A DNA stretch of 39,338 nucleotides from IMG/VR virus record IMGVR_UViG_3300042564_000462, positions 1 through 39,338 of that record; one strand, written 5' to 3'. Origin of the DNA: a virus. How positions within the stretch are numbered: the stretch's first letter is position 1; the number at the start of each line of letters is the position of its first letter. A program made the position numbers and the translations under genes. Below are positions 1 to 39,338 of the stretch, one piece after another. The notes below the pieces were generated by a model. That model was not told the DNA's origin, did no database searches, and saw nothing but the letters and a program-made list of their open reading frames with translations.

Positions 1-207
1 CTATTGATGAGTTTGGTGCTGGTGCTTTACTGTTTGCTCCTAGAGTTGGAGAGTTTAGTCCAGGTGTATGGCAGTGGGCCACTTCTGCAGGTATTGCACA
101 AAATACAAATATTGAAGAATACTATGGAAAAGTTAGTATGCAACAGTACATTAATGCATACTATGCTTTGGGAGATCAGGAAGCTGCAGAACTTAAGGCA
201 GTTCCAT
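1..207. repeat. Terminal direct repeat, left copy
   Basis: Bases 1-207 match bases 39132-39338 except at one site: C at 80 against T at 39211. The substitution is synonymous (an Ala codon in the giant virion gene). The repeat lies inside a coding region and the reading frame continues across the join. The simplest reading is assembly overlap of a circularly closing genome of 39,131 bp. A true packaged terminal redundancy is possible but would more often be intergenic. Confidence 0.95.
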
Positions 208-647
208 TTAGTAACGTAGCACTGCGCCGTGAAGTTATGGCAAAGTACGATGAAGAAAAAAGAAAAATTAAGTTAGCTGTACCTGGTTTAGAAGATTACA
301 TTGCTTCAGGTACAGATAATGTTGATGCTTTTGAATTTGTTAATAATGCTTACAACTATGCAACTTCTCCAAATGCTTCTGTGCCAAATGATGTAAAGCA
401 AAACATAATACTTGCTTATAGTTTGTACACAGACTTTATTGGTAAAGTAAATTACATTAATTCTTTAGATGCTGGTAATGCCCCAGATCTTAAAAGAGCA
501 GAAAAAGAAAAAACAATTAATGCCATTAAAGAAATTATTAAAAAAGATTCAACAAAAACTATAGAACAATATTTTAACTATGGACTATCTAAACTAATTA
601 ACGCGAAGTCCAAGGACGCAAGTGCTGGACTAAGGAGAAATGAATAA
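1..647 (+). CDS. Giant virion (internal/ejection-type) protein, C-terminal part
   Basis: This is the 3' end of the gene that opens at 34544 and runs off the right edge of the window. Reading enters in frame at position 3 and ends with TAA at 645-647. Joined through the 207-base terminal overlap, the full gene is 5235 bp, or 1744 residues, and this piece supplies residues 1531 to 1744. The tail is rich in Lys, Asn and Asp and looks soluble and helical, with no motif I can name. The stop overlaps the next start as TAATG, so the following gene is translationally coupled. An ATG at 138 is internal to the reading frame and should not be taken as a separate gene start. The function as a virion protein is inferred from position and size. 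Confidence 0.85.
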   Translation, partial: IDEFGAGALLFAPRVGEFSPGVWQWATSAGIAQNTNIEEYYGKVSMQQYINAYYALGDQEAAELKAVPFSNVALRREVMAKYDEEKRKIKLAVPGLEDYIASGTDNVDAFEFVNNAYNYATSPNASVPNDVKQNIILAYSLYTDFIGKVNYINSLDAGNAPDLKRAEKEKTINAIKEIIKKDSTKTIEQYFNYGLSKLINAKSKDASAGLRRNE

Positions 648-1984
648 TGGTTGAGTACGATCCATTAGAAGAAGCCAGACGTAAAGAAGCTGAAAGAAAA
701 GCAAAAAAAGCTGCAGATGATAAAGCTCGCGAACAAAGAGGAAAAACTTCTGGCAGAGATGAACCAACTCAGCAACAAGAGCTATCTCTTACATTTGTTA
801 GACTAGAGCAAACTCAAGCAAAAGAACAATATGATTTAGCTGCTGCAAAATATGCTGCTTCAAATTCTGCTGCAGATAAAAAAGTTTTTGATGAAGCTAA
901 AATTAGGTACAACAAAGCAAATGCTGCTTTAAGAAGTGCTGGAGTTGAAGTAGATCCTGCAACTGGAAAGCAAGGAAGCACTCCTACTAAATATACTGAT
1001 CGACCTTCAAATCCAGTTGGAAAAGGTTTTGATCCCTACACTAATGTTGGTACTGCAGGTGCAGATAATCCAGCGGAACGTGCAAAAAGTGCTGCAACTG
1101 GTCTTGCTCCAGAATACGTTGCTATTAATACACTAGATAATAGTCGTTGGAAAACAGATGGATTTCTTCCTTTATCTAATGATCCATATTCATTTTCTTA
1201 TGTAAGCGGAACAAGTCAAACAGAACTTCCAGTTGCATTTATTGCAAATGAAAATGGATCTATTCTTCAAGATGGAGATGGCAACCCAATTGATTTAGGT
1301 ACATCAGTTAATAAAATTATTAACGATTATGCTTCTTCTGGAAGAATGAATGAGTTAAGAGATTTGCTTATTCGCAGTAAGATAGCAGCAACTCCAGCTG
1401 AAGTAGCTGCTATAACTAATGCTAAAAATGCACAGAACTCTGCATCCTTTGGTCAAGATCCAAATACTCGTTTACTTGTTCAAAGAGCGGTTCAATTTTT
1501 AACAATGACTAACATTGCTGCTGTTGGTGTTAAAAATAATAAGCCAAAGTTTGAATCCTTTGAGCAGTATCTTAATGGGTATAAAGGAGACTTAAACTAT
1601 CTACTTGGACAAGGTGGTAGTGGCGATGGAAGTGGTGCACCACGTAGAACTGTTTCACTTTCCCAAAGAACTTATACTCCAGAAGATCTTGAATTAAATA
1701 TTGATGCATTTTTTCAAGAGTTTACTGGTCAAGGTGCAAGTCAAGAAGATGTTGACTATCTTGTAAAGCGTCTTAATGCACAAGATCCACAAAAAACTGT
1801 AACCACTACTAGTGGTAATACATCTAAGAGTATTACAACTGGTGGAGTATCTGACATGGAAGAACGAAACATGATGCGAGAGATGGCTCTTAGCGATCCA
1901 GCTGCAGAATCATACAACAAGGCAACTACTTACCTTGACTACTTCCGCAAAGCTTTAGCATCTCCGATTGACTTAGGCGCATAA
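647..1984 (+). CDS. Probable internal virion protein (445 aa), unknown family
   Basis: This encodes 445 residues starting at ATG 647, overlapping the stop of the giant gene (TAATG), with AAGGAG about 10 bases upstream. The first 100 residues are strongly charged and probably coiled coil, rich in Lys, Glu, Ala and Arg. The middle is polar with Asn and Gly stretches, and a Gly/Ser linker lies near residues 320-332. I see no enzyme motif, signal peptide or membrane segment. It sits between the giant protein and two more unknown proteins in the portal-to-scaffold interval. By analogy with podovirus ejection-protein clusters (T7 gp14-16, P22 gp7/16/20) it may be an internal or ejected virion protein. 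That is inference from context only. Confidence 0.8.
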   Translation: MVEYDPLEEARRKEAERKAKKAADDKAREQRGKTSGRDEPTQQQELSLTFVRLEQTQAKEQYDLAAAKYAASNSAADKKVFDEAKIRYNKANAALRSAGVEVDPATGKQGSTPTKYTDRPSNPVGKGFDPYTNVGTAGADNPAERAKSAATGLAPEYVAINTLDNSRWKTDGFLPLSNDPYSFSYVSGTSQTELPVAFIANENGSILQDGDGNPIDLGTSVNKIINDYASSGRMNELRDLLIRSKIAATPAEVAAITNAKNAQNSASFGQDPNTRLLVQRAVQFLTMTNIAAVGVKNNKPKFESFEQYLNGYKGDLNYLLGQGGSGDGSGAPRRTVSLSQRTYTPEDLELNIDAFFQEFTGQGASQEDVDYLVKRLNAQDPQKTVTTTSGNTSKSITTGGVSDMEERNMMREMALSDPAAESYNKATTYLDYFRKALASPIDLGA

Positions 1985-3054
1985 TGGCTGACAAAGATAA
2001 GATTAGTATTTTTCAAACAACAACCACCAAGGTTGATGGTAAAACACAAAAAACTAAAACAGAACGTCCTGCTCCTGGCAAAGCCTGGGTTAAAAGTGGT
2101 AACTTTTGGGTAAGACCAAAGGCTCCTGCTGGTGAATTTTCTTGGGACGATAATGCAGGTTGGCAAGATCGAGCAACTGCAACTGCAGAAAATGAATATG
2201 CTTTACCTCTTGCTCTTATTAACTCTGATCCTGAACTTAAGGCTTTGTTTGATGAAGCTTGGATAGATCAAAAAGCTGGTAAAGAGTGGACGCAAGAAAA
2301 ATTTAATGTAAGACTACAAGGAACAAATTGGTACAAAACCAAATCTGAACCACAACGTCTTTACTACACCTTAAAAAATGATCCAGCTCAAGCTGCTGAA
2401 TTTGCAAGGCAAATAAACGAAAAAAGAAGTAGCATTCTTTCTCTTTCTCGAGCAAACGGTATTAGTTTATCTGATCAAGATTTAGATAAATTAGCTAACA
2501 CTTCTTTAGAGTTTGGTTATAGCGAAGATGAATTAACTTCTGTTATGGCTGACTACATTGACTACAAAGAACAAGATCCTAATGCTTTAGTTGGTTCTCT
2601 TACTGGAAATGCTGGTCTTGCTGAAGATGGAATTCGTGACTGGGCTAAGCGCAACATGATTACTGTTTCAGATTCATGGATAGTAGGGCAAGTTCGTAAT
2701 GCAGCTAAGTCTGGCTGGAGAATTGATGGAGCAAAAGACTCTATTAGCAATATGGCTAAGCAACAGTTTTCTCACTGGGCAGATCAGTTAGATGGCGACA
2801 CAACTCTTGATGATCTAGCTGGTGGTTTTAAGAATCTTATATCTGATGAGTTTAATGAAGATATAGATAGCATTACATTTGATAACAAATTCTTAAAGCA
2901 AGCAATGATGGCTACAGATGATAAAGGTAAGCCAATTAACACTGAAACTTTGCGTCGCGATTTATATAAAACAGATGAATGGTCAGATGTAATGAAAAAT
3001 AAAAATAAACTTATATCTACTGGTCGAGATTTTCTAACTAGAATGGGATTCTAA
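1984..3054 (+). CDS. Probable internal virion protein (356 aa), unknown family
   Basis: The start ATG 1984 overlaps the previous stop as TAATG. The 356-residue product has a short, polar, Thr/Lys-rich N-terminus. A Trp-rich patch follows at roughly residues 35-60, with several aromatic residues in short spacing, and then a long predominantly helical body. No transmembrane segment or catalytic motif is evident. The N-terminal 40 residues could be a peptide-like anchor, and the helical repeats may pack in the capsid interior. Its position after the giant protein and before the scaffold suggests it belongs to the same internal-virion set. The family was not recognised. Confidence 0.8.
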   Translation: MADKDKISIFQTTTTKVDGKTQKTKTERPAPGKAWVKSGNFWVRPKAPAGEFSWDDNAGWQDRATATAENEYALPLALINSDPELKALFDEAWIDQKAGKEWTQEKFNVRLQGTNWYKTKSEPQRLYYTLKNDPAQAAEFARQINEKRSSILSLSRANGISLSDQDLDKLANTSLEFGYSEDELTSVMADYIDYKEQDPNALVGSLTGNAGLAEDGIRDWAKRNMITVSDSWIVGQVRNAAKSGWRIDGAKDSISNMAKQQFSHWADQLDGDTTLDDLAGGFKNLISDEFNEDIDSITFDNKFLKQAMMATDDKGKPINTETLRRDLYKTDEWSDVMKNKNKLISTGRDFLTRMGF

Positions 3055-3055
3055 T

Positions 3056-3871
3056 ATGTCTGGTTGGGATGAATTACGTCAATTATTTATTGACAGTGGA
3101 ATGCCAGAATTAGCAGATATTATTACCAAATCATTTCAAGAAAATGTAGGTAATGATGCTCTTGTTTATGAAGACTTGCGTAAGTCAGAGCCTTACAGAA
3201 AAAGGTTTAAGGGCAACTTTGATCGTTTAGCTGCTGGTAAAAACTTTCTTTCTGAAGCAACATACCTTCAACAAGAAAATGCATATGCTCAAACTCTTGC
3301 AGCATATGGTGCAGGTAGTTTAGCTACTCGTAGCAATTATGAAAAGTTTATTGCTGGTGATGTATCTAGTGTTGAACTAGCTAATCGTTTTGAAACTGCT
3401 TACACTCGTGTAACTAAAGCAGTTGACTCTGGCGATAAAGCACTTGTTGATGAACTTAAGCGCATGTATCCAGGTGTAACCGATAATGAATTAGCTACAA
3501 GTCTTTTGCTTGGTACAGAGGGATCTGAATTTCTTAAGACTAAAATTGATGTGGCAGAAATTAAAGCAGCTGAAACCGAAACTGGTATTCAATCTACTCT
3601 TGGTGCTAGTTTTCTTCAAAGTCAAGGACTTGATCGCACTAAAGCTCGTGTTGGTCTATCTAAAGTTGCAGAACAAAAGACTGGTTATGAACAAGCATCT
3701 CGCATGTTTGGTGAAACCAGCACAGAAGGTTTACAAAAAGAACTTGAACAAGAAAATCTTCTTGGTCAAACCAGTAAGCGCACTAAGCGTTTAGCATCTC
3801 AAGCTCGTGCAGAGTTTGGTGGAACTTCAGGTATTAAAACTGGCTCATTGGGTCGCAAGACTCAAGTATAA
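3056..3871 (+). CDS. Probable internal virion protein (271 aa), unknown family
   Basis: The ATG at 3056 follows the previous stop by one base. The product has 271 residues, is helical throughout, and has a basic C-terminus with several Arg/Lys and Gly-Ser residues, which could contact packaged DNA. No membrane segment, Cys cluster or enzymatic motif was seen. It is the last gene before the capsid transcription leader. Its TAA stop lies only four bases before the first strand of the RNA pseudoknot at 3876, so a ribosome terminating here would sit on that structure. The internal-virion assignment is inferred from gene order. Confidence 0.8.
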   Translation: MSGWDELRQLFIDSGMPELADIITKSFQENVGNDALVYEDLRKSEPYRKRFKGNFDRLAAGKNFLSEATYLQQENAYAQTLAAYGAGSLATRSNYEKFIAGDVSSVELANRFETAYTRVTKAVDSGDKALVDELKRMYPGVTDNELATSLLLGTEGSEFLKTKIDVAEIKAAETETGIQSTLGASFLQSQGLDRTKARVGLSKVAEQKTGYEQASRMFGETSTEGLQKELEQENLLGQTSKRTKRLASQARAEFGGTSGIKTGSLGRKTQV

Positions 3872-3875
3872 ACTC

Positions 3876-3916
3876 TCGTTGGATCTACCAGCCCCAACGA
3901 TGTAACAGACTGGTAG
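3876..3916 (+). promoter_or_regulatory. H-type RNA pseudoknot in capsid leader
   Basis: Stem 1 pairs TCGTTGG (3876-3882) with CCAACGA (3894-3900). Stem 2 pairs CTACCAG (3885-3891), which lies in the stem 1 loop, with CTGGTAG (3910-3916) beyond it. Both stems are seven perfect base pairs. The connecting loops are 2, 2 and 9 nt, which is the geometry expected of a compact H-type pseudoknot. It lies in the gap between the stop at 3871 and the scaffold start at 3989. It could control RNA stability or translation of the scaffold and capsid genes. The role is inferred. Confidence 0.65.
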
Positions 3917-3924
3917 TGGAAGCC

Positions 3925-3947
3925 AAGCTATATTCCCCGTATAGCTT
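3925..3947 (+). promoter_or_regulatory. Hairpin in capsid leader
   Basis: AAGCTATA (3925-3932) pairs perfectly with TATAGCTT (3940-3947) around a C-rich 7-nt loop. It follows the pseudoknot and lies about 40 bases before the scaffold start. There is no U tract, so it does not look like a terminator. Together with the pseudoknot it makes a folded 5' leader for the scaffold/capsid pair, or a processing site in the long late transcript. Confidence 0.55.
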
Positions 3948-3988
3948 TGTGGTCTGCGCTCAACTAATGAATAAGGGAGATAGTTACG

Positions 3989-4456
3989 ATGAGTAACAAC
4001 AATGAATGGTACGAAGACGACGACTTCTTGGAAGAAGATGATCAGACTGGTGGGTTACAGAACCTACGTAAAGCTGATCGCGCTAAGTCTAAGCGTATCA
4101 AGGAACTAGAAACTGAACTAGAAGGTCTACGTAGCTTTCAACGTCAGTCTGTCGTCAGTTCCGTTCTAAATGAAAGAGGAGTCAATCCTAAGATCGCTAC
4201 ATTTATTCCAGCAGATGTTGCCGATGATCCAGAATCAATCGGTAAATGGTTGGATGAGCATGGTGAAATTTTTGGAGTTCAGCAACGAGTCCAGCAGCCT
4301 ATGGTAGATCAAGAAAATCTATCTACACTGCGACAGATTGATGCTGTAACAGGTTCTGCTCTTTCTCCTGACGATGTTAATGATATTTTTTCACGTCTTA
4401 ACAACGCTCAGAGTGCCGAAGAATTATTGGAAATGATTTACGGCGCAGATTCGTAA
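3989..4456 (+). CDS. Capsid scaffolding protein (155 aa), probable
   Basis: This is a small acidic protein immediately upstream of the major capsid gene, the usual scaffold position. Residues 1-20 are dominated by Asp and Glu. Residues 25-55 form a charged coiled-coil helix, and the rest is helical with a short acidic C-terminus. There are no cysteines, which is typical of scaffolds. The start ATG 3989 has a GGGAGATAG Shine-Dalgarno just upstream, after a structured leader. The capsid gene follows after 28 bases. Function rests on composition and position. A prohead protease was not seen, so the scaffold would have to leave the prohead intact or be degraded by a host enzyme. Confidence 0.75.
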   Translation: MSNNNEWYEDDDFLEEDDQTGGLQNLRKADRAKSKRIKELETELEGLRSFQRQSVVSSVLNERGVNPKIATFIPADVADDPESIGKWLDEHGEIFGVQQRVQQPMVDQENLSTLRQIDAVTGSALSPDDVNDIFSRLNNAQSAEELLEMIYGADS

Positions 4457-4484
4457 TCAATCACACAACCCCTAAGGAATAATC

Positions 4485-5495
4485 ATGGCTGTAACAGGCT
4501 TATCGGGTGGTTCCGCCAATACTAATGGTGGTCTTGGTGGTGGACAGTACTCGTCCGCCAACAACGTAGGAACATTCACCCCATCAAATGGTGCTGGTCT
4601 AGTTCAGAAGGCTTACGATCGCCTTGTTGAATTTGAACTACGCGCTACCCCATTGCTACGTTCTGTAGCAGACAAGAAGCCTGCTCGTCAGGCTATGCCA
4701 GGTTCATCTGTAGCCCTACAGATCTACAACGATCTAGCTAAGGCTACTTCAGTTCTTTCTGAAGAAGTAGATCCAGCTGCAGTAGCACTTGGTACTCCAG
4801 ATATTGTTACCGTTACTCTAAACGAATACGGTAACTCTACTCTAGTAAGCAAGAAGCTTGGTCTTATGTCACTTGCTGACGTAGATCCAGCAGTTGCTAA
4901 CATCATTGCATTCAACATGGCTGATAGCATTGACGATCTAGCACAGAACGCTCTACTAACTGGTACTAACGTACTATACGCAACTGGTGGAACAACCACT
5001 GCAACTACAACTTCAGGAATCACTTCAGATGATACACTATCTGCTGCTGATATCCGTAAGGCTGTAGCTAAGTTGCGTAGCAACAAGGCTAACGGACGTA
5101 AGGGTTCACTTTACTGGTGTGGTATTCACCCAGAAGTTTCCCACGACCTTCGTGCCGAAACTGGTGCTGCTTCATGGCGTAACCCACATGAGTACCAGAG
5201 CAACGATGCAATCTGGGCTGGCGAAATTGGTCAGTTTGAAGGTGCATACTTTATTGAGTCTCCTCGTCTGTACACTGCTACAGATGGTGACAGCTCAATC
5301 AAGGTATACCGTACCTTCATTGCAGGACAGCAAGCACTTGCTGAAGCTGTAGCCGAAGAACCACACGTGGTTATCGGTCCAGTTGTAGATCGTTTGATGC
5401 GTCAGCGTCCAATCGGTTGGTACGGTGTTCTAGGACACGCTATCTACCGTAACGAAGCGTTGTTCCGTATTGAGTCTGCTTCTAGCATTGCCTAG
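4485..5495 (+). CDS. Major capsid protein, N4-gp56 type
   Basis: The 336-residue product builds the icosahedral shell. I recognise it as the N4-gp56 major capsid family from its overall pattern. The N-terminus is Gly/Ser/Asn-rich and disordered. A helix follows around residues 40-60 with the Leu-Arg-Ala-Thr-Pro-Leu-Leu type sequence. Next come a beta strand carrying Leu-Asn-Glu-Tyr-Gly-Asn (residues 109-114) and an Asp-Ile-Arg-Lys spine helix near residue 190. The C-terminal half carries an Ile-His-Pro-Glu segment and ends with a conserved Ile-Gly-Trp-Tyr-Gly stretch. AAGGA lies seven bases before ATG 4485. Codon choice is more regular and GC-richer than in the neighbouring giant gene, consistent with high expression. 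Confidence 0.9.
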   Translation: MAVTGLSGGSANTNGGLGGGQYSSANNVGTFTPSNGAGLVQKAYDRLVEFELRATPLLRSVADKKPARQAMPGSSVALQIYNDLAKATSVLSEEVDPAAVALGTPDIVTVTLNEYGNSTLVSKKLGLMSLADVDPAVANIIAFNMADSIDDLAQNALLTGTNVLYATGGTTTATTTSGITSDDTLSAADIRKAVAKLRSNKANGRKGSLYWCGIHPEVSHDLRAETGAASWRNPHEYQSNDAIWAGEIGQFEGAYFIESPRLYTATDGDSSIKVYRTFIAGQQALAEAVAEEPHVVIGPVVDRLMRQRPIGWYGVLGHAIYRNEALFRIESASSIA

Positions 5496-5502
5496 TTAGT
5501 CA

Positions 5503-5541
5503 CTAGCTTCATCCCCACCCACAAGGTGGGGGTGTTGCTAG
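5503..5541 (+). terminator. Hairpin after capsid gene
   Basis: CCCCACC (5513-5519) pairs with GGTGGGG (5525-5531) around a 5-nt loop. An outer CTAGC (5503-5507) pairs with GCTAG (5537-5541). It starts eight bases after the capsid stop. There is no U tract, so it is more likely a partial attenuator or a 3' stabiliser of capsid mRNA than a full terminator. Downstream tail genes would then be transcribed at a lower level. Confidence 0.5.
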
Positions 5542-5558
5542 GTACTGAAAGGGATTAA

Positions 5559-5810
5559 ATGTCTTACCTATTTGTACCACCAGTGGTCGACGAAGGACCT
5601 ATGGGTGGAAACTGGCTATTTGCTCGTTACACACGCAAGCAAGGTGTAACTGTTTACCGTGTTGATGGAGAATTCTATGAAGATAGATTTCCGTCACAAG
5701 ATGATCTTGCTATTGCTGACCTTGTTTATCTTGGAGGACATGAGTATGTCGTTACTGAAGATGAGAAAGATGCTCTTGAGTCGGTTGGCTATGAGGTGTT
5801 TGAGCTATGA
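5559..5810 (+). CDS. Small structural-module protein (83 aa), unknown
   Basis: The 83-residue product starts at ATG 5559 behind an AAAGGG ribosome binding site and follows the capsid hairpin. The sequence begins with a Pro/Val/Gly loop, then aromatic beta-like segments and an acidic C-terminus. No cysteine, membrane segment or known motif was seen. Its stop overlaps the next start by four bases (ATGA). Its location right after the capsid gene would suit a minor head, head-completion or decoration protein, but I do not recognise the family. Confidence 0.7.
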   Translation: MSYLFVPPVVDEGPMGGNWLFARYTRKQGVTVYRVDGEFYEDRFPSQDDLAIADLVYLGGHEYVVTEDEKDALESVGYEVFEL

Positions 5811-6037
5811 CACTGATAGAGTCATTGACAGTTGTGTCGTTAAGTATCGGTATCCTGACCGTACTGGGTAAGTTATTAATTGTAACTCCATTAAAAGCTT
5901 ACATTAAAGAACAGACACATCCTATCCAGCCATCTGCCAACGGTGGTCGTAGCCTTCCAGACGTAGCTAGGGCTGTAGACAGAATTGAAAAGCGTTTAGA
6001 TGAACACATTACATTACATCTTAAGGATGAACTATGA
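5807..6037 (+). CDS. Small single-pass membrane protein (76 aa)
   Basis: The N-terminus carries a hydrophobic stretch at roughly residues 5-30 (Leu, Val, Ile, Ser and Gly) that would span the membrane once. A polar linker and an amphipathic, possibly coiled-coil C-terminal helix rich in Arg, Asp and Glu follow. It overlaps both neighbours by four bases, so it is coupled into the head-tail operon rather than the lysis cassette. It resembles a small membrane-anchored accessory protein or a second holin-like protein. The main holin candidate is at 17934. Confidence 0.7.
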   Translation: MTLIESLTVVSLSIGILTVLGKLLIVTPLKAYIKEQTHPIQPSANGGRSLPDVARAVDRIEKRLDEHITLHLKDEL

Positions 6038-6362
6038 GTGGTAAGTACAATATTGTAGCTGAACAAGGTGCTACCTTTAATCTAAACTTTCGCGTTGAGA
6101 CTGATGGTACTCCGTGGAATTTAACTGGCTATACATTTGCTATGCAAGTTCGTCGTTCTGCTAACGATGCAAATACTTTACTTAATATTACTACTGCAAC
6201 AATGACTTCTGTTGGTCGTGTATCTGCAACTGTTAATGCTACTACCATGTCTGATGTGCCTGCTGGTCGTTGGGTTTATGACATTGAACTGACATCTTCT
6301 GGTGGACAAGTTACACGAATCTTGGAGGGTCGCTTTATTGTAACAGCAGAGGTGACACAGTA

Positions 6363-6363
<1 letters not shown>
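6034..6363 (+). CDS. Beta-sandwich structural protein (109 aa), tail-baseplate-like
   Basis: The product has 109 residues with alternating hydrophobic and polar residues typical of a small beta sandwich. Its plan is an N-terminal strand with a Gln-Gly-Ala-Thr-Phe motif, a Trp-Asn-Leu-Thr-Gly-Tyr turn, several Val/Thr strands, and a Trp-Val-Tyr-Asp strand near the C-terminus. This plan recalls the N-terminal attachment domain of siphophage BppU-type baseplate proteins. Its place immediately before the collagen-like fibre gene (TAATG coupling) suggests it anchors or adapts that fibre. The fold assignment is inference from sequence pattern. Confidence 0.75.
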
Positions 6364-8095
<1,732 letters not shown>

Positions 8096-8096
<1 letters not shown>

Positions 8097-8623
8097 TGTC
8101 TAGAGCAAGAGATATGGCAAGTAAAACATTCTGGTTGCCAGGTGAAACAATTCAAACTGTAACTATGGAAAACCTTGTACAAAATAGTCAGTCTGTTGGA
8201 AGTAATACAATAAATGACCTTTCTAATATGTCAATAGTTATTACTCCTAAAAAAGCAAATAGCAAAATTCTTATTCACATAAGATGGTCTGGAGAATTTT
8301 CTTCGACAGACATGACTTGGGGAACTACATTTGGATGTTCAAGAAACGGAACACAAATTGGCAGACCTGGTGGTGGTGCAAATGGAACTGGTATTGGCAT
8401 ACCTTCACTTAGTTACTATAATAATGATGCAAGTAGTACAGCAGAAAGTTGTATTTATTTTGTAACTGATACCCCAGAAGTAACATCTGCAATTACCTAT
8501 AAAGCAACTATTGCAAGTAATATTGCAGCAACCATTTACAACAATCGAACTGTTAATAATGTAAATACCTGGGGTTATGAAAGTGGGTCATCAGCAATGA
8601 CAGCAACGGAGATTGCACAGTAA
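8096..8623 (+). CDS. Beta-rich fibre-tip protein (175 aa)
   Basis: The 175-residue product has few charged residues and many Ser, Thr, Asn and Gly residues. A Thr-Val-Thr-Met strand near residue 20 is followed by alternating strands including a Lys-Ile-Leu-Ile-His-Ile segment. A Gly-rich loop (about residues 85-105) comes next. This matches the jelly-roll heads that occur as fibre tips in environmental phages. The C-terminal third of the preceding collagen fibre has a similar pattern, so this may be a second tip or a related domain. It is coupled to both neighbours by TAATG. No enzymatic residues were noticed. Assigned to the tail or receptor-binding set by context. Confidence 0.75.
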
Positions 8624-9288
8624 TGCCAGCATCAAGAGTAGGTTACGTTTACGATACAACTGCAGCGGATTACATTCCATTTACAGGACCACCAGCAGCA
8701 CTGCCATCGGGTATGCTAACAATGACTGCTGCTAGTACAGCACCAACGGGTTGGATGCTATGTAATGGCTCTGCAGTTAGCCGTACTACATACGCTGATT
8801 TGTTTACAGCCATTGGCACAACCTACGGTGTAGGTGATGGTACAACCACTTTTAACATTCCAGATTTACGTGGTCGTGTTCCAGTCGGAACGGATTCTAG
8901 TCAAACAGAGTTTGATGCACTTGGTGAAACTGGTGGTGCTAAAACTCACACTTTAACTGAAGCACAACTACCAAGCCATACTCATTCTATTAACCACGAT
9001 CATGCATCATTTGGTACAACCGATGGTGCTGGTAATCACAACCACTCTTGGACTGGTGTTAACAGTGATGCTGGTATTTCGGGTCAGGGTGGAAACTATC
9101 CATTTCGAATCTTTCAAGATATTGCAACTAACTGGGGTGGAACTCAAGCAAATATGGGTGGTGCTGGCGCACATAACCACACTATTGACGTTCCTAATTT
9201 TACTGGTACTTCTGGAAGCACGGGTTCTGGTTCTGCTCACAATAATTTACAGCCTTATATATCCATTAACTACATAATTAAAACTTAA
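8623..9288 (+). CDS. Tail collar domain fibre protein (221 aa)
   Basis: Residues 25-85 carry a clear phage tail collar signature: Pro-Thr-Gly-Trp-Met-Leu-Cys-Asn-Gly, a Tyr-Ala-Asp-Leu-Phe turn, then Ile-Pro-Asp-Leu-Arg-Gly-Arg. The second half alternates His residues, including a Ser-His-Thr-His motif, and finishes with a conserved Leu-Gln-Pro-Tyr-Ile segment. In T4 short-tail-fibre and microcystin-dependent-protein relatives, such His pairs coordinate metal ions along a trimeric knitted tip. It is probably a receptor-binding or short fibre component. It is coupled to the upstream gene by TAATG and followed by AAGGA for the next micropeptide. Confidence 0.88.
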   Translation: MPASRVGYVYDTTAADYIPFTGPPAALPSGMLTMTAASTAPTGWMLCNGSAVSRTTYADLFTAIGTTYGVGDGTTTFNIPDLRGRVPVGTDSSQTEFDALGETGGAKTHTLTEAQLPSHTHSINHDHASFGTTDGAGNHNHSWTGVNSDAGISGQGGNYPFRIFQDIATNWGGTQANMGGAGAHNHTIDVPNFTGTSGSTGSGSAHNNLQPYISINYIIKT

Positions 9289-9299
9289 GGAATTAAACT

Positions 9300-9395
9300 A
9301 TGGCTTGTCGCACAGGTTGTCCAACTCAAGACTGTGAATCATACGCAGATTGTTGCAAGGGTGTAGCTATAAATAAATCTAGCCTACGTCCTTAG
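9300..9395 (+). CDS. Cys-rich micropeptide (31 aa), partial paralogue of 10473 gene
   Basis: This 31-codon ORF has AAGGA eight bases before ATG 9300. The first eleven residues (MACRTGCPTQD) are identical to the start of the 88-residue protein at 10473. It then diverges, carrying six Cys in total, and stops. It is either a truncated duplicate or an independent metal-binding micropeptide. The DNA of the two copies differs at several synonymous positions, so the amino acid sequence has been conserved while the DNA drifted. That argues it is translated. The function is unknown. Confidence 0.6.
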   Translation: MACRTGCPTQDCESYADCCKGVAINKSSLRP

Positions 9396-9412
9396 TGTGG
9401 TAGGATTATAGC

Positions 9413-10483
9413 ATGGTTAAAATTGCAGCTTATGCTATAGCTAAGAATGAATCTAAACACGTCAAGCAATGGGTAGATGCTACTAAGAGTGCAGATGTTA
9501 GGGTAGTTCTAGATACTGGATCAGAAGATAACACCTATGACCTACTCCAGAAGTACCCCGTAGAAGCCCACAGAGCTACGCTAACGGACTTTAGGTTTGA
9601 TGTAGCACGAAATATGGCACTAGATTTAGTACCATCTGACGTAGATGTATGTGTCTCTTTAGACATGGATGAAGTTCCTGACTCAGACTTCTTTGATAAA
9701 CTACGACAGGCTTGGCAGCCTGACACTGGTAGAGCTTGGGTTATGTGGGACACAGGTAATATCTGGGCTAACAATAATCGTATCCATGCTAGACATGGTT
9801 ACAAGTGGAGGTATCCTTGCCACGAAGTAATAGAACCTAATGATAAAAGTTTAGATAAACTTATTCTAATAGAGTCATTAGTTACTCATAAACCAGATGA
9901 TGATAAACCTAGAAGTAACTACTTACAATTACTTGAACTAGGTCATGCTGAAGATCCTACGGATCACCGAATGATTGTTTACTTAGCTCGTGAGTATTAT
10001 TTCAAAGGTATGTGGCAAGAACTTATTAATGTTGGCAAGAAGTTAGAAGACATCCCTGGTTGGAATGTTGAACGTGCTCAGACTTGGCGTGGTATAGGTG
10101 AAGCCTACTGCAAGTTAGGTAATGATCGTGAAGGTCTTTACTGGTATCAACGTAATGTTGAGGAAGCACCATTAGATTTAGAAGCTTGGATGCCACTAGC
10201 TTTTTATTACTATGAACGCAAGATGTGGAATCACTGCTATCAAGCAGCTATTAAAGTAACTGAACTCACTAATGTATCTTATAAACATTATGTAGCTGAT
10301 CAGTCAATGCACTGGCGTATGTACGATTTACTTTCTATTGCATGTTGGAACTTAGGCAAGAAGGGTTCTGCTAAAAAGTATGCACGTAAAGCAGTTGATC
10401 TTAATCCTGATGATGAAAGATTAATAAAAAACTATGAGTTTATTATGACTCAGACTGTAAAGGATTACAAGAATGGCTTGTAG
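9413..10483 (+). CDS. GT2-like glycosyltransferase with TPR C-terminus (356 aa)
   Basis: The N-terminus has the glycosyltransferase family 2 pattern. A Lys-Asn-Glu-Ser motif lies at residues 11-14. An Asp-Thr-Gly-Ser-Glu-Asp-Asn-Thr nucleotide-sugar loop lies at 34-41. The DxD-type metal site Leu-Asp-Met-Asp-Glu is at 83-87. From about residue 170 the sequence changes to helical TPR-like repeats with Trp, Tyr and Ala at regular spacing and a final Leu-Asn-Pro-Asp-Asp repeat. GT2-TPR proteins transfer sugars to acceptors such as surface glycans or proteins. In a tail-gene neighbourhood this one could glycosylate virion proteins or alter the host surface. Its end overlaps the next gene by 11 bases. 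It is flanked by two related Cys-peptide starts. Confidence 0.85.
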   Translation: MVKIAAYAIAKNESKHVKQWVDATKSADVRVVLDTGSEDNTYDLLQKYPVEAHRATLTDFRFDVARNMALDLVPSDVDVCVSLDMDEVPDSDFFDKLRQAWQPDTGRAWVMWDTGNIWANNNRIHARHGYKWRYPCHEVIEPNDKSLDKLILIESLVTHKPDDDKPRSNYLQLLELGHAEDPTDHRMIVYLAREYYFKGMWQELINVGKKLEDIPGWNVERAQTWRGIGEAYCKLGNDREGLYWYQRNVEEAPLDLEAWMPLAFYYYERKMWNHCYQAAIKVTELTNVSYKHYVADQSMHWRMYDLLSIACWNLGKKGSAKKYARKAVDLNPDDERLIKNYEFIMTQTVKDYKNGL

Positions 10484-10739
10484 AACTGGCTGTCCTACTC
10501 AGGATCACAAGTCTTGGGGTGATTGCTTACGAGCATCAAACATACAGATGTCAACTGGTGACGCTAACGGCGAGCTAGTTAACAATGGTTGGACCAACAA
10601 GAAATGGGACAGCGAACTAAAGTTATACCGTGAAGCTCGTGCTCAAGGTATACAACCAGAAGGAACATCTACTGCCAAAATACGCAAGGCTATGGATGTA
10701 AGCGACAAAACAGGACACGCATTCGGTTCTGCTTTATAA
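10473..10739 (+). CDS. Cys-motif small protein (88 aa)
   Basis: The 88-residue product has three Cys at residues 3, 7 and 18 and a Trp-Gly-Asp-Cys motif. A Trp-containing middle (Asn-Asn-Gly-Trp, Lys-Lys-Trp) and a helical, basic C-terminus follow. The N-terminus is shared with the 31-residue micropeptide at 9300. It starts inside the end of the glycosyltransferase gene. The Cys spacing suggests metal binding or a disulphide-stabilised cap, but I know no function. It is followed by GGAGA and another Cys peptide. Confidence 0.75.
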   Translation: MACRTGCPTQDHKSWGDCLRASNIQMSTGDANGELVNNGWTNKKWDSELKLYREARAQGIQPEGTSTAKIRKAMDVSDKTGHAFGSAL

Positions 10740-10750
10740 AGGAGATAACC

Positions 10751-10903
10751 ATGTGTGCTTCATGTGGATGTAATCACGTTAACTATAATCACGAAGTTCC
10801 TACAATGCCAGGATCATACAAAGGTATTGACAAAGTAAATTACAACATGCCGAAGGTACCAGCAGTTCCTGCTATGCCTAAGTCAACTAAGAAGGGTAAG
10901 TAA
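10751..10903 (+). CDS. Small Cys/Pro-rich protein (50 aa)
   Basis: The 50-codon ORF starts at ATG 10751 with AAGGAGA upstream. The N-terminus holds three Cys within seven residues (Cys-Ala-Ser-Cys-Gly-Cys), and His residues follow, so zinc binding is plausible. The C-terminal half has regularly spaced Met-Pro and Val-Pro pairs and a Lys-rich end. It is the third Cys-headed small protein in 1.5 kb and leads directly into the basic-protein run. No function is known. Confidence 0.65.
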   Translation: MCASCGCNHVNYNHEVPTMPGSYKGIDKVNYNMPKVPAVPAMPKSTKKGK

Positions 10904-10904
10904 C

Positions 10905-11348
10905 ATGGCAATGAAAAAAATGACTGGTGCTAGTAAGCCAGCTGCAAAGATGGCAGCTAAGGCTAAGCCATCACGTGGTAGCAAGACTGATAAGCAAATG
11001 GGTGATATGAATCAGCGTGAATCATATAACGCTAAGCGTGATGCAAACAATAAAGTAGTTGCAAAGTACGCTCCACTTAAAGTTAATACCAGTGCAGATA
11101 AAGTTAGCAAATCAAGTACTGGTGTAAAAGTAAAAGGTGAAACACCTCGTTACTCTATGCACAAAGAAGTTTTGGCTGCACGTAAAAAGCGCAACGAACA
11201 ACGCGCTGGTGGCAAAGTAGGAGTTACAAGTGCAGGTAAGTCTAATCCTAAAAAGCGACCTGCAGGCACAGGTGGTTCTATGCCTAAGTATATTCCAAGT
11301 GCAAAAGCAGTAAAAAATACAATAAAAAAGTCACAAAGAAGTAAGTAA
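10905..11348 (+). CDS. Highly basic protein (147 aa), possible DNA-condensing
   Basis: The 147-residue product is dominated by Lys, Arg, Ala, Ser and Gly with hardly any acidic residues or long hydrophobic runs. It resembles histone-H1-like or protamine-like disordered tails. The ATG lies one base after the preceding stop. A virion-packaged DNA-binding role or an RNA/nucleoid-binding role is possible. The sequence gives composition only. It is the first of three consecutive basic proteins, which together look like one functional set. Confidence 0.75.
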   Translation: MAMKKMTGASKPAAKMAAKAKPSRGSKTDKQMGDMNQRESYNAKRDANNKVVAKYAPLKVNTSADKVSKSSTGVKVKGETPRYSMHKEVLAARKKRNEQRAGGKVGVTSAGKSNPKKRPAGTGGSMPKYIPSAKAVKNTIKKSQRSK

Positions 11349-11350
11349 TC

Positions 11351-11617
11351 ATGGTAGCTAAGAAAGATCCACGGTTAACACGTGCTGGTGTTTCTGGCTA
11401 CAACAAGCCAAAGCGAACACCTAATCATCCTACTAAGTCGCACGTTGTTGTGGCTAAAAAAGGTACACAGGTTAAGACTATTCGTTTTGGACAACAAGGT
11501 GTGACGGGTGATAGACAACCTACTAAAAGACAGGCTTCGTTTAAAGCCCGTCACGCTAAGAACATTGCCAAAGGCAATATGAGTGCAGCGTACTGGGCGG
11601 ACAAAGTTAAATGGTAA
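11351..11617 (+). CDS. Basic small protein (88 aa)
   Basis: The 88-residue protein is rich in Lys, Arg and Gly with a Pro-Asn-His-Pro-Thr segment and a C-terminal aromatic-basic end (Tyr-Trp-Ala-Asp). It is well ordered for its composition, with a beta-like stretch containing Val-Val-Val and Thr-Ile-Arg-Phe-Gly. The stop overlaps the next ATG (ATGGTAA). It is part of the basic-protein run. DNA or RNA binding is plausible but not shown. Confidence 0.72.
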   Translation: MVAKKDPRLTRAGVSGYNKPKRTPNHPTKSHVVVAKKGTQVKTIRFGQQGVTGDRQPTKRQASFKARHAKNIAKGNMSAAYWADKVKW

Positions 11618-11766
11618 AAAAGGTATGGGATAAACCAAACCCTAAAAAGAAATCTAAAACATTAACACCAGCTCAAAAGGCTGCAGCTAAAGCTCGTGCT
11701 AAAAAAGCTGGACGACCTTATCCAAATCTAATTGACAACATGGCAGCTACTCGAAAGAAAAAATAA
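11611..11766 (+). CDS. Lys-rich small protein (51 aa)
   Basis: The 51-residue ORF starts within the stop region of the previous gene and is directly followed by the ATG of the NADAR gene. It contains Lys-Pro-Asn-Pro-Lys-Lys-Lys, then an Ala/Lys helix, a Gly-Arg-Pro-Tyr-Pro-Asn turn and a Lys-rich end. I recall similar small proteins with the Gly-Arg-Pro-Tyr-Pro-Asn motif in structural modules of other actinobacterial phages, but without a known function. Direct coupling to the NADAR protein is notable. Confidence 0.7.
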   Translation: MVKKVWDKPNPKKKSKTLTPAQKAAAKARAKKAGRPYPNLIDNMAATRKKK

Positions 11767-13800
11767 ATGGCTAACCCAATAGCACCACCAATAGATCAGT
11801 ACCGTGGTACTAACATTGTAGAAAAAGATAATGATTCAGTTGCATGGGAAGTTGCTGACTTTTTATTTGGTGCTAAGTCAATTAAAAAAATTATGGATGG
11901 CGAAGGCACTTGGGGCGATGCCCTTAACGTAGGTATAACTGCAGCCACATTTTTAATCCCACCTGCAAAGATAGCTCAACTAGGAACTAAAGCTTTAAGA
12001 ACTGTATTAGCAGAAACCATAGTTGTAAATGCTGCTACTGATTCATTGCCTGTTGTAGCTAAAGCAGCTGGTAAAACTAAATTAGAAATTGAAGCTGAGT
12101 TAGCTAGACGTGGTAAGCCAGTTGAATACAACCCTGCTGTAACTACTGCTGAAGATGTACGAACTCTTGAGCCAAACATAACACTTGGTCCTGGCGCAAC
12201 AGCAGATGATCTTGCTGAGTATCAGGCATCGCAAGGTCCTGCTAAGTTTTTAGAACGTAATCCTGATCTTGATCCTGAAGAGATTAGTATTCTTACAAAT
12301 AAAAATGACATACCATCTGTTGATAAGTCAGGCAAAGCTGTACCTAACAGTGAGCGAGCAGCTGACGCTAAAGTTAAACGTGACTTAAATCGTGGTACTC
12401 CAGAAGAAATTAAAACTGCACAGCAAGTTGATGAACTTAATACTAAAACACCACGCGAACCAGTTAAGCGTTCATCCGTTCAAGCTGAATTAGATAATAT
12501 TACTTCAGATAAAAATATCTTAGAAGAAATGCTTACTCTTTCTGGTGAAGAAGTTGGAAGAGATCAAGTAGGTAAAGTTGTTGGAACTCTACGCCGTCTT
12601 GCTCAAAAAGAAAAAGATCCAGAGATACGTAGAGAAATCTATAAAGACATAGAAGATCTTAAAAAGAATGGTGTATCAACAAACATAGTTGACAGAATTA
12701 AATCTGAAGTAGCAAAGCTTGATAGAACATCAGTTAGACTTCAAAGATATATTGATGATCCAACTGATCCAAAAGCTGTAGATTATGTTGAACGTTATAT
12801 TCCATTTTTTAAGACAGATAAAAAAACTGGAGCAACAACACGCGACTGGGCTAGTCCACGTAACTACGAAGCAGTTCGACCAGCAGGTAAGCCTGGCAAA
12901 GCACCAGACAGTCCTGCACGTTCTACGTTAACTGAATTAAAGTCTGATGAAAAATCTATTACACGCATGATAGATAATGAAACAGATCCAGATATTCTTT
13001 CTGGATTACGTTCTGACTTAAAGCGTACTCAAGAAGAAATCTTTAATCAAGAAACTAAGCAAGCACGTGAAGCAATTGCTAGGTCTCCAATTAAACCAGA
13101 ACAACCTAAAGCAACACCTGAACTTGCTGGTGCTAAAAAAGAAATAGATAAACTTCAAAAAGAAATTGATGATCTACGTGTTGAGTACACTGGCATTAAA
13201 GAACCAAAGACAATGCCAAACGGCGAAGAACTTTCAGTTCAACAGCAGCGTAAATTAATTGTTGAATCAGCCAGAATTAAAGGCGAGCAAATTAAAAAGC
13301 TAGAAAAGCGTGTACCTACAACTAAGTTAGAACCAGCAATCGAACCTGTTAAATCAGTTGCAAGTGAATTAAAACCAATTAATTTTTTTAGAGGAGAAAA
13401 TGCTTTTCTTTCTAACATGAGTGAGTCTTCTTTTAAGGTTGGTCAAGAAACTTATCCAACCGTTGAACATTTTTTCCAAGCAATGAAGACTACTGATTCA
13501 GCTCAACGTGCAAAAATTCTTGCTGCTAAGACAGCAGGAGAAGCAAAAAAAATTGGTAGGACTGTAACGCTTCGCAAGAACTGGACTCAAATACGTGAAG
13601 AAGTAATGGAAACTGCACTTCGCGCAAAGTTCCAACAAAATCCAGAACTAAAAAAGAAGTTAATTGACACTGGTGATGTTGAATTAATTGAAGGTAATAC
13701 CTGGGGAGATACTTTCTGGGGTCAAGTTAATGGCAAGGGTTCAAATAAACTTGGAAAGCTTCTTATGAAAATTCGTGATGAACTAATGGAAGGTAAGTAA
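11767..13800 (+). CDS. Virion-module protein with C-terminal NADAR domain (677 aa)
   Basis: Residues 538-677 form a complete NADAR (YbiA/DUF1768) domain. It opens with Phe-Phe-Arg-Gly and has Leu-Ser-Asn (548-550). The Tyr-Pro-Thr-Val-Glu-His-Phe-Phe-Gln-Ala block lies at 563-572. A Trp-Gly-Asp-Thr-Phe-Trp-Gly block lies at 646-652, followed by Asn-Lys-Leu-Gly. All family-defining residues are present, so an active glycosidase is expected. NADAR proteins act on N-glycosidic bonds of ribose derivatives, and some remove ADP-ribose from guanine in DNA modified by DarT-type toxins. Residues about 50-90 are hydrophobic, 240-350 and 430-530 are charged helices or coiled coil, and 370-420 are linker-like. 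It starts directly after the Lys-rich gene and overlaps the tail-adaptor start (TAATG), so it is made with the virion proteins. Injection with DNA is inference. Confidence 0.88.
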   Translation: MANPIAPPIDQYRGTNIVEKDNDSVAWEVADFLFGAKSIKKIMDGEGTWGDALNVGITAATFLIPPAKIAQLGTKALRTVLAETIVVNAATDSLPVVAKAAGKTKLEIEAELARRGKPVEYNPAVTTAEDVRTLEPNITLGPGATADDLAEYQASQGPAKFLERNPDLDPEEISILTNKNDIPSVDKSGKAVPNSERAADAKVKRDLNRGTPEEIKTAQQVDELNTKTPREPVKRSSVQAELDNITSDKNILEEMLTLSGEEVGRDQVGKVVGTLRRLAQKEKDPEIRREIYKDIEDLKKNGVSTNIVDRIKSEVAKLDRTSVRLQRYIDDPTDPKAVDYVERYIPFFKTDKKTGATTRDWASPRNYEAVRPAGKPGKAPDSPARSTLTELKSDEKSITRMIDNETDPDILSGLRSDLKRTQEEIFNQETKQAREAIARSPIKPEQPKATPELAGAKKEIDKLQKEIDDLRVEYTGIKEPKTMPNGEELSVQQQRKLIVESARIKGEQIKKLEKRVPTTKLEPAIEPVKSVASELKPINFFRGENAFLSNMSESSFKVGQETYPTVEHFFQAMKTTDSAQRAKILAAKTAGEAKKIGRTVTLRKNWTQIREEVMETALRAKFQQNPELKKKLIDTGDVELIEGNTWGDTFWGQVNGKGSNKLGKLLMKIRDELMEGK

Positions 13801-14699
13801 TGGCTACGTTTGGTCAAATGACTGATGAGGTATCACGTAAGTTAGCAGGCTTTACCCTGCGTCAAGATCGTCAGACACACCTTACTGCTGCAGTTAATGC
13901 AACTGCAACTAGTATTACTGTTGCTTCTGCTGCTAACATTTCTACTGGTGTTATTCAGATTGATGATGAATTAATTTATGTAGATTCTTATGACCGTAAC
14001 TCTGGTGTACTTAGCATTCCGCCTTATGGTCGTGGGTACAATGGCACATCTGCTGCTACACATCAGAACGGTGCACGTGTAATTGTATCTCCTACCTTCC
14101 CATCTGTAGACATTAAGGAAGCTATTAATGATACGATTCAGGCAGTTTATCCAGACTTGTATGCTACTGCTACCCATACATTCTCTTACTCAACAGCTAA
14201 ATCAACTTATGCTTTACCTGACGAAGCAGAAACTGTGCTTGCAGTATCCTTCCAAACTACTGGTCCATCTAAAGAATGGCTTCCTATTCGTAGTTGGCGT
14301 GTTGATTCTATGGCTAACACTGCTGCTTTTAATTCTCGCAACAGTATTAGTCTTTACTCTGGTGTTGAACCAGGAAGAACTGTACAGATATTTTATACAT
14401 CCGCACCAACCGTAATGGATACCAATGATGATGAGTTTGAAATTGTTACTGGTTTACCTGTGTCCTGTAAGGATGTAATTGTTCTTGGTGCAGCAGCACG
14501 ACTAGCTTCATTCGTAGATCCAGGTCGTTTAACCTTTGGCTCTGCTGAATCAGATCAACAATCACAGATTGCTGGTCGCTCTTATGGTGCTGGTACTAAC
14601 ACTGCTAAATACTTGCTTGCACTATATGACAAGAGACTTGCTGAAGAAAGTCGAAAGTTAACTGATCGTAACCCAACTAGAATCCACTTCACAAGATAG
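13800..14699 (+). CDS. Tail adaptor / head-tail connector (299 aa), probable
   Basis: The product has 299 residues, coupled by TAATG to the NADAR gene. An N-terminal helix is followed by a small beta domain at about residues 27-97. This domain has the recurrent phage pattern of Thr-Ser-Ile-Thr-Val, Ile-Gln-Ile-Asp-Asp-Glu-Leu-Ile and Gly-Arg-Gly-Tyr-Asn-Gly-Thr. Helices then alternate with beta strands, ending in a helical C-terminus. The layout recalls podovirus gp11-type adaptor or stopper proteins that bind the portal. Its neighbours are a fibre and a large beta-propeller-like protein, matching an adaptor-nozzle pair. The role is inferred from pattern and position. Confidence 0.75.
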   Translation: MATFGQMTDEVSRKLAGFTLRQDRQTHLTAAVNATATSITVASAANISTGVIQIDDELIYVDSYDRNSGVLSIPPYGRGYNGTSAATHQNGARVIVSPTFPSVDIKEAINDTIQAVYPDLYATATHTFSYSTAKSTYALPDEAETVLAVSFQTTGPSKEWLPIRSWRVDSMANTAAFNSRNSISLYSGVEPGRTVQIFYTSAPTVMDTNDDEFEIVTGLPVSCKDVIVLGAAARLASFVDPGRLTFGSAESDQQSQIAGRSYGAGTNTAKYLLALYDKRLAEESRKLTDRNPTRIHFTR

Positions 14700-14706
14700 G
14701 TAAATC

Positions 14707-15933
14707 ATGTCCCGTAATTACACATCTATTGCAGAACCTAAAACATTAAGTGGTGATATAAACAATAGTACCACACAGCTTACTCTTAACAACGTAACAG
14801 GCTTACCTAGTCCACCATATGTTCTTGTACTTAGTCCAGATACTGCAAGTGAAGAAGTTGTACTTGTAGTTGCAGATGCTACTTTAACTGCACCAACAGT
14901 TAGAGTTCAAAGAGCTATTGAAACTGGTGCTACTGCTTACCCACATACGAATGGTGATTCAGTTCGTCACATGATTGTTGGCTCTGACTTACAGTTAGTA
15001 CACGATCATCTTGACAATACTACCACTGCACATGGTGCAACTGGTGCTGTTGTTGGTACAACAAATTCACAAACTCTTACTAACAAAACTTTAACTACAC
15101 CAAAGATTAATGAAAATGTTAATCTTACTGCTACATCTACAGAGTTAAATATTCTTGATGGTGCAACACTTAGCACAACAGAACTTAATTATGTTGATGG
15201 TGTAACTTCTGCTATTCAAACACAATTAAATACTAAAGCTCCTAGTGCTGATCCTACATTTACTGGAACCGTAGTTCTTCCATCTACTACTTCAATTGGT
15301 ACAATTACTTCTACTGAACTTAGCTATGTTGATGGAGTTACTTCTTCAATTCAAACGCAAATTGGTACAATTAATACGGCATTAACAACTAACACTCCAG
15401 TTGGTTCTATTGTTATGTGGGCTAAAAATGAAATTCCTACTGGCTGGCTAGAGTGCAATGGTCAATCAACCGCTAGTTATCCGACTCTTGCTGGTATTGT
15501 AGGTGCAACTGTACCTGATATGCGTGGATTTGTACCTGCTGGTTTTAAGACTGATGATGATGCCTTTGGTACATTAAAGGGAACTGGTGGTTCTAAGACA
15601 AGCACTGCGCCACACACTCACGTTACAGACATTAACCACGGTCACACTGCTTCTGGTAGTACATCTATTGATACACAAGGTAATCACAGCCACGCATCGA
15701 ATATTGAAATTGCTGGATCTTTAGCCAATGGTGGTATTTATCTTCTTGAGCTTAATACAACTCCTAGATCACCTTATCTGCAGTATGCTGGAGACCACAG
15801 TCATAATGCATCAACAAGTGTAACTGTCAATGGAACTGGAACAGATAACAAAACATCTGGCGGTTCAAGTGCAAGTGCTACTAACGGTAACTTACAGCCA
15901 TACTTCACACTCAAGTTTATCATCAAATTCTAA
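14707..15933 (+). CDS. Tail fibre with C-terminal collar domain (408 aa)
   Basis: An N-terminal virion-attachment beta domain covers about residues 1-100. A Thr/Ser/Leu-rich shaft with repeated Ser-Thr-Glu-Leu-Asn-Tyr-Val-Asp-Gly units at about 135-215 follows. Residues 235-300 hold a tail collar motif (Pro-Thr-Gly-Trp-Leu-Glu-Cys-Asn-Gly, then Val-Pro-Asp-Met-Arg-Gly). The rest has paired His residues (Pro-His-Thr-His, Asn-His-Ser-His) and ends in Leu-Gln-Pro-Tyr-Phe. This is the same tip plan as the 8623 protein with a different shaft. The shaft repeats are typical of trimeric fibres. It is a probable receptor-binding fibre. Confidence 0.87.
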   Translation: MSRNYTSIAEPKTLSGDINNSTTQLTLNNVTGLPSPPYVLVLSPDTASEEVVLVVADATLTAPTVRVQRAIETGATAYPHTNGDSVRHMIVGSDLQLVHDHLDNTTTAHGATGAVVGTTNSQTLTNKTLTTPKINENVNLTATSTELNILDGATLSTTELNYVDGVTSAIQTQLNTKAPSADPTFTGTVVLPSTTSIGTITSTELSYVDGVTSSIQTQIGTINTALTTNTPVGSIVMWAKNEIPTGWLECNGQSTASYPTLAGIVGATVPDMRGFVPAGFKTDDDAFGTLKGTGGSKTSTAPHTHVTDINHGHTASGSTSIDTQGNHSHASNIEIAGSLANGGIYLLELNTTPRSPYLQYAGDHSHNASTSVTVNGTGTDNKTSGGSSASATNGNLQPYFTLKFIIKF

Positions 15934-15942
15934 GGAGCATAA

Positions 15943-17934
15943 GTGCCAACTTATGATATTACAGAAGGTGTTCCATATGACCTTGCCGTACCATCAACCG
16001 AAGCAACCTTTGAATTAACTGATACAGCTTTTGATATTGTTATTGATGATCTACCATTTATTGTTAGTGTCAATAATCAAAATCCATATCGTCGTGAAAC
16101 TGCACCATATAAAAAAGATCAGTTTGATAATAGTCCTGAACCAGGTGAGCAATCACTTACTGGTTGGTGGTTACGATCACAGACATCATGGCATAATGGT
16201 AGTGGCATTTCATTCTATGAACCAGGCACTGACTACGAACATGTAAGCCATAGGTTTGCAGATAGTCGTGGTGTAGATGTATGGACTATTGGACAAGCTA
16301 CATTACTTCCAGATGTATTCTATGCATACAGTGATGCTAGTGGCATTAATGCTGCTACTGGTAACGACGGTACTAATGATTGTCTTGTATCTGGTGATAG
16401 TCTTGGTGTACTAAAGCGGATTGTTTTAAATGGTAATAGTGCAGCAACCGAAGATGATTATGTGGTAGCTGGTGGATCAACACTTAGTGGTCACTCAACT
16501 ACGTTTCCAATTATTTCTGTAGCAACTAATGGTACTAGGTACTACGCTGCCTGTTCTACTTGCATTCATACTGGTCTTGTTAATGATTTAGATACTGATG
16601 TTGTTTTTGCTAGGCACAGTTCTGTTACTCAAGGTGTAATTAAATACATTAAAGGACAGTTATTCTTTGGTGATGGTAGAACTCTTTACTTATTAAACTC
16701 TGCTTACACAGGCAATGGTAACCACACTGGTAGCAATGATATGTCTGCTGCATCTAGCACATCTAAGGTTCACATTAATCTTAACTGGAACTGGAAAGAT
16801 GTAACAGCTGGTCCTACTTATGTTTATGCTGCTGGTAATGCTGGTAATAAATCTGAGATTTATGCAATAGGTTTTGATGAGACAACTAACTTGCCTGACC
16901 TGCCAGGCGGTTTTGTTGTAGCATCTATGCCTGATGGTGAAAACATTATTGCAATTGAATACTACTTAGGATACTTAGCAGTTGCTACCACTAAGGGTGT
17001 ACGCATATGTCAAGTTGGTCCTACTGGACTAGTAACACTTGGACCACTACTAATTGATTCTACCAATGCAGTCAATGGTTTTGCTACTAAGGATAAATAT
17101 ATCTACGCAGCTACTAAGGTAGCTGATGGTGCTTACACTAATGCTTGTTTAATTCGTATTGACTTATCACAATCATTTAATGACGGTACTTTTGCTTATG
17201 CTTATGACTTAGAGTATCAATCTAGTAAAGATGGAGATGACTCTGAAGCAACTGAAGTTTATTTAGTTGACGATAGATTGGTCATGGTAGTTGAAGAAAA
17301 TCAAGACGGTCTTAAGGGTGAGCTACAAGTAGAACACACTACTAGAAAGCGTAGCACTGGCTGGCTTAAGACGGGTAAGATTCGTTATGGAACTGTTGAG
17401 CCTAAGTTTTTTAGATACGTTAATCTTCAATGTACTACTGGTCAAGGTGACAGTATAACCATTTTTACTATTGATAAGTCTGGTCTTGAATCATCTCTTG
17501 CAGTTGTTAGTGCAGGCTTAAGCAATAAAGATATTTTAATAACTACGCCTTCTACGAAGCAAGAGTTTATGGCATTTAAGTTTGTGTTTAACAACTCTAC
17601 CGATGATCAAGACCTACCTATACTAGAGGCTTACCAAATTAAATCTACTCCAGCTACACGCCGTCAGCGTTTGTATCAGTACCCACTGTCTTGTTATGAC
17701 AATGAGATGGACAGATTTAATTCTATTTTTGGTTACGATGGTCGTGCTATGGAATTTATTCAACGCATTGAATCTATTGAAGAGACGGGTAAGTTTGTAA
17801 CAGTAACTGACTACCGTACTAGTGAACAGTATCAAGGTGTAATTGAAGAAGTTAGATTTATAAATGAATCTTCCCCAGATAAAAATAGTAGTGGCTTTGG
17901 TGGCTTACTACTAGTAACAGTAAGGAAATTATAA
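15943..17934 (+). CDS. Tail nozzle-like beta-propeller protein (663 aa), probable
   Basis: It starts at GTG 15943 with AAGGAG seven bases upstream. The 663-residue product is almost entirely beta, with recurring Tyr-Val-Tyr-Ala-Ala-Gly and Ala-Thr-Lys/Ala-Thr-Asn strand pairs about every 50 residues, as in a propeller. An N-terminal strand region of about 80 residues precedes it. The C-terminal third includes a Tyr-Arg-Thr-Ser-Glu-Gln-Tyr-Gln-Gly-Val motif. Nozzle proteins of podovirus tails (T7 gp12 and analogues) are of similar size and fold and sit below the adaptor. Size, fold pattern and order (adaptor, fibre, nozzle, holin) support this. No enzymatic residues were seen. Confidence 0.75.
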   Translation: MPTYDITEGVPYDLAVPSTEATFELTDTAFDIVIDDLPFIVSVNNQNPYRRETAPYKKDQFDNSPEPGEQSLTGWWLRSQTSWHNGSGISFYEPGTDYEHVSHRFADSRGVDVWTIGQATLLPDVFYAYSDASGINAATGNDGTNDCLVSGDSLGVLKRIVLNGNSAATEDDYVVAGGSTLSGHSTTFPIISVATNGTRYYAACSTCIHTGLVNDLDTDVVFARHSSVTQGVIKYIKGQLFFGDGRTLYLLNSAYTGNGNHTGSNDMSAASSTSKVHINLNWNWKDVTAGPTYVYAAGNAGNKSEIYAIGFDETTNLPDLPGGFVVASMPDGENIIAIEYYLGYLAVATTKGVRICQVGPTGLVTLGPLLIDSTNAVNGFATKDKYIYAATKVADGAYTNACLIRIDLSQSFNDGTFAYAYDLEYQSSKDGDDSEATEVYLVDDRLVMVVEENQDGLKGELQVEHTTRKRSTGWLKTGKIRYGTVEPKFFRYVNLQCTTGQGDSITIFTIDKSGLESSLAVVSAGLSNKDILITTPSTKQEFMAFKFVFNNSTDDQDLPILEAYQIKSTPATRRQRLYQYPLSCYDNEMDRFNSIFGYDGRAMEFIQRIESIEETGKFVTVTDYRTSEQYQGVIEEVRFINESSPDKNSSGFGGLLLVTVRKL

Positions 17935-18146
17935 TGAGTAAAGCAAAAAGATTTGGTATCTGGTTAGCAGATAGTCCATTTGGTGGCATGTTAAAGGCAG
18001 CACTAGGTGCTGTACTTGTATATGTTTTAGACAATGTTTCATCTTTTGACTTAGCACCAATTGTTGTTGTTGCATTAGGTGCAGCATTGCCAGTAGCAAT
18101 TAACTACGTTAATGCTATGGATCTACGTTATGGAAATGTAGAATAA
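17934..18146 (+). CDS. Holin-like membrane protein (70 aa)
   Basis: The 70-residue product has two hydrophobic segments (about residues 19-35 and 41-60) joined by a short Ser-Ser-Phe-Asp turn. The N-terminus is charged, Lys-rich and short, and the C-terminus is polar. This is the usual plan for a small two-span holin, which makes membrane lesions that time lysis. It is immediately followed by the M23 peptidase (TAATG), as expected for a holin-endolysin pair. The start also overlaps the upstream stop. Confidence 0.78.
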   Translation: MSKAKRFGIWLADSPFGGMLKAALGAVLVYVLDNVSSFDLAPIVVVALGAALPVAINYVNAMDLRYGNVE

Positions 18147-18547
18147 TGTACCCAGTAAGAAATGTAGTTATTTCTCAGAAGTATGGTGTTAAATCAAGAC
18201 GATATAAAATTGGTTATCACGATGGTGTTGACTTTGCTTGCAAGACTGGTACTCCAGTTTACGCGGCACGTAAAGGTGTAGTTAGTTCTAGCAACTGGGG
18301 TGCTGATTTTGGCAAGCACATTGTGCAACGTAGGACATATCCTTTAGGTACAAAGAACCACTTAGTATACGCTCACCTATCAAAAGTATTTGTACAAGCT
18401 GGAGATAAAATTTTTAAGGGACAATTGATTGGACTTAGCGGTAACACAGGTAATAGCACTGCTGCTCATCTCCATTTTGGTGAAAGAAACGGTGCTCGCT
18501 GGAGCACAAGTCAGCCAGTTAATCCGCAAAAAACATTGGATGCATAA
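18146..18547 (+). CDS. M23-family endolysin / peptidase (133 aa)
   Basis: The 133-residue zinc metallopeptidase has a complete M23 (LytM-type) signature: His25-x3-Asp29, Tyr-Ala-His77 and His108-x-His110 in a His-Leu-His-Phe block. The enzyme hydrolyses peptide cross-links in peptidoglycan. There is no signal peptide and no extra wall-binding domain, so it relies on the holin for access. It is short for the family. It lies between the holin and an unknown 128-residue protein in a three-gene lysis-type set, all coupled by TAATG. Confidence 0.93.
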   Translation: MYPVRNVVISQKYGVKSRRYKIGYHDGVDFACKTGTPVYAARKGVVSSSNWGADFGKHIVQRRTYPLGTKNHLVYAHLSKVFVQAGDKIFKGQLIGLSGNTGNSTAAHLHFGERNGARWSTSQPVNPQKTLDA

Positions 18548-18933
18548 TGATTGATAAAGTAGAATCAAATAAAGATAAGCAATCTATTATTTCAGGTAAG
18601 GCTGTTGCTGTCCGCATCAACGGCAAGACATCTTGGAAGGGTTCAGTACGTAGCAGACGCAATATGTGGGAGACTACTATTCAGGTAGAACTACCACCTG
18701 GTGGACTACCAAACATTATTCGCTTCCGCTTCTGTCGTTATCCAGGAACTGCTAAGGCTGACTACACTGGTCATTTCTCTTACCCTGTCCATCCAGGGAT
18801 GGCAGGTAGAACTGTATGGGTAACCCTAGCTCATGGCTTTATTTCAGGTGGTGCTATGCCAGTAGGTATCTTTATTGACCATGATGGTACTGCACCTATC
18901 GTCCTAGACGGACGGCAGATAAAGGCTAACTAG
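18547..18933 (+). CDS. Lysis-cassette protein of unknown role (128 aa)
   Basis: This is the last gene of the rightward operon, coupled to the endolysin by TAATG. The sequence begins with a charged helix. An apparent beta region follows with Asn-Gly-Lys-Thr-Ser-Trp, Ser-Arg-Arg-Asn-Met-Trp and Ile-Arg-Phe-Arg-Phe-Cys motifs. It also has Pro-Gly and His-Pro-Gly turns. No membrane segment or Zn motif was seen. The location suggests a cell-wall-binding subunit that assists the single-domain endolysin, or a spanin-like accessory. That is inference and the family is not recognised. Confidence 0.7.
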   Translation: MIDKVESNKDKQSIISGKAVAVRINGKTSWKGSVRSRRNMWETTIQVELPPGGLPNIIRFRFCRYPGTAKADYTGHFSYPVHPGMAGRTVWVTLAHGFISGGAMPVGIFIDHDGTAPIVLDGRQIKAN

Positions 18934-19040
18934 GATACAATTTAACAAACCCCACTAGGGCTAGAACTGAAAAGTTTCCCCAAGACTTGTGGGCTACAAT
19001 GCTCATTGCTGGCTCTCAGAGCCACGTAGAGCCACGTAAT
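18934..19040 (+). other. Structured intergenic segment before main terminator
   Basis: There is no gene here. It holds a small AACT-GAAA-AGTT hairpin (GNRA-type loop) near 18970 and a GGCTCT/AGAGCC hairpin near 19011-19023. A tandem direct repeat of GAGCCACGTA (two copies, about 19019-19038) also shares its GAGCC with the hairpin arm. Its role is unknown. It may stabilise the 3' end of the lysis mRNA. Confidence 0.45.
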
Positions 19041-19102
19041 CCCCTCTGGGGTAGTAGAGTATGAACTTAGTACTTACTACCCTAAGAGGGGTTATTTTTT
19101 TA
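19041..19102 (+). terminator. Rho-independent terminator of rightward operon
   Basis: CCCCTCTGGGGTAGTA (19041-19056) pairs with 19075-19091 (TACTACCCTAAGAGGGG) with one bulge. A T-rich run follows at 19092-19101. The stem loop is 18 nt. The T run contains the reverse complement of the stop codon of the opposing sigma-like gene (19100-19102), so the two transcription blocks converge here with almost no spacer. The reverse strand shows no equivalent T tract, so leftward transcription may read through. Confidence 0.8.
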
Positions 19103-19741
19103 TGTATTACTTTGGTAGTCTTCGTCTCTTACTGGTGGATTACCACCTAGTATCTTGACCATTTTGTTGACTGCTCTGTTAGCTTCCATCATCACTGCTT
19201 TCTGTGACTTGTCAGCGTCCATACGATCTCTTAGTTCTGCTCCATCTATCTGCTCTCCATAAAATAAATGAACTAATGATTTCTCTCTGTCATTTAACTT
19301 ATCGAAAGCAACCTTGACATCAGAACTAAATGCCATGAAGTCACCTGACTCTGCTAGTGCTTTACTAGTACGACCCATGTTGCTTAGTGTGTTGTTGAAC
19401 TTAGTCCAGTCGTCACTAAGTACAGCAGGAATCATAAGCTTAATGAACTGCTTGTTGTACCAGAAGTTATCTTCAGCATTGTAACCAGACTTATGTGCTT
19501 TTTCTTTGATGCAATAGTCTAGTGCTGAGTTACGTAGTGACCTAGCAAATAGTTTATCTCTATCTTTCTGATCAGGTAGAGCTAACCATTCTTCTATTTT
19601 GTTAGGATGTTCAGCAAACCATAGCCATAACTCTTGTTCAATGTCTTCGCGTTCAACCATCTGGTACTTACGCTTAAACTCTGATCCAATCTGCTTGACC
19701 ATAGCATGGTACATCTCATAAACAATTCCATTAGAACTCAT
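19100..19741 (-). CDS. Sigma-factor-like RNA polymerase subunit (213 aa)
   Basis: The protein has the two conserved regions of small sigma factors. Region 2-like helices span residues 25-88: Glu-Asp-Ile-Glu-Gln-Glu-Leu-Trp, then Arg-Asn-Ser-Ala-Leu-Asp-Tyr. A region 4-like helix-turn-helix spans residues 144-197: Leu-Asn-Asp-Arg-Glu-Lys, Leu-Phe-Tyr-Gly-Glu-Gln and Ala-Val-Met-Met-Glu-Ala-Asn. It would bind host core RNA polymerase and direct it to phage promoters. This suits a phage with no RNA polymerase of its own. It is the last gene of the leftward block and overlaps the previous gene by 11 bases. Late expression is possible. The match is distant, so an alternative HTH role remains open. 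Confidence 0.72.
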   Translation of the reverse strand: MSSNGIVYEMYHAMVKQIGSEFKRKYQMVEREDIEQELWLWFAEHPNKIEEWLALPDQKDRDKLFARSLRNSALDYCIKEKAHKSGYNAEDNFWYNKQFIKLMIPAVLSDDWTKFNNTLSNMGRTSKALAESGDFMAFSSDVKVAFDKLNDREKSLVHLFYGEQIDGAELRDRMDADKSQKAVMMEANRAVNKMVKILGGNPPVRDEDYQSNT

Positions 19742-20489
19742 ACGTCTTACCCTCGACTACAAAAGATCGTCCATTGATAGGTACAACAACAGGAGTTACG
19801 TTACCTCTACGTATGTAGAGAATAGTAAATGCTTGTTGCCAGTTAGCACTACCAGTATTTAAATAAGACGCTTGGCTAAGATCCATAAGGTGTCCGACTT
19901 CAACTCCGTAGAGACGACTGTGAATCTTGCCGTTGTAGCCTTGGTGTTCATGTTGAATTCCCGCACGATGTGTATGCCCACAGACGACCGAAGACCCAAT
20001 CTTGCGAGCCAAAGCCAAAGCCGTCCCACCAGCTTGCCTTGAGATGTTGCCTTCATCTCCATGTGCCAGTACCCATCCTGGCGTAAACTCCCATAGTTTA
20101 TCGTGATAGGTAATTTCGTTTTCGCTGTAATGTAGAAGCTTGGAGTATTCCAATTCCCGCAGACTTGCCAGGGCTGGTGCGTATCTTTTGACATAGTTCT
20201 CAACTCGGTCACCGTGGTTACTCCTCATAGTATGGAAAGGCTTATCGCCTAACTTGTTTTTAAACTCTTTCATAATGGCAGCAGTACGATCTAGTCCAGC
20301 TTGCAGAGTTCCTTCAAACTCTCCAACTAAACCTTTGTTCCATCGTGATGGTTCAGGACTATCTGCTTCATCACCAACACAGTAAAGTTCATCTGGTTGG
20401 TAGTCACCCACAAAGTTTTGTACTGCACGTACAGCACGGGGATCATGGTAAGGAACTTGCATGTCTGGAATCACTATAACTGTTTTCAT
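19731..20489 (-). CDS. Calcineurin-like metallophosphoesterase (252 aa)
   Basis: The domain is complete. The metal-binding plan is Asp9-Met-Gln11 with His15, Gly-Asp40-Glu with Asp43, Ser-Asn91-His92-Gly-Asp94, His143, and Gly171-His172-Thr-His174. Such enzymes hydrolyse phosphomonoesters or phosphodiesters with two metals. In phages the substrate is usually unknown, possibly nucleic acid ends or cyclic nucleotides. The start ATG 20489 has AGG five bases upstream. It lies in the replication/nucleotide block next to a DUF1599-like gene. No signal peptide was seen. Confidence 0.9.
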   Translation of the reverse strand: MKTVIVIPDMQVPYHDPRAVRAVQNFVGDYQPDELYCVGDEADSPEPSRWNKGLVGEFEGTLQAGLDRTAAIMKEFKNKLGDKPFHTMRSNHGDRVENYVKRYAPALASLRELEYSKLLHYSENEITYHDKLWEFTPGWVLAHGDEGNISRQAGGTALALARKIGSSVVCGHTHRAGIQHEHQGYNGKIHSRLYGVEVGHLMDLSQASYLNTGSANWQQAFTILYIRRGNVTPVVVPINGRSFVVEGKTYEF

Positions 20490-20495
20490 GTTTAC

Positions 20496-20969
20496 CTACT
20501 TAGTAGTATCCCACTTGCCTTCAATTACCAGTAAGGCAATGAGTGCATAGTTAAGGATGTCAATGAATGTATCTTGTACACTTTCGTTTTGTGGTTCTTT
20601 ATTGTTTGACAATAGATTGTTTAGTCTTGCTACCTTGTCATGTAGCCTAACACTTAGTCCGTTCAGTGGTCCACCTGGTGCATCAGAGATGTTGCTTGGT
20701 CCATAGTCGTCATGCTTTTGCACTAGTAACTCAATAGCTTTGCGAGCTATGATGGCAGCTTCAAACTCTAATGGTGGTTTTATTTTAGCGTTGGTCTCTT
20801 TAATGTTAGAGTAAGTCCGTTCGCATATTTGACATCTACAACTTCTAATCCCATGTTGATCAGGGCTTGGAAGATGTGATTGATTTCTTGTTCGCTGAAG
20901 TCCTGCATTGTAATCCTTTAGTTTAGCTTCGTGTTCTTCTAGTTCTTTTAAGTCTTGCTTAGTGCTCAT
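20496..20969 (-). CDS. DUF1599 (Nmad1)-like protein with Cys knuckle (157 aa)
   Basis: The C-terminal part (about residues 65-155) follows the DUF1599 pattern: Lys-His-Asp-Asp-Tyr-Gly-Pro-Ser-Asn, Gly-Leu-Ser-Val-Arg-Leu, Asp-Lys-Val-Ala-Arg-Leu-Asn, then Glu-Ser-Val-Gln-Asp-Thr-Phe-Ile-Asp-Ile-Leu-Asn. The family is called nucleotide-modification-associated domain 1 and resembles all-alpha NTP hydrolases in layout. The N-terminal 60 residues are an extension with a Cys44-x-Cys46-x2-Cys49 cluster, possibly a zinc knuckle. The start overlaps the primase stop (ATGA). A role in nucleotide pool handling is inferred. Confidence 0.75.
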   Translation of the reverse strand: MSTKQDLKELEEHEAKLKDYNAGLQRTRNQSHLPSPDQHGIRSCRCQICERTYSNIKETNAKIKPPLEFEAAIIARKAIELLVQKHDDYGPSNISDAPGGPLNGLSVRLHDKVARLNNLLSNNKEPQNESVQDTFIDILNYALIALLVIEGKWDTTK

Positions 20970-21583
20970 GCTGCAATCTTTTCTGTGAAGTAACCTGATC
21001 CGTTACGTAAGTACATTGAGTTAACATCCTCACCTTCAGGCATCTGCATAATGATAACACTATTAAACTCTTTACTTAGACTCTTTGCAAAATCAGAGCC
21101 AGGCTGATCACCGTCAGCAAAAACATAGATAGTTTCAAAGTCTGCCAGTAAACGTCCGTAGTGCCGTTTCCAAGCATTAGCTCCAGGAACACCCACAGCA
21201 GGAATGCCGCAAGAATAACTAAGAGTGATAGCATCTATTTCTCCTTCACATACCGCTATAAAATTGCCTGCCGTGTGCAGTGCATTAACATTGTATAACC
21301 TAGTAGAAGTTCCTGGCATACCCATGTACTTAGGCTCTTCTAATCCCATTGATCTAAACCTTACATCAACTACACCTGTTGGTGTTATGTATGGAATAGC
21401 AAGTCTATTTACAAATGCTTCTTGTCCTGCTAGTGGATCAACGACGACTCCTAATCGAATCTCTTGAGCTGTCTTTAGACTTATTCCTCGCTTGGCTAGA
21501 TACTCTTCTGCCAATGGAAGGTACTCCTCGTAATGACTTGTAGCTTTCTCCAGTAATACCTTCTGCGATCTTGATAGCTTCAC
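20966..21583 (-). CDS. Primase TOPRIM subunit (205 aa)
   Basis: This contains a DnaG-type TOPRIM fold: Cys-Glu113-Gly-Glu-Ile-Asp in strand 1 and Ala-Asp157-Gly-Asp159-Gln-Pro-Gly for metal binding. A core-like N-terminal region with Glu-Glu-Tyr-Leu-Ala-Lys-Arg-Gly-Ile (residues 26-34) is typical of the stretch after the zinc domain of DnaG. It starts at GTG 21583, with AAGGAG nine bases upstream, inside the zinc-finger ORF in another frame, so it is probably initiated independently. It would synthesise RNA primers with the zinc-binding subunit encoded at 21438-21797. Its C-terminus lacks a helicase-binding domain. Confidence 0.88.
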   Translation of the reverse strand: MKLSRSQKVLLEKATSHYEEYLPLAEEYLAKRGISLKTAQEIRLGVVVDPLAGQEAFVNRLAIPYITPTGVVDVRFRSMGLEEPKYMGMPGTSTRLYNVNALHTAGNFIAVCEGEIDAITLSYSCGIPAVGVPGANAWKRHYGRLLADFETIYVFADGDQPGSDFAKSLSKEFNSVIIMQMPEGEDVNSMYLRNGSGYFTEKIAA

Positions 21584-21797
21584 CGTACTTAACTCCTTCG
21601 TGTATTTTGATTACGTTAAATGCATTTCCTTTTACTCCACAGCCATGACATACAAAGATGTTATCTGTAACTGATACGCCTGCTGATGCATGGCTATCGT
21701 CATGGAATGGACACTTAATCTTTTGCCAACTGCCATAGTCTCTACGTAATCTACCACCGTAGTGCTCTATGATTGCAGCAATAGGTGGTACGTCCAT
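21438..21797 (-). CDS. Primase zinc-binding subunit (119 aa), split from TOPRIM
   Basis: The CHC2 zinc-finger signature is clear: Cys29-Pro-Phe-His32 and Cys50-His-Gly-Cys53, with the flanking Ile-Lys and Phe-Asn-Val-Ile-Lys. The last about 40 residues are basic and low complexity, lying out of frame over the start of the TOPRIM ORF (146 bases of overlap). This domain normally recognises template sites for primer synthesis and is fused to the TOPRIM domain in DnaG/T7 gp4. Here the two halves are separate ORFs. The start ATG 21797 overlaps the previous stop as TGATG. Confidence 0.88.
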   Translation of the reverse strand: MDVPPIAAIIEHYGGRLRRDYGSWQKIKCPFHDDSHASAGVSVTDNIFVCHGCGVKGNAFNVIKIHEGVKYGEAIKIAEGITGESYKSLRGVPSIGRRVSSQARNKSKDSSRDSIRSRR

Positions 21798-22132
21798 CAG
21801 TAACCTGCGTCTTCTATTAGTTTAAACCATACATGCACTGGCATAGTGGCGTACCATAACCCAACATCTTGGGTTCCTTTTTTCTTATGAATCACTACAC
21901 CTGTATCAGCTTTGTCATTAACCATTTCAACTTCTAGTTCTTTTAACCATGCTGATAGTTCCATCTTGGCACAGTTTTTTATTTCGAGTACAACTCCAGG
22001 CACACCTGCAATGTCACCTCGATCATTGACACCGTTAAGTGATCGTCGTTCGACATGCTTGCGTCCTTTACTTAGTAGCCAGTTAACTACTGCTGTCTCA
22101 GCAGCCGTACCTTTTTGTTTACTTTTGCTCAT
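21797..22132 (-). CDS. Holliday-junction-resolvase-like nuclease (111 aa)
   Basis: A PD-(D/E)XK core is visible: Glu12, Asp40 and Glu50-Ile-Lys52, within a Gly-Asp-Ile-Ala-Gly and Val-Val-Leu-Glu-Ile-Lys-Asn arrangement typical of small phage or archaeal-type resolvases and related endonucleases. It would cut branched DNA formed in replication or before packaging. I chose the ATG at 22132 because it sits next to the end of the preceding Cys-rich ORF; a longer in-frame start at 22147 adds only five residues and no motif. It is coupled to the primase zinc gene (TGATG). Confidence 0.82.
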   Translation of the reverse strand: MSKSKQKGTAAETAVVNWLLSKGRKHVERRSLNGVNDRGDIAGVPGVVLEIKNCAKMELSAWLKELEVEMVNDKADTGVVIHKKKGTQDVGLWYATMPVHVWFKLIEDAGY

Positions 22133-22247
22133 GGCATTCACAATCACATTTCAATGTATAGTCGCTTACGTTATTAGTAAATTCTTTTGGGCACTTGCTG
22201 TGTTGCTGTTCTATTTCGTGTCCAGTACACCATCCAAATTTACTCAT
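22119..22247 (-). CDS. Cys/His-rich small protein (42 aa), zinc ribbon-like
   Basis: The 42-codon ORF between the 56-residue ORF and the resolvase has Cys at residues 8, 19, 34, 36 and 38 plus paired His. The pattern Trp-Cys-Thr-Gly-His, His-Ser-Lys-Cys-Pro and Cys-Asp-Cys-Glu-Cys-His suggests at least one zinc site. It starts at ATG 22247, five bases ahead of the previous stop, and overlaps the resolvase start by 14 bases. Dense packing and conserved-looking Cys spacing support it being a gene. Its function is unknown. Confidence 0.6.
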   Translation of the reverse strand: MSKFGWCTGHEIEQQHSKCPKEFTNNVSDYTLKCDCECHEQK

Positions 22248-22410
22248 CATCATCGTCATACTCTACTGGATTATTGGTATCCCAATTGATGCGTTCCATA
22301 CTTTCACCACCTACATAGTTTAGTTTGTTGTATACTTCTATTACATTTTCTACTGCAAGATTTAGTTCAGCATATGCTGCCAATAAACCCAATGATTCTT
22401 CTGGTCTCAT
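22240..22410 (-). CDS. Small acidic helical protein (56 aa)
   Basis: The 56-codon ORF starts at ATG 22410 inside the stop of the helicase gene (ATGA overlap). An N-terminal helix of Glu, Leu, Ala and Tyr is followed by a polar linker and a run of Asp/Glu at the C-terminus. No Cys is present. It may be a small partner of the ATPase or a leader for the coupled Cys-rich gene. The family is not recognised. Confidence 0.6.
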   Translation of the reverse strand: MRPEESLGLLAAYAELNLAVENVIEVYNKLNYVGGESMERINWDTNNPVEYDDDDE

Positions 22411-23189
22411 CTTGCTTCCTCTAAGTCTGCTATAAACATATACTCTGGATTAAATTGTAACCATACTGGTGACTTACCAGACTGGTCTGCCTTACCGTAT
22501 CTATTCTTAACTGCAGCTACACCTAGTAATCCATTGCTCTGTCCAACGGTAAGGATTAGTGCAGGTAACTGTGCTACCTTGCCTTGCAAGGATGATCTTG
22601 GTTGGCATGGGTCTCCGACATAACCTTCTTGTGTGTGATGTAACACTAGGATAGCGGCGTTGGTATCTCTTGCTAAGTACTTAAGTTCTTTAAGTGCACT
22701 ACGCATGTTACTGAATTCTTCTCCGCCATCCATACTAATATCCATAAGGTTATCAATAACAATTAAGGCAGGTGCTTCTCCAAGTAACTCCTCAATCGCG
22801 GTAACCTCATCGTCGATATCACTAAGACTAGGGGCACTATCAAAGCTCCAATAAATATGGCTGGCAAGAGCAAGGTTATTCCTAGAATTGATTGGGTCTT
22901 CCGATATGATTTTTTCTGCTTCACTCTGACTTACTCCTGTAATCATTGAATACAAACGCATAGCCATAGTGTGAGCATTAGTATCTGCTGATAGGTATAG
23001 CGTTGGTGCTTGCATACGTAATGCTAGGGCTAGTGCAAGTGTTGACTTACCTGCACCTGGTGTGCCTGCAATCATACTTACTTCTGCTCTTCGTAATACG
23101 ATTTGGTTATTGTCAAACGTCCTGAATACTGTAGGCATTGGCTCACCACCAATGTCAGGACGACCTACTGCTCTGCTTAATGTTTTCAT
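22407..23189 (-). CDS. RecA/DnaB-type replicative helicase ATPase (260 aa)
   Basis: This is an AAA/RecA-fold ATPase with Walker A Gly-Thr-Pro-Gly-Ala-Gly-Lys-Ser-Thr at residues 42-50 and Walker B Leu-Ile-Val-Ile-Asp-Asn-Leu-Met-Asp at 142-150. A His-His-Thr-Gln sensor lies at 184-187, and a late Lys-Asn-Arg-Tyr-Gly motif matches DnaB/RepA-type helicases. It lacks the DnaB N-terminal domain, so it is a minimal hexameric helicase core, likely loaded by unknown phage or host factors. The start ATG 23189 has GGGAG upstream, after a 12-bp inverted repeat. It is probably the replication-fork helicase partnering the split primase. RepA-like assignment is an alternative. Confidence 0.88.
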   Translation of the reverse strand: MKTLSRAVGRPDIGGEPMPTVFRTFDNNQIVLRRAEVSMIAGTPGAGKSTLALALALRMQAPTLYLSADTNAHTMAMRLYSMITGVSQSEAEKIISEDPINSRNNLALASHIYWSFDSAPSLSDIDDEVTAIEELLGEAPALIVIDNLMDISMDGGEEFSNMRSALKELKYLARDTNAAILVLHHTQEGYVGDPCQPRSSLQGKVAQLPALILTVGQSNGLLGVAAVKNRYGKADQSGKSPVWLQFNPEYMFIADLEEAR

Positions 23190-23207
23190 TTATCTCCCAA
23201 TAAATAA

Positions 23208-23249
23208 TTGACTGGGTAGGTAGCCTTCCCCACTACACTACCCAGTCAA
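23208..23249 (-). promoter_or_regulatory. Perfect 12-bp inverted repeat before helicase
   Basis: TTGACTGGGTAG (23208-23219) is the reverse complement of CTACCCAGTCAA (23238-23249), with an 18-nt loop. It lies between the stop of the 157-residue gene and the helicase start. In leftward RNA it makes a strong hairpin followed by an A/T-rich but not purely U tail. This could be an attenuator, an RNase site or a binding site for a dimeric regulator. It occurs once. Confidence 0.6.
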
Positions 23250-23259
23250 ACCTATGCGA

Positions 23260-23733
23260 CTAGAACGTAGCGTAGTCTGGGTCGTTGGTTTTCAGATAGA
23301 TAGCTTTACACTGATCTGGTGTACCTTTAGCTGTTGGACACATGTAAGCCTTGTAAGGTCCGTATGGTCCTACACCTTCACGCTTAGTCATTACACCATG
23401 AATACAAGTCCTGCTGGCTGAGCCTGCTGTAACCCCTGCTACTGATGGTGGTGCTACTGGTGCGAAGGTTGCTGTTGGTGCTGCTGCTGCTGGGATTGGT
23501 GTCTCGCTAATTACTGTACCACCTAGCGCATCAACCACTGTATTGATTCTTGCAGTACTGGATTGACTGGGTTGCGTTCCAAGAAACAACTCTTCCATTG
23601 CAGCGATGCTGTTATTAACTCCGTTACCAATGAGAGCATTGATATTATTTTCAAACTCAGTAGCATCAGTACCGCGTACGGTAATGATAGTACCTACCTT
23701 AGTCTTTACATTTACTACGTAATTACTTTCCAC
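23260..23733 (-). CDS. Zn-ribbon-like replication-module protein (157 aa)
   Basis: The start is GTG 23733 with AAAGGA about nine bases upstream. An N-terminal beta/alpha domain (residues 1-65), a Pro/Ala/Thr-rich linker (about 70-105) and a C-terminal Cys domain follow. In the Cys domain, Cys-Ile-His-Gly-Val-Met, Tyr-Met-Cys-Pro and Gln-Cys-Lys-Ala recall the Cys-x-His-Gly-Met zinc-ribbon pattern seen in other actinophage proteins. The linker and Zn ribbon suggest nucleic-acid binding, perhaps an accessory at the fork. Its position between the nuclease and the helicase supports that. No firm assignment. Confidence 0.72.
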   Translation of the reverse strand: MESNYVVNVKTKVGTIITVRGTDATEFENNINALIGNGVNNSIAAMEELFLGTQPSQSSTARINTVVDALGGTVISETPIPAAAAPTATFAPVAPPSVAGVTAGSASRTCIHGVMTKREGVGPYGPYKAYMCPTAKGTPDQCKAIYLKTNDPDYATF

Positions 23734-23739
23734 TTTGTT

Positions 23740-24357
23740 CTATCCTTTTCTTTTGTACTTGCATTGGTCTTTTACATTACACATTATACAGTGATTGAGG
23801 TTAGGTATGAACAGCTCTGCTTTACGAGCTTGATCAAACTTAGTAACAATCTCAATGATATCATCCTTACTAAAATAGTCTAGGTCAATTAGTTCACTAG
23901 TCTGACCAGACCTAGCCATCCAGTATGCACCATACTGTGGACGGATGCCTAACATTTCTTCCATACCTGCAGCATAGAATGCTAACTGTAAGTCTGACGA
24001 TGGGGTACGTACACCTGTCTTAATATCTAATACAATTAGTTCACCATCAGGGTTAATCATAACTCTGTCAATGTGCATCTGTACTGGTATGTCATTCCAG
24101 ATAGGTGTAAGTGATAGTTCAATTGCTGGTACTCCAGGTTGTACTTCCCACATAGTTAGTGGATGCGTACCATTACGCCATGTAATCCATGAGTCAACCA
24201 TCTCTGAACCATTTACGTTCCACCAATCACCATCTTCTTTGTTGGGATTAGCTTTGGTTGCACGACCAGATGCTTTCCATTGTGCCTGATCAACACCTGT
24301 TTTTGTTAGTTGTTCTGCTTGTTGTGCAGCCCATGCTGCTTCCCAATACTTATTCAT
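23740..24357 (-). CDS. Cas4/RecB-like nuclease, C-terminal subunit (205 aa)
   Basis: This contains the catalytic half of a PD-(D/E)XK exonuclease. His95-Ile-Asp97-Arg, Asp111-Ile-Lys113-Thr-Gly and Gln124-Leu-Ala-Phe-Tyr (a QhxxY-type motif) are present. The C-terminus has Cys190-x2-Cys193-x5-Cys199, the three C-terminal ligands of the Cas4/AddB-type iron-sulphur cluster. The fourth ligand is absent from this ORF and lies in the adjoining 24357-24560 ORF (Cys24). GAAGG six bases before ATG 24357 supports separate initiation; the start overlaps the previous stop (TAATG). The pair would together form the usual about 270-residue protein. Role: 5'-end resection in recombination or replication. 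Confidence 0.85.
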   Translation of the reverse strand: MNKYWEAAWAAQQAEQLTKTGVDQAQWKASGRATKANPNKEDGDWWNVNGSEMVDSWITWRNGTHPLTMWEVQPGVPAIELSLTPIWNDIPVQMHIDRVMINPDGELIVLDIKTGVRTPSSDLQLAFYAAGMEEMLGIRPQYGAYWMARSGQTSELIDLDYFSKDDIIEIVTKFDQARKAELFIPNLNHCIMCNVKDQCKYKRKG

Positions 24358-24560
24358 TACTTACCTTCTGTTTCAAATAGTTCTTTATCATACATCTCGG
24401 TCGCTGTGTGTACTGCACTACCACCTGCTAGGTACCAGGTTGGTTGTTCAATTAACTTTTCCACTCGTGTAAGATAATACTTCCAACCGCAGTCAAGGTA
24501 TGTTGTTAGTGCTGAATAAGATACATGTACTGGTAGTTCGTATCCGTTTATTTTAATCAT
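24357..24560 (-). CDS. Cas4/RecB-like nuclease, N-terminal subunit (67 aa)
   Basis: The sequence matches the first part of RecB/Cas4 nucleases: Ser-Tyr-Ser-Ala-Leu-Thr-Thr-Tyr-Leu-Asp-Cys24-Gly-Trp-Lys-Tyr-Tyr, then a Gly-Ser-Ala-Val-His51-Thr-Ala-Thr-Glu motif. Cys24 would be the first Fe-S ligand of the composite enzyme. I prefer the start at 24560, which gives the same ATGATTAA overlap as several neighbours; an alternative at 24581 adds seven residues. The stop overlaps the start of the catalytic ORF (TAATG), so expression is coupled. Confidence 0.78.
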   Translation of the reverse strand: MIKINGYELPVHVSYSALTTYLDCGWKYYLTRVEKLIEQPTWYLAGGSAVHTATEMYDKELFETEGK

Positions 24561-24711
24561 AGTATTTTTTATTCCTATCATAGAAATCTTCTTTAGCTTT
24601 ACTAAGCATCATGTCTTCAATGTGTGCTTCGATACGATCATAGCATGACTCGCAGACATCTTCGTCTTCCTGCTTGTATAGTTCTTCTATGTCCATGTTA
24701 CAGCATTCCAT
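24553..24711 (-). CDS. Cys-containing small acidic protein (52 aa)
   Basis: The 52-codon ORF starts within the WhiB stop (TAATG) and ends over the nuclease N-half start. It has Cys-Cys near the start and Cys-x2-Cys at residues 20-23 in an acidic helical context, a possible zinc hook. Length, Cys pattern and the two coupled junctions support it being a gene. It is a short protein with no known relatives that I can name. Confidence 0.6.
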   Translation of the reverse strand: MECCNMDIEELYKQEDEDVCESCYDRIEAHIEDMMLSKAKEDFYDRNKKYYD

Positions 24712-25013
24712 TACTTGTTCATTCCTCTCAAGAACCCTGAAGTCCAGGGCTGCTCAATCTTGATGTTGTATTTCTTTCTCCATTGACGGCGTTCATAGAC
24801 TGACATGCCACCCCAGAACCCCCACTCTTCGTGCTTGATACCCCAGTCTCTACACTTTTCTAGGACATCACAGTTTGCACAGACTTTCCTCAGCTGTGGA
24901 TAAACATTGGTCTTTGCCCATGCGTTATCTTCATTGTCTTCCCCTACTGGATAGAAGAAGTTAGTATCCATACCATCACATGCTGGTGTTTCATTCTCAT
25001 TAATTTGAAACAT
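24711..25013 (-). CDS. WhiB-family Fe-S transcriptional regulator (100 aa)
   Basis: The four cluster ligands Cys12, Cys45, Cys48 and Cys54 are in canonical spacing (Cys-x2-Cys-x5-Cys), followed by the Gly-Phe-Trp-Gly-Gly turn at residues 65-69 and a basic Arg/Lys tail for DNA binding. WhiB proteins bind a 4Fe-4S cluster and regulate transcription with the host sigma factor; phage versions can shift host transcription or block superinfection. The ATG at 25013 is preferred because AGGAG lies nine bases upstream; a longer start at 25022 has no spacing for one. This gene is the strongest host marker in the window. It overlaps the upstream gene by 14 bases. Confidence 0.93.
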   Translation of the reverse strand: MFQINENETPACDGMDTNFFYPVGEDNEDNAWAKTNVYPQLRKVCANCDVLEKCRDWGIKHEEWGFWGGMSVYERRQWRKKYNIKIEQPWTSGFLRGMNK

Positions 25014-25191
25014 CAAACACATCTCCTGTGTGTGGATCGTACCTACATGTAGTTAAACTTTTGAACCACATACATTCACCTTCCATTACTACTTCGTTAA
25101 TCTTTTGTAAATACTCTAATGTATCTGGACTTATTAATACATCAGCTCTGAATCCATCAATAGCAAAGTGATCTTCTGTTAGCTCTACCAT
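25000..25191 (-). CDS. Small protein (63 aa), unknown
   Basis: The 63-residue product has alternating Val/Ile/Phe residues, Glu/Asp and two Cys (Gly-Glu-Cys-Met-Trp and Thr-Thr-Cys-Arg-Tyr). A short beta-type core is possible. It starts in ATGGTAG at 25191, overlapping the stop of the 167-residue gene by seven bases, and runs into the WhiB start. No family is recognised. The WhiB link could mean a regulatory partner, but nothing proves it. Confidence 0.65.
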   Translation of the reverse strand: MVELTEDHFAIDGFRADVLISPDTLEYLQKINEVVMEGECMWFKSLTTCRYDPHTGDVFDVSN

Positions 25192-25688
25192 GATGCTTGA
25201 TACTCAATGTCGTAGTCCCATTTGTTTTCTTCTGTGATCTCATCAAGCAATTCAGTTAGTTGCTTGTGTGTTTCTTCAATGTCATGCCAGTACCACTCAT
25301 CAATGTCAGTAGATCCAAAGAAGAATCCTGATGCTGGTGGTAGTAACTCAAGAGCTAACTCAGTTGATCTGCTATCAAGCAGCACTCCACATCTATTATG
25401 TAGTGCAACTAAGTTCTCTCTAGTTACTGGTATAACTTGGCAAGTATCTTCACCACCTGCTAGTGTATCTACAAACCATGAATGAATTTGATTAGACTTA
25501 CGCCAATAGATAGCAGTCCACTCTACTGATACTGATGATGCTATGTTATCTTTTACTTTGATACCTGCAGCTTCAACGATGTCATTATACCTAGGGTTCT
25601 CTGCAAAGCTTACTCGATTGTTGTAATCTTTACGAGATATCTGGCTACCAATACGTTCACTTACATTTAGGTACATATCAAGACCCAT
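25185..25688 (-). CDS. Conserved-type phage protein (167 aa), unknown
   Basis: It begins Met-Gly-Leu-Asp-Met-Tyr-Leu and carries a Trp-Arg-Lys-Ser-Asn-Gln-Ile-His-Ser-Trp-Phe-Val block near residue 62, a pattern I recall from uncharacterised phage and bacterial proteins. A later Asp-Glu-Trp-Tyr-Trp-His motif and an acidic helical C-terminus follow. No Zn motif was seen. It overlaps the DUF932 stop by 11 bases. The Trp/His cluster could be a ligand-binding site. The function is unknown. Confidence 0.78.
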   Translation of the reverse strand: MGLDMYLNVSERIGSQISRKDYNNRVSFAENPRYNDIVEAAGIKVKDNIASSVSVEWTAIYWRKSNQIHSWFVDTLAGGEDTCQVIPVTRENLVALHNRCGVLLDSRSTELALELLPPASGFFFGSTDIDEWYWHDIEETHKQLTELLDEITEENKWDYDIEYQASW

Positions 25689-26658
25689 TGCTTACTCCTA
25701 ATAGTTGTAGGGCACGTGACTTCACGGCAATGTCTGTGCCGAGAATCATCTTGCCTGCTTGTTTTTTATAGTCTTTACTGAAGTGATCGGTTGCTTCTAC
25801 GATAGCTTGAAACGCACCGAACTTAGTGTTCTTAATGTTGTGTTGCGTGTCTGTCTCACCAATCCATACGTTCAATGCACTAGCTCTGTTACGTTCTACT
25901 CTTGTCTTAGATGTACGTTCACCTGCACTGAGCATCTCGTATGGTGAGAACTCAATCTTGCTAGGCAGTGGGTACACTCGCTTAACAAAGTTCTTGAACT
26001 CTTCGTTACTGAATTCAATTGAACGTAGGTATGACGATACTGTTGCATACTTCTGAACATCTTCGTTCATAATTCTAAATGCTTTTCGGATATCATCTGG
26101 GTTGATACTGCTGTTAGGGCTGTGCTTAACACGGTAGTAAATACCTTTAGCTTTACCACTCATCATTGCAGCATTGATCTGATTGGTACATCCAATACGA
26201 TTGACAACTGGTGTCATTTGGAATGGCATACTACCATCGTGTGATGTACGTGCAATTACATATGCATTATGTGGATCGTCACCTACTGTTACGTTAGCTG
26301 GTAGTTCAATGGTTGCCCATACTACATTGCCACCTTTGAGTTCACCTGCTGCACCATAACGTGCATCACTGTTGTTAACGATGTCGTCAAGGCATGAGAA
26401 GATCTCATCATTCTGTAGTACTTTGTATCGTGAACCTACTATTGCTAGTGGTGTAGGGTCTGTCTCAGTCCACCCCGTATTAGTCCACTTAACTGTTGCA
26501 TATCTATCTGGTACTTCAAGTGGATCAGTCTCATTAATAAATACATTTTCTAATGTAACCTTCCAGTCAAGTCCAGCCTTTACCATTAGGTCATGTGCTG
26601 AGTTAACTTCGTACTCACTATGCGTACCAATTACTGTGTAAGGATCTCGTCTAGTCAT
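25678..26658 (-). CDS. DUF932 family protein (326 aa)
   Basis: The recognisable pattern is that of DUF932/phage-plasmid-like TIGR03299 proteins. Near residues 79-86 there is Ile-Val-Gly-Ser-Arg-Tyr-Lys-Val, followed by Gln-Asn-Asp-Glu. Thereafter a strand-rich core holds a Thr-Pro-Val-Val-Asn-Arg-Ile-Gly-Cys-Thr-Asn-Gln motif. A helical C-terminal half ends in Arg-Ala-Leu-Gln-Leu-Leu. DUF932 genes often accompany phage recombination or replication genes, but their reaction is not known. Here it follows several small ORFs and precedes WhiB. The start ATG 26658 overlaps the previous gene by eight bases in ATGACTAG. Confidence 0.88.
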   Translation of the reverse strand: MTRRDPYTVIGTHSEYEVNSAHDLMVKAGLDWKVTLENVFINETDPLEVPDRYATVKWTNTGWTETDPTPLAIVGSRYKVLQNDEIFSCLDDIVNNSDARYGAAGELKGGNVVWATIELPANVTVGDDPHNAYVIARTSHDGSMPFQMTPVVNRIGCTNQINAAMMSGKAKGIYYRVKHSPNSSINPDDIRKAFRIMNEDVQKYATVSSYLRSIEFSNEEFKNFVKRVYPLPSKIEFSPYEMLSAGERTSKTRVERNRASALNVWIGETDTQHNIKNTKFGAFQAIVEATDHFSKDYKKQAGKMILGTDIAVKSRALQLLGVSNGS

Positions 26659-26968
26659 TCTGTTCCTCTATCATCTCTGCGAATGCAGCATCTATATCTA
26701 CTGCGTTTACTTCTTGTATAATTAATTCATCTATTGCTTCTTCAGCGTAATCAAATGCACTAGCTAGTAGCAGTATTGCTAGCTGCTTGGCATCTTCCAT
26801 CGCTTTTGTTCTATCATTGCGCTCTAGTCGTTTATAGATTTGGTATAACGCTTGAAGAAAATCAAGTGCCACCTTATCCGTTACGGCTATACCTACAATC
26901 TCTGGGTATCCTTCTCGTTCATACCAATCAAACGGGTCGTTAAACCACGGCTCGTCTTTGATGCTCAT
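26651..26968 (-). CDS. Acidic helical protein (105 aa), unknown
   Basis: The product has 105 residues with an N-terminal Trp-Phe, Asp-Trp-Tyr-Glu-Arg segment and a long helical region rich in Ala, Leu, Asp and Glu. It is likely a helical bundle or an adaptor. The start overlaps the previous stop (TAATG) and the stop overlaps the DUF932 start by eight bases. No motif known to me is present. Confidence 0.72.
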   Translation of the reverse strand: MSIKDEPWFNDPFDWYEREGYPEIVGIAVTDKVALDFLQALYQIYKRLERNDRTKAMEDAKQLAILLLASAFDYAEEAIDELIIQEVNAVDIDAAFAEMIEEQND

Positions 26969-27369
26969 TAAATCTCCTGTGCTTCTGTGCTTATAATCTC
27001 TTCGTGCTTAGTGTCCCAATCATCTTCATCTATTTTTTCTACTAACTCTTCTGTACTGTATGCTTCATCAGCTTGATCTTCTGCGTCATCATCATTACGT
27101 GCTGTTACTTGTACTGTTACTGTTGCTCTTTGAAGGCGTTCAATAGTGTATGTAACTGCCCATTCTCTACGCATTAATGGGATTTCAAAGAACTTAAGAC
27201 TTCTATTTGTTTGTTCAGCCCAGTCATCATATTCACTGCACCAATCCATCTCTCTTGCTTTATCATAGATAGCATTGGTAATACGATAGCCATCTTCCAT
27301 TACTTCATTGATCTTGTTAGTAACTTCTTGCTGTGTGTAGTACTGCGTACCACTGCTTGTCTTAATCAT
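26968..27369 (-). CDS. Hypothetical phage protein (133 aa), acidic tail
   Basis: Residues 1-70 are helical with Trp-Cys-Ser-Glu-Tyr-Asp-Asp-Trp. Residues 70-95 form a beta strand (Ala-Val-Thr-Tyr-Thr-Ile-Glu-Arg, Ala-Thr-Val-Thr-Val-Gln-Val). The remainder is highly acidic with Asp/Glu runs. This beta strand plus acidic tail recalls uncharacterised actinophage proteins that I cannot name. It starts at ATG 27369 in an ATGATTAA overlap with the previous gene's stop. The acidic tail could mimic DNA or bind a basic protein, which is speculation. Confidence 0.75.
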   Translation of the reverse strand: MIKTSSGTQYYTQQEVTNKINEVMEDGYRITNAIYDKAREMDWCSEYDDWAEQTNRSLKFFEIPLMRREWAVTYTIERLQRATVTVQVTARNDDDAEDQADEAYSTEELVEKIDEDDWDTKHEEIISTEAQEI

Positions 27370-27595
27370 TTGTTACCTCTGATTCTGCTATGACTTCAAT
27401 CAGTTTTTCTTTATGCTTACTAGATAGACTGCGCGGAACTATGCCTGCTTTTAATTTATATCTATTAAGTAACTCTGTGAATTCTTCTTTATGAATTTCT
27501 CTTAACTCTTTACTTGCATCATAGTGACAGCGTAATGCTCTCTTTGCGTACTCTTTTTCTTTATGAGTTTTTGTTACTGTTTGTAACTTAGTCAT
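27362..27595 (-). CDS. Small basic protein (77 aa)
   Basis: The 77-residue product is rich in Lys, Arg and His in a helical arrangement (Glu-Lys-Glu-Tyr-Ala-Lys-Arg-Ala, Ala-Ser-Lys-Glu-Leu). The stop and start are both in eight-base ATGAYTAR overlaps with the neighbours. It could bind nucleic acid. No family is recognised. Its basic charge contrasts with the acidic proteins on both sides. Confidence 0.7.
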   Translation of the reverse strand: MTKLQTVTKTHKEKEYAKRALRCHYDASKELREIHKEEFTELLNRYKLKAGIVPRSLSSKHKEKLIEVIAESEVTND

Positions 27596-28148
27596 TGAGG
27601 TGACCTACTGGATCTGTTGTGTGATGGAATGTAACTGCTTGTAGTGATGAGTAGAAGATACGTGGTGGGATGTTGTGGTCACGTGCCATCTTTAATAGTC
27701 CCAATAAGCTGGCTGTGCAGCCTAGTGTTTCTGCTTCATGTAGCAAATCATCTACTAGCTTTAGTTCGTATTCAATGTTATCTTCTTCATCAGCTTCTTC
27801 TGCCATACCTGCGTGACATAGCATAAAGGCAGCTAAGATCATTGATGAGTAACCAATTGCTTCTGCTTCCATCAACTCATCGTCAACCATAGCTTGGCTA
27901 ATAGTTGTAAATGATTTCATAATGTCTACTCGAATGTTGAATGGTGCATCACTGAAGTACTTAAGTACACCGTCACGTACCTTGATGTTGGTTGTTGCTA
28001 GGTGGATTAGCTCAAGCTCTTCGGTACTTAGCTGATCATAGTTAGCATCCTCATCTAATAGGAAAGCCATCATCTTGTATACATCTTGAACAATTGCTAG
28101 ATGTTCTGGGGTAATTGCACCTAGGTCTATCTCTTTTGTTGTACTCAC
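27588..28148 (-). CDS. Helical protein (186 aa), unknown
   Basis: The start is GTG 28148, chosen because AGAGG lies eight bases upstream and the previous ORF's TGA overlaps it (GTGA). A longer in-frame start at 28241 would run across the Cys-rich ORF at 28145-28324. The product is nearly all helical, with Glu, Leu, Ala and Met enriched and an acidic central stretch (residues about 125-140). Alternating hydrophobic patches suggest a helical repeat or a small bundle. No enzymatic motif was seen. Confidence 0.72.
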   Translation of the reverse strand: MSTTKEIDLGAITPEHLAIVQDVYKMMAFLLDEDANYDQLSTEELELIHLATTNIKVRDGVLKYFSDAPFNIRVDIMKSFTTISQAMVDDELMEAEAIGYSSMILAAFMLCHAGMAEEADEEDNIEYELKLVDDLLHEAETLGCTASLLGLLKMARDHNIPPRIFYSSLQAVTFHHTTDPVGHLND

Positions 28149-28324
28149 TTGCTGTTCCTCTCGGTTGTTATTTCTATTTCTCCACATGTAATACATGCAA
28201 AGTCTGGACAGTCTTTCTTGTATCTTGCACAAACAATCCATCTATAAGTGTTGTCTTCTCCACAGCTACTACACTCTGGACTATAGATATGATTGCACTT
28301 AGTAAGCGCATTGTTATCTACCAA
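28145..28324 (-). CDS. Multi-Cys zinc-ribbon-type protein (59 aa)
   Basis: The reading frame has eight Cys: Cys-Asn-His near residue 10, Cys-x2-Cys near 18-21, and Cys at 32, 39, 44 and 47 (last pair Cys-x2-Cys-Gly). An Arg-Trp-Ile-Val-Cys segment lies between the pairs. This density and spacing imply two zinc ribbons. The start is uncertain: TTG 28324 is the best in-frame codon, with AGG about 11 bases upstream. The TGA overlaps the next GTG by four bases, matching the junction style of the block. Confidence 0.6.
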   Translation of the reverse strand: MVDNNALTKCNHIYSPECSSCGEDNTYRWIVCARYKKDCPDFACITCGEIEITTERNSK

Positions 28325-28361
28325 CTTAGTAAACGCCTAACTCTCTACTGTTTCGGAAAGA

Positions 28362-28397
28362 GAGAGAGGTGCAGGGCGAATGCCCCACACCTCTCTC
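28362..28397 (-). terminator. Hairpin after SSB-like gene
   Basis: A 16-bp stem with one mismatch (28362-28377 with 28382-28397) and a 4-nt loop ends eight bases after the SSB-like stop on the leftward strand. The sequence downstream in that direction is TCTTTCC-like, a weak U tract. It could be a partial terminator separating the early-most genes from the following small-gene block. Confidence 0.6.
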
Positions 28398-28404
28398 GAT
28401 TGAA

Positions 28405-28731
28405 CTAGACTTCTGCTAGTTCTACGGACTTGATAAGTACACGGGTAAGCGGTGGCTTGCGGTCACTCAACTCAACTCCCTGACGAACATCGAACTTGGT
28501 GTCTAATTCACCTACGATATTCACTACTGGTGTAAAGCCGTTACCGTCTTGCATTTCGCGCAGTCCTCGCAGTGTGCTTGCAATGCTTTCGTCAAAGCAG
28601 GCTACTGGGATTGTGAACTTTGCTCGTTCGTTACCAACCTTCTGGGTCAACTGACCCACGATCATCAAGCCGTACTGATCGAACTCCTTGATGTTCTTCA
28701 ACTTACCTGTCACTGTTAGTTCGTTGTTCAT
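28405..28731 (-). CDS. SSB-like OB-fold protein (108 aa)
   Basis: The sequence has the strand order of an OB fold: Leu-Thr-Val-Thr-Gly-Lys-Leu-Lys-Asn, Tyr-Gly-Leu-Met-Ile-Val, Lys-Phe-Thr-Ile-Pro-Val-Ala-Cys-Phe and Val-Val-Asn-Ile-Val-Gly. A helix-like Ile-Ala-Ser-Thr-Leu-Arg-Gly lies between. That fits a minimal ssDNA-binding protein for replication and recombination. It has no acidic C-terminal tail of the bacterial SSB type. AGGAG is six bases before ATG 28731. Two hairpins flank the gene, so it can be expressed as a separate unit at high level. The assignment is by fold pattern. Confidence 0.72.
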   Translation of the reverse strand: MNNELTVTGKLKNIKEFDQYGLMIVGQLTQKVGNERAKFTIPVACFDESIASTLRGLREMQDGNGFTPVVNIVGELDTKFDVRQGVELSDRKPPLTRVLIKSVELAEV

Positions 28732-28755
28732 CCTTGCTCCTTTTATCTGTTGAGT

Positions 28756-28789
28756 GGCTTACGCCCCCCACAAAGTGGGGGCGTAAGCC
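28756..28789 (-). promoter_or_regulatory. 13-bp perfect hairpin upstream of SSB-like gene
   Basis: GGCTTACGCCCCC (28756-28768) pairs with GGGGGCGTAAGCC (28777-28789). It starts five bases after the stop of the 199-residue gene. On the plus strand it is followed by a TATTTTTATTT run and would act as a rightward terminator. In the leftward direction it lacks a U tract, so it is better seen as an mRNA stabiliser or processing site ahead of the SSB-like gene. Confidence 0.6.
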
Positions 28790-28794
28790 TATTT

Positions 28795-29394
28795 TTATTT
28801 GGATACTAAAACTCTGTCGCAGTTCTGACATAGTTCTAGTCGTGATGGTGTGTAGAGATTGCATTCACTGCACACCGTGTTGAGGCGAGTGAAGTATTGC
28901 TGGTCACTCTCTATGTAGCGAAGACCTGGCAACCCCATAAAGAAGTTCTCTGTGGGTCTGTCAGCCATTGAGTTCCAGTCTTGCTTGAATTCGTGACGTT
29001 CCTCGTCTTGTTCCTCAAGCACTGGTACGTGCCTGCAGGTAGGGTCGAAGCAGTCTGCTTCTTTGAGTCCACACATAGCTTTTGTGCCAGAGATTACGTA
29101 GATCTTGCGACCTGTGTGTTGGACTGGAGATACCCAGTCGTGTCCTGATACAGGCTCAGTCTCTGTTGAGATAGTGCCTGCTCGTGACTCTGAGCGATCA
29201 CCAAAGACATAGTCCGTGGTGTCGTGTCCGTACTTGGTTTGTACGTCAACCCAGTCTTCGTCTTCTGTGTCTAAGTCATCGTCATTTACTAGCGACTTGA
29301 CTGCAACGACACGGTCAAAGAGACCTGCTTGCTTGAGTACGTCTAAGATGCTGGATAGCTTCTCGTCGTCCCCGTAGGTACTTAAGTCAGTCAT
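28795..29394 (-). CDS. Acidic protein with C-terminal zinc ribbon (199 aa)
   Basis: The N-terminal third has a Leu-Lys-Gln-Ala-Gly helix then a very acidic stretch (Asp-Asp-Asp, Glu-Asp-Glu-Asp). The middle contains Met-Cys-Gly, Cys-Phe and Thr-Cys-Arg-His Cys/His residues. The C-terminus has Cys-Ser-Glu-Cys and Cys-Gln-Asn-Cys, a clear zinc ribbon. AGGAG lies seven bases before ATG 29394. Zinc ribbons of this type often bind nucleic acid or RNA polymerase. It is the second gene of the leftward block and probably early-expressed. No family is recognised. Confidence 0.75.
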   Translation of the reverse strand: MTDLSTYGDDEKLSSILDVLKQAGLFDRVVAVKSLVNDDDLDTEDEDWVDVQTKYGHDTTDYVFGDRSESRAGTISTETEPVSGHDWVSPVQHTGRKIYVISGTKAMCGLKEADCFDPTCRHVPVLEEQDEERHEFKQDWNSMADRPTENFFMGLPGLRYIESDQQYFTRLNTVCSECNLYTPSRLELCQNCDRVLVSK

Positions 29395-29443
29395 TATTTA
29401 CTCCTGTTCTGTGACTGATTGGATCCACCTAGAATCCATAGCA

Positions 29444-29474
29444 ACGACCACACCACGCAGAGCGGGGTGGTCGT
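29444..29474 (-). promoter_or_regulatory. Hairpin between first two leftward genes
   Basis: ACGACCAC (29444-29451) pairs with GTGGTCGT (29467-29474), with further partial CC/GG pairing. It lies 12 bases past the stop of the 65-residue gene in the leftward direction. It joins three other intergenic hairpins in the leftward block. It carries no U tract. Confidence 0.5.
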
Positions 29475-29485
29475 CACTAAAGAAC

Positions 29486-29683
29486 CTAGAAAGGTGGTTC
29501 CCAACGCTCTACGTCATAACGTAGGTCGTGGACTTGTTGGGATAATCTGTAGTTATCTTGAGATACTTCTACTATCTGTTGAACGTAATCGTTACATTCA
29601 TCGTTAAGGCGCATCACTTTGAAGACAAGCAGGGTGATGATGATGGTTAATAGAAGGTCGAACCCATTGATTGTTGATAGCAT
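29486..29683 (-). CDS. Small membrane protein with coiled coil (65 aa)
   Basis: Residues 7-23 form a transmembrane helix (Leu, Ile, Thr, Val) after a short N-terminus. The rest is a charged, heptad-like coiled coil with Asn, Gln, Asp and Tyr. AAGGA lies seven bases before ATG 29683. It is the first gene after the divergent control region, so likely one of the first proteins made. Such first-expressed small membrane proteins often modify the host envelope or block superinfection, which is inference. Confidence 0.65.
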   Translation of the reverse strand: MLSTINGFDLLLTIIITLLVFKVMRLNDECNDYVQQIVEVSQDNYRLSQQVHDLRYDVERWEPPF

Positions 29684-29801
29684 TGTAGTTCCTTTCTGGT
29701 TGACATTAACTACAAACTACCTAGCAAGCTTTGCTTGCTTATCTCTTTAGGGGGGCTAATAGTCTGGATAAGACAGTCAACAGTACAAACAGTCGAGGTC
29801 T

Positions 29802-29830
29802 TTGTCTTTAAACTAAACCATAGTTATAAT
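29802..29830 (+). promoter_or_regulatory. Candidate rightward sigma-70-like promoter
   Basis: TTGTCT at 29802-29807, a 17-bp spacer, and TATAAT at 29825-29830. The -10 box is perfect and the -35 box matches four of six bases. Transcription would start near 29837, about 400 bases before the terminase gene, so the terminase would have a long structured leader. It is supported by motif and spacing only. Confidence 0.55.
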
Positions 29831-29871
29831 TACCTCCCCCCAGGTAGTCTCTGAGCTGGTAGGGGGGGACA

Positions 29872-29918
29872 AGCGGAGCGAAATGAAGGAGCGATAGCGA
29901 CTGAATGTAGCGGAGCGA
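29872..29918. repeat. GAGCGA iterated repeats, candidate origin element
   Basis: AGCGGAGCGA occurs at 29872-29881 and 29909-29918. GAGCGA also occurs at 29889-29894 and TAGCGA at 29895-29900, giving four GCGA units within 47 bases. Iterated short repeats next to GC hairpins and near AT-rich DNA are typical of initiator-binding sites. The adjacent replication genes are on the opposite strand and no initiator gene was recognised. Confidence 0.45.
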
Positions 29919-30041
29919 GAAGGATAACGTAACTGTAGACTTGACCCCCAGTTGTTAATCTCGTACGGAAGTAATACTGTAGAGTCTGTAATAATTTATA
30001 GTTAGTTGTTTGCCCGTAGTATTATCTATTTGTTTTGTTTA

Positions 30042-30101
30042 TAACAATCTATGTGATTTAGGTAACAATCTGATAACAGAGCGTTACAAGTGTTCTGTAA
30101 C
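30042..30101. promoter_or_regulatory. TAACAATCT direct repeat and inverted repeat, operator-like
   Basis: TAACAATCT occurs at 30042-30050 and 30063-30071, exactly 21 bases apart or two helical turns. TAACAG variants follow. GTTACA (30083-30088) pairs with TGTAAC (30096-30101). Same-face direct repeats and a nearby inverted repeat suggest a regulator binding site before the terminase. Confidence 0.45.
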
Positions 30102-30163
30102 AGGGTTAGTATTAGTAGAGGTTATAAGTAAAGCAAGCTTGTCTTATGGCTTGCCAGTTAATT

Positions 30164-30186
30164 GCAACCCCCTTTGGAGGGGTTGC
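30164..30186 (+). terminator. GC hairpin in terminase leader, attenuator candidate
   Basis: GCAACCCC (30164-30171) pairs with GGGGTTGC (30179-30186) around a 7-nt loop, followed by TTACTATTACTATT. The T run is not continuous, so termination would be partial. It separates the candidate promoter from the terminase gene and could let late transcription be regulated by antitermination. Confidence 0.55.
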
Positions 30187-30190
30187 TTAC

Positions 30191-30213
30191 TATTACTATT
30201 ATTAATAGTAATA
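30191..30213. repeat. 23-bp AT palindrome before terminase
   Basis: TATTACTATTA (30191-30201) and TAATAGTAATA (30203-30213) are perfect inverted arms around one T. An overlapping second inverted repeat (TAATAGTA at 30203-30210 with TACTATTA at 30212-30219) continues it. It lies 27 bases before ATG 30240. Operator, packaging-related or DNA-unwinding roles are possible. Confidence 0.55.
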
Positions 30214-30239
30214 CTATTATTAGAATAATTAGGTTTATT

Positions 30240-32132
30240 ATGGCTGCTAAAGCTGGAGATCAACACCATACCAGACTTCGGCAAATTGAAGATCAGAGAA
30301 AGTTTATTTCTTTTCTTAAGCAGGGCATAGATATGGATTCCGCCCTTGCTGCTGTGGGAAAGAAGCGGACCAGCCTTAGATCTTGGATGCTAGATGGGGA
30401 ATTTGCCGCGCAGGTTGAGGAAGCCATTAACTTTGGATCCGATGCCATTGCCGCCTCACTAGGTGAAAATAAACATAAAATTGATTTTGCCACGTTCTCT
30501 AAAGAGTTCTTGAACACCGAGGTATTCCCTCATCAGCAAAACTGGATTGACGTTCTTGAGGGTCGTGACCCAGCGTGGCAACACCCTTCCATGACATTTG
30601 AGCCAGGCAACCGCCGTAGGCTTCTGATGAATGTACCCCCAGAACATGCCAAGTCAACCACCATGACGGTTAACTACGCCATGTACAAAATTGCTTTAAA
30701 TCCTAATATTCGGATTGTGGTTATTTCCCAGACCCAGACACGCGCCAAGGAGTTCTTGTACTCCATCAAGCAGCGCATGACCGAAGAGCCGTGGCTTAAG
30801 ATGCAACAGGTCTATGGTCCCCCAGGGGGCTATAAGGAGACAGCAGACCAATGGACTGCAGACAGAATTTATCTCGAAAGAGAGTCAGGGGAGAAGGACC
30901 CAACGGTTCAAGCTCTTGGCATTGGACAACAGATTTACGGTACTCGTGCGGATCTAATCATCATGGACGATATTGTCTCAACGACAAACGCGCACGAATG
31001 GGAGAAGCAACTCAACTGGTTGCAGAAGATGGTCGTTACCCGTGTGGGTTCGACTGGGACCTTGCTGATTGCTGGGACTAGAGTTTCCTCAATAGATCTA
31101 TATAAAGAAATTAGAAATCCCGAACACTGGACTGGCGGTAGGTCACCCTTCACATATCTTGCCATGCCAGCTGTACTTGAGTTTGACGATAAGCCTGAGA
31201 AGTGGAAGACACTTTGGGCTAGGTCTGATAGACCGCTGGATGGGGCTGACGAGTTTGATGATCCAGAATTGCTTACACCCGATGAAAACGGGCACTTTGT
31301 AAAGTGGGACGGTAGGCGACTGTTTGAGCGTCGTAGCGAGGTTAGCCCCTCCACGTGGGCACTTGTTTACCAACAACAAGATGTAGAGGAAGATGCGATA
31401 TTCCCACTTCCTATTGTTAATGGTTCAGTAAACCGTATGCGTAAAGTTGGTAAACTTAACTTCAATGCTCCTGGACATCCAAGTCCTCAAGGTTCTTGGT
31501 TTGTTATTATGGGGCTGGATCCTGCCATGTCTGGCAAAACAGCTATGGTTGTCTATGCAGTCAACCGAGAGACCAACAAGCGATACGTGCTTGATGTGTA
31601 CAACATGGCTGAATCTACTCCACAAAAGATTGATAGCTTAATCAAGGAGTGGGTAGAGATCTACCAACCACAAGAGCTACGCATTGAAATCAATGCTTAT
31701 CAAAAAGCTTTTTCGCTTGACAATGACTTGCGAATGTGGCTTGCCAGCCGTGGTACTGCACTACGAGAGCACTTTACCAGCAAGAATAAGTGGGATGTTA
31801 ACTTCGGTGTAGCTGCAATGTCATCCCTATTCGGTAGTATGCGTGATGGAAAGTTTAACAGGGACAACCTTATTGAGCTTCCCGATAACTCTAATGAGCA
31901 TGTTAAGGCTTTAGTTAACCAGTTAATTACCTGGAAGGCTGATACCAAAGGACCAACTGACTGTGTTATGGCACTGTGGTTCTGTGAGATTAGAGCAAAA
32001 GAATTAATTCAACAAAGTAACTTCAGAACGGCACACGCTAATAACAAGTGGGCAACAAGAAGAAACGTCGCTATGCAAGGTGTAGTAAACCTTGATGAGA
32101 TGGCAATGGAAACATTGTCAGGTCTATACTAG
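30240..32132 (+). CDS. terL: Terminase large subunit (630 aa)
   Basis: The ATPase has a Walker A-like Pro-Pro-Glu-His-Ala-Lys-Ser-Thr near residues 132-139 and Walker B Leu-Ile-Ile-Met-Asp-Asp near 239-244. The RNase H-like nuclease starts at Met-Gly-Leu-Asp-Pro-Ala near residues 424-429 with Asp427 as a likely ligand. The protein packages DNA into proheads and cuts it. I choose ATG 30240; an upstream TTG at 30162 would read through a hairpin and a palindrome and is rejected. No separate small terminase was found, though a short HTH-like N-terminal helix (residues about 25-50) may serve in recognition. The first two thirds are clearly GC-richer than the rest of the block, a possible recombination sign. 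Confidence 0.93.
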   Translation: MAAKAGDQHHTRLRQIEDQRKFISFLKQGIDMDSALAAVGKKRTSLRSWMLDGEFAAQVEEAINFGSDAIAASLGENKHKIDFATFSKEFLNTEVFPHQQNWIDVLEGRDPAWQHPSMTFEPGNRRRLLMNVPPEHAKSTTMTVNYAMYKIALNPNIRIVVISQTQTRAKEFLYSIKQRMTEEPWLKMQQVYGPPGGYKETADQWTADRIYLERESGEKDPTVQALGIGQQIYGTRADLIIMDDIVSTTNAHEWEKQLNWLQKMVVTRVGSTGTLLIAGTRVSSIDLYKEIRNPEHWTGGRSPFTYLAMPAVLEFDDKPEKWKTLWARSDRPLDGADEFDDPELLTPDENGHFVKWDGRRLFERRSEVSPSTWALVYQQQDVEEDAIFPLPIVNGSVNRMRKVGKLNFNAPGHPSPQGSWFVIMGLDPAMSGKTAMVVYAVNRETNKRYVLDVYNMAESTPQKIDSLIKEWVEIYQPQELRIEINAYQKAFSLDNDLRMWLASRGTALREHFTSKNKWDVNFGVAAMSSLFGSMRDGKFNRDNLIELPDNSNEHVKALVNQLITWKADTKGPTDCVMALWFCEIRAKELIQQSNFRTAHANNKWATRRNVAMQGVVNLDEMAMETLSGLY

Positions 32133-32140
32133 GAAATTAA

Positions 32141-33892
32141 ATGGCATTATCAACCGAGCAAGTTACCAATAAGGTATTAGCTCTAACACGCAGATACTCT
32201 GAGCGTGACTACAGAATGGCAGATATTACTGCTGTTCGCCGTGGCAACATGGAGTCCGTGTATCCAGATATGTTCCCAGAGGGCATGTCTCGTCCAATGA
32301 TTGCTAACTTTGTTGACGTTGCTGCCCGTGACATTGCTGAAGTTCTTGCTCCACTTCCTTCCTTTAACTGCTCAACTCCAAGTATTAACTCTGATAAAGC
32401 AAAAAAGTTCTCTGACAAGCGAACCATTATTGCTAACAACTACGTTGAATTTTCTAACCTTCAGACTCAGATGTATACGGGTGCTGACTGGTACTTGACC
32501 TATGGTTTCTTGCCAATCTTTGTTGATGCCAACTTTGATGCAAACATGCCACACATTCGTATCGAAAATCCAATGGGTTCCTACCCAGAGTTTGATCGTT
32601 TTGGTCGTTGTGTATCTTTTACCAAGAAATACATTAAGACTATTCGTGAACTAATTGTTGATTTCCCTGAATACGAACGTGTAATTATTGGTGATCTTGG
32701 TCGCGATATGGCTGACCTTGATAACAATATGGAACTAATGCGCTATGAAGATAGCGATCAAGTAGTTTTGTTCTTACCACAACGTGGTAACTTAGTTCTT
32801 CGTAAAGCTAAGAATCCAATTGGCAAACTATCCGTTGTAGTTGCTCGTCGTCCAGGACTTGATTTAGATGACCCACGTGGTCAGTTTGATGACGTACTAT
32901 GGGCACAGATTGCTCGTGCTCGCTTTAGCATGTTGGCTATGGAAGCTGCAGAAAAATCTGTACAAGCTCCACTTGTTCTACCTAATGACGTATCTGAATT
33001 TGCGTTTGGTCCTGACTCGGTTATCCGCACAAACAATCCTGCTGGTGTACGTCGTGTAGCTCTTGAGCTACCTACTGGTGCGTTTACTGAACAGCAGTTG
33101 CTTGAGCAAGAAATGCGTATGGGTGCTCGTTACCCAGAGGGAAGATCAGGTAACATTGATGCGTCTATTATTACAGGTTCTGGAGTTCAAGCACTTCTTG
33201 GTGGCTTTGATTCGCAGATAAAAGCTGGTCAACAAATTCTTGCTGAGACTTTCCAGCAAGTTATGGAACTTTGCTTCCACATTGATCAAACCTTATTTGA
33301 TCTAGAAAAAACAATGACTGGTGTTTACCAAGGTGCACCATACGAAATTAGCTATAAGCCATCTAAGGATATTAAGAATGACTACAGCATTCAGGTCCGT
33401 TATGGTGTTATGGCTGGACTTGATCCATCACGCGCTCTTATCTTCTCGCTACAGGCATTGCAAGCTGGATTGCTATCTCGTGAGTTTGTAATGAGCGAGC
33501 TACCTTGGAGCATGAATGTTGGTCTTGAAAAGGATCGCATTGACATTGAGCGAATGCGAGATGCTCTTTCTGGTTCTATTGGAGCATTAACTCAAGCTAT
33601 TCCACAAATGGCAGCTAATGGGGCTGACCCTTCAGATATTATTGAAAAGATTGCTACTGTAATTGACATGAAAAAGAAGGGCACTTCTATTGAAGATGCT
33701 GTCATGGAAATTTTTAAGAAAGAAGAAGGCGAAGTAGAAGAAGCTCCAGGAATGCCTGAGCAACCTGAAGCTCCTGAAGGAATGCAACAGGGTGCTCCAC
33801 CTCAACCTGCACCTGCAGGTCCAGAAGGTCAACCAGCAGGACCACCACCAGATGTTGCTAGTATTCTAGCTCGTCTGCGTGGCGGAGCATGA
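32141..33892 (+). CDS. Portal protein (583 aa)
   Basis: The long mixed alpha/beta protein follows the terminase. An N-terminal clip/wing region includes the Gly-Arg-Cys-Val block. A conserved Arg-Arg-Pro-Gly-Leu-Asp-Leu-Asp-Asp-Pro-Arg-Gly segment comes in the middle. A helical stem then includes Ser-Gly-Val-Gln-Ala-Leu-Leu-Gly-Gly-Phe. The C-terminal 60 residues are a Pro/Glu/Gln-rich tail that is likely disordered. Its size, order and pattern match podovirus-type portals, the dodecameric DNA gateway of the head. ATG 32141 lies eight bases after the terminase stop with AGGA upstream. It overlaps the next gene by four bases (ATGA). Confidence 0.88.
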   Translation: MALSTEQVTNKVLALTRRYSERDYRMADITAVRRGNMESVYPDMFPEGMSRPMIANFVDVAARDIAEVLAPLPSFNCSTPSINSDKAKKFSDKRTIIANNYVEFSNLQTQMYTGADWYLTYGFLPIFVDANFDANMPHIRIENPMGSYPEFDRFGRCVSFTKKYIKTIRELIVDFPEYERVIIGDLGRDMADLDNNMELMRYEDSDQVVLFLPQRGNLVLRKAKNPIGKLSVVVARRPGLDLDDPRGQFDDVLWAQIARARFSMLAMEAAEKSVQAPLVLPNDVSEFAFGPDSVIRTNNPAGVRRVALELPTGAFTEQQLLEQEMRMGARYPEGRSGNIDASIITGSGVQALLGGFDSQIKAGQQILAETFQQVMELCFHIDQTLFDLEKTMTGVYQGAPYEISYKPSKDIKNDYSIQVRYGVMAGLDPSRALIFSLQALQAGLLSREFVMSELPWSMNVGLEKDRIDIERMRDALSGSIGALTQAIPQMAANGADPSDIIEKIATVIDMKKKGTSIEDAVMEIFKKEEGEVEEAPGMPEQPEAPEGMQQGAPPQPAPAGPEGQPAGPPPDVASILARLRGGA

Positions 33893-34140
33893 CAGACGAA
33901 GAACGCTTAGCTTTATTTAGAAGCAAATTAAAAGATCTACTTGATGAGTACGGACATACATTTCATCAAGATGGCGCATTTTGTACTACATATTTTGTTA
34001 CCGCAGAATTTTTTGATGGCGATGGTCAATGGTGGGCAAGCACAATATTTGATGATAAATCACCAGTATGGCATGTAACTGGATTAATTCAACATGCATT
34101 AGAAAATGATTTTAATGACGAAGAAGAAGAAGAGGATTAG
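33889..34140 (+). CDS. Small acidic protein after portal (83 aa)
   Basis: The 83-residue protein has an N-terminal helix with Leu-Phe-Arg-Ser-Lys-Leu-Lys, a Tyr/Phe/Trp-rich beta region (Thr-Tyr-Phe-Val-Thr-Ala-Glu-Phe-Phe, Gln-Trp-Trp-Ala), and a very acidic C-terminus of consecutive Glu/Asp. It may be a head assembly chaperone or a neck partner of the portal, but I do not recognise the family. It starts inside the portal stop. Confidence 0.72.
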   Translation: MTDEERLALFRSKLKDLLDEYGHTFHQDGAFCTTYFVTAEFFDGDGQWWASTIFDDKSPVWHVTGLIQHALENDFNDEEEEED

Positions 34141-34142
34141 TT

Positions 34143-34544
34143 ATGGCACAGCAAGGTGGTAAGCGACCAGTTCGTACCAATAGTCAAGCTAAGCCAGTTT
34201 CTGGACCAGGTGCTTTGTCACAGCGTACTGATATGATGACTGCAAGCAATCCAAATGTTTATGGCGATCGTAAAGCTACTGAAGAGTTAATGTCCGCTGC
34301 TCCTATGGCTAGACAGCAACAAGTTTCTAAGCCAACTGTTACTGATCTTTTTGCTCCAACTCAACGCCCTAATGAACCAGTTACTGCTGGCAATCCACTG
34401 GGCGAAGGTCCAGGACCAGAAGCTCTTAATCTTCCTGCTCGTACATTTAATCCAACACAAATTCTTTCACGCTTAGCAGAGTCAGATCCTTCTGGTGAAA
34501 TTGATATGATCTTACAGGAACTAAACAGTAAAGGTATTGTTTAG
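34143..34544 (+). CDS. Pro/Gln-rich structural protein (133 aa)
   Basis: The product is low complexity, rich in Pro, Gln, Ala, Ser and Thr, with no hydrophobic core, and looks disordered. A helical C-terminus (Ile-Leu-Ser-Arg-Leu, Ile-Asp-Met-Ile-Leu-Gln-Glu-Leu) could bind another protein. It lies between the portal-associated gene and the giant protein. The stop overlaps the giant gene's GTG (TAGTG). It may be a flexible linker or a small internal head protein. The role is inferred from position. Confidence 0.72.
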   Translation: MAQQGGKRPVRTNSQAKPVSGPGALSQRTDMMTASNPNVYGDRKATEELMSAAPMARQQQVSKPTVTDLFAPTQRPNEPVTAGNPLGEGPGPEALNLPARTFNPTQILSRLAESDPSGEIDMILQELNSKGIV

Positions 34545-37500
34545 TGACAGTTCAACCAATGGGTGGAATGCCTGAAGAAATCCCAGGTTCACTTCCATCA
34601 ATGACTCCTTTGCCACAAATGCAAAGTATTTTTGATAAAACACAAAGCGATCCATCTACTGCTGCCGTTCGTAAATTAGATGCAACCGTTGCACGTGTAT
34701 CTCCTGCTCTTTATGCTGCAGGATCACGAGCTGCATTAACTCGTGAAGAAAAAAACTTAATTGAAAACTGGGCTAAAGTTCGTGATACCCATAAGCAATT
34801 AATGAAAATGAATAATAAACAAGCTGGCGAATCTTACAATAAATTAGAACCAGGTTTTCAAGAAGCTTTAAAAACATATTACAAAACAGACTATGCAAAT
34901 AAGTCTGAAGGTGGCGAATTAATTCAAAACGAAGATGTTCGTAAAGCTCTTGGTATTCAAGACACTGATGGTGTAATCAGTCCAATGGATGTTGTTAAAA
35001 GTCCATTTAAGTTTTTAATGGGTGCTGCTACTCAATACGGTAAGTTTTTTAATACCCCTGGCGCAATGCTACAAAACTCTATTGTTAACAAAGAATCTTT
35101 TTGGAGTCGTAGCAATGGTGAAATTGCTTTTGATGGCAAATATCTTTATGACAATGAACTAGCTGATGAATTAGTTAACAAGTATGGTGCTGCTGAAAGT
35201 TTTGTAGCAATGCACGTACTTGCTGGTGATACACCTGGTGAAATTATTGATGCTTGGGGTCCTAATGATCCTGCCATTCTTGCTGCAGTTAATGCAATGT
35301 TTAATGAAGAAGAATCATTTGGATTTATGCTAGGTGAGTTTTCACGAGCACAACTATCTCCTGGTCGCATTGCTGGTCGTTGGATTAATAAAAAACTTAA
35401 TATTGATACAAACAAACATGTTGGTGTATTTAATTTTAGTACTGGTGCTATTGATGCAGCTTATCAAATTTTTGCAGACCCATTAACATATTTAACATTT
35501 GGTGCATCAGCAGTTATTAAGGGTGCAAGTAAAGCAGAAAAGCTAGCATCTGTTATTAAGTCTGGGGAAGATGTTCCAGCGTTTCTTGCAAACCCTGCTG
35601 TTGCAGAACTTTATGGTGGTTACGCAACACGCATTGGTGAACTTGGTGAAGCATTAGCTATTAAGGCAACTACTTCAGAAGAAGCTGCATTAAAAGCAGC
35701 TAAGGTTGCTGAAGCAAGAAGAATAATTAACACAGATTATCCTCAGCTAGCTGATCCTAAAGATGTAGATGTTTGGCTTCAGTATGGTGTTCGAGATTTA
35801 GATTCTTTTAGAAATTTATTTTTAGATGAGGGCGCAAAAGAATACACACGTTTAATTCGTGGTAGAGATATGAGCATGAGTTATGCTCGTGAAGGTGCAG
35901 CGTATGCAAAGCGTTCACGCGGAGCAACACTTAAAGCTAAAGAAGTTTTGCGTAATACTTTTCTTGGCAAAAGAGTAGATGAAAAAGATTCTGTAACTGA
36001 ATACGCTAATATTCGTGCTAAATTATTTGAAGATGAACCATTAGATATTGACATTGCTGTTAATCGTAAGCAAAATGCATTTCAAAAATTTATTGAACGT
36101 CAAACTAGATTGCATCCTGGTCGTGCTGTTGTATTTCACGACGATGCAAACTATATGAAAAGTGTAGACGTTTTTCAAAAGCAAGCATTTATGGCTTTTG
36201 GTCGTCAAGATTTAGCAGAACTTGCTACTGCTGATTTTATTGCTGGTACTCAAGCTGATCGTTTTGCTTTACATCGTTCTATTTTTGAATTAATTATGCG
36301 TCGAGAAGGTATTCATGGAATGCCTGGTGGTCAACGCTTTATTGACGAAGCACTTGAAAAGCATTTTGGTACAAAAAATACTTGGACAACATCAGATGAA
36401 GTTATGGTTCCAAGAAATGCAGGATTATCTGATGATCGTCCAGCTAACGTAAATGTATCTGGTCCACTTCATGCTTCACAATTTCAAAACTTTGTTGCAT
36501 CTCCTGACTGGAGAGCAATATCAGAGTTTGTTGCAGATCGTTCTTTTAGAAAATCTGACAATCAAAAAGCTATTGAGTACATTCCACAATTAATTGGTGG
36601 AGCATACAATCATCGAGTAACTGGAATTGTTACAGACGTTTGGACAACCCTTACTCTTGTTCCTCAGTTGGGTATTCGTACTGCAATTGATGAAGGCTTT
36701 ATGTTCCTAATGTATGCAAACCGCAGCATGTGGGGAAATCGTAAGATTGCAAAAGAGTACCAACGCATTTTTAATGCTGCTGTTGGTATGGATAATCTGG
36801 CTGGTGTTGGTCCTATTAAAAGTGGGATTGAGGGACTCAGAACAAAAATTTCTGGAAAGCCAGTTGGTGCATCACGAGCCATTGATGACAGACAACGTGC
36901 ATTTATTCGTAAAGAAGTACAGGAACAAAATAAAGATCTTCCAGTTTGGCAACAAGAAGAACTTATTAGAGAAAGAGTTCTTGATACTGCGATTACTATG
37001 CATGGCACAAAGCTAAGTCTGGAACAAAAAAAATGGTTTAAAGAACTAGTAATGGATAATCCAAAGGTTCTTCATAGTATTTCAAGCAAGCAAGTTACTG
37101 ATGCAATGCAAGGCAAAACAGCAGTAATGGAATTTGATAATTTATTAACTGATAGCCAGTTGGATATGGCTATGAGTAGCCTTGGTCTTGTAGCACAGGG
37201 TGCTATTAAATCTTTTCAAGTTAGTTCAATGAAAGAATCTCATCGCGACATTGCCATGTTCCGCAACTTTACTCGTATCTTTAACGATAAAGGATTTGAA
37301 GTACGTAACGGCAAAGATGTAAGTCGCTTTAGCTTTGCTTCTATTTTCCTTAAGCATGATGGTATTGCTACTCCAGAAGACTGGACAAGAGCTACTAATG
37401 AATTAATGGCTAATTTTGGTTTTGTAAAAAATACCGAAGGTGCTTGGGTTGTTAAAGTTGGAAAAGAAAAAGAAGTAGAAAAAATAATTAACAGCACTCG

Positions 37501-39338
37501 CTTCTTTGACGACTGGAAAGATCTTGCAAATCCAGCTGATAAAATGCAAGAATTTATTCGTGCTGGTTTATCTGATACTTATACAACATTTCATGGTGCA
37601 GCAGATACTTTTAATCCAAAGTTAATTAAGTTCTTTGATGACTACCGCAGTGGCAAAGTTATTGATCATCGCAAGTTAATGGATAACATTGACTTTGAAA
37701 CTTATGTTGATGCTACAACTGGATTTAAAGTTAAAGGTCATATTATGACCGATATTAAATTTGATGGTGTAGCTACTGATTTAAGAACTGCAATTCAAAA
37801 CTTTGGTCCAGACCAAGCGTTTGATTTAATGGCTCGCCAAACAGATGCTATTACTCGTATGCCAGTTACTCACATGCATTACATTGCATTCCGCGAGCAA
37901 TACAAAACTGGTGAAACAGCTATGGCTAGACAGCTTGCAGATAGTCGCATTAGAGAACTTGAAGCTGATGGTTCAATACTTAACGACAAAGCAATATTCA
38001 AAATTGAACAAAACGCAAGAGAACAAGCAAGTAAGTTTTTTGCTAATAAAGCAATTAATGATGCTGCACAACACGTATTAAAGTTTTCTGATAACCCTGC
38101 ACAGCAAACTGTATTTGCGTACAACATGCGTACTGTAGGACGTTTTTATCGTGCAGTTGAAGACTTCCATCGTCGTATGTATCGTCTTGTTAAAGATCAC
38201 CCACTTGAAACAATCTATCGTTTGCGTTTAATGAATCAAGGTTTTGATGCTGTAGGTGATATTCACACAGATCAAGATGGTAACAAGTATGCAATTCTTC
38301 CTATGGATGATGTTATCTACAGTGCAGTTGATACCACTATTCGCGCATTAACTGGTGGAGAAGAAAGCATTAAGCAACCATTGTTTAATGACATTACTTT
38401 TAACTTAACTGCTGGTAATCCTTCTTTCCAAACTGATGCTGGTATGCCATACCTTTCAGGTCCAATGGGATCGCTATCCGTTGCTGCGGTTAAGGGAATG
38501 CTTGGTGTATTCAATCCAACTAAAAATCTTGCAGAAGATGTTGATAATCTTTTCCTTGGGGATCTTGGAGATAACGTAACTGCAATTAAAGCTGTTCAAC
38601 CAAAGCTTGTGCGAAACATTTTAGCTATGTTGAACCCTGATGAAAAGTCAACACAGGAAATTTCTGCAGTAACACAAGCAATTAGTTACAATCAGGCTAA
38701 TGGTATTGCTATTGATCCAGAAGATCCTAAGTATTTATTGCCAGATGGTAGTATTAATCAAGCATTGTTTGCTAAAGATCAAGCTGAATACTTAAAAAAT
38801 CTACGCATTAGCGCACATAACATTATTGTTACTCGTGCATTGCTAGGTCTTATTCTTCCATTTTCTGTACAAACTAAAAGTACAAAAGACTTACCTGAAT
38901 ACCTGCTAGATAGTGGTATTACTTCTATGCAAGAAAGCTTTTATGAGGTTTTAGATCAAATTAAAAGCAAGTATCCAGATGCAACCGAGCATTATGAAAT
39001 GGCATTGGCTACATGGATGGGTGAAAACCCAGGCAAGATTGCTTATGTTGTATCTAAGAAGTCAAAAGAAATACAACCTATTCTTAATTACTCAAAAGAA
39101 ATGCAAGACTGGGCTATATCAAATCAATCTGCTATTGATGAGTTTGGTGCTGGTGCTTTACTGTTTGCTCCTAGAGTTGGAGAGTTTAGTCCAGGTGTAT
39201 GGCAGTGGGCTACTTCTGCAGGTATTGCACAAAATACAAATATTGAAGAATACTATGGAAAAGTTAGTATGCAACAGTACATTAATGCATACTATGCTTT
39301 GGGAGATCAGGAAGCTGCAGAACTTAAGGCAGTTCCAT
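34544..39338 (+). CDS. Giant virion (internal/ejection-type) protein, N-terminal part
   Basis: It begins at GTG 34544 (TAGTG overlap) and stays open to the window edge. It continues from position 3 to the stop at 647, giving 1744 residues in the circular genome. The first 35 residues are Pro/Met/Gly-rich. Hydrophobic or amphipathic segments follow at about residues 145-165, about 695-725 and about 1426-1440. The rest is mostly soluble helix with Lys, Asn and Asp. Size and location between portal and scaffold resemble the large internal ejection proteins of podoviruses (T7 gp16 class), which leave the head with the DNA and help cross the envelope. No transglycosylase catalytic motif was found, so it is not simply a T7 gp16 copy. 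Confidence 0.85.
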   Translation, partial: MTVQPMGGMPEEIPGSLPSMTPLPQMQSIFDKTQSDPSTAAVRKLDATVARVSPALYAAGSRAALTREEKNLIENWAKVRDTHKQLMKMNNKQAGESYNKLEPGFQEALKTYYKTDYANKSEGGELIQNEDVRKALGIQDTDGVISPMDVVKSPFKFLMGAATQYGKFFNTPGAMLQNSIVNKESFWSRSNGEIAFDGKYLYDNELADELVNKYGAAESFVAMHVLAGDTPGEIIDAWGPNDPAILAAVNAMFNEEESFGFMLGEFSRAQLSPGRIAGRWINKKLNIDTNKHVGVFNFSTGAIDAAYQIFADPLTYLTFGASAVIKGASKAEKLASVIKSGEDVPAFLANPAVAELYGGYATRIGELGEALAIKATTSEEAALKAAKVAEARRIINTDYPQLADPKDVDVWLQYGVRDLDSFRNLFLDEGAKEYTRLIRGRDMSMSYAREGAAYAKRSRGATLKAKEVLRNTFLGKRVDEKDSVTEYANIRAKLFEDEPLDIDIAVNRKQNAFQKFIERQTRLHPGRAVVFHDDANYMKSVDVFQKQAFMAFGRQDLAELATADFIAGTQADRFALHRSIFELIMRREGIHGMPGGQRFIDEALEKHFGTKNTWTTSDEVMVPRNAGLSDDRPANVNVSGPLHASQFQNFVASPDWRAISEFVADRSFRKSDNQKAIEYIPQLIGGAYNHRVTGIVTDVWTTLTLVPQLGIRTAIDEGFMFLMYANRSMWGNRKIAKEYQRIFNAAVGMDNLAGVGPIKSGIEGLRTKISGKPVGASRAIDDRQRAFIRKEVQEQNKDLPVWQQEELIRERVLDTAITMHGTKLSLEQKKWFKELVMDNPKVLHSISSKQVTDAMQGKTAVMEFDNLLTDSQLDMAMSSLGLVAQGAIKSFQVSSMKESHRDIAMFRNFTRIFNDKGFEVRNGKDVSRFSFASIFLKHDGIATPEDWTRATNELMANFGFVKNTEGAWVVKVGKEKEVEKIINSTRFFDDWKDLANPADKMQEFIRAGLSDTYTTFHGAADTFNPKLIKFFDDYRSGKVIDHRKLMDNIDFETYVDATTGFKVKGHIMTDIKFDGVATDLRTAIQNFGPDQAFDLMARQTDAITRMPVTHMHYIAFREQYKTGETAMARQLADSRIRELEADGSILNDKAIFKIEQNAREQASKFFANKAINDAAQHVLKFSDNPAQQTVFAYNMRTVGRFYRAVEDFHRRMYRLVKDHPLETIYRLRLMNQGFDAVGDIHTDQDGNKYAILPMDDVIYSAVDTTIRALTGGEESIKQPLFNDITFNLTAGNPSFQTDAGMPYLSGPMGSLSVAAVKGMLGVFNPTKNLAEDVDNLFLGDLGDNVTAIKAVQPKLVRNILAMLNPDEKSTQEISAVTQAISYNQANGIAIDPEDPKYLLPDGSINQALFAKDQAEYLKNLRISAHNIIVTRALLGLILPFSVQTKSTKDLPEYLLDSGITSMQESFYEVLDQIKSKYPDATEHYEMALATWMGENPGKIAYVVSKKSKEIQPILNYSKEMQDWAISNQSAIDEFGAGALLFAPRVGEFSPGVWQWATSAGIAQNTNIEEYYGKVSMQQYINAYYALGDQEAAELKAVP
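39132..39338. repeat. Terminal direct repeat, right copy
   Basis: This is the second copy of bases 1-207, with T at 39211 where the left copy has C at 80. The coding frame of the giant protein is the same in both. Duplicate bases should be counted once when the genome is treated as circular. Confidence 0.95.

Follow-up and report, generated by a model that had tools for sequence, protein, structure and literature searches.

Among NADAR enzymes, mutagenesis or co-crystal structures have established the importance of residues E43, K50 and E125 in P. nicotianae and of E88, K95 and D171 in E. coli C7 (PMC11543638). At the third of these positions the YbiA subfamily has Glu, the DarT1-linked NADARs have Asp (D171), and the gp30.3 type has His (PMC11125620, PMC11543638). 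Both E. coli YbiA and T4 gp30.3 hydrolyze ADP-ribose (ADPr)-guanine in vitro but failed to relieve the toxicity of DarT1 in cells, while YarT, a different ART toxin, is rescued by a myxobacterial YbiA (PMC11125620). Fusions of SLOG, macro, NADAR and DUF4326 domains in phages, together with their NAD+-ADPr network, were described by Iyer et al. 2022, who tied this set of domains to soluble ADPr derivatives and suggested virion packaging for some phage Macro, NADAR and Nudix proteins (PMC9503650). Polyvalent proteins (Iyer et al. 2017) are multidomain effectors whose genes lie close to those of the virion and which are believed to be co-delivered with DNA; the virion RNA polymerase of the N4 type is packaged and then injected (PMC5512222). 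T4 Alt and the MuF-fused ARTs are NAD-related, head-packaged effectors as well, joined to virion proteins or encoded alongside them.

The locus described here lies in a 39,338-base IMG/VR record with 46 genes, which in its full length is referred to as the window. It includes the following gene:

11767 to 13800, plus strand: modular fusion protein gene (677 aa, ATG start, TAA stop; open reading frame intact)

The NADAR domain of this protein belongs to the YbiA subfamily (PF08719), having the same fold-defining motifs, the same catalytic E/K/E, and 2B3W and 8BAU as nearest structures, and it differs from the DarT1-linked (Asp) and gp30.3 (His) types. NADARs of the YbiA subfamily usually stand alone, whereas that of the window forms the C-terminal part of a protein from the virion module. 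The cargos found at this position in related phages comprise the same domain set, in variable combinations, as the fusions of Iyer et al. 2022. In that study, however, viral domains are typically stand-alone and NADAR occurs in 0.3% of small phages (PMC9503650); here one carrier has many alleles, and the carrier phages are ~39-kb, podovirus-like actinophages. By analogy, the fusion protein would work like a polyvalent protein, although the polyvalent domains ArdC-N, DdrB-ParB, MPTase and PBECR were not recognised in it, its N-terminus is without a known match, and its cargo is thematically uniform (ADPr). The virion RNA polymerase of phage Pylas, which is N4-like, has a SLOG domain homologous to that of related fusion proteins, in a class of polymerase that is packaged and injected in N4; it differs in having a polymerase as carrier, in lacking NADAR, and in its unrelated N-terminus. 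T4 Alt and the MuF ARTs attach ADP-ribose, whereas NADAR takes it off. Fusions among NADAR, SLOG, macro and DUF4326, and the packaging of enzymes of this kind in virions, have been proposed already (Iyer et al. 2022); what is new is a conserved carrier with a hyper-variable ADPr payload in ~39-kb phages.

The phage and its probable host

Counterparts of 21 of the 46 window genes are present in Planktophila phage LanE43AprE7, with 71% identity for the capsid protein and 56% for terminase and portal. This phage was isolated on a 'Ca. Nanopelagicales' strain (PMC10202952); E7 and a further relative, F5, both grow on Ca. Planktophila LanE-43, and in E7 the slot described below is without the carrier gene. 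A similar gene set was matched, more weakly, in Streptomyces phage Manuel (Beephvirinae). Based on these matches, the host is probably a freshwater low-GC actinobacterium. The window also encodes:

4485 to 5495: major capsid protein
30162 to 33892: terminase and portal

Rfam and tRNA scans of the window gave no matches. Downstream of the portal, an open reading frame of at least 1,598 aa (34544-39338) continues past the right end of the contig; it has no Pfam or PHROGs match and a weak similarity (24%) to E7. A glycosyltransferase-like protein with TPR repeats (phrog_13126) is encoded at 9413-10483, between the tail-fibre genes and the basic proteins. A DUF932 protein (25678-26658, minus strand; E value 1e-36) is located in a leftward-transcribed block, together with genes for a Cas4-like PD-(D/E)XK nuclease, a DnaB-like helicase and a Toprim protein.

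Gene neighbourhood

The fusion gene has a late-operon position among the virion genes, near those of the capsid, between a basic protein and an SU10-type adaptor:

10905 to 11348, plus strand: basic 147-aa protein (pI 10.8; no family match in Pfam or PHROGs)
11351 to 11617, plus strand: basic 88-aa protein, left border of the slot (pI 11.5; phrog_7595)
13788 to 13793, plus strand: GGAAGG, probable adaptor ribosome-binding site, within the final codons of the fusion gene
13800 to 14699, plus strand: tail/head adaptor, SU10-type (PF24175 SU10_adaptor, E value 1.7e-6; phrog_7578, E value 6e-106)

A preliminary description of this DNA, made from its letters, held that the gene is coupled to the tail adaptor and preceded by basic proteins. 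Both points are borne out by the one-base overlap of the fusion stop with the start of the PF24175 adaptor (E value 1.7e-6) and by the pI of the two upstream products (10.8 and 11.5). Across the 19 gene-bearing loci compared, almost all cargo variants end in GGAAGG or a close form of it. Because the adaptor ribosome-binding site is kept in the last codons, the cargo could be exchanged without disturbing the adaptor. The phrog_7595 protein shows a conservation that is striking for a small basic protein: it is 87% identical to its Planktophila phage E7 counterpart (L019:19481-19735), while the adjoining adaptor is only 41% identical.

The NADAR domain

13378 to 13797, plus strand: NADAR domain, YbiA-type (residues 538-677; Pfam, PHROGs, TIGRFAM and PDB matches)
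13465 to 13467, plus strand: catalytic E567 (P. nicotianae E43, E. coli C7 E88)
13486 to 13488, plus strand: catalytic K574 (P. nicotianae K50, E. coli C7 K95)
13690 to 13692, plus strand: catalytic E642 (P. nicotianae E125)

The profile PF08719 covers residues 544-673 (E value 4.3e-31; 108.8 bits against a Pfam cut-off of 35.1), phrog_1017 matches the same part of the protein (E value 2e-46), and a phmmer search of the PDB aligned the domain with the solved NADARs of E. coli (YbiA, 2B3W; E value 2e-26) and P. nicotianae (8BAU; E value 1e-7). The match in the 677-aa reading frame is far above chance. The preliminary description had been right to call this a NADAR fused to a protein of the virion module; its interval of 13378-13800 corresponds to residues 538-677 plus the stop, and every hallmark motif that it named was found. 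All three catalytic residues are kept in the alignment with 2B3W and 8BAU, and E642, the Glu of the last strand, is invariant in the NADAR alignment (A4). Since this third residue is Glu and not Asp, the domain is YbiA-type and not of the DarT1-linked, BC4488 type. It is predicted to hydrolyze N-glycosidic ADPr bonds, and, on the precedent of other family members, ADPr-guanine would be an expected substrate in vitro. The dN/dS of the domain is ~0.25-0.28 against the relatives L003 and L026, and thus the enzyme is maintained under purifying selection. Decay or artefact of the NADAR was ruled out by this ratio together with the intact catalytic set.

TIGR02464, 'riboflavin biosynthesis intermediates N-glycosidase', also scores above its cut-off on this domain (E value 1.5e-25; 90 bits against 73.7), as might be expected of a metabolic or house-cleaning N-glycosidase acting on riboflavin intermediates, as YbiA does, with no role in defence. 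We consider such a role very improbable, given that no flavin genes were recognised among the scanned proteins, and that near-identical phages vary their cargo, which includes unrelated ADPr domains and no flavin enzymes.

The carrier region and stalk

11767 to 12066, plus strand: conserved N-terminal carrier region (residues 1-100; helical; alignment A2, 16 loci)
12067 to 13350, plus strand: charged, variable stalk (alignment A1; composition)

The start Met is shared by the window gene and its homologues L002 (864 aa) and L003/L005 (838 aa). The core of the carrier, residues 27-68, reads WEVADFLF..S.KI..G.GTWGDA..VGITAATF.IPPAK in the alignment of 16 loci. In the viral contigs that match this N-terminus, the gene sits immediately 5' of the adaptor. 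No homologue of it was detected in INPHARED at E values up to 1 or in GTDB contigs, and in a PHROGs search of the fusion protein the NADAR part alone was matched, with no ejection-protein match for the N-terminus. By sequence comparison, therefore, it appears to be a conserved carrier whose recognised homologues are confined to the related phage group. An AF2 model of the region contained helices only (pLDDT 51), was not interpretable and was not taken into a fold search. In the stalk, which diverges fast among relatives, K, R, D and E make up 36% of residues 100-540. The hydrophobic stretch reported in the preliminary description is only moderate (maximum 19-residue Kyte-Doolittle hydropathy 1.37), and neither a transmembrane helix nor an N-terminal transmembrane anchor is indicated.

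Cargo turnover among relatives

Scans with the adaptor and with the N-terminus yielded 52 and 23 related loci, respectively. In 22 contigs, a large protein that begins with the shared ~100-residue N-terminus occupies the slot bounded by the basic 88-aa protein and the adaptor, and in 28 contigs the slot contains at most a small protein; in relatives with an empty slot, the 88-aa protein often directly adjoins the adaptor. Nine cargo states were found among the 22 contigs:

NADAR alone: window, L026
SLOG and NADAR: L022, L025, L064
SLOG: L028, L032, L033, L059, L067
SLOG and DUF4326: L068
macro, DUF4326 and SLOG: L065
DUF4326 and macro: L066
SLOG, DUF4326 and NADAR: L090
DUF3626: L089
none recognised: L021, L023, L027, L031, L034, L035, L043

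The NADAR, DUF4326, phage macro (A1S_2505) and DUF3626 assignments are backed by significant profile hits. The window protein has one enzymatic domain and its relatives up to three (L065, L090). Nearly all cargo families fall within the NAD+-ADPr network of Iyer et al. 2022 (PMC9503650). The preliminary description took no account of this set of interchangeable ADPr-type cargos or of the additional SLOG in the nearest relative.

Presence of the gene is clade-stable, with 2 changes on a tree of 50 adaptor proteins, while the cargo state changes 12 times on the adaptor tree (22 rows). The adaptors of the window, L021 and L022 are 99% identical, and the respective cargos are NADAR, none recognised, and SLOG with NADAR; the N-termini of L021 and the window share only 44% identity. 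A single branch (SH-aLRT 87) sets the six slot NADARs apart, a grouping that points to one capture with later loss and exchange and does not support multiple independent captures. As 7 of the 22 variants have no recognised cargo, either the carrier is useful without an enzyme or the enzyme was not recognised.

In L089 (5902-8610) the carrier N-terminus is joined to a DUF3626 domain (PF12294, E value 1e-9, residues 706-793), the sole recognised cargo absent from the ADPr set of PMC9503650; a comparison of this cargo with the PDB gave unconvincing hits only. Among slots without the carrier, those of L045 (4562-4849), L046 (7714-8001) and L054 (7714-8001) are occupied by a small protein of HNH-like appearance (HVDHKDNNHKNG), and those of L041 and L053 (7600-8001) by a 133-aa basic protein. 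The slot therefore accepts other small genes too.

The SLOG domain of sister alleles

The nearest relative of the window gene has an additional SLOG domain, whose position in the window is marked by a junction:

13336 to 13337, plus strand: SLOG-less junction (L002, L003 and L005 have a ~190-aa SLOG here; the window has none)

In a DNA alignment this absence is clean, in-frame and 567 nt long against L002, and it is the main difference from the L002/L022 gene. A short GAACC.G repeat flanks the SLOG on both sides. Such a single in-frame absence with a repeat at both edges might also mean that the window form without SLOG arose by misassembly or belongs to an allele in decay. This is quite improbable, for the window and L002 represent different phages, with 87-98% DNA identity across the aligned blocks, the frame and the NADAR are intact, and L026 independently has NADAR without SLOG.

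The AF2 model of the sister-allele domain (pLDDT 92.4) had a SLOG-superfamily structure, 3imk, as its top solved match (E value 3e-4, fold search), and the model thus agrees with a SLOG-type Rossmannoid fold. The Pfam scores of the domain are below cut-off, a search of PDB sequences with the SLOG profile gave no hit, and its homologues carry the annotations DprA-like or DUF2493. The nearest INPHARED relative of the slot SLOG (40% identity; E value 5e-40) is found in Klebsiella phage Pylas (Schitoviridae), within its virion RNA polymerase of 3,819 aa, at residues 983-1150 (L093:9001-9507), upstream of the recognised RNA polymerase domains (1599-2355). A related SLOG occurs inside crAss-like proteins of ~5,801 and ~4,328 aa (L134, L135), annotated 'DprA-like' only.

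Host defences and candidate substrates

The host order surveyed, which we take to be Nanopelagicales, comprised 121 genomes of ~1.3 Mb, with rhodopsin in 50 of 61. DarT was detected in one of the 121, as a weak match, and other families were similarly sparse (TIR_2, 2/121; ThsB_TIR, 1/121; SIR2_2, 1/121; RES, 5/121); NADAR was found in 0 of the 121. In a sample from the class of Frankia sp. R82, DarT was present in 25 of 395 genomes; this class is presumably Actinomycetes. No ART gene was recognised in the window among the ~27 of 46 proteins scanned with Pfam.

The preliminary description proposed that the NADAR specifically repairs DarT-type guanine ADP-ribosylation on the incoming phage DNA. 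In vitro cleavage of ADPr-guanine by T4 gp30.3 and YbiA (PMC11125620) and the DarT genes in the wider class sample speak for this proposal. It is nevertheless improbable: the window domain has the YbiA-type Glu instead of the DarT1-linked Asp, DarT1 toxicity in vivo is not rescued by the YbiA and T4 enzymes (PMC11125620), DarT is all but missing from the inferred host order (1/121, weak), and the alternative cargos SLOG and DUF4326 suggest small ADPr molecules (PMC9503650). The anti-DarT part of the preliminary description is not supported.

Alternatively, the payload may not repair DNA at all and may instead destroy or sequester the low-molecular-weight ADPr signals that immune enzymes of the TIR, Sir2 or ART kind produce. 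SLOG, NADAR, macro and DUF4326, whose co-fusion has been linked to soluble ADPr derivatives (PMC9503650), are exactly the domains that share the slot, and because of this correspondence signal removal is a somewhat better guess than an anti-DarT role. It is a possible reading but a doubtful one, since few genomes of the inferred host order have TIR, ThsB or Sir2 families. A further point against it is that no assay of these signals with SLOG, DUF4326 or NADAR is known to us.

The acI/Nanopelagicales are among the most abundant freshwater bacteria and are described as having few defence systems (PMC12143481, PMC10202952), so that the recurrence of an ADPr payload is a puzzle. The rarity of known NAD-based defences in the inferred host order counts against a counter-defence explanation, although fragmentary genomes or unrecognised ARTs and NADases may lie behind it.

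Proposed delivery in the virion

We propose that the fusion gene encodes a modular late protein that is carried in the virion and injected with the DNA, and whose interchangeable NAD+/ADPr-processing payload acts against host defence; this proposal has, in our judgement, a slightly better than even chance of being correct. The conserved helical N-terminus and the charged stalk would form the carrier, which would ride in the virion and enter the cell alongside the DNA. The C-terminus would be the exchangeable payload, in the window phage a single YbiA-type NADAR that could, as infection begins, reverse host ADP-ribosylation or destroy a signal derived from ADPr. Its substrate may be the DNA-guanine adduct, a different macromolecule or a small ADPr molecule. 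The sequence analysis establishes the NADAR with its catalytic residues and purifying selection, the modular build, the conserved carrier with its fast cargo turnover and the late-operon position; that the protein is part of the virion, is delivered by it and counters host defence is what we infer.

Virion delivery is plausible because the same SLOG type is found in a Schitoviridae virion RNA polymerase and in giant crAss-like proteins. The late-gene slot directly 5' of the adaptor is in its favour, as is the combination of a stable carrier with changing enzymatic cargo; an N-terminus that has no homologue among known virion or ejected proteins (PHROGs, INPHARED), and whose structural model is not interpretable, counts against it. 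The protein could instead act outside the virion, late in the cell, as an assembly factor or chaperone near the portal, with the enzyme working on the replicating pool or against superinfection. Late-operon position alone does not prove packaging, recognised ejection-protein homology is absent (PHROGs, INPHARED), and the carrier often lacks a recognised cargo, all of which would suit an intracellular protein. We hold this to be rather unlikely, given that a conserved carrier with swapped enzymatic cargo fits injected effectors and that a virion RNA polymerase bears the same SLOG type.

More tentatively, and with rather less confidence than in the proposal itself, the slot may be seen as a 'payload bay' of the virion. 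Its carrier would be one not seen elsewhere, phages of the Nanopelagicales would recombine ADPr enzymes faster than their structural genes diverge, and a cryptic NAD/ADPr immunity would be implied in streamlined hosts thought to be defence-poor. The conserved N-terminus is a candidate packaging or ejection signal. If the protein is injected, it would represent a small-genome case in which an enzymatic ADPr counter-defence arrives together with the DNA, and for which natural alleles can be compared, and the acI/Nanopelagicales would exert an ADPr-based pressure on their phages through systems missed by the families tested.
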